Below are positions 1-64,000 of a DNA stretch of 64,000 nt, piece after piece. Where the stretch lies: NCBI GenBank assembly GCA_947462335.1, contig OX381718.1, forward strand, positions 45,194,511 through 45,258,510, read 5' to 3'. The translations under genes were made by a program, and so were the position numbers. The stretch's first letter is position 1. Every line of letters starts with the position of its first letter. The notes below the pieces were generated by a model. The model was not told the origin of the DNA. It searched no databases and saw only the letters and a list, made by a program, of their open reading frames with translations. This DNA comes from Harmothoe impar. Its lineage: Eukaryota; Annelida; Polychaeta; Phyllodocida; Polynoidae.

Positions 1-262
1 TCTACGATACTACCGCCTACACTCGGAGTGAGAATGTACCGTAGGCGTCCAAGTCACTGTAGCATACAATGATGAGTGTTTATCACGGTTAGGTTTATGA
101 GAGAAAAAAAACTTAATCGTCATCAAGTGGGAATTTTCTTCCAGGAACCACTCTAGTGGTAATATTCATATGAAACTATATTAAATCAACAGGCACACAA
201 GGTATCAGGCTATGACATGTAATAGAACGCCTGTTGTGGAGATGCCCCTGTAGTTATTCTGA

Positions 263-2962
<2,700 letters not shown>

Positions 2963-3435
2963 GCATGATTTAGGGATAATATAGATCAAAGCATATATAA
3001 CTACTAATTAATATCCACGTAGGCAATTTAGAATATCAGGTTCTAAGGTATTATTTGTATAATCAACCCCTTTGTAAATTTGACTCTGACGACATTGCAA
3101 CATAGCGTTGTGAGATTGGTAGAATCTGCTAGGATCGAGTGTACCCAAGTTATGTTCATATGTATGTATGTTCTTAGTCAATGAAATATGTTTTGTTTAA
3201 TTCTACAATCGTGTGCAATTTTGTATATTTATTGTTTAGATATCAGTTTGTATGATGAATCATGCACGATTATATAGAAATATTAATGTATCGGCATTCT
3301 CATGAAGTTGAAGGGAGTGGGGTAGTTGTTCGTAGACTTTATGCTCTAGAGATGTAAATTGTATTTGTTCACTAAAATGTGAATGCGTATCTTTGCGCAT
3401 ATAGAGTTAGGAGCTGGGAGATCTGAAGCTGTCAA

Positions 3436-3439
<4 letters not shown>

Positions 3440-3466
<27 letters not shown>
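3440..3466. repeat. (TA)n microsatellite
   Basis: A run of about 13 TA repeats in the paralog A 3' UTR. Confidence 0.8.
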
Positions 3467-3471
<5 letters not shown>

Positions 3472-3642
3472 GCATCATTTTATCATATTTTTATATTAGC
3501 TAGTTTTCCACCAAAAGTAAGTTTCTCATCGGTTATCATACCAGTCATGGTTTCAAACCAATTTTCAGACAATTTCTAAAATATGGCTATGACTCTAATT
3601 ATTATAATATTAGAAAGAGAAGAATCATAACAGGTGTACATG

Positions 3643-3898
3643 TACACAGAGAACAGAAACAGCGTCAGAAGGGAGTCCAGGTTGCCTCCTGAATGACTCC
3701 CCTCTTTAGGGGAGCCCAGGCTGACTAAGGGAGCCTAGGTGACTCTCTAACTGACATAAAGGAGTCACCTAAGGGAGTCACAAAGCTCCCCGGCTCACCT
3801 ATAGGAGTCAAATATGGACCTAGGCTCTCCTACACAGGGGGGTCATCCTGGAGGCAACCTGGACTCCCTTTTGACACTGCTTCTTTTCTCCGTATACA
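3643..3898. mobile_element. GGGAGTC-rich palindromic element, copy 1
   Basis: The left end TACACAGAGAACAGAAACAG mirrors the right end CTGCTTCTTTTCTCCGTATA. The interior is built of GGGAGTC/GACTCCC blocks. It lies in the paralog A 3' UTR. Confidence 0.7.
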
Positions 3899-4454
3899 CT
3901 TTCTCGAGACTTTCTTTCCTCGAAATTGTGCAATATTATTTAGTGTAACCAAGACGTTAGTCGTAGGAGCTGGGAGATCTGATGTAAACTTTTTGTAGAT
4001 TCTATTATAGAATTCACTATAGAATTTGTTATATCGTTTTGACTACATGTACTAGAGTTAGGAGCTGGGAGATCTGAGGTTGTCAAAAAGCTGGAAGCTG
4101 TGATCTGATATTTGTATATATATATATAAACTGCAATGATAAATTAATTGATTTTTATAGGATTTTATTATCTGAGAAATATGTTTATGAAAATTGGGTT
4201 CTGTACATATATATATATGTTTTTTGTATAATATCGTATACTAATTTACCCTTTATCATAAGGGATAACTATAATTGAATAATTTGCTTAACGCATTATA
4301 TAGAACATTACCCATTAAACTGATATATTTGAATCATGTAAATAATCATCAAACCCTTAGATTCAGATTGAATTGTATTTTATATATATATAATGCTATG
4401 TACCTTATACCGTATTTGTATCAAGAAACAGTTCTTTATAACAATATTGCAATC

Positions 4455-4460
4455 AATAAA
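4455..4460 (+). terminator. Poly(A) signal of paralog A
   Basis: This is the first AATAAA on the plus strand after the paralog A stop, and it faces the convergent paralog B transcript. Confidence 0.55.
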
Positions 4461-4488
4461 TCTGAAGACACAAAACTATTTTGCAAGT

Positions 4489-4494
4489 TTTATT
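4489..4494 (-). terminator. Poly(A) signal of paralog B
   Basis: Plus-strand TTTATT here is AATAAA on the minus strand, about 410 nt after the paralog B stop at 4901. It lies only 29 bp from the paralog A signal on the other strand. Confidence 0.55.
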
Positions 4495-4900
4495 TACATT
4501 AAATGTATATGATTATCAAAATGCCCTCACATCAGAGAGATACTACATTACTATTCACAAAATAAATAGGCCAACCACCCTGAAAACATCATATAAAAAC
4601 AACATAATATAAACTATTTACAAAATATTAAATATTTACACGTTGAATAAATACTTTATGCATGTACATGAATATGAACTGATGGGCATTTTTTGATTGA
4701 TGTCCTATCCCTGTTGATCACATTTGCCTCGTCACAAATGAAAACCCTATCATTAATGATAAAGGCAATCAAGTAATGTAATTTAACGTACACCCTTAAT
4801 ACAATGTCTCTGCCATCTGACACACTCCCCCTCTGATCCCCTCTTGCATTCACGGTCCCACTCTCATTCACTCAAGAACAGCTCCCATAAAGTGATCTAC

Positions 4901-8661
<3,761 letters not shown>

Positions 8662-9702
8662 GGCTGGTGTTTCAGTTCATAAATTTCAGTCTGTAAAAAT
8701 AAGAAAATATGGGATTTCAAATTCAGTAAATGACAACAGGGATAAGTCTTATGCTATAAAATACAATGTCATGTTAACATAGACCATGCCACGTCGGGGC
8801 CGACACGCCTATAGCATGCGGTTAGGCAAACAGAAGTTTCAAGTATATAATATTGGAAGTAAGTCTAGGAACAGTAGCTCAGATTTAACTTTCATTCTAT
8901 CAGATTTTCTTTTGAAAATGCACGAAAGCACTAGCCAATCTGTGAGTAAATCCTAAAATTATCCAAAAGAGTGTTATCGTATGACGACTTAGGTTCGAGC
9001 CTGTTTTACAAGTAACGGTGAACTGAAACCAACATTATTTATTTTAGCTTTGGCTTTAGCAACTCTGAGATTGGCACTGGCGATAATCGGTATATCCAAT
9101 ACTTGAACGCCAAGATAAATAAACAAAGTATTTAAAAAAGCATTATTTAATTCAACTTATACTGAACAAATATGTATTTGAATACAAAGAACAGTTTTGA
9201 ACAGAATCAATTAACTTTAAATATTGAGGAAAAGAAAAGTTAATAATCATGAGATGAAATGGGTGGTACTTCAGAAATAAAATGTCATTTATAGATTTGA
9301 AACAAAATTAGAGTGGCAAAAGTTAAGAAGAAATATGTTTGAGGGAACGTGAACAGTATTAATCTTCTGGCTATATATAATTATGCATGTTTCTTCGAGG
9401 ATAAAAGTTGAATTCAGTGCCCCGTTGAATACTAAATTGCCAGGGAAGTGTTCATTTTGTACATTTACATATTTCCATGTATCATGTCACAAATTAAAGG
9501 CATTGGGAACCTCTATATGAAACCTTACAAAATGTGCATTAAAGATGGACGTGACAAAAAAAAGTGTATTATGCAAAATAAGCAGCGTTCTTGATCCGGA
9601 CAAAGTAATTAGCTATAACAGAATGAATATAATCTGAAAAGGAAAGAAAATACCCAAAGTATAAGAAAGTTGTGGGGTAGAAGTAAAACAACAAGAACTC
9701 AC

Positions 9703-9740
9703 CTGTTCCTATAAGTTGGTCCTCCAGGGTGATATAGACG
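9703..9740 (-). other. Candidate 5' non-coding exon of paralog B (right boundary unknown)
   Basis: On the minus strand a strong donor AACAG|GTGAGTT sits at 9703/9702. The next acceptor in the same direction is TTTTTACAG at 8693-8691, 29 bp before the ATG of paralog B. The sequence just upstream of the donor (plus-strand GTCCTCCAGGGTG at 9719-9731) recurs upstream of the donor of the equivalent exon of paralog C. The transcription start is not visible, so the exon may extend to higher coordinates. Confidence 0.45.
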
Positions 9741-9994
9741 ACGTGCTGGAGGAAGTGTCAGCCCTACTGTGTGTGTAATGTTACCCTTCCTCCCTGGAAA
9801 CTAGAATTCAAATGCACCTCCCCAACACTTTCCTACCTGGATATGGCATATATGCCCCCCCCCCCCACCTGCTTCACCCCCCCCCCCCCCCCACCCATTG
9901 CCCACCTTTCACACGTTCTCTACGAGCCTATAGCACTGAAACAACACACGACCATCACCTTGTTGGCTCCCAGGTGCCCCCTCAACCCTTCCCT

Positions 9995-10247
9995 TTAACC
10001 CTTTATGGGCCGCATACTAGTAGCACTTTGATGCTTAATGGCCTTTGTCGCGATACATAAATGCAGCCCTGTTATGAATTAACTCACCCTCACTAGCACT
10101 GTATTCAAGCATTATGCCAATCCGGGTTGATGCATCTAATACATTGCTGAAGGGGCGTCATGATGCATTCATGCTATATGAATGCATCATGACGATGCAT
10201 GGCATCATGCCGGACATTAATTTGCTATGCGGTCCTTAAACGCTTAA
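9995..10247. repeat. TTAACCCTTTAAGG family copy
   Basis: The left end TTAACCCTTTATGGGCCGCA mirrors a decayed right end TGCGGTCCTTAAACGCTTAA. The centre has repeated GATGCATTCATG. Confidence 0.65.
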
Positions 10248-10530
10248 TCGGGTTGCAGAGGACACCACTGGGCCAGTGGCAAACCAATGCCAAACACTCA
10301 AGTACCCTAAGCTAAACCACACCGCCTTGTTGGCTTATTAGCCTTTCCGACCAATATTTGGGAATTAAAGCAAAATAGAATAAACAAGGACCTGGCAGGT
10401 TGGGCCTCCATGGGCCATACACCGTGCCATCGTGTAGGGGTTTGGGGTTATTTTCCTGTTGACTTCAAACAAGACGCGGGGAGGCCAAGTGGATCCAGAA
10501 CGCCCTCATAAATTGCCCGTATGTTGACTG

Positions 10531-10546
10531 TGGCGCCCTCTAGTGG
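10531..10546 (-). promoter_or_regulatory. CTCF-like site CCACTAGAGGGCGCCA
   Basis: The minus strand matches the bilaterian CTCF core consensus (CCASYAGRKGGC) at every core position. It lies about 0.8 kb upstream of the candidate first exon of paralog B. Confidence 0.4.
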
Positions 10547-10619
10547 AAGTTAATTAGCCTAGGCGTGTGTACGCACCCGATGTACCTCCCGGAACCCGTT
10601 GCAACGGGTCGGCTATAAG

Positions 10620-10826
10620 TAAACCCTTTAATTGTCGCAGACCGGTTTAATTAATGCGCCATGTACTATGTTTTCATGATGCATTCATGCATCATACCGA
10701 TCATTCCGGGAGATATGAACCCCGCAGTATCAGCATGATGCTTGGATGTGAGTCACTTTCCAGGGCTGCATTCAGGCATCATGACGATGAAGGTCATTAA
10801 AGCAGTATGCTGCCCTTAAAGGTTTA
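10620..10826. repeat. TTAACCCTTTAAGG family copy
   Basis: AAACCCTTTAATTGTCGCAG is at the left and AGCAGTATGCTGCCCTTAAA at the right, with CATGATGCATTCATGC inside. Confidence 0.6.
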
Positions 10827-11377
10827 AAGGAGGGGACAGTGGAGAGTTGGTTGTTTGCCCTTTCGATATTTTGTGTACAGGACGATGTAACCCGGGCAGC
10901 CGATCGGCAAGGTGTTCGGGAGTCGTCGGGAGCCGTCGGTAGGGGCTGTCGGTAACTGCATGGCTACTATAATACTGAAACTGGTCACTGCTATGCAGGT
11001 CGCCATCTTGTCCCCTTATAAAAGCCACTGGAGCACACAGAGTGACAACTGACTCTTGTCAGTTATATAGTTGCTTTAATAATGCGTATACTTTAAGGTA
11101 GGGTTCCAGGGTGAATATTGAATATGTATTTAAATTCATATCCCCTTTCCCTTTATAAATATGAAAATTGGCTTTTTAGATTTTTCGTTTCATTGAAAAA
11201 GCAAGTTTTGTTTTATTTCGTTATACATTTGCACAACCCCCCAGAATATTCCATTAATAAATCTAGTTAAGGGAAAACATCTGATCCGAAGACGTCGTGT
11301 AGTAATTCTATCTATCGTGGGTAATTCTATCAAGGCAATGATTAAATTGGAAATAATTATGTCAATTCCTTATAATA

Positions 11378-11519
11378 GTTATGGTCGGCATGATGCATGG
11401 ATGCATCATTGGTCAGTTACTGGCTAGGGCTAAATTCGCGAATTGACCCTTTGGTATTGTATCAACCCCTTGACAAAGGGCATAATGCATCAAAGCAATA
11501 TACGTCTATAAAGGGTTAT
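11378..11519. repeat. TTAACCCTTTAAGG family fragment
   Basis: It retains GGCATGATGCATGGATGCAT, AGGGCATAATGCATCAAAGC and a right end TATAAAGGGTTA. Confidence 0.45.
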
Positions 11520-11691
11520 AGTTACAGCATGTTATTGGGGTACCACTGCAGTCCACCAGTGACAGTCCTATGTGGGTGCTGCCGGACAGTGGTCAGCAAC
11601 CACTGGACACGCCCACCTACAGGTCAATACGACACCTGCTACAGCATCTGTAGTGTGGACTGTATTGATCTCTGATATCGGCAGGCAGGGT

Positions 11692-11692
<1 letters not shown>

Positions 11693-11764
<72 letters not shown>

Positions 11765-11970
11765 AGGGAGGGAGACAGACAGAGACAGAGACAGAAAGAG
11801 ACAGACAGAGAGAGACAGAGACAGAGACAGACACAGAGAGCGACACAGAGAGGGACAGAGAGAGAGAGAGATAAAGAGAGACAGAGAGAGACAGGAAGAG
11901 AGACAGAGAGAGACACACAGAGAGACAGAGAGAGAGACAGAGAGAGAGGGAGGGAGAGGGAGGGAGGAAA
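11693..11970. repeat. GA / GACAGA microsatellite
   Basis: About 60 bp of pure (GA)n are followed by a G run and about 200 bp of imperfect GACAGAGA. The Ser/Leu- and Glu/Arg-rich open frames here are artefacts. Confidence 0.95.
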
Positions 11971-12868
11971 AAGATGCACACCACCATATGGGAGAGCGCT
12001 ATTGGATAATGTACATGTATAAGCCTAGGAGGGAATGTTTTGTTTAAAAAACAAGACACGGTGGTATAAGATACCAATAAAAACAAATTGAAATGTAATT
12101 CAATCTAACTGACCAGTGGGTATGATAATGTCTTTAATCAGCAAAGTGTATGTTCAACCCATCTTATCTTTTATATATTAATACTTTCTCTTAGTTCTCC
12201 TCCCCTATGCTATTTTGTACGTTATATAGACGAACAGTGCACTTACACAATAATTGATTCTGTCCATTTCGATGGTGCATTTTACCATGGTACCTGTAGA
12301 AGTACTAGGTGTATACAGGGAATGAAGGGCTACAGTTTACCTCGGTATGCATAAATCCTTAATAATGCAAGCATTGATATCAAAAGGACGGTGTAATGAC
12401 TCTAATTAGAAGTATAACTCTGATGACTACGGAGTGTGAACAGGGGCTAATGCCGGGGCTAATTGTAGGGGCTGGGCTCGGCAGGGTAGGAGGAAAGGGC
12501 AGACCAGCATGATGGTGGACAATGCACTGGGCACCGCAACACATACATAGCTATCTTGTCTCCTATACAAGTACCTCATTCCCTGTTAATAGTTAGTGTA
12601 GATATCTACTGTAGATTTACAGTAAAGCCTACCGTTTACCTACAATGAACCCTACAAGGGCAACCAACGTTTTACAATGTGCATGTTGGTGTCCCCATTA
12701 AGGGGAAATTCAAAAGTTCTCTAATCATATACATATATATAATTAATTGTCCATGGTGATTCAATGGTAAATTCAATGCACCATTTGATACACGTGAACT
12801 ATCTAGCTAGAAGTGTCACTGGGTGTTGTTCACCTTTTGAAGATCGCACACAACAGTGTTTTTTAAGT

Positions 12869-13022
12869 CGCCAGGGATGCATTCACCAAGCTTGCCGATC
12901 CTACGGGGTTGATACACTCCTGCAGGGTTGGTATGATGCATGAATGCAGCCCTGGTGAGTAGACTCACAATGCATAGGGGGGATAACAAATAAAGGGCAC
13001 CATGCGGCATTTAAAGGGTTAA
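12869..13022. repeat. TTAACCCTTTAAGG family fragment (right half)
   Basis: It keeps GCCAGGGATGCATTCACC, GATGCATGAATGCAGCCCTG and the right end GCGGCATTTAAAGGGTTAA. Confidence 0.6.
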
Positions 13023-13505
13023 TTAGGTGCCAATGGACAGGTAGAGTTCCAACAAAGGTTCACAGAGTAATATACCCGTTACTGTAACCCATAGGGACCC
13101 TTGGGGAAGGTATAGACTTCAAAGAGTAAGCAGTAAAACAAAACCATTAACACAGGGTGTGAAAAGCCTGTAGAATTAGCCCCTCGTGCCACCTGACCAG
13201 CACATAGTGCTTAACGCTCTATGATGCAGTATACACACTACACTGTACTGGAGGTGGGGAGGAGGGTATTTAATAGCACGTTGGTTCATGCCGACCATTC
13301 AGGGATTTGTTATTTCAAATTTTGTCAGCTTTTATATAAACATGTACACATAGTACATCATGGGTTAATGGTCACCTGATTGCGTATACTGATTCCGCGG
13401 CATCCATAAGGGAACGTTTCTGCCCCTCACTTTCTTAGACCATTCACCAATACCTGTGTATCATTGTTATACAATATTTCTTTATCAAAGTACCGGTAAT
13501 ACAAA

Positions 13506-15283
13506 CCCAGCAAACTGGGGTGATCCCTGGCCATGACTGGTGATGCATGGTGACTACTATTTGAGTGATCACACACTGAGTGACAATGTGCCACTGCTGG
13601 TGAGTCTCACTCAGCATGGCGACTCATCACTCATCTCGCCACTGTGGTGATCACACGCTGAGTGACAATGCGCCACTCCTGGTGAGTCTCACTCAGCATG
13701 GCGAGATATCACTCATCTCGCCACTGCGGTGATCACACGCTGAGTGACAATGTGCCACTCCTGGTGGGTCTCACTCAGCATGGTGACTTTTCACTCATTT
13801 CCCAACTGTGGTGAGCTCACTCAGCATCACCAGGATATTAGCATTGGAGGTATACTGCTTGTATTTTGCAGAGGGGGAATAGAAGTTGATGTTGATTTCA
13901 TTAATATTATCGCACATATGGACCAGATCTTTACATGATTATAATCATTATGAAAATGTGCACATCATGATAGCCAACAATATGATTTTAGATTAAGATT
14001 TAAGACAGAAAATACAATTTTCCTTTGTCTATGGGACTTAACACTGAAATGAAATTGTCTACATTTTACATAGTATATAGACATTGATCAGCCTTGCTCT
14101 AACAAGAATAGGAAAGTATGATATCCAATGACCTTCATGGTATCATATAATCATGAGAAACAAGTAAGGATTTTCAACAGTATGGTAAAACATTCTTGCA
14201 TTGAGTGATAAAAGGGGAACTTTCTTTGTCTGACCAACATGGCAGCTCTCACTCAACATGGCACATCATCACTCACAGTCGCCAACATGGTTCTCACTCA
14301 CTGAGTGACTAGGCGCCACTCGTGGTGAGTCTCACTCAGGATGGCGCATGATCACTCACGGTCACACACATCCTGGTTTCCTGAGTTCTGATTGGTCCAT
14401 TTCAAATTTCCCGCCTTCTCTTTGTTCTCAGTGGAAACTTCTAGCATTCACACCAGACAGGCAGAGACTGGCAAGGAGAACAGATGTGAGGTGGGTTGTC
14501 CTATATAAGTCATGGTGAAATCTCAGCCATCAGCTGATTGTGAATTCTACAGTAACTGTTCTTGCCTATTTTATGTCTCTATTTTTCTCTAATATATTCT
14601 ACTTTGCTCTTTTTATAATTATAGGTAGGAAGTATATTCACTGACTGGAATGACACATTTATTGGTAAGTTCTATGGTAGTTTTTGGCACTTTATTTACC
14701 TAACTTGTATTGTTATATTCTTATATATGTATAACATAATTGATTAATGATAAAAGGGGAATTTCACTTTCAAAGTAACATGTAAACAGTTTTATAACCT
14801 TGCCATGTACACTGTGTTCCTCCATAATAATCCATTATGTTTGCTTATATTCAAACAGACACTCCCACAAGGACTTCAAGTATTCATCATTGCCAAGAGA
14901 AGAAGAGAGTCTGGATGAACAGCTTAAATGATGTTGTCAATGTTATGAATAAAATACCCCCCCCCCCTGCCTCAGTGCTAATTGGTCAATGTGCCATCCC
15001 TGGTGATGCTGAGTGATCACCAGCGTGGCCATCCCTGGTGATGCTGAGTGATCACCAGTGTGGTCATCCCTGGTGATGCTGGGTGATCACCAACATGGCC
15101 ATCCCTGGTGATGCTGAGTGATCACCAGCGTGGCCATCCCTGGTGGTGCTGAGTGATCACCAGCGTGGCCATCCCTGGTGATGCTGAGTGATTGATGGTG
15201 ACACATCACTCAGTTTTATTTCATCTAGCACATTGAGTGAGGACCTCACTCAGGATGGCCACGAGTCACCCCAGTTTGCTGGG
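13506..15283. mobile_element. 1.8-kb TIR element with subterminal tandem repeats
   Basis: The ends are a perfect 18-bp inverted repeat, CCCAGCAAACTGGGGTGA and its complement. Inside the left end are three ~82-bp units (13564-13812) rich in TCACTCAGCATGGCGA. Inside the right end are about five 35-bp units (14992-15190) built on CATCCCTGGTGATGCTGAGTGATCACCAG. The centre has a TATA-like CTATATAA (14501). It also has exon-like pieces 14625-14664 and 14859 onward with AG/GT borders, and AATAAA at 14948. No transposase frame and no clear target duplication were found. Confidence 0.7.
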
Positions 15284-15559
15284 AAGTTATATCTATCTTG
15301 CACAACACAGGAGCATACTCCGGAGTATGCCCTCCTGTATTATAACTTTGCAGATACTTCGTATACATATATACATGCACATACTATACTTTAAAATGAT
15401 CAATAAAAGTCTGGGACAATTAATCCACTACTGAATTATACTTATAGCAGTACCGTCACATGGAATGGAACCAATTTCCGAACAGGCTTCGTGGACATCA
15501 TGCATACAAACATTATACAGATATGATGTTTCAGTATTTTCCCCTAGGGTATTACCAAT

Positions 15560-15561
<2 letters not shown>

Positions 15562-15641
<80 letters not shown>
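15562..15641. repeat. (TA)n microsatellite
   Basis: About 40 uninterrupted TA dinucleotides; the Tyr-Ile open frames on both strands are artefacts. Confidence 0.95.
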
Positions 15642-15645
<4 letters not shown>

Positions 15646-16209
15646 GCACAAAGGAACCATCTTATATATATATAATAAACCCGTAAATCTAAAGGCGAAG
15701 AAACCTCCATAACATGACTGTGTTATTGGGGAGTGTTCACATCATTGGGAGCCGTATACATACACTATATTTTGCTGACATTGCATACTAAATGAGTTGA
15801 CAGGCGGGTGAGAGGGCATATGGTGTAGTTACCGGAATTGCCTGAAGAGGGCGCCAGTAGGCCCTGGTTGGAGTGGCGGATTATGGGAGCTGATCCCTCC
15901 GCATGTCTACATAATACAAGCTGCCTAACGGAGGTTAGATTAGGAGTGGTCATTTATTGCATATATAGGGGGAAGACAAGAAAGTCACGAGGGAGATGCT
16001 AAAGAAAGGTATGGACATAAGTCTTTCATGCATGTCATAAGCTCACGATATGCATTATTAATTGTCATGTATATCTTGTTATTTTCGGACATGGAACATA
16101 TTGTTTAAACACAACGCAGCTGGAAATGTATATCATAAGCCAAGGTGAGGCACCGAATGCAAATATATAGCAGCATGGTGTGGGTAAATCAATGTTTAAA
16201 AGCAAGAAC

Positions 16210-17006
16210 GTGCCTCCACATGGGGTCCTACAATTTTGACCACACAGAGGCAAATATCAGCGTCACCCAGTGTCGCCATAACCACTCTCATACAAGGGTC
16301 AGGCACTGCTGGACTATAATAGATGGGTCGAGGGCCATTCTAGTGAGGGTCAGGCTAGGCTGGACATTCAATAACAGGCTGGACTTTGACAAAATTGCTT
16401 GAAAGTCTGGCCATGCTGGATCCTCATGGCATAGTCTGGCAATGCTGGACTCTTGCAGGCTGAAAGAGACTCTCCCCAGGCTAGGCTGGACATTCAATAA
16501 CAGGCTGGACTTTGACAAAATTGCTTGAAAGTCTGGTCATGCTTGATCCTCATGCCATAGTCTGGCAATGCAGGACTCTGGGGAGAGTCTCTTTCAGCCT
16601 GCAAGAGTCCAGCATTGCCAGACTATGCCATGAGGATCCAGCATGGCCAGACTTTCAAGCAATTTTGTCAAAGTCCAGCCTGTTATTGAATGTCCAGCCT
16701 AGCCTGACCCTCACTAGAATGGCCCTTGACCCATCTATTATAGTCCAGCAGTGCCTGACCCTTGTATGAGAGTAGTATTGGCGACATTGGCTGACGCTGA
16801 TATTTGCCTGTGTGCATGTCGCCGTGTCGATTTTTAGCAAAAGGGCCGTGTCGCTGTGTCCATTTTTATCCATATAGAAATGTACTAGAGCCTTATAAAG
16901 ATGTCTGTTTCTGTCAAATTTTAAAAGGGCCGTGTCGCCCGTCTCAATTTTTAAAAGGGCCGTGTCGCCGTGTCGCCCGTGTCGATTTTTACCCATGTAC
17001 AGGCAC
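16210..17006. mobile_element. GTGCCTCTACATGGGT-ended TIR element, copy 2 with palindromic cargo
   Basis: Length 797 bp. The ends are GTGCCTCCACATGGGG and ACCCATGTACAGGCAC, and both flanks read AAGAAC, a 6-bp target duplication. The right 190 bp match the GTGTCGCCGTGTCGATTTTT interior of the other copies. The left part holds the large inverted repeat 16249-16808, so this is either a composite or a longer family member. Confidence 0.85.
16249..16808. repeat. 560-bp palindrome with 229-bp arms
   Basis: The left arm 16249-16477 and right arm 16580-16808 are almost exact reverse complements. For example, GGCAAATATCAGCG mirrors CGCTGATATTTGCC, and GAGACTCTCCCC mirrors GGGGAGAGTCTC. The 102-bp spacer is itself a diverged direct copy of 16352-16452. 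The open frames in it read the same protein on both strands and are artefacts of the palindrome. Confidence 0.9.
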
Positions 17007-17338
17007 AAGAACCACCCACACCCCCTGCTTTGAAAAAAGTGACCACTCCTTACCCAGGTTTGCCAACATAGCTCCACCCCTACCGGTCACCCAGCAAGTC
17101 TCCCCTACCGGTGTCTGTAAACAGAGATACACTGCTGGCCACTGCGCCTCACTCTCACTGAAGGGTTTACTGATTATCATAAGTCCAAGCCTGTAGCGAT
17201 GATTCATATTCAGACTTATTTTTCCAAGTGTTATTCTTGATAAGCTAAATCAGATCACTAGTGGCTGTCAATCATGTTTTACATTGTTAGTCCATCTTCG
17301 AGACCCCCCCCCCCTGCCCCATTAAAGGAAATTGTATG

Positions 17339-18774
17339 TAGGGGAGACACGGGGCACAGTGAGACAGAAGGCCTGGGGCCTCCATATTTAGGGTTATAGC
17401 CCAAAATAATTTATCATAGATAAAATTAGCTACAAAGAACATCTTTTTTAAAAATTGTTGAAAATTTGAGTACCCCAGGTAGGTGTTCTATCATTAAGGC
17501 CTATATTTTTGCAAAAAGTAAATTTTTCATATTTTAGGACGAAGCAGGTTGTCATGGTAACCAAAAGGAATTTTCATAATTTTTTTCATAATTTTGAAGC
17601 ACACTAATAATACTTAACAAAATTATCATTTTGGATAAATTTGATATGGAACCATAATTTTTTTATATTGAATTGTTGATAACATGGGAGGATGGGGCAC
17701 AGTGAGACAAGCCATAGGAATAGCCTAGGTTACAGTGAAATGGCTGTGTCATGGGGCACAGTGATACAGCTAAGGGAGTGGACATTTTTTAACAACAGGG
17801 GGGGGGGGGGGTTGGTGGATTTGGGGGGGGACCAAAAAAATTGCACCCCTTTTTACTGAAAAAGCCCGCGCATTACTATAGCTCAAAGCGGTCGGCCGCG
17901 CCCAATTTCAAGTCGCCTTAGGGGGGGGACCAAAAAAATTTCGACCCCTCCCATGGGGGGGACCAAAAGAATTTCGACCCGCTCACGCGAAAATCCACCG
18001 ACCCCCCCTGTTGTTAAAAAATGACCACTCCCTAATATAGCGTGGACATTTCGAGAGCTAGCAACCTTATGAATTTCTAAGTGACTAACTATCAAAAAGT
18101 GCTATTCTTTACATTTAAGGTTAAAATATATGGTTTAAGTTAGATTTTTCGTATATTCACCCATTTACATGATCTATCACAGATTTCCTTAACATTGTCT
18201 CACTGTGCCCCACCTAGCGTCCCACTGTGTCCCCTGATTTTTCATAGTGGGGCACAGTGAGACAATATTTTATTTTGTCCATAGGCCAACACCATTGATC
18301 ACAGCAAATATGTCGCGAACTCCAAAATGAGTGAAAATGATACACTTTTGAATGTTGACATATAAACGTTTATCCAATTCAAAGTTTAGGCCCTATGGGG
18401 AAAAAAAACTTATTCCATGTGGAGAAACAAAGTTACTATGCTTAAGTACTAGAACGGCTGTTCTTTACACCCCCGTGGAGAAACTGATGCTCATTCTCCA
18501 CAGCTCCATTCTCCACGGTATAGTTGTGAAACCAATCTTTAAATGTCATTTTAAAATGTAATTGATCAACATTCACATGATATAAACACAGAGATCCACT
18601 CAAATCAGTCTGAACTCCTTGTTTCTCCACTTTTGAGACCTTGGGTCGCATCACACTCGGCTGCGCCTCGTGTGATACGACCCACAGTCCCACTCGTGGA
18701 GAAACCTGTCGTTCAGACATATCATTGTGGACCTCTGTCTATATCTCTGTCTCACTGTATCCCGGGCTCCCCTA
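17339..18774. mobile_element. 1.4-kb element with GGGGCACAGTGAGACA repeats and inverted ends
   Basis: The left end TAGGGGAGACACGGGGCACA mirrors the right end (complement TAGGGGAGCCCGGGATACAG). GGGGCACAGTGAGAC or its complement recurs inside near 17350, 17695, 17755, 18190 and 18246. A second TIR element (17771-18034) is nested inside. No transposase frame is visible. Confidence 0.6.
17771..18034. mobile_element. AGGGAGTGGTCATTTTTTAA-ended element, nested
   Basis: The left end TAAGGGAGTGGACATTTTTT is followed by AACAACAGGGGG. It mirrors CCCCCTGTTGTTAAAAAATG at the right, which is followed by ACCACTCCCTAA. The interior has repeated GGGGGGACCAAAAAAATT. A relative lies at 63297-63539. Confidence 0.7.
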
Positions 18775-18789
18775 TGTGGGGAATATTGG

Positions 18790-20000
18790 TTAGAGTAAAG
18801 CACAGCCATATAGCATGCGTTAAAGCTTCGTATTGCGAATTTAATCCAACACCTTCGTAATCAAATCATAGATGAACAGAATAAAACATAGCTACACATG
18901 TATATTGGTTTGTATCTGGCCTAAATGGAGTAAATTATAATGTACACAGTTTACAAAAACCGATGTAAATTTACGTTTCTCCAATGCATCAGGGGCGGAA
19001 CATTTTCATGCTAATGCTAATAATTGTTGTGATTATCTTTATTAATCCGACCCTTTATTTCTGGAATTTGAGAGATCCCTCATATCAATTGATCAATAAG
19101 TGTTCATCAAATGAAGGCTGTAGCATAGGTACTACCCCAAAATGATGTACTACCAGTAATTGCTGACAGATCTTCCCCAAAACGTCTTTAGATATGTGCA
19201 TCGTGTGTCATAAAATGTCATAATGTTGATATGGTCCCTATCAGATGGTTCCATTCACCAAACATTATAATATTCCATTAAAGGGCAGAATTCCTTAATC
19301 TATACATTGCTTCAATACAATAACCACAAAAACAGACGTTAGTAGCAGGATGTTAATCCCACAGGTAACACCTTAATGAGAGAGGTGCGGCCTCTCCCTG
19401 TAGGTAAACATCCCACAGTAAACAGTCAACAATAAACAGCCACTAATTACCCCCCCCCCTTCTCACCCCCACACAGGGAGTTACAAGGTGCCACTCCTGC
19501 AGGTGTTGGCGCTTAATGTTGGTGAGTTTGTGTGTGTAGGGAGAGCGGGGGTGCAGTGCACATTTGAAAACGTGTTAATGGATTGAATGCTGGGTTTGAA
19601 TAAGCACCGGTCTTTGGATTGGCTCATAGGTAGTAAGATGTAATACCCTCCCTGCCTCAAACACAATATATGAAAAATAAGCACACACTTTCATTTTAAT
19701 ATGTTACAGTGATGGGCAAATTTCAATTTTAAGTATAGGCCTATACCACATAAACTCCCAGCAGTCTTGTCTAACTTTCCATATTGTGCATCTTTTACTG
19801 GAGAACTATTCTCAACAACAAAAGGGAATTGTAGTTATTTAATTGGCCAACACATTAGTCATGTGCCAACTTAACGGTATACCTACTTTCATTTACTTAC
19901 TTTTCATGAAGGCTATTGACAGTTTTATTCATAATGAGCAATCGTACATACTAGCAATTCATAATTGATTTCGGCTGTTCAAACATTGGTAGAAAAAAAC
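18790..20000. other. Intergenic stretch without recognised gene
   Basis: No exon with family similarity or paired splice sites was seen. There are short poly-C runs (19449) but no clear element. Confidence 0.5.
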
Positions 20001-20006
20001 AGTGAT

Positions 20007-20079
20007 CGACCACGACGAGACTCGAACTCGCAATCTTCTGATTCGAAGTCAGACGCCATATCCATTAGGCCACGCGGCC
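20007..20079 (-). tRNA. tRNA-Arg (anticodon TCG)
   Basis: Read on the minus strand, the 73 bases fold as a cloverleaf. The acceptor stem is GGCCGCG with CGTGGTC and discriminator G. The anticodon stem TCTGA/TCAGA is perfect, with loop CTTCGAA, so the anticodon is TCG, reading CGA Arg codons. The T arm is GCGAG-TTCGAGT-CTCGT. A box (TGGCCTAATGG) and B box (GAGTTCGAGTC) promoters are present. A run of seven T lies 9 nt downstream (plus-strand A run at 19993-19999), as expected for a pol III terminator. The weak points are a T-T mismatch at the base of the D stem and two G-T pairs. No intron is seen. It could be a tRNA-derived SINE head, but the terminator directly follows and no SINE body is visible. 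Confidence 0.85.
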
Positions 20080-21500
20080 ACCTGTTTGCAACACAGCTCA
20101 CCTGTAATTTTCTCACCTGTAATTGGATTTTTTTATGGCCAGCCATGGCGGTCAAAAGGAGACATGCACGAGCACGGCGATAACCACTGATAAGATGTAT
20201 CTCTAGAACCGTGTCCCCCTACCCACCCCAACCTGCCAATAGAATGTGGAGGGCACAAAGTATCTGCGGTGCTAATATAATCATCAGTGTTATTAAATAA
20301 TACCTCAGAGAAACAAATCGTGACGGGCACACTCAGTAACGCTGTAGGACGATGGTCATGCTACAGCTTGATGCATCTGCATGTGGGGGGGGGGGGGGGG
20401 GGGGGTCGGCCAGTGTATGATGATGTTACATGTAATGCGTCCATTCTCCAGGGTTCGGTCCGCTGGCCGCTCGTGTGGCCAAAGTCCAAGCGGTCACCGA
20501 GGTATTTTGTAAGTAGTATAGGGAAAGTATCATTTGGTGAAGGGGACGTGGCGTTCTCGGTTGGGGGGTAGGGGAGGCTGCTTGATATCAATTGTCTCTT
20601 GTGTTGTCTTCTGTGAACATATTCAAAGACGTCTTTCTTTTCATAAGGCGGCCTCACTCTAATACCTTGTATTACAGTATGTTTACAGCAAAGTACAGCA
20701 AACAGTTTGGGCGGCGGTAAGCAAAGAGAAGAGCAAGAAAATGCTGCCCTACAGGGGGAGCTGTGTCCAAAAATCTCCCATCGGCCAGAAAAAAAGAAAA
20801 CATGGAAGAAACAAAAGAATGAAGATAATTGAAACTATTTGCAATTTGAAAGGCCTTCTGTTCAGTGTTTAATGCCTGTCAGCATACCCTGACATGCATC
20901 ATCCTTTATGCATGGCTGTTTACATTGAGAGAATAATATCATGCTGCAGTAGGTCGCAAAATTAGGGGGCGATGACACTTGGCAGGGACAGTAATTGGGT
21001 ATCAGTAGTGGAATATAAAGAAACAGTAATTATCCATGTCTATCATCCTATGTAAATATGTTTGGTACATTATTATGTGTGACGTGGCATTAACCTGCTA
21101 TACTCAATGTTTGGTACGTTGGCTTTCTTTGAGAGGCGCAACTTGTTGTGATACTATGGTCAATAGAATCATTTTCAAATTCAAACTCATGTTTGTTGTA
21201 CTATAGGCCTATTTGCATCAAGATAACTATAAAGGAACTTAATACAGGGGTCCTTGCAATTACAGGGGCGGTGGCTTATCTGCTGGGAATCAGGGGGTGG
21301 TCCTCTGCATTAACGAGGGGCCGTAGTTTGTTTTTTGAGCGGGCGGTAGTTTGGTAGTTAGCGTGGTAATAGAGTCACCCCCCCCCCCACCCCTACAACC
21401 CAATCACCCCATCCCGTCTAGTACACACTGTCCACTTCCCAATACACACAGTCCTTAACCCTCATCCACTCGCCACTCCCTCACCAGCACCACCACCGTC

Positions 21501-21746
21501 TTAACCCTTTAAGGACAACATAATGCCTTAATGTATCATGCCCCTGGTCGTCATGATGCATGAATGGCATGAACGCCAGTGCTGCATTCAGTCAGCATGC
21601 TGGCCCTACCGAGTTGGGACACTCCCAAAGGGTCGGCAGCATGATGCACCAATGCAGCCCCGGCGAGCAACTCACATTGGTGCACCATTGGTTCATCATG
21701 AGCACAAATGTCATCTTTTACCGGCATGCTGTCCTTAAAGAGTTAA
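21501..21746. repeat. TTAACCCTTTAAGG family copy
   Basis: The left end TTAACCCTTTAAGGACAACA mirrors the right CATGCTGTCCTTAAAGAGTT. GATGCATGAATG and GCAGCCCCGGCGAG are inside. Confidence 0.7.
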
Positions 21747-22038
21747 AGGCTAACGGTAACTACCTTAACTGCGTGCTTCACACGCGTCGGTATGATCCGC
21801 CACGTCCCATCCCCATCCCCTGCCTCTCTGGGGCCCCATAGTCGCCTGTACTACACCGCTGTCCGGCCTCCACCCTAATAGCCCCCGACACCGCCTCCAA
21901 AATGCCCAACGCCTGCCCCGCCACCAAGCGGCTCATTTGAACACTACCCTGGGAGCCCGGATGCTGCGGACAGACGCCGTTAGGTGGCACTGTAGGACAC
22001 TGCGGTGGCGGAAGTTAAAAGCCCCCGGATATCCGCGC

Positions 22039-22052
22039 CTGCGCACGCGCAG
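22039..22052. promoter_or_regulatory. NRF1-like palindrome CTGCGCACGCGCAG
   Basis: It lies in a locally CpG-rich stretch (21840-22055). No gene start could be linked to it. Confidence 0.3.
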
Positions 22053-22388
22053 TAAGGTGTTATCCCATAAAGGCTGTGTTTAATAGACAAGTGTAAGCTA
22101 ACTCTTTGTGTCCTAACACGGCGTCCTAAGAAATCAGTCCATAGTCCTCCCCTATGTTATACCAACTGCATCTATAGCAAAACAAATTTTAATTATCTTT
22201 ATACTAATAGAGGAAATGTCAGCATAGAGACAGATCCCTGCATTTGTATTTACAATGTATAAGGTGAAACCAAAGAGAAGACAAAGCTTTTTAGCGTGCA
22301 TCCTTGAGTAAACATTCCGTAGCAGGAGCCACAAGAGGTTGCGAATGTTCCGCCATCTTTACTCGAGGATGTCGGGAGCTCGGGCTAC

Positions 22389-22640
22389 TAAACCCTTTAA
22401 GGGCCGCATAGTGATGTAATGCATCATGCGATCGTCCAGATGAAGAAATGCATCCCTGGTGAGTAACTCGCAGTTATGCATTCATGCATCATACCAACCA
22501 TTTTGGAGTGTATCAACGCGGTAGGATTGGAACTATGCTTGATTTCAGATATGGCGAGTGACTCGCCAGGGATGCATTCACGTAGCATGACAACAAATAA
22601 CCACAATGCATTAAAGCACGATGCGGCCCGTAAAGGGTTC
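22389..22640. repeat. TTAACCCTTTAAGG family copy
   Basis: TAAACCCTTTAAGGGCCGCA mirrors TGCGGCCCGTAAAGGGTT. Paired ATGCATCCCTGGTGAGTAAC and GAGTGACTCGCCAGGGATGC blocks form an internal palindrome. Confidence 0.7.
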
Positions 22641-23018
22641 TAAAGGCGCTTCTGGGATGTTTCCAAAAGAGGCTGGTATTCTGAGAAGGGTGTTGCCACC
22701 TAGTGGGCTTTTACGGCGATTAGGAGTTGGGCAGTAAAAGGACGGACTATGCCCCAGGGTGGGGTGAATGGGGGGCGGGGATGGGGCTGGCCATAAGTAG
22801 GATCTAGTCCAAGTATTTAGCGTTAGAGAGTCAACTCTTGGACCGAGACAAAGGGAGGAGGAGCCACTGAAAGAAGGGAATGCGTCTAAGCCATATAAAT
22901 TCATGGTATTTTCTTAGAAGCGACATGGAATATGGGCCCTATTAGTGCCATTTGATAGGCGATTTCGGAACATAGACCTGGGACAGAGAGACAGGATGTA
23001 GTAGTCACATAGAGATAT

Positions 23019-23080
23019 GAAGACAGAGTCAGGGACAAGAAGACAGAGTCAGGGACAAGAAGACAGAGTCAGGGACAGAA
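23019..23080. repeat. 20-bp tandem repeat AAGACAGAGTCAGGGACAAG
   Basis: Three direct copies, the last diverged. Confidence 0.8.
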
Positions 23081-24213
23081 AGACAGCACGACATGCATAC
23101 GTGCAGAGAGACGGAGAGGGAATGTCTCCCGCGGGGGGGGGGGGGGGGGGGTCCCACTACCAATCTTTTCTATAGTAACTATGTGCGTGCATCAACCAAA
23201 ATTTGGTACCCTTATAATTGCGGGAAATTCTGAAAAGGGTACCCTTTAGAGAGATTATTTTTTGTGGGGGAAAGAACTCTTTCACAGGTGATTGCCTATA
23301 AACACCCAGATATAGTTGGATTTTACGCGGGAAATGCAGGGGAATTTATCATTTTAAAGGGATATTATCAGAAAAGCACTCCTTTCCTTACAGCGTGGTA
23401 CAAGGGGGGGGGGGAGGGGCTTCTACCAAGCAGCACTTCCCCCTGTTCCTATTTTTATTATCATGATCCATGTACTACACGTCGTGATCAACAGAGATAC
23501 CTCTATTTACCTCATAGCCTCCCCCCTCCCCATCCCCTTATCCCATTCACAACCAACTCAAACAAGCAGCCCCTGATTTAGTAGATGTGAACCCCTGATG
23601 TATTAGCTGTGAGTGTCCCGGATGATGACCTTGGCTGCTGACAGGGAAGTGGCCAATCAGGACTCGACTTGAGGGTCACGTGACTGCTCCGGGTGCTGCC
23701 ACCTGGTGTTGCCGTTACCAACAACCAAAACCCACAAGACTACCATTTTCTGTGACAATGTTGAAGGGTGACATCGAATGATGCTGGGCGTTGGCTAGAT
23801 TGGCAAATGAGAAAAGAAAAACTGCTGACAAATTAAGATGTAAATTTTCCAGCCGATACGTGATTATCTATTTATCATAAATAGACAAAACTCCACGCCA
23901 TTGATGACATACATACATCATATTTAGCGACTTGAAGGCAAAAGTTAAATGTGATATCTCCAAGCTTCAACGAGCGATGTATGATGTACATCACTGGAAA
24001 CACATTCCCGTGAATTCCCCCTGTATTTAACGCAGGTTGAACTGGGATCAGACAAGGGATCCTCCTGGGATTTATTCTCGTTATATCACAGGATTCTGTG
24101 AGCAAAATGTCCCGTTATATCACGGGATTCTGGTAAACAGGATGGCATGGGATCGAATCCCATTACTAAAAGACCCCCCGTAATCCCCTGTAATTCATTT
24201 AACTACTAAATAA

Positions 24214-24286
24214 CAAGAATTGCGGTTGTTGCCGCGTAAAAAAATGCCTCAGGCATTTTTATACGCGGCAACAACCGCAATTCTTG
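24214..24286. repeat. 73-nt near-perfect hairpin
   Basis: There are 35-nt arms with one A/A mismatch around a 3-nt TCA centre. The arm starts CAAGAATTGCGGTTGTTGCC and ends AATGCC. No poly-T tract or promoter marks it as a pol III gene. It could be a minimal inverted-repeat element or a small-RNA precursor. Confidence 0.85.
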
Positions 24287-24416
24287 CATTCGAAGAAACA
24301 TAATATCTACATGGTTGGTATGTTTGAAGGGAACCCATTCAAGACACCAAAAAAGCAGGGCCGGGAAGGGGTTATTAGGGGAAAGGATGATATTACTTCA
24401 AATATGGCATTTCCTA

Positions 24417-26716
24417 TGAATTCCTTGGGTCCATGTTAGGGGGTAAGGAAATGTGTGTTGCTAGGCAGATAAACAATTACAATAGATGTTGCTAGGCAAC
24501 CAGCTGGATTAGCAACAAACAGATAGAACCATTGAATTCCTTGGGTCCATATTAGGGGGGTAGGTTTGATTATAATAAACCTTAGGACCATGGAAATGTA
24601 CGTTGCTAGGCAGATAAACAATAAGAATAGCCGTTGCTAGGCAACCAGCTGGATTAGCAACAAACCAATGGAACCATTGAATTCCTTCGGTCCATATTAG
24701 GGGGGTAGGTATGATTATAATCAACCTTAGGACCATGGAAATGTGTGTTGCTAGGCAGATAAACAAACAGAATAGCCGTTGCTAGGCAACCAGCTGTATT
24801 AGCAACAAACCGATAGAACCATTGAAGTGCCCCTACATGGGTCCCCACAGTATTGGCCGTGTCGCCGTGTCGATTTTTAGCCAGGGGGGCGTGTCGCCGT
24901 GTCGATTTTTATATATATAGAATATACTAAGCCCTTATAAAAATGCCTGTGTCCGTCGATTTTTAAAAGTGCCGTGTCGCCCGTGTCGGATTTTAAAAGG
25001 GCCGTGTCGCCGTGTCGCACGTGTCGAATTTTACCCCATGTAGAGGCACATTGAATTTCTTGGGTCCATATTAGGGGGGTAGGTATGATTATAATCAACT
25101 TCAGGACCATGGCAATGTGTGTTGCTAGGCAGATAAACAATTGGAATAGCCGTTGCTAGGCAACCAGCTGTATTAGCAACAAACCGACAGAACCATTGAA
25201 TTCCTTGCGTACATACATACATATTAGGGGGGGTAGGTATGATTATAATCAATTTCAGGACCATGGAAATGTGTGCTGCTAGGCAGATAAACAATTAGAA
25301 TAGCCGTTGCTAGGCAACCAGCTGGATTAGCCACAAACTAATAGAACCATTGAATTCCTTGGGTCCATATTAGGGGGGTAGGTTTGATTATAATCAACCT
25401 TAGGACCATGGAAATGTGTGTTGCTAGGCAGATAAACAATAAGAATAGCCGTTGCTAGGCAACCAGCTGTATAAGCAAAGAACCAATAGAACCATTGAAT
25501 TCCTTGCGTCCATATTAGGGGGGGTAGGTATGATTATAATCAACTTCAGGACCATGGAAATGTGTGTTGCTAGGCAGATAAATAATTAGAATAGCCGTTG
25601 CTAGGCAACCAGTTGGATTAGCAACAAACTAATAGAACCATTGAATTCCTTGGGTCCATATTAGGGGGGGCTAGGTTTGATTGTAATCAACCTTAGGACC
25701 ATGGAAATGTGTGTTGCTAGGCAGATAAACAATTAGAATAGCCGTTGCTAGGCAACCAGCTGGATTAGCCACAAACTAATAGAACCATTGAATTCCTTGG
25801 GTCCATATTAGGGGGGGCTAGGTTTGATTGTAATCAACCTTAGGACCATGGAAATGTGTGTTGCTAGGCAGATAAACAATTAGAATAGCCGTTGCTAGGC
25901 AACCAGCTGGATTAGCCACAAACTAATAGAACCATTGAATTCCTTGGGTCCATATTAGGGGGGTAGGTTTGATTATAATCAACCTTAGGACCATGGAAAT
26001 GTGTGTTGCTAGGCAGATAAACAATTAGAATAGCCGTTGCTAGGCAACCAGCTGTATTAGCAAAGAACCAATAGAACCATTGAATTCCTTGCGTCCATAT
26101 TAGGGGGGGTAGGTATGATTATAATCAACTTCAGGACCATGGAAATGTGTGTTGCTAGGCAGATAAACAATTAGAATAGCCGTTGCTAGGCAACCAGTTG
26201 GATTAGCAACAAACTAATAGAACCATTGAATTCCTTGGGTCCATATTAGGGGGGGCTAGGTTTGATTGTAATCAACCTTAGGACCATGGAAATGTGTGTT
26301 GCTAGGCAGATAAACAATTAGAATAGCCGTTGGTAGGCAACCAGCTGTATTAGCAAAGAACCGATAGAACCATTGAATTCCTTGCGTCCATATTAGGGGG
26401 GGGTAGGTATGATTATAATCAACTTCAGGACCATGGAAATGTGTGTTGCTAGGCAGATAAACAATTAGAATAGCCGTTGCTAGGCAACCAGCTGGATTAG
26501 CAACAAACTAATGGAACCATTGAATTCCTTCGGTCCATATTAGGGGGGTAAGGTATGATTATAATCAACCTTAGGGCCATGGAAATGTGTGTTGCTAGGC
26601 AGATACACAATTAGAATAGCCGTTGCTAGGCAACCAGCTGGATTAGCAACAAACCGAAAGAACCATTGAATTCCTTGGGTCCATATTAGGGAGGGTAGGT
26701 ATAATTATAATCAACC
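24417..26716. repeat. Tandem satellite, ~145-bp unit, about 15 units, each with an RFX X-box palindrome
   Basis: Successive starts of ATTGAATTCC fall at 24531, 24676, then 25195, about 25346, 25494, 25641, 25787, 25934, 26081, 26227, 26375, 26518 and 26665. One unit is split by a transposon (24827-25049). Each full unit has a G run of 5-8, ACCATGGAAATG, TTGCTAGGCAGATA and then GTTGCTAGGCAAC. The 13-mer GTTGCTAGGCAAC is perfect in 13 units and reads GTTGGTAGGCAAC in one. Variant unit types recur in the order C-A-B (25346-25787 and 25934-26375), a sign of higher-order duplication. There is no coding capacity. Confidence 0.93.
24827..25049. mobile_element. GTGCCTCTACATGGGT-ended TIR element, copy 3, inserted in satellite
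   Basis: Length 223 bp, the same as copy 1. The ends are GTGCCCCTACATGGGT and CCCATGTAGAGGCAC. It interrupts one unit of the 145-bp satellite. The intact neighbouring units show the empty site as one ATTGAA, and here ATTGAA appears on both sides, which proves a 6-bp target duplication. Confidence 0.92.
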
Positions 26717-26789
26717 TCAGGAACTATCAAAGGTTGATTTATATTATTGTTATCACATAGCATAAATTTGTGTTGTGACACCTTAATCC

Positions 26790-26818
26790 AAGATGGCGGC
26801 ACAATCCAAGATGGCGGC
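26790..26818 (+). promoter_or_regulatory. Tandem YY1-type motifs AAGATGGCGGC
   Basis: Two exact copies, at 26790-26800 and 26808-26818, lie just outside the X-box satellite. A GC-rich hairpin CTGGTGGTGCC/GGCACCACCAG follows within 75 bp. Confidence 0.45.
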
Positions 26819-27466
26819 GCCCGTTCTGACTTCTGGTAAAATGCAAACATCATATACCTCGTTCTGGTGGTGCCTCGCGGCACCACCAGGTGGCTACGCC
26901 ACCACTTCGGCATAAAAAAATATCCACCTGTTTTACATTTTAACCAGCCACCTTCAGATCCAACATAGGTTAGTTGATACTGTCAGGCTGGTCAGTGCTG
27001 CCCAACTCACCTAACCTGGTAACCTTCTCCATTTCAATGAGTATCAGTCTTTTTGAGTAAGGCCTTATAATCATATGTTGTTTTGCTTCAGTCATCTTTT
27101 TTTTTTGAATAGCACATACCTGACCGATGTCCCTATGACTAACCTGGGATAGCCACTACAGGCTAGGCCCGGAGTATTTAGATTATCAGTGTGCCAATGA
27201 TAGATACATGTAGATATAGTTTTAAAACCGACACATCCGAAGGCTGATCAGCAGGTTCACAGGGCCCATACGGACTGAACCTGGGACAACAGGGTCCATG
27301 GATGACACTTAGACAAAACAAGAGACAACACAAGCAAACACACAAAGAAAAACATACACGTACCGTCAAATTGAATAGATGGACCCGCACTCAAGGACTG
27401 GGCAATGGATGAAACAATAGAAAACCAGATAATACAATATAATGCAATGTAAGTGGCACTGACTCG

Positions 27467-27827
27467 CAGTCTTTGCCAAATCCTGCCGGACAGTGGCAAT
27501 GTCCGTCTAAAATGGCTCTGGTCCGGCAGAATGACTGGTGTTGCAGGACCTGATGTCCTGCACATTCTGGGCTTTCCAAAACTGAAAGAGTTTTTCAAAT
27601 ATTCCAACTAGAACTGAAGTTACAAGTTCTAGAATACACTCTAATATTCTAGGCAAATTAGAGCAAGTTTTTGTTATTATTTTCTTTTATTAATGCTATT
27701 CTATTCTAAATATTATGCAAAACTTTGATTTTGGTATCCGGTCCTGCAGAAATCTATCCGGTCCTGCAAAATTGGCTAGCTGCAGGACCGACTGTCCTGC
27801 ATGCAAAAAAAGTTTTCGCAAAGACTG
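27467..27827. mobile_element. CAGTCT-ended TIR element, copy 1
   Basis: The left end CAGTCTTTGCCAAATCCTGC is followed by CGGACA. It mirrors TGTCCTGC..AAAAGTTTTCGCAAAGACTG at the right. Internal ATCCGGTCCTGCA repeats are present. A related copy is at 52435-52860. Confidence 0.65.
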
Positions 27828-27829
27828 AC

Positions 27830-30250
27830 TGAGTGTCACTAAAGGTGGCCGTGGCTACTAAGATTTTATGCTATATGTATTTTTGTTTGTTTTTTGTATT
27901 ATTTTTTGCCAATGACCATCTACAGTCCTTTATCAGCGGCACCCCCCCCCCCCCCTTCCACCCCCTCAGCCTGATGAAGGCTCCAGAAGGAGCACCCCCT
28001 TCTAGGGCCTGTTTACACTGTCTGCACACACCCAATAAGCTGTGTTTACACTGCTACCCAGACTCATCATTAAGACCTCTTTACAATGCATTATGAGAGG
28101 GACAATACAATGTAATTGATCACCATGGATTGGGGGCTGTGATGATGATACAGGCTTGTTGAGGGTGGAGAGGGGTCATTGGCTGGCTGGCGATTGCCCC
28201 AATTGGCAGTATTGCTACTTCAGGTGGTAGAGGGTGTCATGTGCATTGGGAGGGTTAATAATGATAAATGGCTACTTCACCTAGGAAAGGGAGCACGGTG
28301 TGAGGGTGGGTGGGGTGTAACATGGGTGAATGGCACACCTTGACCCCAGAGGGTGTCTCTTTGTAAGAGCTTATAATATTATGGTGATCATGAGTTGGCT
28401 AGTGCAGAATATAGGGCTGTTTCAGGTCATATGGGTTGAGGATCTATATTAGAGCACCTTCATCGTTCTCTTTGTTACATACACTGCAAATAGGCTGTAA
28501 ACTGCCAATAGAAGAAATGAATCTTCTTGTTGACAGTTCAATTTGTCAATACCAGGATAAGATTTCCTTATTGACAGTTCAATTTTAGAATATAATTCTC
28601 TTTCTTGACTTTCTCGTATTGACATTTTCCAATGTTGATAAAACCTGAAATTATGTTTGACCCACGGGGTAGCTACTTTATATTTGATATTAAAAACCCT
28701 CCTTGGTGGCCATCCATATACAGTTTGTCCAAATGTGCTAGGAACGAGTGTGAAAACTATTTAAGTTAAGATAATCTTTTGAACCAATTTTGAACCAATT
28801 TTAAACACACTAGTTAATGTATGCTGCATCCCACACCGTGATAGACCCTTGTAGCTGGTCAATTCTCGTGAAGTGGAGTCACCAAGAGAGGAACCATAGT
28901 GTCACAAGTTCTTATATCCTATATTATGTTCAAATTTTGAGAACATACATAATATATTACTATACGAATAAGTTATTGATCACATGAAATAACTAAAAGG
29001 GTTAGAATGTATTTATATAGATAATACAATGAAATAGATATGATATCTGGCATGTAAAGGTTCTATGTGGCACATCGGAATAGGGGTCGATTCTGGGCTA
29101 GTCTTACACAAAACGTGTGTTACAAATTACTGTATAGATTAAGTCTAGCTTGTATATCCGATATCTTATATTGATAGTGTAATACAACAGTAATATCCTT
29201 TATATCATCCAAAATTAAGTATAAGGGTAGTGAGTATGACATGTGTTCTCTCCTAATGAGCCCATTTTGTGAGAATTGACCAGATGTTTTTTTATAAGGT
29301 AGCCAATATCTGTATTATCAGTGGTCAGCTTATCTCCCCTACATACCCACACTCTTCACACGCTGTCACCATACCTGTCCTGTCCACCCGCCCCCTGGGC
29401 CCCTTGCCAGGCCCTTCTACACAGGAGGACTCCTGATCTTATAATTACCACCCATGTGGTGCCCCCTTAAGGGTCTTATACAATGACGGTGCGGTGGCCA
29501 AATGAGGGTCCTATTGTTATGAAATAGTTCATGCCAAACCAATAATGTGTGTTAGGCCAGGGCTTATATATTATAAACGTTGATATAAAATACCTTCATC
29601 AATTCTTACAGTAAGTACCTTTTTAATTTCCCCCCAGATGACTCAGAAATCCTTACTTTGGGGTTCATCTGCTGAAATTATGTGGTATATGCATTTACCA
29701 GAACTTGTACAAAGTAACTGGGATGTTGGGAGGGGGAGGTGCATGGGGGGGGGGGGGAGGGAGTCCCATTGATGCCAATATTAAGTACTGCCTGTTCAAT
29801 GCAACCCAAACCTCCTGACACACTAGTAGGACTACTCCTTTAATGTGTTGAGTAAATCAAAGAATACTGTACCATAAATTGTTAATTATAGCAAAATAAT
29901 ATAGAACACCAACTAACTCCCAAATTTTCCCACACATCTACTGGCGTGTATACATACCACACAGTAGGTTACATACTCCGCCAATCCTCATGGATTATCT
30001 CCAGTGTATCACACGAGTGAGTGACAAGGGCGCTTTGGACAGTAGCGGATCAGTAGTGATTTATTGTGGGGATCTGAACAAGGATCATAAATGATCATAA
30101 AGTAGTTACCTGTAACGACAAGAGGCACCAAAAATAATCCTATGATACCAGGTGAGAAGGTCTCCTGTCTGGCTACTCCAGGGCGTCCTGCTCCATGGCG
30201 TGGCAGCTTAGTGGGAGGTGACACCAGAAATGTACATTAATAATTGTAGC
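27830..30250. other. Intergenic stretch without recognised gene
   Basis: There are only homopolymer C/G runs (27943, 29744) and scattered AT-rich sequence. No supported exon, RNA gene or element boundary was seen. Confidence 0.5.
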
Positions 30251-30256
30251 ATAGGG

Positions 30257-31129
30257 TAGATTCACCATGAGTCGGACACATACCCTGAGAAGGACTATGA
30301 CATTTGAGGCCATTTATGTATATAACTACTTCCAATGTTTTTTTTTTTAAATATCACTTAAACCTTACTATCATTCACAAATAAAGGGCTTAAAAGAAAA
30401 GACTAGCCTAATTTTAAGTGGCCCTATATCATTAGAATATTTAATGATTAGCGATATTCTGACATACACACTATTGAAATAATCAGCATGTAGCAGTTAA
30501 ACCTAAAGGTATTATGGAGAGAGTGATGTCACAGAGGACCAGAATTCAGCCAGACAACCTCAGCCCATCTTTATTGATTGGTCTAGACATAGCTATAACG
30601 ACTCCTTGATTGGTTGGTCGGTATTCTACACCAATCTGAGGCTGCCTTAATGGCCAATTAAGGCCCACTCTAGGGCCAATCACAGTACAGTGCAGGTGCA
30701 GACAATTTTGCGTTTTCTATTAACTAAATTTACATTGGCTCATGTGGCCTTCTTAATAACTAGTCTTATGAAATAGAAAGGGAAAATGGTTTGCAAATAC
30801 TTCTAATAGACCATGGATAAATCCTTAGACTTATATTGACTATCTGGGGTACTATAAATGATAGTAAACATACTATGTTTGTATAGGATTAGATAGGCTG
30901 GGTATGTTTCTGGTCCTTTGTGACGTCACTCTCTATATAACATTGTCTGGCCTAACTGCTACATGATGCAGATCTCAATAGTGTGCATGTCAAAATGTTG
31001 TTAATCATGACCAATCCTACTGATAGAGGGTCATACAAAATTAGGCTGGTCTTTTCTTTTAAAATGCTTGAATAAGCACACAATCCAGTGTTCAGTCTTA
31101 AGGTTTGTGTCCGACTCCAGGTGAATCTA
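30257..31129. mobile_element. 873-bp foldback element with ~280-bp imperfect inverted arms
   Basis: The left end TAGATTCACC..GAGTCGGACACA mirrors the right end TGTCCGACTCCAGGTGAATCTA. The arms stay alignable inward (TTAAAAGAAAAGAC.AGCCTAATTTT, ATGTAGCAGTTA, GAGAGTGA.GTCACA.AGGACCAGAA). The unpaired centre (30570-30690) has several CCAAT/ATTGG boxes. There is no coding capacity. Confidence 0.7.
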
Positions 31130-31581
31130 TATGTAAACTCCAAACAAGAAAGAAAATCTGAGGATAAAATCAGACTAGGTAAAAGAAACATTTATATGAA
31201 TATTTTTGTAAAGAAAAAACACAAAGAAAAAACACATTTTTGGTCCCATGAAAGAATGTCTGTTTGCAGATGACGTGCCACAAACTAGAAAAAACACATT
31301 ATATTTGTGATGTCGGGGGGGGGGGTCCGAATAAATTTCATATGTTGTTCTAACCTGATGACATTCATGAGAACTCCATCCCTAAATAGAGAACGAGTAA
31401 TACTATTATGTCATTGTAATAATATTATCTCTAAGGATCAGAAGAATGGCTCCTGTTGTTAAATAATGACCTAATGTTGTTAAATATTGTTAAATAATCT
31501 ACCTGGAATCAAGTCGACTTAGTTTCTCTGCTGGAATGAACAAGGTATAGACAGGATATTTAGTTTTTAGCATTGCATATA

Positions 31582-31587
31582 TTTATT
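31582..31587 (-). terminator. Candidate poly(A) signal of paralog C
   Basis: TTTATT on the plus strand reads AATAAA on the minus strand, about 600 nt past the paralog C stop at 32180. Other signals further downstream cannot be excluded. Confidence 0.4.
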
Positions 31588-31801
31588 CAATTTTAATTGT
31601 AACAGTCGATCAAGACAGACTTTGTAGCAAGCTGAAGCCATGGTTATATTACATGTGTATTCACAACAGTATGGGAGCTTTACACATTCCTCTTGAAACA
31701 AGTAAAAGTCAATATAAATGGTATCCGCACACATAAGCACCTTAATTAAGCGTATAGTTTAGCAACAATTTCCATTGTTAAGCACCTTGATATATGACCC
31801 C

Positions 31802-31872
31802 AACAAGAAGTTGGCAAGAAGTTGGCAAGAAGTTGGCAAGAAGTTGGCAAGAAGTTGGTAAGAAATTGGCAA
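31802..31872. repeat. 11-bp minisatellite CAAGAAGTTGG
   Basis: Five near-identical CAAGAAGTTGG units are followed by two diverged ones. It lies in the presumed paralog C 3' UTR. Confidence 0.85.
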
Positions 31873-32179
31873 GAGTTTGGCATGTACGTTAACTGATCAA
31901 CTCTACTCTGTGTTAAATTTCTAGTCAGGCCATTGATAATAGGCCTATACATGTATCATCATTCAGTGGACCCAACAACAATATAACGACACAATATATG
32001 TATTAAAGTTGATCGGAGTATCAGTTTTGACTCACCAGAGCCATTGTTTAGCAGCCTTTTGTAATCAAACGTAAAGCACCTCAAAATTTGTTTTGATTTG
32101 GCAAGAACTTCGGGCAGGAAGGTCAATTAGCATCCTGACATCCATATACTGGGTAAAATGCAAAATACCCAACGGTGGA

Positions 32180-35100
32180 CTAGTCCGACTCAATGTCAAT
32201 AGTAATATCCTCCTCATCAGGCATGCTTGCTTCCATGATGTCATTGACGTATGAAACGTCACGAATGCCGTCCACTTCCGGTTGGTAGTGATTGACGTCC
32301 GCCGGTGACGTAGCATGGCACAGGAAGTGACGTCTGAGGTCGCAGTTGCGCCGGAAGAACTTCCTGCAGACTGAACAGGTAAAGGGCCTGACGTCATCGA
32401 CGTCAGCCTTGACGTCAGCGACGTCAGTAGCTGTGGCGCTGACGTCATGTGTTGTGTTGAGGGCGTCATTATGTGACGTAACGTCGTTGTGTGGCGCGAC
32501 GTCGTTGTGTGACGCGGCGTCGTTGTGTGACGTGACGTCGTTGTGTGACGTGACGCCGTTGTGTGGCGTGACGTCGTTGTGTGACGTGACGCCGTTGTGT
32601 GGCGTGACGTCGTTGTGTGACGTGACGTCGTTGTGTGACGTCATGTGCGTCTTGAGATGGGCGCGGGTAGTGAAGGTGGCGTCACATCGCGGGCAGGACA
32701 CTGGGCTATCCTGGAAATTAAAAGAGAGAAAAATCATTCATGAATTTATTAAAGGCATGCTAACAGCTACATATTTGGTATAGTAAGGACATTCTGTTTA
32801 ACACAAACACTATGTATAATAATTACATCAAATTATATAATGTCTAAGCAGTATGTGAAAAGTTAGGCTCCCCACAAGGGTTCCTTTCTTACATGAGGGT
32901 ATATTTGTTAAATGATTGAGGCTACTCTTGTCAGAATATAAATAAAGGCTACTTTTGATTATATACGGTAGATAGTTTTTGTCAGAGCACTTAGACAGTA
33001 GTTGACCTTACCTGAGCATGTAGCGTCTTGTGCACGGCCAGGGTGCGGGACTGACAGAACCCCTTCCCGCACTCCCCGCACGTAAACGGCTTCTCCTTAG
33101 AGTGGATGTATCTGGGGAAATAAAAGAGGAACATATAAATATAAAGTAAGTTATTTGTACATTAAGAATGGTCAAGTATCTTGGGTTATGTAAAAGTTCC
33201 TTGGACGCGAATATCCATAACAATCATGAGGCAGCGAGACTTGAGCACTGCGTTTGAGCTTAAAATTATAACATCGTAGCAAAGTTCGATATATGTGTGT
33301 GTGTGTGGGGGGGGGGGGGGTAAGGGGGCTCAATATTGCAGATACAGATTATACTTAGATATGCCTTCCCTGTTCCTGTTCCACTAACATGTTCTATGGT
33401 GGGTTTTATATCATGTGGCGTATATGTGCAATAATGTAAGCATCATACAACATGGCACAACGTATAAAGGTAGGCCCATTGCGGCACCCACCCTAACACA
33501 GCAGGGGTAGACACTAGCGCTGGCCCGGGAGCCAATGGGCCGTAATTTTGGGTCCGGGCCCGCAGTTTTCTTCAGAATAACCTTCCCCTGGGCCCGGGTG
33601 GCCCACAGGAAATTTTGCAAAATATTTTGAAGGAATAAACTTGATGAGTATAGTCATGTAATATGTCGTTGGAAAGAGAAAAATGCGAGCAATTAAGGCA
33701 CTTTGGTCTCATTTTGACAGAGATAAATCAGGAATATATATGATTTTCTCGTTGAAAAAAAGTAAAATGTGGTCTCTGGCCCACAGCTGAAAATCTAGGC
33801 CCATAGATTTTTGGAGCTACGGGCCCGGGTGGCCCATAGCTTATAAAGTCAGTGTCTTCCCCTGCACAGTATCCAACAAGGTAATTTGATGGTCAGACAG
33901 AATTTTCTTTATGGCCAGAGATGGGGGGGGGGGGGGCTCTCAACATCATATGATATGTGGCCACTGACAGGGGGAAGGCTATTTTACTGAGTGAGGCTCA
34001 TCTAGATCTACTACCGGTACATGTACTCCTCCTTTCTCTTAACAATAGTACCCTGGTAACAAAAAGTATCTCAGCTAAATACCCGTTTAATAGTAAAAAT
34101 GGTCCACTCTCCAGACGTAACATCATTTGCCCCAGAAGAAGGTTATCAGCAGATAATACTCGTGTTATAATATCTGCTTGGAGAGTGTTCAGCCGTCTGG
34201 AGTTACAGTTTCTGGGCGATAATTGGTGAAATCAGACTCACATGGAAACAGCTGGATCTGTTTATCGGCAGCCCTATTGTTCTGGCCTAATTGTTGCTCG
34301 TGACCAGCAGTAGTCTGGTACGAGTCATAATGGGAAGCTCATTTTTCCCCGAATAGAGGGGGGGGGGGGTGTGTTTATAGTCTCTGAGACCACGCAAGGC
34401 TTATTAATACAAGTAGGCCTACATATGTATGACTGCATTTTTCAGTCTTATCTTTTAGATCATTGTTTGTGTGTGTGTTGCAAGTGGGGGGGGGGGGGGG
34501 GGGGAGCTAAATCTGGGCAAATTCTTGAAAATGACAAATCCATAAAGCCCTCTCCCCCCGGTCTAATACAGAATGACTCCTTTCTAACCCTAGGTCCCTC
34601 TAAGAGGCCCCCAATCACTGGGATAGCTTCCAATCAGAGGCGGAATCGTGAGGACGCCTTTATGGTGCCAAGAGTGTCTTTTTTATAAAGGCAAGTCTGA
34701 TGTAGATTGTTCGGCTCACATTGCCATATGGGGCATCTTAACCCTTTAAAGACCGAAAGTCACTAAGAGATGACATAATTGTCGTCATGATGCACCATTG
34801 CGGCCTGACGTTTTCCCGGCAAGTAACTCAGTACTCACCAAGGCTGCATTGCCGGGCAGCATTGGAATCATGCCGACCCTTTGGGAATGTCTGAACCCCG
34901 TGATGCATTAATGCAGCTCTGGCGAGTTCATGCATCATGGAAACCAAGGGCACAATGCATTAAGGCATTATGCCCTCCTTAAATGGTTAAGTAAGCCATC
35001 TGCCTACAAAGAGCTGCTCATATCTGCTCAGACTTGCTCAGGACGTTGATACAGATTGTGCCGCCGTCTTACAGTCTGGGTGGAGCTCAGTGTCATATAT

Positions 35101-38100
35101 ATTAACCCTTAAAAGGCCACCTACCCATTTACTGTATACCCTTTGTCTGTATGGTAATAAGCCTGCTGTAATAGATGAATGTAGCCCTACCGAGTGGGTC
35201 GCCAGGGTTTCATTCAGGCATCATGACGACTCTATTATAGTATATGGTTGACACACTCGACTCAAAGGGTTCAGAGTTGGTTATAAAATTCAATTTCAAC
35301 ACCGATCCTGGAAGTCATAAAGAAGACCATGAATGCTCCCCAGATGTGGTTGGGCATACATGTTTCTATAATATATTAATAATTATTATGATAATCTGTA
35401 TGTGTGTGTACCCGGAAACATGTAGCCTAAAGTGTCTGGTTCACAGCTGGTTTGGCCGTCTGGTCGTTTGAGTGATCAATGCAGTATCTGGGCACGTGTA
35501 CCGGTATACACATGATTTCTTGTTATGATATTTAAAAAATTATTATGCAGGATTAGACGAAAACGTCATATTTATTCCCCACTACACATCTTGGGTGGGC
35601 GACTTGTGTGACATTTTGTATCCAGCCCTGTCCAATATCCAGTAACAATGTTGACACACTTTTAATAGGGGATGGGTCTACATGTCTGTCTTGAAACTTG
35701 ATTTAGACAGACACACACACCATGTCTAGACCAGAACTGCCTTCATTCCTACAACTGATTAGGAAGGGCTACTAGATTGACCTGTATTTCTCTGTCATAA
35801 TGAAAAAGTTCCCATGTAACAACTTTTTTTGCCAAATAAAATGTTTCAACAGCAACTGCAAATACTAGAAATACATTGTATATGACCACAGCCATAACAA
35901 AACCGGGCTGTCGGCTACCGTTATTAGCTATCATCATTTGGCATTATTTGGATTGGTTTTCACACATAAATTGTTGACTGTTACATGTATCACGGATGAG
36001 CGTTTTTTTTCTGATGTTGATTTTGCTCGTTATCGTCTGCTACATTAATCGTGCTCCCAGTTTATGCAACATGACTAACAAAACGCATCTGGCTACCTCG
36101 GGGAGCCACCCCTCATTTCACTTGTCCTCGACCCTTCATATCATGCCAGTTTGTCATTTCCTTTCCTCCGTCATTTTGTTTCCCCTTTTCCTTCTCCCCT
36201 CTTCCTGTTCCTCCCTCTCCTTCCCTTGGCATTGAGACTGTACATCTCTTGATATATCAGATCGCCAGTGCGGGATATAGGATCGGTCTAACGTCGGGGT
36301 GCGGCTCATACGCTAGTTTTTATGAGTATACCTCAGAACTGAATCAACAATTTTCAGACCCTCTCAGAGGCTTATATGATTTGCAAAAATTAGGGGTGCG
36401 GCAAATAGGCAAGTTAGGCTTAAACGCGAGGTTTTACGGTATATCCTATACCTAGAAACGCTAGAAACCCTCTCTGTCATATCGCACATACACTATCTAC
36501 CCCCCCCCCCTACCCACACACACTCTGAAGTCTCGCGTCGCGTGACCGTGACCGCGCAGAACGTGACAACAGGCGAGAATTGACACCCTTCCCGACGTCA
36601 GATTTATGACGTCACAGTTCGTTCCAACATGGTGCCCCCCGGCGTCAGGACCCGGGCAAAAAAGGTTCAAGAACAAAGAGGAGGGGGTTAACCCTCCAAG
36701 GACGGCATGCTGCTTTAGTGCGCTAAGCCATTTGTCATGGACGCAGCCCTGCATGCGAGTATCTCACCAGGGCTGCATTCAAGCATCATGCCGACCCCCA
36801 GAGATGATACCCCCAAAAGGGTCGGCATGGTGCATGAATGCAGCTTACCGAACTGAAATGATGCATAATTACAACAGATGGTGTAACACATTAAACCATT
36901 ATGCGGCCCTGAAAGGGTTAAAACTACTTTTTAACCCTTTACAAGTTTGCCACACAATTAGCCATGCGCCACGACTACTGAAATGGGGCTGTATCAGTTC
37001 TACCTCCCGGTATGGCGGCTTTTTGTGGTCTCATTCCGTATTCTGACAATATTAACTGCTCCACATTCCCGAGGCTAGACTTCCCGACTCTGATCTGGAA
37101 ATTCTATGCAGACAGAGATAGGCTCTACTAAATCTTGTCATTATATCAATTATAGTAGAAATAAGAATTAAGCAGTTTGAATTAAATTACCATTTCCTTT
37201 CGAATGGCTACATCGCAGCTATGTAAATTGAAATGGATGGCATTGATGTTGAAAAAAGGAAACCTGCTACATTATGATATCCTACTTTCAGGTATAGAGT
37301 GCACTTCACATCACCAGGAAGTGTAATTGCCTTTACATATTCATGGTGTATTGAAATATCAATTAAACATGTATCCTTGCACAGGAACAAAATACAATCT
37401 CAACGAGGTATAGAGGTATATATTATTATGAATAGGGAAATTACCCTTTTCCGATAATATAGAAAGAGTTGGTTCGTATTCTGGGCATGTATCTCTCTCA
37501 TTTACAAAATCATATTTTTGCTGTGTTTTTGCCCCCTTCCCCCCAACTAAAGATATCAATCATGCGTTTAACTATCATTTGACTATTGCAGAAATGTTGA
37601 GTTTGATCCAAATAAAGGAGTCATTTCATGATCATATGTAAAATCCTGATTTTTCAAAATCATTTCAGGATTACATTGATCATTGAAATGTAGTCCTTGG
37701 TTGAGTTGTCTGAAATGTCATGTAAAGCAAAGTATGGAGATGCCACGAATTCCCTAAAATGATTTCATTTCAACCGTCTTTTTGTCAGATCCGTTTTTAT
37801 GATCAACATATAAATTTAATGCAGGACAGGGAGCATAGTACTTTTGCATATCAACACTGGGCCTTAAACATTATTGTGTTCTGGTGACCCAACCTACCCT
37901 CTAAAACCATTTTGGTGATTAAAAAAATAAATTTTAGGTTAAAAATTATTACTGAAACATTTGTACTAGATTTACCAACTCAGACTTAAAGTAAGGTAAA
38001 AATAGCATTGACCTAATTACCCTGTTTTCTGGTCATGATACCTGAACACAATAATATTTTCTAGGCCCTAAGATTATTATATTCATGCCTACCTGTGATC

Positions 38101-41100
38101 CCTGAGGTGGTCCTGGCGTCTGAAGGCTTTACCACAGATGTCACAGGTGTAGGGTCGTTCGTCTGTGTGTGTACGCTCGTGGATCAGCAAGTTGTAAGAC
38201 TTGGTGAACTGACGGCCACAGAACCGACAGATGTACTGCTTCTTCTTTCTGTAATTAGTATGAACACATGCTGATGGTGAAAAGAAAGATGGAATAAAAA
38301 AAGGAAAGTCATGAAGTAGCTGGCACTTTTCCTGTTATGTTGTCATATTATTCTGCAGTGAGATCTACACGCTCTATATAGTGAGATGGCAAACAATAGC
38401 TTCAAATATAGGATGTCCTCATTATGATGTCTATGTATCTAACCAAGATGTACTAACATCCCCAAAGGTTGTTGAGAGGAATTGCTGTCTCATCAGCTCA
38501 AAATTAGCCTGACAGTGTTTAATAAATCATTTAGTGATCAGATGATCTGAATGATTGGACTGCCTCGAAAAATGTCAGAGAATGATATAATGTCTCTGAA
38601 AATATATCAACTGTTTAAAACTATGGATTTATTTTATCATGGCATGAAAATGATCGAGAGAGATACTGAACGGTCCCAAATTAATGCTATTTGTGGGCTT
38701 ATTTTTCAAAACCAGAACCTGGACAAATTTCAGTGATTAAGACCCACTGAATAGCTAAATATCAGAGAAAGAATTACCAAGTCTCAGTGTGAACATGTTA
38801 ACAATAGTGCTGAATATTCCTGTTGTTTAAGCAATGTTGTGGTCTCTGTGTGTTCAGGAAACACCGCCTCTACATAGAGCCAATCCTTAGGTCCTGGAGT
38901 ACAAGGACATACATCTAGAGCCACAGGTCCCTTTTTTAGTTTATATTTTTGTCATACATCTAGGAGGCATGACAGAGGGGCGCACCAATGAGGGTGCAGG
39001 CTGAGGCATGTTTTGATCTCCCAGAGTGTACTCACTGACACCCATGTGTCAGTGTCAAACACCGACCAGCTTGTGCCACCGACATTCTGCAGCAGAGGGA
39101 GTGGTAAGAGGTCCTCTCTAAGGGATTGACCAATTCTTAGAGTACACAGAGAGAAGAAACCGAGTCACAAGGGGAGTCCATGCTATAAAAAGAGAGCCAG
39201 GGTCTCTTTGGCTCACTTTTCACACTGTTTGACTCCCCCTTCTAAAGGCCTTGACTCCTTTTCAATTAGATCAAACAGAGTCCATGTCAGCTGAGGTGAG
39301 TCAATGGTTACCTGGACTCCCTAAGGGAGTCACAGAGGTGAGCATACAAACCGGAAATAGGAAACCCACTAGGTGACACTACTGTACATTGACTGTAATG
39401 CCATCTAGCATGTATACACCCAATATATAGACACCCAATTTGTAGCAACATGAGAAAGTTAAATCCCAAAAGCTCATATGTTACTTTGTATATTAACTAA
39501 TGTGCTCTGAGGGATCTTATTGAGATCCCTCCTCCTTGTGAGGCATTGCACCAACATAATGTAGAAACATCAGCTAGGGAGACAGCTATTGAAATGGTTA
39601 TATAGAGGGTTAGGGGGTAGGAATTACCTATAAATTATGACTCTCTATTCCAAAGGAGCCATCCTGTGCCTAGACTCCCTTTCTAAAGGGAGTTGCAGCA
39701 TAGACCTGGACTCTGTCTAGCGGGGAGTCATAAAAGGGAGTCATTTTGGAGGCAAAACCTGGGCTCTCTTAGGAGAGTCACATAACTCCCTTTTAAGGGA
39801 GTCAGGTTCATCAAGAGAGTCAGAAAGATAGTCAGAAAAGGGAGTCATTCTCGAGGCAAGGTTGGACTCCCTTTTGACTCGGTTTCTTCTCTCTGTGTAG
39901 GGTGGGAGAGGGGGGGGGTTGATGGGTTTTCGCGCTGAGCGTGCACAATATTACCCCCCCACCCCCGCTCATGCTTGGGTCGAAATCGGTGCACGCACGG
40001 GCCCTTGGAGCATGGTTACATGCAGGCTTTATTGCTCAAAATAGGAGAAATTTCTTTGATCCCCATTTTTTGCAACGCCCCAGGTCAAGGGGTCAAATTC
40101 TTTTTTTACCCCCCCCCTCCCAAAATTATTCACCATGGTAAAATATGACTGTATCCATACGGAGAGATAATTGAGTTGACATCAATTGTGGCGCCTTTCC
40201 TCGCTACAGAATGATTCCCAGGATCTGGTGTCTGAATCCTACACATAACACTCATCCCTATTACACCACAACTAAGGGGTATTTATGAAAGGGACAGTGA
40301 TCCAGAGTTGTCTTGTATTGTCATTGCTATCACCTTACACATGTCAACATTAGGGAAGCTATGCCGACAGTCGATGTGCATGGGGTAAGTGATATGTATC
40401 CCCAATGAGATCACACATATACAAATAAGAGTCAATTGTAGTTGGAAGCCCAGTTTTTGGTTCCAGGATGACTTCCATTCTGACTCAGTATACAAAGGGA
40501 GTCCAACCATAGTGACTCCTGATATACTATTAAGAAGAACCACTGTGAGGGGGATGGGTCCTTTCCTCTGGGTATAGAGTTACAACCTGTGCACCGACAA
40601 TTATCCTAGATGATGTGTTTAAGTTGTGTTTCTATGTTATGTTTTTAATATGTAAAAAAGGGCCATATGCCATAGGAATGTATAACACATCAGAGGGAGA
40701 GTCCCCTTCTATACGAGGGATATCGTTTTGGAAAGACAGTAGCCTATGGGTTTTTGTATCTTCCCGTTCCAATAAACAAAGCTGGAAAAATCTCTAAATT
40801 TTAGATACATGTATGTATTTGTATTATAGTCATGACTGTTAAAATTTGGAAGTTGACCCTGCAATCCACAAGTCACCATTATTTCAAGAGACTCAACTCA
40901 TAGCATTTGTTAAGGACATGGTTTAAAATAGATAAATACATGTACCGGTATAATGCAGTACATACCTAGGCACTGAGCGGGGTTTCCTTCTGTCCGTCAC
41001 GGACTCTGCCCGTCCTTGCAACAGGGCAAAGGGCGAGAAGAGCGAGTTGAACCTGCAATGTGAAAACCAGGCAATCATTATTTTTTTCAAAAATTAGGGT

Positions 41101-42868
41101 AAAAATGTCCAGGGTCAGCACTGATTCGCCAGGCATAGGGTCGGATATTAAATTGAATAAGTTATTTCTAGTCCACTGTTTCACTGAGAGTAAACGATTT
41201 AATTTGACAAAAAGGGCAATATTCGTACATTTGTACGCATAATTATTTTACATTAAGAAATTTGCATTCCCCACCTCAAAACCCAGTTCTATGACACAAG
41301 CGGTAAAGAGAAACCAGTTTATCTTTTTTTGAGGGAAACTTAGAATATGAGTCATTATAGAGTTATTATAGAGTCCTGCTAATGTTAAGGAATCACATTA
41401 GAATGTGCCTCTACATGGGCATTCTTATCCCATACAATTTGTTACATTCCACTTGATTTATCCATGTCCGTCGATTTTTAAAAGGGCCGTGTCGCACGTG
41501 TCGGATTTTATAACCCCCGTGTCGCCGTGTCGCACGTGTCGATTTTACCCATGTAGAGGCAATCCTGGGGAGAGTTCCCTTTTAATAGTGACCAAGTCAC
41601 AATGATTCTACTTCGTTTCTTTGTGATATTATGAAGAGGATCAACACTATGATCTATAATGTTCAATAAACTTTTTTAACTTCAAACTTGTGCGCTCACC
41701 TGTAGGCGTTGATGTGGGAGGCCAGGTTGCTGGTGATGTAGGCGTCGTGGTTCTCGTGGTGACCGGTGGGGGCGCGGCGGTCGTCGTGTTCGTCCTTCTC
41801 TATGGCGGACTCGGCCAGACGGGCAAAGTCAAAACGAGGCCGCCGCCTCTTCAGTAGGCACAGCACATTGTCTGTAAGCACAATTTCAAATTCAATTTTT
41901 AAAAAAGTATTTGCTTAAAATCAACAAAATATACAGTATGTTGAGAGGTTTTCCTTTACGTGTGTGTTCCTTTATAAAGTATGCCTATGATAATTAACCC
42001 CTCGACACGTCATTTCTTTACAAATAATGATATTTGAGCAAATAGGCAGCGCCAAGATACTGAGATATAGAGTCATCTCTACATTGGACATTGTGCAGGA
42101 AACATGCCCCAATCTGCAGTTTTAATTGGCCACACTTAATATATTATATAAAGTGACATCTGACCTTTATAGAAGCTACCAATAGACATTTGTGGGGAGT
42201 CTGAAGCCAGACTGACTGCTACATTATCTAATCCCACAAACTAACCATGGGTTGCATCTAAAGGGTTACATAAAATACATGTACATGTACACACATACAC
42301 ACTCACCTGATTCATTTGGGCTCCCCTGAGGTTCCCCTTGGAGACTGACTGGTAGGCAGGAGAACTCTCTGGGGGCTGACCACACATACCTGCCGCTGCC
42401 TGCAGTGGTCTGACACTGCATGGCAGGCTCAGGACGAGCACTCCACCCCCTGGTCTCCCCCACCTGTCCATGTTTACCTGTATCAGGACCCCCAAGGTGG
42501 GGGATATCCAGGCTGGGTTGGGGCCTGGAGACTAGGCCTATTTTAGCAGCATGGGTCATGGTAGGGTACATGGGTACAGGACGCATGATGCTGTGCCCAT
42601 CTCTGCTGTAGTTAGGGGGACAAGGTCTGTAAGTAGTATAAGGGTCATTGGTGGGAGCCTCCAAAGGGCCAGATCGAGGGGCGGCAGCTCCAAACGTCCC
42701 CATCGTGACGTCACAGCGTCCTTGTTGCGCATTGTTGTTGTTGCCATAGTAACTATGGATGGACGCTGCTGTGGTCCCGTGATGTGTGTAACCTGGGTGA
42801 CATTGTGACGTGCTATTTGTGGGACATTGTGACGTAGGGTTTGTGTGACATAACACTGCGGCCGCCAT
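32180..42868 (-). CDS. osr: Odd-skipped-related zinc-finger transcription factor, paralog C (complete, repeat-expanded)
   Basis: Six coding exons on the minus strand: 42868-42307, 41871-41700, 41052-40966, 38248-38093, 33111-33012, 32710-32180, predicted 535 residues. Intron positions and phases match paralog B. The long first exon (187 codons) is Pro/Gly/Asn/Thr-rich and begins MAAAVLCH. The second exon holds [11 protein letters not shown], the block shared with B. Fingers 1-3 ([15 protein letters not shown].., CDICGKAF.., [21 protein letters not shown]) are nearly invariant. Finger 4 ([21 protein letters not shown]) and finger 5 ([21 protein letters not shown]) are separated by about 85 residues instead of 7. 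The extra stretch contains ten TSHNDV-type hexapeptides at residues 383-442 and an Asp/Val-rich segment. The C-terminus is acidic ([11 protein letters not shown]). Introns are long, and one (33112-38092) contains two transposon-like elements. The ATG at 42868 lies 23 bp inside an exon with acceptor AG at 42893-42892. Confidence 0.93.
32462..32641 (-). repeat. 18-bp coding minisatellite in paralog C
   Basis: Ten 18-bp units encode TSHNDV with variants TPHNGV, ASHNDV and APHNDV. The frame is kept throughout. The first unit overlaps the last zinc ligand of finger 4 (HMTSH). On the plus strand the unit is based on GTGTGACGTGACGTCGTT. Confidence 0.93.
33501..33865. mobile_element. GGCCCGGG-rich TIR element in paralog C intron
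   Basis: The left end GCAGGGGTAGACACT mirrors the right AGTGTCTTCCCCTGC. The interior has GGGCCCGGGTGGCCCA repeats at both sides. Confidence 0.6.
34738..34990. repeat. TTAACCCTTTAAGG family copy
   Basis: TTAACCCTTTAAAGACCG is at the left and GCCCTCCTTAAATGGTTAA at the right, with CATGATGCACCATTGCGGCC inside. Confidence 0.65.
35102..35273. repeat. TTAACCCTTTAAGG family, decayed copy
   Basis: It begins TTAACCCTTAAAAGGCCACC and keeps GAATGTAGCCCTACCGAGTG and TTTCATTCAGGCATCATGAC. The right end is CTCAAAGGGTT. Confidence 0.5.
36258..36444. mobile_element. Fragment of the ATACCGT / GCGGCTTATA family
   Basis: It has AGATCGCCAGTGCGG at the left and ACGCGAGGTTTTACGGTAT at the right, like the right part of 54911-55446. 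The left terminus is absent. Confidence 0.55.
36688..36921. repeat. TTAACCCTTTAAGG family copy
   Basis: TTAACCCTCCAAGGACGGCA is at the left and ATGCGGCCCTGAAAGGGTTA at the right. CAGCCCTGCATGCGAG and CTCACCAGGGCTGCATTC form an internal inverted pair. Confidence 0.7.
37859..38068. mobile_element. ATTATTGTGTTC TIR element next to finger 1-2 exon of paralog C
   Basis: The left GGGCCTTAAACATTATTGTG and right complement GGGCCTAGAAAATATTATTG match, and both continue into TGTTC.GGT. It ends 24 bp from the donor side of the 156-bp exon. It is related to 43390-43640. Confidence 0.6.
39143..39899. mobile_element. GGGAGTC-rich palindromic element, copy 2
   Basis: Length 757 bp. The left end TACACAGAGAGAAGAAACCG (then AGTCA) mirrors the right TGACTCGGTTTCTTCTCTCT (then GTGTA). 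GGGAGTCA and GACTCCCTTT blocks are dense at both ends. It lies in an intron of paralog C. Confidence 0.75.
41405..41562. mobile_element. GTGCCTCTACATGGGT-ended TIR element, copy 4, internally deleted
   Basis: About 158 bp. It keeps the left end GTGCCTCTACATGGG, the GTGTCGCACGTGTCG interior and a right end CCCATGTAGAGGCA. It lacks part of the interior and the last base or two. No clean target duplication is seen. It lies in an intron of paralog C. Confidence 0.75.
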
Positions 42869-42871
42869 CTT
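42861..42871 (-). promoter_or_regulatory. YY1-type motif overlapping the paralog C start codon
   Basis: The minus strand reads AAGATGGCGGC, the YY1 consensus, with the central ATG being the initiator codon. Confidence 0.5.
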
Positions 42872-43054
42872 GCTTGTCGGATTTTCTCTCTCTGAAACAG
42901 ATAAGATAAAAGTAAAATAGGTTAATCGACATTTATAGCAAAGTAAAAGCCCCCACATTTAAAGTATAAGTGTCTACGAGCGGGAACAAATCTTCTGAGG
43001 GAGAATTGAAGATTGAAGTAATAAATAGCCACTCTTAATACCAATCAGAATATA

Positions 43055-43150
43055 TAGGCATTGTTCACAAAATGACGTCACTAATAGCAAGCGCTTAAAA
43101 TTAACAAGGATTTCTTCTTGGACTAATGACATGACTTGTGAACGTTCCCT
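43055..43150. mobile_element. Short element with GTTCACAAAATGACGTCA end, copy 1
   Basis: TTGTTCACAAAATGACGTCA at 43061 mirrors GACATGACTTGTGAACGTTC at the right. Confidence 0.45.
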
Positions 43151-43338
43151 CAGGACTGATATAATATCTATTAAAAATGGTCCTTATTGAAGGATTTCAT
43201 AATCAACAAAAATTCTGGAATGGTCTTTCCATTAAATTGCGCAGAGGTGTGGAAATCTCGCCCCCCCCCCTCCCCCCTCGGGCCCCTCCCCATGTTATCA
43301 GATAAACACGGTTCCCTTACCGACTCACTGGGTGCACA

Positions 43339-43851
43339 TTAACCCTTTAAGGACCACATGGGATTTTAAGTTCAATGTACTAGGCTATGAGGCCTAGAAG
43401 GATTGTTGTGTTCCGGTATCCCGACCTACCCTTTTTTTTTGGCCCTATCCTAAAGTTTTTTGGAATTTTTTTTTGGAAAATGTGTGTTATAGGGCCTAAA
43501 TTTAACCAAATATCTGTAAAATGGACGAAATTTACCAACTCACCCCAAAAATATTTGGTAAAAAAAAAAAAGGAGCGACCTACCTACCCTATTTTTTTGG
43601 GGCCATGTTACCGGAACACAACAATTTTTTTTCTTGGCCTGATGCATTAGTGCAGCACTGGTGAGTCTACTCAACAGAACTGCATTCATACAGCATTTAG
43701 ACATCATCCCGATCCTCCAGGGATCGTACAACCCTGTAGGGTCGGCATGATGCCTGGATACAGCCCTGAGCTACTCGCGAGCTACTCGCCAGGGCTGCGT
43801 TTACTAATGCATCATGAAAACATTGAAGCACTATGCGGCCCTTAAAGGGCT
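43339..43851. repeat. TTAACCCTTTAAGG family copy, interrupted
   Basis: TTAACCCTTTAAGGACCACA is at the left and ATGCGGCCCTTAAAGGGCTA at the right. It is split by the TIR element 43390-43640. Confidence 0.7.
43390..43640. mobile_element. ATTGTTGTGTTCCGGTA TIR element nested in a TTAACCC element
   Basis: The left end AGGCCTAGAAGGATTGTTGT continues GTTCCGGTA. It mirrors TACCGGAACACAACAAT..CTTGGCCT at the right. It interrupts the TTAACCC-family copy 43339-43851. Confidence 0.7.
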
Positions 43852-43999
43852 AGACGCGTTTTCTCACGGTCCTGAGAGGCTGGTATCTTTATTGCCGACT
43901 TAAGGGCAGTTAATTACATATCACTGACATCACCTCTCAGGGTGTCAAATACACGGGCGAGGCAACTCACTTTATTTGTTTTGAGAAAGTGGGCTGAAA

Positions 44000-46800
44000 A
44001 TACGACCTAATGTCTTCAAGGTCACGCAATCACTTTGTTCCCATGGCTTGCATGAAACCAAAGTAGACAGCACTTGCTAAGCAATCTAAAAAAGCCGATG
44101 TCGCATCGATATATACATATGTACAACACATCGCAACGTTTAGAAGGGGAAGCCCCAAACTTAATTCTTCCACTTTTTATTTACATTCTTGCATGAATAT
44201 CACAAGGTGGCTAATTCGGTATTAGTTTTTTTCTCTCTCTCAGCCCGGGCGCCAACTTGCTACCCCCCTCTGCATATTGTCATCTACTAATTTTACTCAT
44301 TTCTCTCTTTTGTCTTCAAACCTATCATAGATTCCGGTGGCGAATACTTTATCCAAGTTACATGTATCAGAATAAAACGGCCTAAATGCGCCTTACCATT
44401 GGGACTGCGGCCATTGTGAGGAGCATATGTTTAGAACTTTGTATAATTTCTATTAATATTAGGCGAATATTATACCATATTACATCGTTGTACTGCAAAT
44501 GAGTCTGAATTAAATAATTAAATTGAATACAAACTGTAACAAATGTAGATGTTCTGTTGGTTGGGGGGGGGGTGTAATTTGTATAAAGCTATGAACTGTA
44601 TGTAATGTGATAATGTTTCTCAAAATAGCAATGTTGTCTGGGTGTATCATTAAAACAGGCACCATATAGTGAACATGTCTTTTACGTCAGTTTACGTCAC
44701 GGACAACGGCACCACCGTGACGCTACGTCATTGAACAAAGACCTCCGGTAACCAGCGTCTATACAATCTACCCGGCATGCACCTCGTGTCACGTGGGTGG
44801 GTAGTGCTGCCCCCTAACGACCAGACGGAGAACTGTCAGCACCTGCACTCACCGTGAAATAGGCCTCACCATGCCACAAGTCGTTCCTGAAACCCCCGCC
44901 AGGGGCAGCACCCTGCAGTAACCATGACAACCGGGGAACAACACGGCGGCCATCTTGAAAAGGGACTTTTTCTCTGAACCTGAACTTCCCAGGCATTGTT
45001 TGCTACTGTAGCTTACTGTTCTTATTGACGCCACTGAGGGGAGTTTTTGGTTATTTATTTGTTTTTAAGCATTGATTACTAGTATGTTTCTTTTCTTGTT
45101 ACCAGCTGGGTGATGTGAGTTTGCTTCTTATTTTTCATGGATTTTTATGTGACTAAAGGAATGTAGGCTACTTTCACCACAGGACTGGTTTGGTACCGCG
45201 ACAAGGGCTGTTAGATACTACGTCTTTATATGACATTATATGACCCGCTTAAGTAGTCTATTCATGTCCTAGATTAATGTGTACATTATTATTAATGCAC
45301 ACAAGTGTCCTTATGAAGTTATGCACCCTTGTTTCAGCTGCCCCAATGGCTAGCCAGTTTCATTATAGGTCATGTATACATAGCAGGCCAAATGTGTTTT
45401 ATTTAAAAAAAAAATTAAAGTACAATGTACTGGATTGATTCTCAAATCGCCTATCAACCCGTGGGTCAGCAGGATGAAGCAATTTCCTGAGGTCAGACAA
45501 TTCATTAGGCCACTGAAATCAGTGGTAGCTTATTCATCATGACCAGAAATTTTCTAAAATGTAGAAACATAATTATCAATATTTAAAGTTTTGAAGCTGC
45601 CTGAAACCCCAGCCTGAAACACACCTCTTTTTTGGCCTACTAGTAATTCATTTGTTTCCATTTTACTCTCGCCACCCCCCCCCCCCCCCCCCACCACCAC
45701 CACCACCAGTAATGCTACCCCCAGGTGAGCTGAGCTGAGGTAGTGACTTACCCACGTTAATTATGAAGGGTGTGGAGATCGTGGTGGAGATCCTACACCC
45801 TACAGTTAGGTTTCCCACCATCCCCCTCCCCCCTCCCCTCCCACTAAACCACCTGACTGATACCCCTCTACATAAGAGTAATTAACCACGTGATAACAGC
45901 CTCGTTACTGAGCTACTCCCCACCGCACCATAGTAACAGGAGGAGCTCAGGACCACTGCCCTCCCATCGGTAAATCACCCTATTATCGCCCAACCTGCTT
46001 GTTTCTCCTGTTATCGCCCACCTTCCCGTGGGCCCCTGCTAGGACTGAGTCCCTCAGGTCAGGTGATACAATCTCCACCAACTGGCACCTTTTGGCTTGT
46101 CACTCTCCGGGCACATCTGCTGATCAATCCCACCTCCCAACTATATATACAGAAATCTGATTAAAGTGTTTTGGCTTCCAAGGTTAAATATCCTAAAGAT
46201 TTCCCCTAAACTGGCATGCAGGCAGATTTGCAAAAGCAAATGACAAGAGAGTGAGGAGTGGTCTTGAGCAACGTCCAAAACCTGACGGTCCCCAACTTTC
46301 AAGTGGCAGAAGTGAGATCTAACTCCCCCACCCCCAATTCAATGTGATTGCTGTTGATTTTGAATTAAAATTTGCAAACAGAGCATACATCTAGCAAAGA
46401 GAGATGCATATTCTAATTTCAAAAACAACTTTTATCTACATATATATAGGGCCTGGTTAATGTGTTATGTGAAATTAGTCATTGAACTTTTGTACAGAAG
46501 GCGGAAATAAAATGTTCTCTCCCCCCCCCCCCCCCACCAAATCCTATATTCTACACCTACACCCCCTGGGGTTAATTAACTTAGAATCGGCTTGGAGAGT
46601 GATGTGGAAGTCATCCAAGTGGCAGACGACATTTGACGTCACATTATCAGAGCGAGGCTTGGCTGACAGATATGCAAATTTGTATTCTCGCACCCTTCTA
46701 ATTAGCATAAGGTAATTCTCAGTTGGAGTTCCCAGCTCTAGTGCACCCTATCTGTGAGGACGCGTGTATCGCTTCCGCTGACGGGGGAAACAGTGGATAG
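44000..46800. other. Presumed first intron of paralog C, no further exon recognised
   Basis: A GC-richer patch at 44680-45010 has CRE-like GACGTCA variants, CACGTG and GGCGGCCATCTT. It could be an internal promoter, but no splice-linked exon was identified. The rest holds homopolymer runs and a CAC repeat (45695). Confidence 0.4.
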
Positions 46801-46819
46801 GGAGGTGGGTACTAAAGTA

Positions 46820-47071
46820 TTAACCCTTTAAGAACGGCACGATGCCTAGCGGGAACATTCATTCGTCATGATGCACCAATTCTCAGCCGGCGAGTAACTC
46901 ACCAGCACTACATTGAAGCATAATCGAGAGTGTATCATCTACCCCGTAGGGTCAGAATGATGCATGATTGCACCGCTGGCGAGTTATTCCAGCCAGTGCT
47001 GCATTCATGCTTCATGACGACCAAGGCAAGGGCGTGGCACATTAAATCCCCATACGGCCCTTAAAGGGTTA
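46820..47071. repeat. TTAACCCTTTAAGG family copy
   Basis: TTAACCCTTTAAGAACGGCA mirrors TACGGCCCTTAAAGGGTTA. TCATGATGCACCAATTC and GTGCTGCATTCATGCTTCAT are inside. Confidence 0.7.
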
Positions 47072-48149
47072 TTCACCTTATCAGGGAGAGTTTTGTGGGA
47101 GTTGAGGTCGGGTATTAATGAATATGTGATGTGACAGCCGCAGTTGTGACGTTTCACGCCTTGAGTTGACACGTCCGGCAGTGACCGTTATGCTATCTTA
47201 GGGTCTGGTTGACATATTTGCCTTTCTTAATGCTCTCTACACCACAGCGTCCGGAGGGTGTCTATGGTTATGAGTGGTGAGACGGTGGTAGGGTTGGGAA
47301 GACAGGGGGAGGGGGGGGGGGTAACTAGATCGGGCATCATTACTTCTGTGGTGCCTCAGGTTCGGGAGCCATAAGTGCCAAGCTGTACTATAGCAGAGGT
47401 CTCAGATGTTGACACGATAATGACAATAGTACATGCAACTGTAAAGTTAGTCAACCTGCCTTCCTCTAGAGACCCGGGTCCCCAGACCACAGGGCTGCTG
47501 AAGCCATGCTGACATATTTCACAAACTAATGTCCCTACCACCGAGGACTGAAGTACAATTGCGATAACATGCATTTTTATACTTTAGGCAAAACATAAAG
47601 AGAAAATAAGCGTTTCAGGCAACCCGACCGTGGATTACAAAAAAACGGTCGAACCTAACATTTCTTCCCGATTTGGGAGTTTGTCGTTGTAAAATATTTA
47701 TACCAGTAACGTCATTTATGAACGTTCCCTAGGCAAAGGCAAAACTGTAATATACACTGTATTGACTCATTATAACCGGTTTCAGTTTATATCATGATAT
47801 GTGAGTACATCACACCAAACCCAGACTTATATTGAGAACATTTATGTGGGAGATCGTGATCTACCTATAATAGTATACCTTTTACCCCACCCCTTCATTT
47901 ATGATTATTATACTCTCCTATTACAGTCCTCTATAGTCTACTGTATTGTAAAATATTATTTTCATTTTTTGTTTTGTTTTGACAAACCTAGTTGTCATAC
48001 ACCCTGTTGAGAACTGTTTTATTATTTACCTCATGGCTCGTCGTATCACGAATGTTTCGACTACATTGGAGATAAATTTAACATCTAGATCATGACATCC
48101 AGAATGACCCAGTGATCGGCTATATGATGACATGACTCGTCTACATGTG

Positions 48150-48430
48150 TTAACCTTTTAATGGCAGCATAGTGCTTCAATGAATCAATCTTCTATTCCC
48201 ATATGTATACCACGCATGCTTAACCCTTTGAAGGCCGCATAGTGCTAAAATATACCAACCCCTTTGTCATCATGATGCATGAATGCAGCCCTCGCGAGTA
48301 GACTATCAGACATTACTGCATTAACGTGCTGATACACTCCCATAGGATTGGCATGATGCGGCAAAGCAGCGCCATGGCATATTACAAAAAGGACATTGAT
48401 CGAGGCACCATGCGGTCCTCAAAGGGCTAA
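48150..48430. repeat. TTAACCCTTTAAGG family, copy preceded by a second left end
   Basis: A left end TTAACCTTTTAATGGCAGCA (48150) is followed 70 bp later by a second, TTAACCCTTTGAAGGCCGCA (48220). The single right end is TGCGGTCCTCAAAGGGCTAA. Confidence 0.6.
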
Positions 48431-48488
48431 ACAAAAACAGATCCTGTTGCCTCCAAACCTGAGAATTTGTCAACACAATTCATGATGA

Positions 48489-48749
48489 TTAGCCCTTTAA
48501 CGGTCGCATTGTCATTTAATTTAATATGCTCTCTGTTGTCATGATGCATGAATGCAGCCCTGCTGACTGAGTAACGTGCCCGAGCTGCATTCAAGCATCA
48601 TTGATAAACTCCACAAGGGTTGCTTAGCATGATGCTGTAATGCAGCTCTAGCGTGTGTAGACTCATACGGATGCGCACATCGGGGTGTACATTCATGCTC
48701 CATGACGACCAAGTAGATTAAAGCAGTATGCCGCCCTTAAAGGGTTAAC
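48489..48749. repeat. TTAACCCTTTAAGG family copy
   Basis: TTAGCCCTTTAACGGTCGCA is at the left and TATGCCGCCCTTAAAGGGTT at the right. GATGCATGAATGCAGCCCTG is inside. It lies about 60 bp from the previous copy. Confidence 0.7.
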
Positions 48750-50079
48750 AATGTTATGCCACACGGAAGCTCTCATTGGTGTTTGGGTGCGCTGTCAGCT
48801 GTCTAGACGTCTAGGGGCAGCAGGCATAATAAGATGGGTTTCATTATTATTTTGATTTCGATTTTTTTTTAAAGAATCCTTTAAGAATTACTCACTATGT
48901 TATGGCTCCTGTAATTGGATTAACTGGAGCGATACCCCCCACCCCCCTCCACACACACACACACATACGACCTGTCCAGACGATAAGAGGCACACTTTGT
49001 CTGACAAAAGTAGGGTTGATGTATTTTATGAAGGAATGAGACAGACTCCTACGTCTAGACAGAGTCTGGGTTCTGAGGTTGTCCCGACATGTGACCACTA
49101 TTTCATAATCCAGGTCTCATTCTGGATTTTTCATTGATCTAGAATATAATAATTATCTATTTTCAAATGGGATAAATCAAAGATGAACTTTGTATGCATT
49201 TTGTTAATTTCTTTTCAATATTTCATACTGCACATACATGCACGTCGTCGTATGGTCCCAGTCATAATTACTCGGGTGATTCTAAGGAATGGTAACATTA
49301 TATATTTCAATTCATACTATGAGGGTCCCCAAGGATCACTATCCTGATAATCGTATACATGTATTATGAAATTTTTGAAACAAAGAGACATATATGGTAT
49401 ATATTGCCATGCATATTTGAAAATAAGTTGTATTCTATATTGAGGAAGCTCTCTTTCAAGACTTAAAATACATCCTAACGTTGTACGTCTTTGTAGAGCA
49501 TCTTTGTAGATCCCCAGTTATTACTTTGAAGTTGATTTTTCCCTGGAGGGCCTTTCCCATCAAGTGGCTGTGGATTTATATAAAAAGAGTCTCGAATACT
49601 TTTTACAGGAACATTTGCCTAACGACACTATCTCATAATCAGGATCCATGTGAAGTTGGTCTCAAATACATTTTCTTTATAACAACAATTTACAAAAATG
49701 TTTTCACCCTTGAATAAATGTATTGTATGCAGGTGCATGCACTGCCTTTTAATGTAAGGTCATGGGAACTAAGATTTGAGGTTATCGTCCACTACCCACA
49801 TGCATTTGAATGGGCCGCATGAAGAGTTCATTATCAAAATACATATTCACTTAGAAAATTTTGTTTTGTTAAAAAAACCTTTCTCGCCACAACCCCAAAA
49901 TTCCACCATTTTGGAGAGTTATTTATAAAAAAAATTATAAAATTAACTAAAAGTTACCAATGAAAAAAAAGATCACATCTATTCTTAGAATATGTCGGAC
50001 GACAAACTCATTTATGTGTTCACATGGCATGCCAATACATTTTTTTTGTGTAAAGTATTAATTTGTAACCATTACTCAC

Positions 50080-50170
50080 CTTCCTTATATGTAAACAAGT
50101 GGCCGGGGGTCACACTCCTGGTGCTAGATTGTCTCCAGGTGTAGGCACGTCCTCCAGGGTGGAAAGGTAT
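50080..50170 (-). other. Candidate 5' non-coding exon of paralog C (right boundary unknown)
   Basis: A minus-strand donor GGAAG|GTGAGTA lies at 50080/50079. It could splice to the acceptor CTGTTTCAG at 42892, 23 bp before the paralog C start codon. The shared 13-mer GTCCTCCAGGGTG lies at 50149-50161, about 70 bp inside the exon. The resulting first intron is about 7.2 kb. The assignment rests on the donor, the spacing and the shared motif only. Confidence 0.42.
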
Positions 50171-51081
50171 TGTATCTGACAGCAAGACAGACCAGCAAGA
50201 ACAGGTCCAAACCAAAGGGCACTTCACTCCTTTGTATGTATTATTTACGTATTTATATTATAATAAGTCTTATAAAAGTTCCTCGTGTGAGTTTGCGGAT
50301 TCCTCCTCCAGGGTTGTCCCTCCAGCACAACCTGACTTCCTCCTGTGTGTGTGAGTGTGTGGAGAGGGTGTGAAACCAATGTGTGATGGTGGCAGAGGAC
50401 AGGAGTAGGAGGGCCCTATAGTAGGGGGGTCAGTCTGGAAGAGAAGATCAACTCACTTTCCAATCATACAGAATAATAAACTTTGTAACTGTAAACTAGA
50501 TGAGCTGCTCTGGTGTGAGTTTGAGGACACAGTGGACATACACTGGCTGGTCGATATTCTATATATATTCAGCCCGAGTCATAGACAATGCGTGAGTGAG
50601 GGGAGTGAGTGAATGGGTGGGCGAGAAGAGGTGTGTGTGTGGGGGGGGGGGGGGGGGGCATGCTCAGAAGGCCCTGTCGGTAGTGGTGGACCCCGGTCAC
50701 GGGATCAAGTGTCCACTCAAGTGGCGCCCTCTGTGGTGGGGGCTTCCTACAACTGCTACTGCCACTGAGGTACCAGGGGGCGGGGCCTGTCCCATGAGTG
50801 ACAGCTGTCAATCAGCGGGATGGATGACGGGCCAGACAGGGAGGGAGATGTATCGTCACCCAGTGGGCTCAGAACGGGGGTGGGGGGGGGGGGGGGGTGG
50901 ACAGGGGCTTAAATGTTGGCCATTTGACACAAATGCAACCGTCATTGCCAACAATTGCCCAATGTTGGTAAAGAGCATTATATAAAATCTTATCTTGCGT
51001 CACTCTTGGCAATCACTCAGATGATTTTCTTTCGGAAATGTAATGTTTAACCAACATATTCCCAGTTGCTAGTATTGACCT

Positions 51082-51345
51082 CACACAGAAAAGAAAGGGA
51101 GTCAGAAAGGGGGTCCATGTCTTGCTTTTAGAATGACCCCCTTTGTGACTGAAAGGGAGTCAACACTACGTCTTAAGAGAGTCATTGTGACTCCCTTAAG
51201 AGGGTCACTGTGACTCCCTTAAGGGAGTCCAGGTGTTGCTTTCAGAATGACTCCCTTTTAATAAGATAGGTAGTCCAACTCATCTCTGACTCTCTATGTA
51301 AAGGGAGTCTAGCTTATATTTGACTCCTTTATGATGGGAGTAATA
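51082..51345. mobile_element. GGGAGTC-rich element, copy 3 (partial)
   Basis: It begins ACACAGAAAAGAAAGGGAGT and continues with GGGAGTCA and TGACTCCCTTAAG blocks. The right terminus is not clear. Confidence 0.5.
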
Positions 51346-52303
51346 CATCTCTTGTATTGGTAATGTGCAGTCGCTTTTGCTCTTTATAATAGGTTTAATG
51401 GCTGAGTGTTACCAGGGCTTATCTCTCCACATTATATTGGTGCAATGCCTAAAAGGGATATTCAAGATGGCTCAATGCACATTAGTCAATATGAATGAAC
51501 ATCTTACTTGCTGTGGATTTAACTTTCTTGTATTTCGACAAACTGGATGTCTATGGAAGGTCGTATACCTAAGATATCATAGTTATGCTAGAATTATGAA
51601 CCAGCACTTAATTATTTGTGGACAGTCGAGGGAAAAGGGTCCTCCAAAGGTTAAACTCAATAATAAAATTGAGGTCATCAGCTTTCCAGTGATATATTTC
51701 ATTAGCAGATACCACTTCTAGTTTTTGAGAACTGGCTCCTTGAATATGTGTGGGCATTGTCCAATCTCAAATGCCAATAAGCTCTATCTTACTTTGTTTT
51801 AGAGATATCTCTATCTAATTAGCATAATTATGAAAATTCCCAAATATCCAAACTTTTTCAAACATTTGGTCACAGCTTTTGATCTCAAAATGGGATTTGC
51901 ATTCAGTTTTCAGCATAGAAATCTTTGTGGGGCCTGTAATCATCAATTTATTGAAAAACTCAATTTAGAATGAAAATTATGTTTCCATGGCAACCAAGAA
52001 GTGCAAAAGCATCAATTTAGGCCCAAAAACGTTCTTTTTACCTTCCAAATATGGAAGGTTTCCACTAAAGTTGGAATTTTCTAAAGTAGCTTATTATATT
52101 CTCCATCAAAAAGTAGTATAGAACAATTTTTATGATATTTTGAACATTGTTGGCTATATATAGCCCCCTGGTGGCCAAAGTTGGTACTAAAAATCCCCCG
52201 CGAAGGTCCCTTTTCCCTTGTTGATCCACATTTTATTAAATGAAGAGCTATCACTAAGTGCCCATGTTATAGCCATTCATACTAGGAGTAATTTTCATGA
52301 GTT

Positions 52304-54246
52304 TATATGGAAAGGGGAGAGAGGGGCACGTTGTGCCACTTATGCACTTTTATTTTTTTCCTGACTTTATCAAGATCATCTGAACTTTGATTTTGTATCT
52401 AGCAGTTACCTTATATCATTGCGCTATATGGCAACAGTCTATACGAAATCCTGCCGGACACCAGCTATAGCCGGCAAAAAGCCTGCCAGTTCTGCAGAAA
52501 GGCTGCTTCTGCCTGCCCAAATGTCAGGCTGTAATCCAGAGATCCTTGCCTACATGCCATTTTTTACGGCTTGTAAATCTAACCATTACTAAGGTTTCTA
52601 CAGTGTAAAACAGAAAGCTTGGATATTTTCTTTAATGTTCTTCAGTAGTTTATATATTAAAATGATGAATGTTATTGTAGCATACTGAGGAACCCTATTC
52701 ATGTAATGCTATCAGTATGAACACTTGCTTTATACTTAATTCTTAAATCTTAAAGATTGCACACCAATATCCGGGCCTGCAAAAATGAAGCTGTGCCTGC
52801 AAAAAGAAATTTCTGCAGGACCGAATGTCCTGCTGGGTGAAAAGGTTTTCGTATAGACTGTGGCAACCCATGGCAAAGCAAGTATGGTCATTTGTTGTAT
52901 TTCTTTTGATTTTTTGAAAATAAAATCGTTGAGTGGTTCAATGTGCCCCATGCCCTGGGCAGGTTGACCCACCAACTGAGGCACTTTGTGCCACATATAT
53001 TGAATGGTTCAAACAATCAGCAATATGGATTCATTATTGAAAGTTAAGGTGGAAATACTTGCTATTGTTACTTTTGCATAGGATTGAATATGAAAAATAC
53101 ATATTTAATGCATACAAATCATTAAGTTATAGCTTCTAGTTTAGTCACTGGGTTAGAGTCTTACACATTTTCCTTGAGGTTAATATAAACCATCTTCAGA
53201 GGATTGCTGCTATTTGCTTGTGCCATATAAATATTTAATTATATTCTATTATGATATAACAGGGTGTTCTGCTTCTGAGAAATGATACATCTGAGAATAA
53301 ACACACTATGAATATGCTAAGAAATAATTTGTTACTACAACCAACAAAGCATGTATTCTATTGCACTTGTATAACCACAGTGTATATTGATATTGTGTTT
53401 CTTTCTGTGTAGCTTAGTTCCAATGAACTATGGGTGGTTTAACCCATAGGCCCACCTGTTGGGTTAGCCTATGGTTGACCCGGAGAGATGGAACTGAGCA
53501 ATATCATCTCAGCTATTGCCTACAAGCTGACAAGGGGACCGTAAGAAATTCTGCCCTCTGGTGAAAAGTGGTGATACTTTGTCCCTCTATGCATTGCACA
53601 GGCACGTATGTTGTAAATAATGGAACTAGTCCTTCAAGGCAGAGATTTGGGTACTTTGAGCATGGTTCAAGGTGCCCCAATTTTTGTGGTTCAATGTACC
53701 CAATGCGGACCATCATAGATAAGGTTGATTTAATTCATATTACATAACACCTTCAGGATTAAAATCAAGTTCTACACAAGCATTCAGATATATACTTTGA
53801 CCTCCATATAGATCTTAGGCCAGCAATGTTTTGTAACAACATAACAGTCCGTCCCATCACAGTCAATCTACTATCCAACATGTGGACAGTGAAACCCTAC
53901 ACCAGAGCACCTGTGGTACCCAGGAGACTGAGAAAATGAGATGTACAAGGGCCTAGTGTAGGTTACGTAACAGGTTGATGTAAGAGATGGCCGTCGTGAG
54001 GGCCTGGACTGATAAGAAAAAAAGTTTAACAATCGCAAATTTTACTTTCGATGGCTTAAATCTTTCATGTTGTCGAGCTTCTCCTCAGCATCGGAAAATG
54101 GATATGATGTTCCTGCTCTGAACTGTCTATATAAGGGGGGTAATATGGTAGGCAACCTGCTGAAAAATTCCCCAAGGAAAAGCAAAGAGAGTATGTGGTT
54201 CAATGTGCCCAGGTGGTCAATGTGCCCCTCCCTCCCCTATATAGAT
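52304..54246. mobile_element. ~1.9-kb element with GGGGAG.GAGGGGCAC ends
   Basis: The left end TATATGGAAAGGGGAGAGAG precedes GGGCACGTTG. It mirrors the right end CAATGTGCCCCTCCCTCCCC followed by TATATA. GGTTCAATGTGCCC repeats recur near 52937, 53665, 53688 and 54197. No transposase frame was found. Confidence 0.5.
52435..52860. mobile_element. CAGTCT-ended TIR element, copy 2, nested
   Basis: The left end CAGTCTATACGAAATCCTGC is followed by CGGACA. It mirrors TGTCCTGC..AAAAGGTTTTCGTATAGACTG at the right. Both flanks read TGGCAA, a candidate 6-bp target duplication. It sits inside the element at 52304-54246. Confidence 0.7.
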
Positions 54247-54910
54247 GTGAGTCCTCTGGGTTAGTACCACTTTGGGCATAGTGCTACCACGTAGCAGGGC
54301 ATAATTAGAATCAACTGCACTGAAAAACTCTGGAGAGCTCTGGAGTCCATAAGGTCGTCTTACAAGACAACCCTAGGGTCTTCTAAGTGAACAGCATAGA
54401 ATCAACTAGCTTCAACTCGTCAAATTGACAACCTGCCAGGTTACCATCCCACAAGACAACCCTAGACTTGTCAAGGTCGTCAAACTCAGATAGTTGATGC
54501 AGGCCTAGATTAGCCACAGCTGGGGCTCATCATTGCTAAGGGTGGTAGGTCTAGGGTTTCAAATGTCTGAGTCTGGTCTGGTTCCAGATGACAAGATTAT
54601 TTTATCACTTTGTTTAAATACATAACCACATATAGAAGTGATATTTAATACACTAATGCCACCAAGGGTTCACATAATGTATCACAAGTCTTTACTGAGA
54701 TCGGCTACTCTCCAGCAATGGACTGTAGGCTTGTGTGTGTATAATACCAATATAAGGTGCATGCACCTACTTGTGCCCTGGTGAAAGACACAAAAGAGGT
54801 GTCTTCATTCTACACATGTGCTCTATTTTTTAAAATGTTGTAAAAGTATGCATTCTTTACATTATCTTACTTTTCCCTAGATACTTCACATAATCCTCCC
54901 ATATTAACAT

Positions 54911-55446
54911 ATACCGTTAAAACCTCGCGTAGAAGCCGCGCTAGTACAGCGAGTCAGATCGCCAGTGCGGCTTATAGAATCAGGCCAAAGTCAGGGTGTG
55001 GCTTATACGCGAGTTTTTCCGATTTTTGATTTCAAAGATGCCTTGAAATGGCCCAAACAGCCACGGCATTACATTGTCATTACACATACTAAGCCTATGT
55101 GTATGGGGTGGGGGGGATGTGTGTGCTCGGCATTGTTATAACACCTCGGAGTGTAGCAACCGCCCCCCCCCCCCACCAGACACCTCTGGGTGTGATAAAG
55201 CTGAGAAACGTGACACTGTTGGGGACACATGGAGGTCCCACAGGCCGCCAGGAGGCCTCACGGGTCACCAGGAGGCCCCTGGTACTAAGTGTGGTTCAAA
55301 CCCTCAGGCCAAAGTAAGGGGTGCGGCTAATACAAGAGTTTTTCTCAGGTATCATTCAGAGTGCCTGTGCGGCTTATAGGGATCGGCCCAAAGTCGGGGG
55401 TGCGGCTTATACCCGAGTTAGGCTTATACGCGAGGTTTTACGGTAT
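54911..55446. mobile_element. ATACCGT-ended element with GCGGCTTATA repeats
   Basis: The left end ATACCGTTAAAACCTCGCGT mirrors ACGCGAGGTTTTACGGTAT at the right. GTGCGGCTTATA and CAAAGTCGGGGT blocks repeat inside. A fragment of the same family is at 36258-36444. Confidence 0.65.
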
Positions 55447-55673
55447 GTATTGTAATACTCAGTATTATATCAACATAGTAATTAATCAATTTGTTACCAA
55501 GGGTACACATTTCTGCTAGGTAATGCCACCTGCAGGGAGAATGGTGAATTACCCTCTAGACAAGTTTAGGGGCTGGCGTATGCCAGGTAGCTCTAGATGG
55601 GTCTCTAACTGAAGAGGTTTGCTTGCCAGCCCCTCTCCTTGTCAAATTGAAAAGGCAGTGACAGGTTTGCCGA

Positions 55674-55848
55674 CTCTGGATTTTTTCTGTGTGTTTGTGA
55701 CTCCCATTCTGCATTTCCAGATTCCCTTTGCCCATTAAGAGAGTCCAATTGAGGTTGACTCCCTGTTAAACTGAGTCAAGGGAGCTCGGCTAGACTCGGT
55801 TTTGACTCCAGAATGGACTCCCTTCCTTTTTTCTGTGCTCATGCTCGC
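55674..55848. mobile_element. GGGAGTC-rich element, copy 4 (partial)
   Basis: GACTCCC, GAGAGTCC and GACTCGGTTTTGACTCC blocks lie between TTTTTTCTGTGTGTTTGTGA and CTTCCTTTTTTCTGTG. The ends are eroded. Confidence 0.45.
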
Positions 55849-56784
55849 CAAACAGGGTTGGCTGAATTTTGAAGTTAGGGGGATCCAGCTCACAAAAGGG
55901 AGATGTGCCTTGTCGAGTGTTGGTTGAGTCAGTCTGGGTGTCTCAGGCCTATGACAATGGGAATATTTTGGAATTCTACCTTTAGATTGGTGTTCTCTGA
56001 GTGGTTTCACGCAGGTTTGTCGAGAGATCTCACGCTGTGCATCGACTGTGTATCAATTTTACCGATAGTCACTACATGTGTCAGGTCTTTCATGAATGAC
56101 CTAACTTGAACTCCAGATCTAGAGATCTATAACGATTCATATAATACAGAATAATTGAGTGAATACATTGGGTATAACTTGTAAGTTTCGGCCAAAGAAA
56201 ATGATCAAACTGAACTAATTCTGGGACATTCAGACTCTACAATTTCCTTATTTCCAAAAGTGTTAGTGTGTGTGTGTGTGTGGGGGGGGGGGGGGGTGGA
56301 AGCAAAACATACTTTTGTCCTGTTGTGCCCCGTTTTTTCCACATGCTCCAGCATGTCCATAACAGATTATGCCCACATCCTGGAACATTGGTGGTCAGTG
56401 TGCATGGCCCATGATGTACCATGATGGCATCAATTTGTTTCTGTTGTTTGACCAACGTTGGAGGTAACAGCGGTGGCCCAATGAATGTTGTGTGAAGAGT
56501 TTTTGACAGGCATATTCCTGAATGAGTTCTAAGTTCCTCCAAGGTTGTATCATATTTGGCCCAATATTACTGTACCACATGGCCAAGAGAGTGGAGGGTA
56601 TAAATACTGATTACGGTTAGAATTCAGACACCCAGTTACCAGTGATACCCAGTCGTGTTGTATCCCCACCCCATTTGTTTTTACAGTGTTTGTGACATAG
56701 TAACTATTTTAGAAAAACATTATCAAATGCAAACGCCATTGTCAACTACCATTATCCGATTAATGCAACATCTCAGTGAGTGTA

Positions 56785-56947
56785 AGGGAACATTCACAAA
56801 TTTTTTAGACCTTTTACAAGACCCACCCACTGCATGTCACCGTTTTCGGCAAATTAGTCTATAGAAATGTATGGCTCGGGTCATGTTTCACTAAACTCAA
56901 AGACCCCCCTATCCCAAGCCGGCGACGTTATTTGTGACCGTTCCCTT
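56785..56947. mobile_element. AGGGAACNTTCACAAA-ended element, copy 2
   Basis: AGGGAACATTCACAAA at the left mirrors TTTGTGACCGTTCCCTT at the right. The interior is shared with copy 3 (TATAGAAATGTATGGC versus TATGGAAACGTATGGC, and ACTCAAAGA.CCCCC). Confidence 0.6.
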
Positions 56948-57474
56948 ATGTTGCCATCCTTCTGGCTACCACTATGTATACACAGGATAAATGTCATGAT
57001 GGTGGTTTAATAACATGGAAGAGGTGCTCAACATTTTTCGCTTCCTCTCAAACTATACTGGGGGAAGGAGGGATAAATCTACTTTTCTTCGGGGACAGGC
57101 TCAAATTATGCATTTGAGTAATAAAAAAACGGGGAATTACAAAAAAATAATTTCGAATCCCCGTGACCCCCCCCCCCGCATTTGCTTCCATACAACCAAG
57201 TCCCTACTAGTATACTGCCATAACACATGCACATGAGACCTATCCAGACAGTTTGAGCCCTTCTGGAGCGCCCCCTGTTTCTGTTAACTACCCCCTATGA
57301 CCCCTCCCCCAGCGATTTAACATCCCCCTCTAACTATATTATATTGTTTTCACATTCCCCCTCCCCCTGGAACAGTTTGTTATCATAATGTGAGTGTCTG
57401 CTAGGTTTGTTATTGTATGCTTTGTTGAGTTTTATAAACTGGAGTTATCGTCACCGGTAGCATTCATAGATAAT

Positions 57475-57646
57475 CGGAACGTTCACAAAATGACGTCAAC
57501 TACTTTGACTTTTTTCAAGACGCCCAATTATTGGGCATATTGACCTATGGAAACGTATGGCCAGGTCCTTTTTCTTCACTATACTCAAAGATCCCCACCC
57601 CCTATGCACATCCCCATGTCGGTGACGTCATTTGTGAATGGTCCCT
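57475..57646. mobile_element. AGGGAACNTTCACAAA-ended element, copy 3
   Basis: GGAACGTTCACAAAATGACG (then TCA) at the left mirrors TGACGTCATTTGTGAATGGT (then CCCT) at the right. Both termini contain the palindrome TGACGTCA. Confidence 0.65.
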
Positions 57647-57649
57647 CTG

Positions 57650-60020
57650 CTGCCAGGCCTACTCTGCTGCAATAGTATGTTAATGAACGGTGCCTCGTTG
57701 TAAATATGAGTACAGTAGGTCAACTCAAACTCACCCACGTCACGTTGAATGTTCATAAAGAAGGAAAATTTCTCTCTTTCCCTTTCTCTATTAACTCTGT
57801 CAAAATAAATGTTCAGTTTTATCCCACTTAAGTTAATAGATGGCAGCCTGGCTAACTAGTGGGAAGACACCACTTTTAGTCTCTTCTTCATATGCGTCTA
57901 AATCAGTGGTATACCTGCACCCACAAAATTGTTATCATTTTAAGCGATTATAATAGCACCGTATTTTATGTTTCTAAAGGGATTGCGTTTTGAGACAATT
58001 TGATATGATATTATGACTCACCCCCCCCCCCCCCCACCTTTTTTAATATTTGAATAATTTTGTATCATTTTTTTTCGGGGGGGGGGTGGGGGGAGGGTTG
58101 GTGGTACCCTGTTTTGTGCCGGTAATTATCGAACACCATATTATGGTTGGACCATTAATGTAATAAAGGCTACACTTGTACCGCCCTTATAATTATTATA
58201 TCTTGGACCATGTTGCTGGTGCATCTGTGCCACTGGTCTGCCCTCTGGTGTAGAAACGCCGAATCATGGACAAGGCGTCTCCAGCAGGGGAGTGATGATC
58301 AGACAACTTCTCTGTGGGATTCACATCATCAGATGAGGCGTCCACTTTCGAATCACTGTCTTAGGCTTGACCCAAGACTAGTAAGTTGCATTGACCATAA
58401 TCAATATGAGAGGTATTTAGACGATCAACTTGTTGCGCCATCCCTCGTACAAGTAACATGGGGTTGTTGCACCATCAATTTGACTTGATATTGTCCCCGC
58501 AGGCTAAACTGTTATTTTATTGGTTAAGAATTAATGGATCTTTAAAGGTGGAGAAAATGTAAGTCATTTCTATACCACTGCACTGCTAGCATTATTAGTT
58601 TTAATCTGATACCAAATATGGCCAATTTTGTCCATTTTTATGAAGTTCTTCAGCAAAATTTGGCAAAAAAAGTTTCCCCCCAAAACCTGATTTTTATGAT
58701 GCGTGCGGTGATGAGAAACCATTTTATTTTTTGGAGTGGCTTAAACAATATGATTTATTCAGCGTAAAATATTCCTTTTTGTGTGTATAGAATTACTGTA
58801 TGACGTCTATGTACTAAAAGTTGTGAACACTGGTGAATGCGGGTAGATACATTAGGTACATTAGGAATAGGGAATTCATTGTATAAATAGGTAAAGCTAA
58901 TGTCATACATCTATATACAATAGTTTATTATAATGTCATTATCGACAGATATCAGGTGATCTCTCCCCCCCCCCCTGGAATCCCCCCATCGGAATTCTCA
59001 CCCCTCGGAATCCCCCCCCCCCCTCTGGAAATTTCCCATCCGGAATTCTCCCTCCTTCTATCATAGGATTAAGGTAATCAGGTTTGCTGGTAGAAAAGAA
59101 GGGGATATGAGGGTGAAACAAGAAAAAAAGGGTGCGGGGACAGAGCTCCAGCTACATTCATTAATAGACCACTCTATTATCCAAAAATAATGACGTGGGA
59201 ACCTGTAATAAAGTATCTAACTAGTAAGGCCAGGGAGAAAAAAAATCGGTGTGGGAGAATTCCAAAGGAGGGGGAGGGGATTTCTGGGAGGGGGGGGGGG
59301 TACAGTTCCACAGGGGGGGGGGGGGGGCTTAGAACCCTATTGACACACACACTTTTCATATGTATTATGCGTATCTTTTACGTCTGACTACATTTATTTT
59401 GTTTCACTTCGGTATACTCTCTTACAAGTGGTGCTCCATGATACATAACGTAACAGTTTATCATCATTTATATTTACATCGATTACATGAATTTGAGGTC
59501 AATTGAGAACAATCCTATCGCTCTCTTTCTATATATCTATAGAGAGAAACATATTTTGATGGAATGCATGATCTACATCTACATGTATTATGGTTGAATG
59601 GAGTAAATATCGCAAATCTTACAAAATACAAAAAAAATGTGTGGTAAATGGATTTTGACGACAGTATAATTATATTGGACAGAAGAAAGCACCGGATTAC
59701 ATTTATTTGGTATTACTAGTCAAGGATAGGTTCTGCCCAATCGTCTTCGACATGTTTTCATAACTGTTAGAAATCTGTCCATCAATTAACATAGGTGTGT
59801 TCAGAAACTGTATATCTATGGTCACATTATGCAGTGTGATGTCATCAAAAATATGATTGTTATCAATCAATATCAACATGAAAAATACGATACATGAAAA
59901 ATAAACGATTGATCTAAATAAAGAATTAATATTTCTTGACTTGTTGAGATCGTATCATATTTCAATATGACACGATCTGACTACCAGCAGTGAAGATTGG
60001 ATCAATTCCAGAGGACCTCT
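57650..60020. other. Intergenic stretch downstream of the receptor gene
   Basis: Poly-C/poly-G runs (58021, 58078, 58964, 59292, 59316) dominate. An open frame on the minus strand at 58210-58390 has no start, good splice sites or recognisable domain. Confidence 0.45.
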
Positions 60021-60023
60021 GTC

Positions 60024-60510
60024 TACCGTATTTCCCCATTTACAAGACCGGGCTTATACTGATATCAAACGGGGAATTGACCCGGCTTATAAATGGGGAT
60101 GGCTCATATTCGAGGCAGGCTTACATTTTGTTTTCATCTCCTTAACGTCTTTTATTCAATGACCCACTCGACAGTCTGTCTAAAATTCTTGTAAATACTC
60201 AATAATTTACATTTTTCTTGATATTTCTAATGATATCATTATGAATCTAAACGTTGTCTTTCTCTAAAGTGTCTCCAGATTAAGGGCTTGTACATTGGCT
60301 TCATTTACACGTAGGAATTGTAAAGATATTCTGATTAGAAGTAAAGTTTTTCCCTCCTGAAGAAATCGTATTGGAGTTGCTTTCATTGACCATGCTTATA
60401 TTTGGGCTCCGGCTTATATAAGACCTAGTGCCACTTTTGACCTGGTTTATGTCTTAAACGGGGCAGGCTGGTATTCGGGGCCCGGCTTATACAAATGGGA
60501 AAATACGGTA
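60024..60510. mobile_element. TACCGTATTTCCCCATTT-ended TIR element
   Basis: TACCGTATTTCCCCATTTAC at the left mirrors AAATGGGAAAATACGGTA at the right. CGGCTTATA and GGGGCAGGCT blocks occur inside. It lies just downstream of the receptor gene. Confidence 0.65.
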
Positions 60511-60841
60511 TATATCACTATATAATAGTCATCACAATTGTAATATAATATTGCACATATTTACATCAGATAAACAGTAAAAAAAAAACACAGAAAAATA
60601 GCATGTGACAAGGACCCCAGCGTATCACTGTCCTAGTAATGTTTTGTCCCTCCCCACTTCAAGTAGTCCAAATCTCCCCCTCCCCTTTTAAAAAACAAAA
60701 CAAAACACAACTTCTTAACCACATTCAGCAATGAATGTTGAGTTCTTGTAAAAGTTTTTGTATCGATTTTTGATCGATTTTTGATTAGATATAATATTAT
60801 CCCGTACCATGATGGTGAAGCAGTGGATTTTATTGATGTTA

Positions 60842-63770
60842 TTACGCATTGACATAAATCTGCGGATCACCATTAACATACAGTTCATCATCCTCTGCAG
60901 TGTCCCTAGCAAACTGGAAACTGGTGAGCCTCCCTTCACTACCCGTCATAGGCAGATAGCCAGGCGGTGAGAGCCGATGCTGCATCATCTTCTGCATATC
61001 TGGAGCGGAGGGCGATCTGGAGCCCTTGGTAAAAGGCACATTGCCATAAACATGGTCACTTGTGACCTTCGGGCTACGAGGACTACCTATTTTGGGCGAT
61101 GAAGGGAAGTTTACCCCGCGAGCCATGTTTCGCTCTTCGTAGACTGGCGAGTAGATGTCCTGGCCGGGGCTTGGTACGGCTGGAGCTCGCCCCCTCTGTC
61201 GGCTGTGAGTCTGTTGAGCATCAGCCTGATGTTTAGGAGAAGTAGCCTTTGCCTTAGCCTCTTTCTGTAAAGAAAATTAAGTTTGAACATGTTTATTAAC
61301 GTGAAATTGTGTGGTATTTTGTTAAATATAAACATAATGAATAATGTATATTGTTTTTGACCAGGCTTGAGGTGCACATCTAATCCGCTACTCAGAATAA
61401 TATGTAATCCACATACATACAAGAGGCTCTGGCATGTCTAAATCTTGGGTCTTACTCCCATGTGCAGGGAGCACCACTGCCAACTCTATAGCTCAGACAC
61501 TGTGCATCACACTGGCACACTGCCACTACCCGTGAGGAAGCTATAAATAGAACTGCAGGGCCGTGTGGATGGCAGTCACCACCCCAGCAGCAGTGAGAAG
61601 CAGACGACTTACCCACCCACCATCCCAGATTCAACAATAGATACATCACAACGCGAGGATTATTCTACATATTATTTTAACATGAGCTCTTATTGAAGCT
61701 GTATTGTGGCAATAATAAAATTTTAAAAGCTAATCCTCTTCACCTTATTCCTGGCATAATTATTGCCGAATAGAACATCTGCAAATTATATAATATTTAG
61801 AGATAGATTGCTTGAAATTTTCACATTTGAGTTTTCCCTTTCTGAAAAACAATTTCATGAGGAACATGTATGAGGTCACTACCCTAAAGCACCAGGCACA
61901 TTTCTGAAATTCCAATATCGACCGCCATCGACCTGTCCTTTGAGACACTTAAAATTTAGCCACCTATACCAAACTTTAGCTTATGACATGCAGAAAAGAT
62001 ATAGGTCTGATCCCAAAACGCCAGCCTAGATTTTGCACAATGGTTTTGTAAAATGAGGCCTAAGCAGAATATGATAGGGCTGTTTCACCTCCATAGACCT
62101 ACACTGTGTATATGGCGTAGATGCCATAGTAATTATCTGTCGCTGGTGCCTTAGAGTATTACTGTCCTTGGCTTATGAATCGTATACAGCGACTCACTTG
62201 TACCATATCCAGTACATAGCTGTGTATATAAACAGTTCATATATTTAACGACAGAGGGCAGCACTGTACCACTATCTGACTATCGGACCACACAGTATTA
62301 TATTGATGTTGATACTTAGGCTTGGTTTAGCATTATGGTTGCCAATTTCGGTTTTACCATTTGAATATATATAAAATGTGATGAATCTCACCATTGGTTT
62401 AGCATAAGGAACCCCAGGGTAGTCATACTCATCAGCATCACTGCCAGACTCATTACTGTTATCATCACCATCATCATCGTTATTATCATCATCATCCATC
62501 GGAGGACTTGGGTGGTTAGAGCTTCTCGGAGACACACTCATATCATGCGGTACATTGACATAAATCGAGTCAGTTCGAGCCACTTCCTCAGGATCGGAGC
62601 TCTTCTGGACTTCGTTGAAAGTGAACCTTTGTCGTGCAGGGGGTGTTTTGGCTGGTAGACGAGGGGAATGTTGGCCTTCCTTGGGTACATTAACATAGAT
62701 GGTGTCAGTGGTGGGGGGTGTATTGACATTACTGGTGCTGGTACTGCAGGGGAGATCTTCATTTGGGAGCACGATCAGGTAAGTATCCTCTTCAGGCTGC
62801 TCGCCGGCCTCTTTCCCCTCCTCCACACTCTGAAAGTAAGAAGATTATCCCTGAGTTAATTTGAAAGTTAGAATATTATCCCTGAGTTATTCTGAAAGTT
62901 GGAAGTTATCCCTGAGTTATTCTGAAAGTTAGAATATTATCCCTGAGTGATGATATTATCTCTTTAAAATTTTAATACAAAGCATATCACCAGCTAGATT
63001 TTTGGGGGGGGGGGTTTGGATGTATAACTTTATTTATGGTAAACGTGTCAAATTAACAAAGAGTTTAGTGTATATACTGTAATTGTAATATCTCCCTGGG
63101 GAAATTCTTTAGCCACCCCAAATGGAGCTTCACATAACTGAATAGAACGTTAATCGCCATGATGCCTGAATGCAGCTATGGCGATTAACTCACCAGTGCT
63201 GCACTGGGCATTTACTAAAGGCTGCCTTGGTCATAATGAAAAATTTCCGTAATTAACTTTACCAGCTTGTACCAGTGGAACACAACCCCATATACATAAG
63301 GGAGTGGTCATTTTTTAACAACAGCTAGGAGGGGGTCGGTGGATTTTCACGCAAGTGGGTCGAAATCTTTTTAGACCCCCCCCCTATAGCTATAGTAGCG
63401 CGCTGGCCTTTTCACTAAAAAGGGGTTTCCCCCCTCAAGAAGGGTCCAAATTTTCTTGGTCCCACCCTTTCAAGGGGTCCACATTTTGTTGGTCCCCCCA
63501 AAATCCATCCCCCCCGTTGTTTAAAATGACCACTCCTTAACATACATGCCTACTTACCTGTCTTGGGGTACATTTGATGGGCTTCACATTCTTAGATATC
63601 TTGAGCTTCCGCTTTCGGCGTTTTACACAAGCACAGATGAGGATGGTGACCACTATTAGAACCACAAGTCCAGCTACCCCAGCAATGATTGCTATGGTCA
63701 ATATGGACCATTTCTTCTCGCACTCCCCATCTTCACAGTCAGATGCAGTCGTCGTCGGAGGCAGAGGAGG
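60842..63770 (-). CDS. Single-pass membrane receptor/adaptor with five cytoplasmic YxN motifs (3' part only)
   Basis: Three exons, 63770-63558, 62829-62392 and 61264-60842, are all phase 0 with GT-AG borders and give 357 C-terminal residues. Residues 1-20 are a Pro/Thr stalk with two Cys. Residues about 21-46 (WSILTIAIIAGVAGLVVLIV and following) are a membrane helix, followed by a basic stop-transfer (KRRKRKLK). This predicts a type I topology with a 311-residue cytoplasmic tail. The tail has TIYVNVP (Tyr 116), SIYVNVP (161), VYGNVP (290), LYVNG (346) and IYVNA (354). It also has YLPM (Tyr 320, PI3K-SH2 type YxxM), QDIYSPVYEE, PxxP stretches and an Asp/Asn-rich run. Y-x-N is the known Grb2 SH2 ligand; YVNV is the Shc1 site. 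The ectodomain is encoded beyond the right edge, so ligand and family are unknown. Alternatives include a scavenger-type, Ig/FN3 or EGF receptor, or a LAT-like adaptor. Confidence 0.8.
63140..63235. repeat. TTAACCCTTTAAGG family, degenerate fragment
   Basis: CATGATGCCTGAATGCAGCT and GATTAACTCACCAGTGCTGC remain; both ends are lost. Confidence 0.4.
63297..63539. mobile_element. AGGGAGTGGTCATTTTTTAA-ended element in receptor intron
   Basis: The left end TAAGGGAGTGGTCATTTTTT mirrors the right end AAAATGACCACTCCTTA. The same TGGTC and GTCGAAAT interior blocks are present as at 17771. It ends 19 bp from the donor side of the transmembrane exon. Confidence 0.7.
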
Positions 63771-64000
63771 CTGGGGAAAAACAAAATTGGGTTTTTATTA
63801 TTGTACAATATTTGAGCATAAAAGGAAAATAGATAACATGTACTCAGATCGCCCTCATACCGAGACTCCATTAACGCCCTCTCAGGAAGTCAAACCCGCA
63901 TCTTTCCCTTCCTACACCCTGCCTGGTGCCCAATCACCTTATGGATTAGCAGGGGGACCAGCATAATTCAAACCCCTTGAAGGGGATACTTAAAAAGCAG

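Follow-up and report, generated by a model that had tools for sequence, protein, structure and literature searches.

Zinc fingers 4 and 5 of odd-skipped-type proteins are normally joined by a 7-residue linker. In a 64,000-nucleotide stretch of the Harmothoe impar genome (the window), one of three odd-skipped-type genes carries an 18-bp tandem repeat at just this junction. The locus raises the question of whether the repeat is a genuine coding insertion that splits the zinc-finger array and, if so, how it arose, which fingers it detaches and whether the resulting spacer serves the protein.

Paralog C and its relatives in the window

The three genes lie on both strands, A on the plus strand and B and C on the minus strand (Table 1); the 5´ part of A beyond its finger exons (292-2962) is not in view within the window. 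The reading frame of paralog C opens with an ATG at 42868 and closes with a stop at 32180; its five exons, with GT-AG junctions, encode 506 amino acids (1521 nt) in frame with no internal stops. The start codon, and with it the start of the first exon, is the least certain piece of this model. The Cys/His ligands of all five C2H2 fingers are intact, in a layout that we take to be that of Bowl, Sob and the long form of OSR2, and exon 2 encodes a motif resembling the FDF (FDF..LAES) motif found upstream of the fingers in Osr proteins.

Table 1 Positions of the features of paralog C and of the paralog A and B fingers in the window
Feature	Position	Strand	Remarks
Paralog C exon 1 (probable)	42307..42868	-	splices in frame with the rest; donor CAG/GTGAGT
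Paralog C exon 2, Osr-type motif	41700..41871	-	P0016 and P0028 have a similar motif
Paralog C exon 3, zinc fingers 1-2	38093..38248	-	
Paralog C exon 4, zinc finger 3	33012..33111	-	
Paralog C last exon: finger 4, spacer, finger 5, acidic tail, stop	32180..32710	-	531 bp
Zinc finger 4 of C	32633..32695	-	exon passes the Pfam zf-C2H2 cut-off
Ten 18-bp units, TSHNDV type	32462..32641	-	first nine bases belong to finger 4
Asp/Val-rich stretch, 24 residues	32390..32461	-	contains GACGTC five times; units may have decayed here
RPFT, what is left of the original 7-residue linker	32378..32389	-	alignment with A and B
Zinc finger 5 of C	32315..32377	-	AF2 pLDDT mostly about 91-92
Paralog B fingers 1-5	6562-6407, 5869-5770, 5269-4901	-	7-residue linker; comparison
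Paralog A fingers 1-5	292-447, 903-1002, 2567-2962	+	7-residue linker; comparison

A protein search with spliced C returned 2420 matches that passed, and it marks fingers 1-3 as Osr type: among the 120 matches listed, many are named Osr, Bowl or Sob, these coming from insects, vertebrates and others; the listed matches mostly share 72-80% identity across 43-45% of the query, except for two at 41% and one at 60%. The best score for paralog B among its best 120 proteins was that of Tubulanus P0016, and a search with the first four fingers of C found a solved relative, 2ee8 (Protein odd-skipped-related 2). Like the family as a whole (Drosophila Odd, Sob and Bowl; vertebrate OSR1 and OSR2), C combines five C2H2 fingers of family sequence with the upstream motif and with 7-residue linkers between fingers 1-2, 2-3 and 3-4. 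It differs from the family in an altered finger 4 helix and in the finger 4-5 linker, whose length of 7 residues is a regularity of the family and not a defining trait. We read paralog C as a duplicate of an odd-skipped-related (Osr/Bowl/Sob type) zinc-finger gene, one that has diverged but remains intact. Several Osr copies per genome are usual, with two in human, three in fly, two in worm and four in Daphnia according to PMC2889900.

Other features of the window were also recorded. In C, third-position GC is 0.81 in the finger 3 exon and 0.70 in the last exon (32180-33111), and the synonymous sites of finger 3 are saturated against A and B (pS 0.98 and 0.92), unlike those of the fingers 1-2 exon (0.26 and 0.32); between A and B the two values are alike (0.47, 0.45). 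One way to explain this would be a local change of composition in C. A 17-base word, GGAAGTGACGTCTGAGG, occurs exactly in the last exon of A (2866-2882, coding strand) and in finger 5 of C (32323-32339, opposite strand); none of 2000 codon shuffles reaches 17 bases and one reaches 16. Tandem arrays of 145-147 bp lie between B and C (24447-26722). Open frames with several YVN motifs occupy 60842-62844 on the minus strand; they have no confident Pfam match and perhaps encode a receptor tail.

The coding minisatellite and the finger 4-5 spacer

The original prediction held that ten in-frame 18-bp units interrupt the last exon of C, and both repeat detection and direct reading of the units bear this out. 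Tandem repeats abound in the window (30 TRF rows, partly overlapping), and one row is an 18-bp array at 32464-32641 with 9.9 copies and 89% matches. The unit consensus, ACGTCACACAACGACGTC, translates in the gene frame on the minus strand as TSHNDV. Read from 32641 down to 32462, units 1, 2, 4 and 6 are TSHNDV, units 3 and 5 TPHNGV, units 7 and 10 TSHNDA, unit 8 ASHNDV and unit 9 APHNDV. Identity at a lag of 18 bases reaches 144/162 in the best 162-base stretch, compared with a maximum of 69 in 200 dinucleotide shuffles of the exon. Minisatellite units span roughly 10-100 bp, and the array consists of tandem units in an open frame with a unit length that is a multiple of three. Exon 1 of C contains another repeat (42799-42851, 24 bp x 2.2 copies), which likewise has ACGTCACA at its core.

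The spacer of about 85 residues that had been predicted in place of the usual linker was also found. The finger 4-5 linker measures 85 residues in C and 7 in both A and B. To these we can add 191 proteins fetched from the best-match lists of three protein searches: a finger 3-4-5 run was readable in 188, after P0005, P0106 and P0191 had been dropped from the count as lacking the finger pattern, and the linker is 7 residues long in all 188. In an alignment of the last exons of A, B and C, the extra residues of C fall inside the linker. The insert comprises 78 residues, or 13 x 18 bp (234 bp), and the linker ends left on either side of it, N-D-V and R-P-F-T, together make up the normal 7-residue linker. 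The array of C is thus confirmed as a genuine minisatellite in coding sequence, and it breaks a zinc-finger spacing that is otherwise invariant.

The extent of the detachment proved smaller than first proposed. The suggestion that fingers 4-5 are uncoupled from fingers 1-3 is not supported, since the finger 3-4 linker of C (AQDSPVS) still has 7 residues. Fingers 1-4 would therefore stay together, and we infer that finger 5 alone is detached, joined to the others through the 85-residue spacer.

Between the ten units and RPFT lies the Asp/Val-rich stretch, which may be an older, decayed array; its similarity to the unit is weak and is equalled by 33 of 1000 shuffles. A stretch that resembles the unit just as much (score 27, as for the Asp/Val stretch; 1/500 shuffles) is present in the last exon of A, where there is no array, so that such words exist outside the linker too. 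Elsewhere in C unit-likeness is ordinary (finger 5 and tail 96/500 shuffles, finger 4 128/500). The exact 21-base repeat word had no matches in viral contigs.

Origin of the array and alternative readings

The proposal that the array was seeded at the end of finger 4 gains support from both ends of the unit. The first nine bases of unit 1 encode finger 4's own Thr-Ser-His, so the unit corresponds to the junction itself, and paralog A encodes His-Ala-Asp-Val at the same spot (codons CAC GCC GAC GTC). From this the GACGTC half of the unit probably predates the array of C. Differences from unit 1 across units 1 to 10 number 0, 0, 2, 0, 2, 0, 1, 1, 3 and 3 of 18 bases, a weak polarity, and weak support for the seed, in that units 9 and 10, on the side of finger 5, have diverged furthest. 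The identity of units 1, 2, 4 and 6 and the recurrence of the pair 2-3 as 4-5 are as stepwise duplication gives.

A mechanism for this growth is suggested by the unit itself, which contains a quasi-palindromic inverted repeat (ACGTC-N7-GACGT). Predicted hairpins of the array are strong as RNA (z -5.55) and as DNA of the minus (z -3.69) and plus (z -5.46) strands, with 0/200 shuffles matching each, making hairpin-aided slippage a fair mechanism. Units 3 and 5 both carry a T to C and an A to G change on partner bases of the stem and probably derive from one event. By analogy with the template switching at inverted repeats in coding DNA described in PMC8604942, a switch between the inverted-repeat arms is a possible source of these paired changes, but covariation of the stem pairs is not significant in either of two tests (figures below).

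Constraint is uneven along C. In the fingers 1-2 exon, 48 of 51 residues match those of B with pN 0.025 against pS 0.32, which indicates purifying selection there. Finger 4 matches B at 11 of 21 residues and its helix is changed. Finger 5 matches at 16 of 21, with the whole helix RNCDLRR identical, and this conservation together with pN 0.25 against pS 0.91 argues that finger 5 is not drifting freely. By contrast with finger 5, the spacer appears unconstrained in sequence and the unit differences look neutral: there are seven variable unit positions, every one a transition, and four change the residue while three are silent, compared with 12:6 for all 18 possible transitions of the unit. AlphaFold2, given the last exon with A and B as the alignment (three sequences; mean pLDDT 60, pTM 0.23), assigns blocks of 78-93 to finger 4, 91-92 to finger 5 except for its end in a block of 58, and blocks of 43-50 to spacer residues 31-100. 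The low values hint at a disordered spacer, read with the reserve that so shallow an alignment imposes on confidence.

On balance we favour, with moderate confidence, a local slippage-type duplication at the linker of an intact, divergent duplicate, the repeat residues being unselected and the insertion tolerated. A segment of 18 bp, covering the last residues of finger 4 and the first of the linker (Thr-Ser-His followed by Asn-Asp-Val), would have been duplicated in tandem, most likely through slippage or unequal exchange aided by the quasi-palindrome, placing 13 unit-lengths (234 bp) between the NDV and RPFT of the original NDVRPFT linker. The protein would then consist of a block of fingers 1-4 and a finger 5 on an 85-residue disordered tether, no longer docking in register with finger 4. 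The repeat residues would be free of selection, and the insertion would have been tolerated because this copy had relaxed in its last exon.

The spacer could instead have been selected, with finger 5 acting as a tethered second head for a separate DNA site or partner and the number of units setting its reach. We consider this unlikely, as the unit residues vary about as expected in the absence of selection and a protein search with the last exon of C (1820 candidates) found no ortholog in which a kept length could be seen. The one match in that search put forward as an ortholog, P0191 (E 1e-9), was rejected as a many-finger protein lacking the array; it holds SHNDVRPFKC as an ordinary linker. 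Some weight nonetheless attaches to the contact helix of the detached finger 5, identical to that of B while that of finger 4 has changed, and to the reading frame kept across 13 unit lengths, though an 18-bp unit ensures the latter by itself. Because the spacer looks unconstrained while finger 5 does not, a functional tether keeps its share of probability, and drift in a divergent duplicate leads even though the finger 5 contact helix has been kept. Doubtful, and more so than simple selection for a spacer, is the idea of an evolvable dial, in which hairpin-prone units, seeded from the end of finger 4 itself, would vary in number within the species and so alter the reach of finger 5, with its preserved contact helix, from fingers 1-4.

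Three further readings deny the protein repeat a role or an existence. The exon may act as DNA or RNA, through a cluster of CRE (TGACGTCA) and ETS-CRE-like sites or through mRNA hairpins, the protein repeat being a by-product. With six motifs counted and each octamer scored as two half-sites, the last exons of A and C contain, once the units are removed, 21 TGACG/CGTCA half-sites against 7.6 expected (0/5000 synonymous codon shuffles), while CpG in these exons is not in excess (61 against 68.1). The last exon of A alone has 7 half-sites against 2.9 expected (57/5000) and that of B 0 against 1.1; the sequence CCGGAAGTGACGTC in A's last exon matches 14 of 16 bases of the ETS-CRE motif as given in PMC4555227 (for the motif see also PMC3464117). 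CpG observed/expected is 1.46 in the last exon of C against 0.51 for the window, and whole-exon RNA folding gives z -5.08. Yet the motif was chosen after inspection of the sequence, 8 of the 14 half-sites of C sit in the Asp/Val stretch, and TGACGTCA is over-represented elsewhere in the window as well (8 against 0.45 expected, both exons masked), one of these eight sites lying in exon 1 of C and another in an open frame that carries the FDF motif of B. A conserved RNA element under structure selection was rejected and is not claimed since, strong as the hairpins are, covariation of their pairs was not significant (358/500 shuffles; p about 0.2 in a second test). We therefore rate this reading very unlikely, and the exonic CRE cluster stands as a set of candidate sites, based on sequence enrichment. 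Separately, the TGACGTCA sites at 43073, 57491 and 57623 have in common, by eye, approximately GTTCACAAA(A)TGACGTCA, in one case inverted and with a poorer match, a shared context that hints at a dispersed repeat.

A shade less probable still is that no protein carries the repeat, either because splicing removes it or because C is silent. A CAG does overlap the Arg codon of RPFT, and the evidence for C is genomic. However, all 5´ splice sites in 32161-32760 score at most -1.2 bits on a textbook-type matrix, against 4.5-8.3 for the six donors in the finger exons of A, B and C. Splicing-out was rejected for lack of a plausible donor, and removal of the array by an intron, which would have undone the original prediction, is unlikely. 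Against silence of the gene stand its open frame across five exons and the constraint on fingers 1-2. Least probable, and barely to be entertained, is that the assembly is wrong about the array or about its length. Assemblies often give tandem arrays a false size and one assembly was examined, but units with distinct variants, all in frame, are not what a simple stutter error would give. The copy number could be off.

Known coding repeats and the significance of paralog C

In-frame coding repeats have precedents in regulatory proteins. The Thr-Gly repeat of the period gene is one and, like the array of C, may vary in length; it differs in lying outside any DNA-binding array. In PRDM9 the repeated unit is a whole finger, whereas in C it is six residues spanning a finger end and the linker, and it separates fingers. 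C shares with PRDM9 (PMC3890296, PMC6116924) a minisatellite in the coding exon of a zinc-finger gene. Coding minisatellites in zinc-finger genes are thus already known, and C is a fresh variant. Our literature search yielded nothing joining odd-skipped genes with a minisatellite and, judged from titles and the starts of abstracts, nothing on a long finger linker in the odd-skipped literature. The case is unusual, but most likely it arose through ordinary slippage at the site itself, in a duplicate undergoing divergence.

What sets the locus apart is a finger 4-5 linker grown twelve-fold with the fingers all intact and with two short-linker paralogs in the same window. C is a ready-made test of whether the fifth finger must sit in register, and equally of how coding repeats begin at a domain edge and come to be tolerated after gene duplication. 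If the array does act as a dial, two DNA-binding heads would be linked by a tether of variable length in a duplicate of a conserved developmental regulator.
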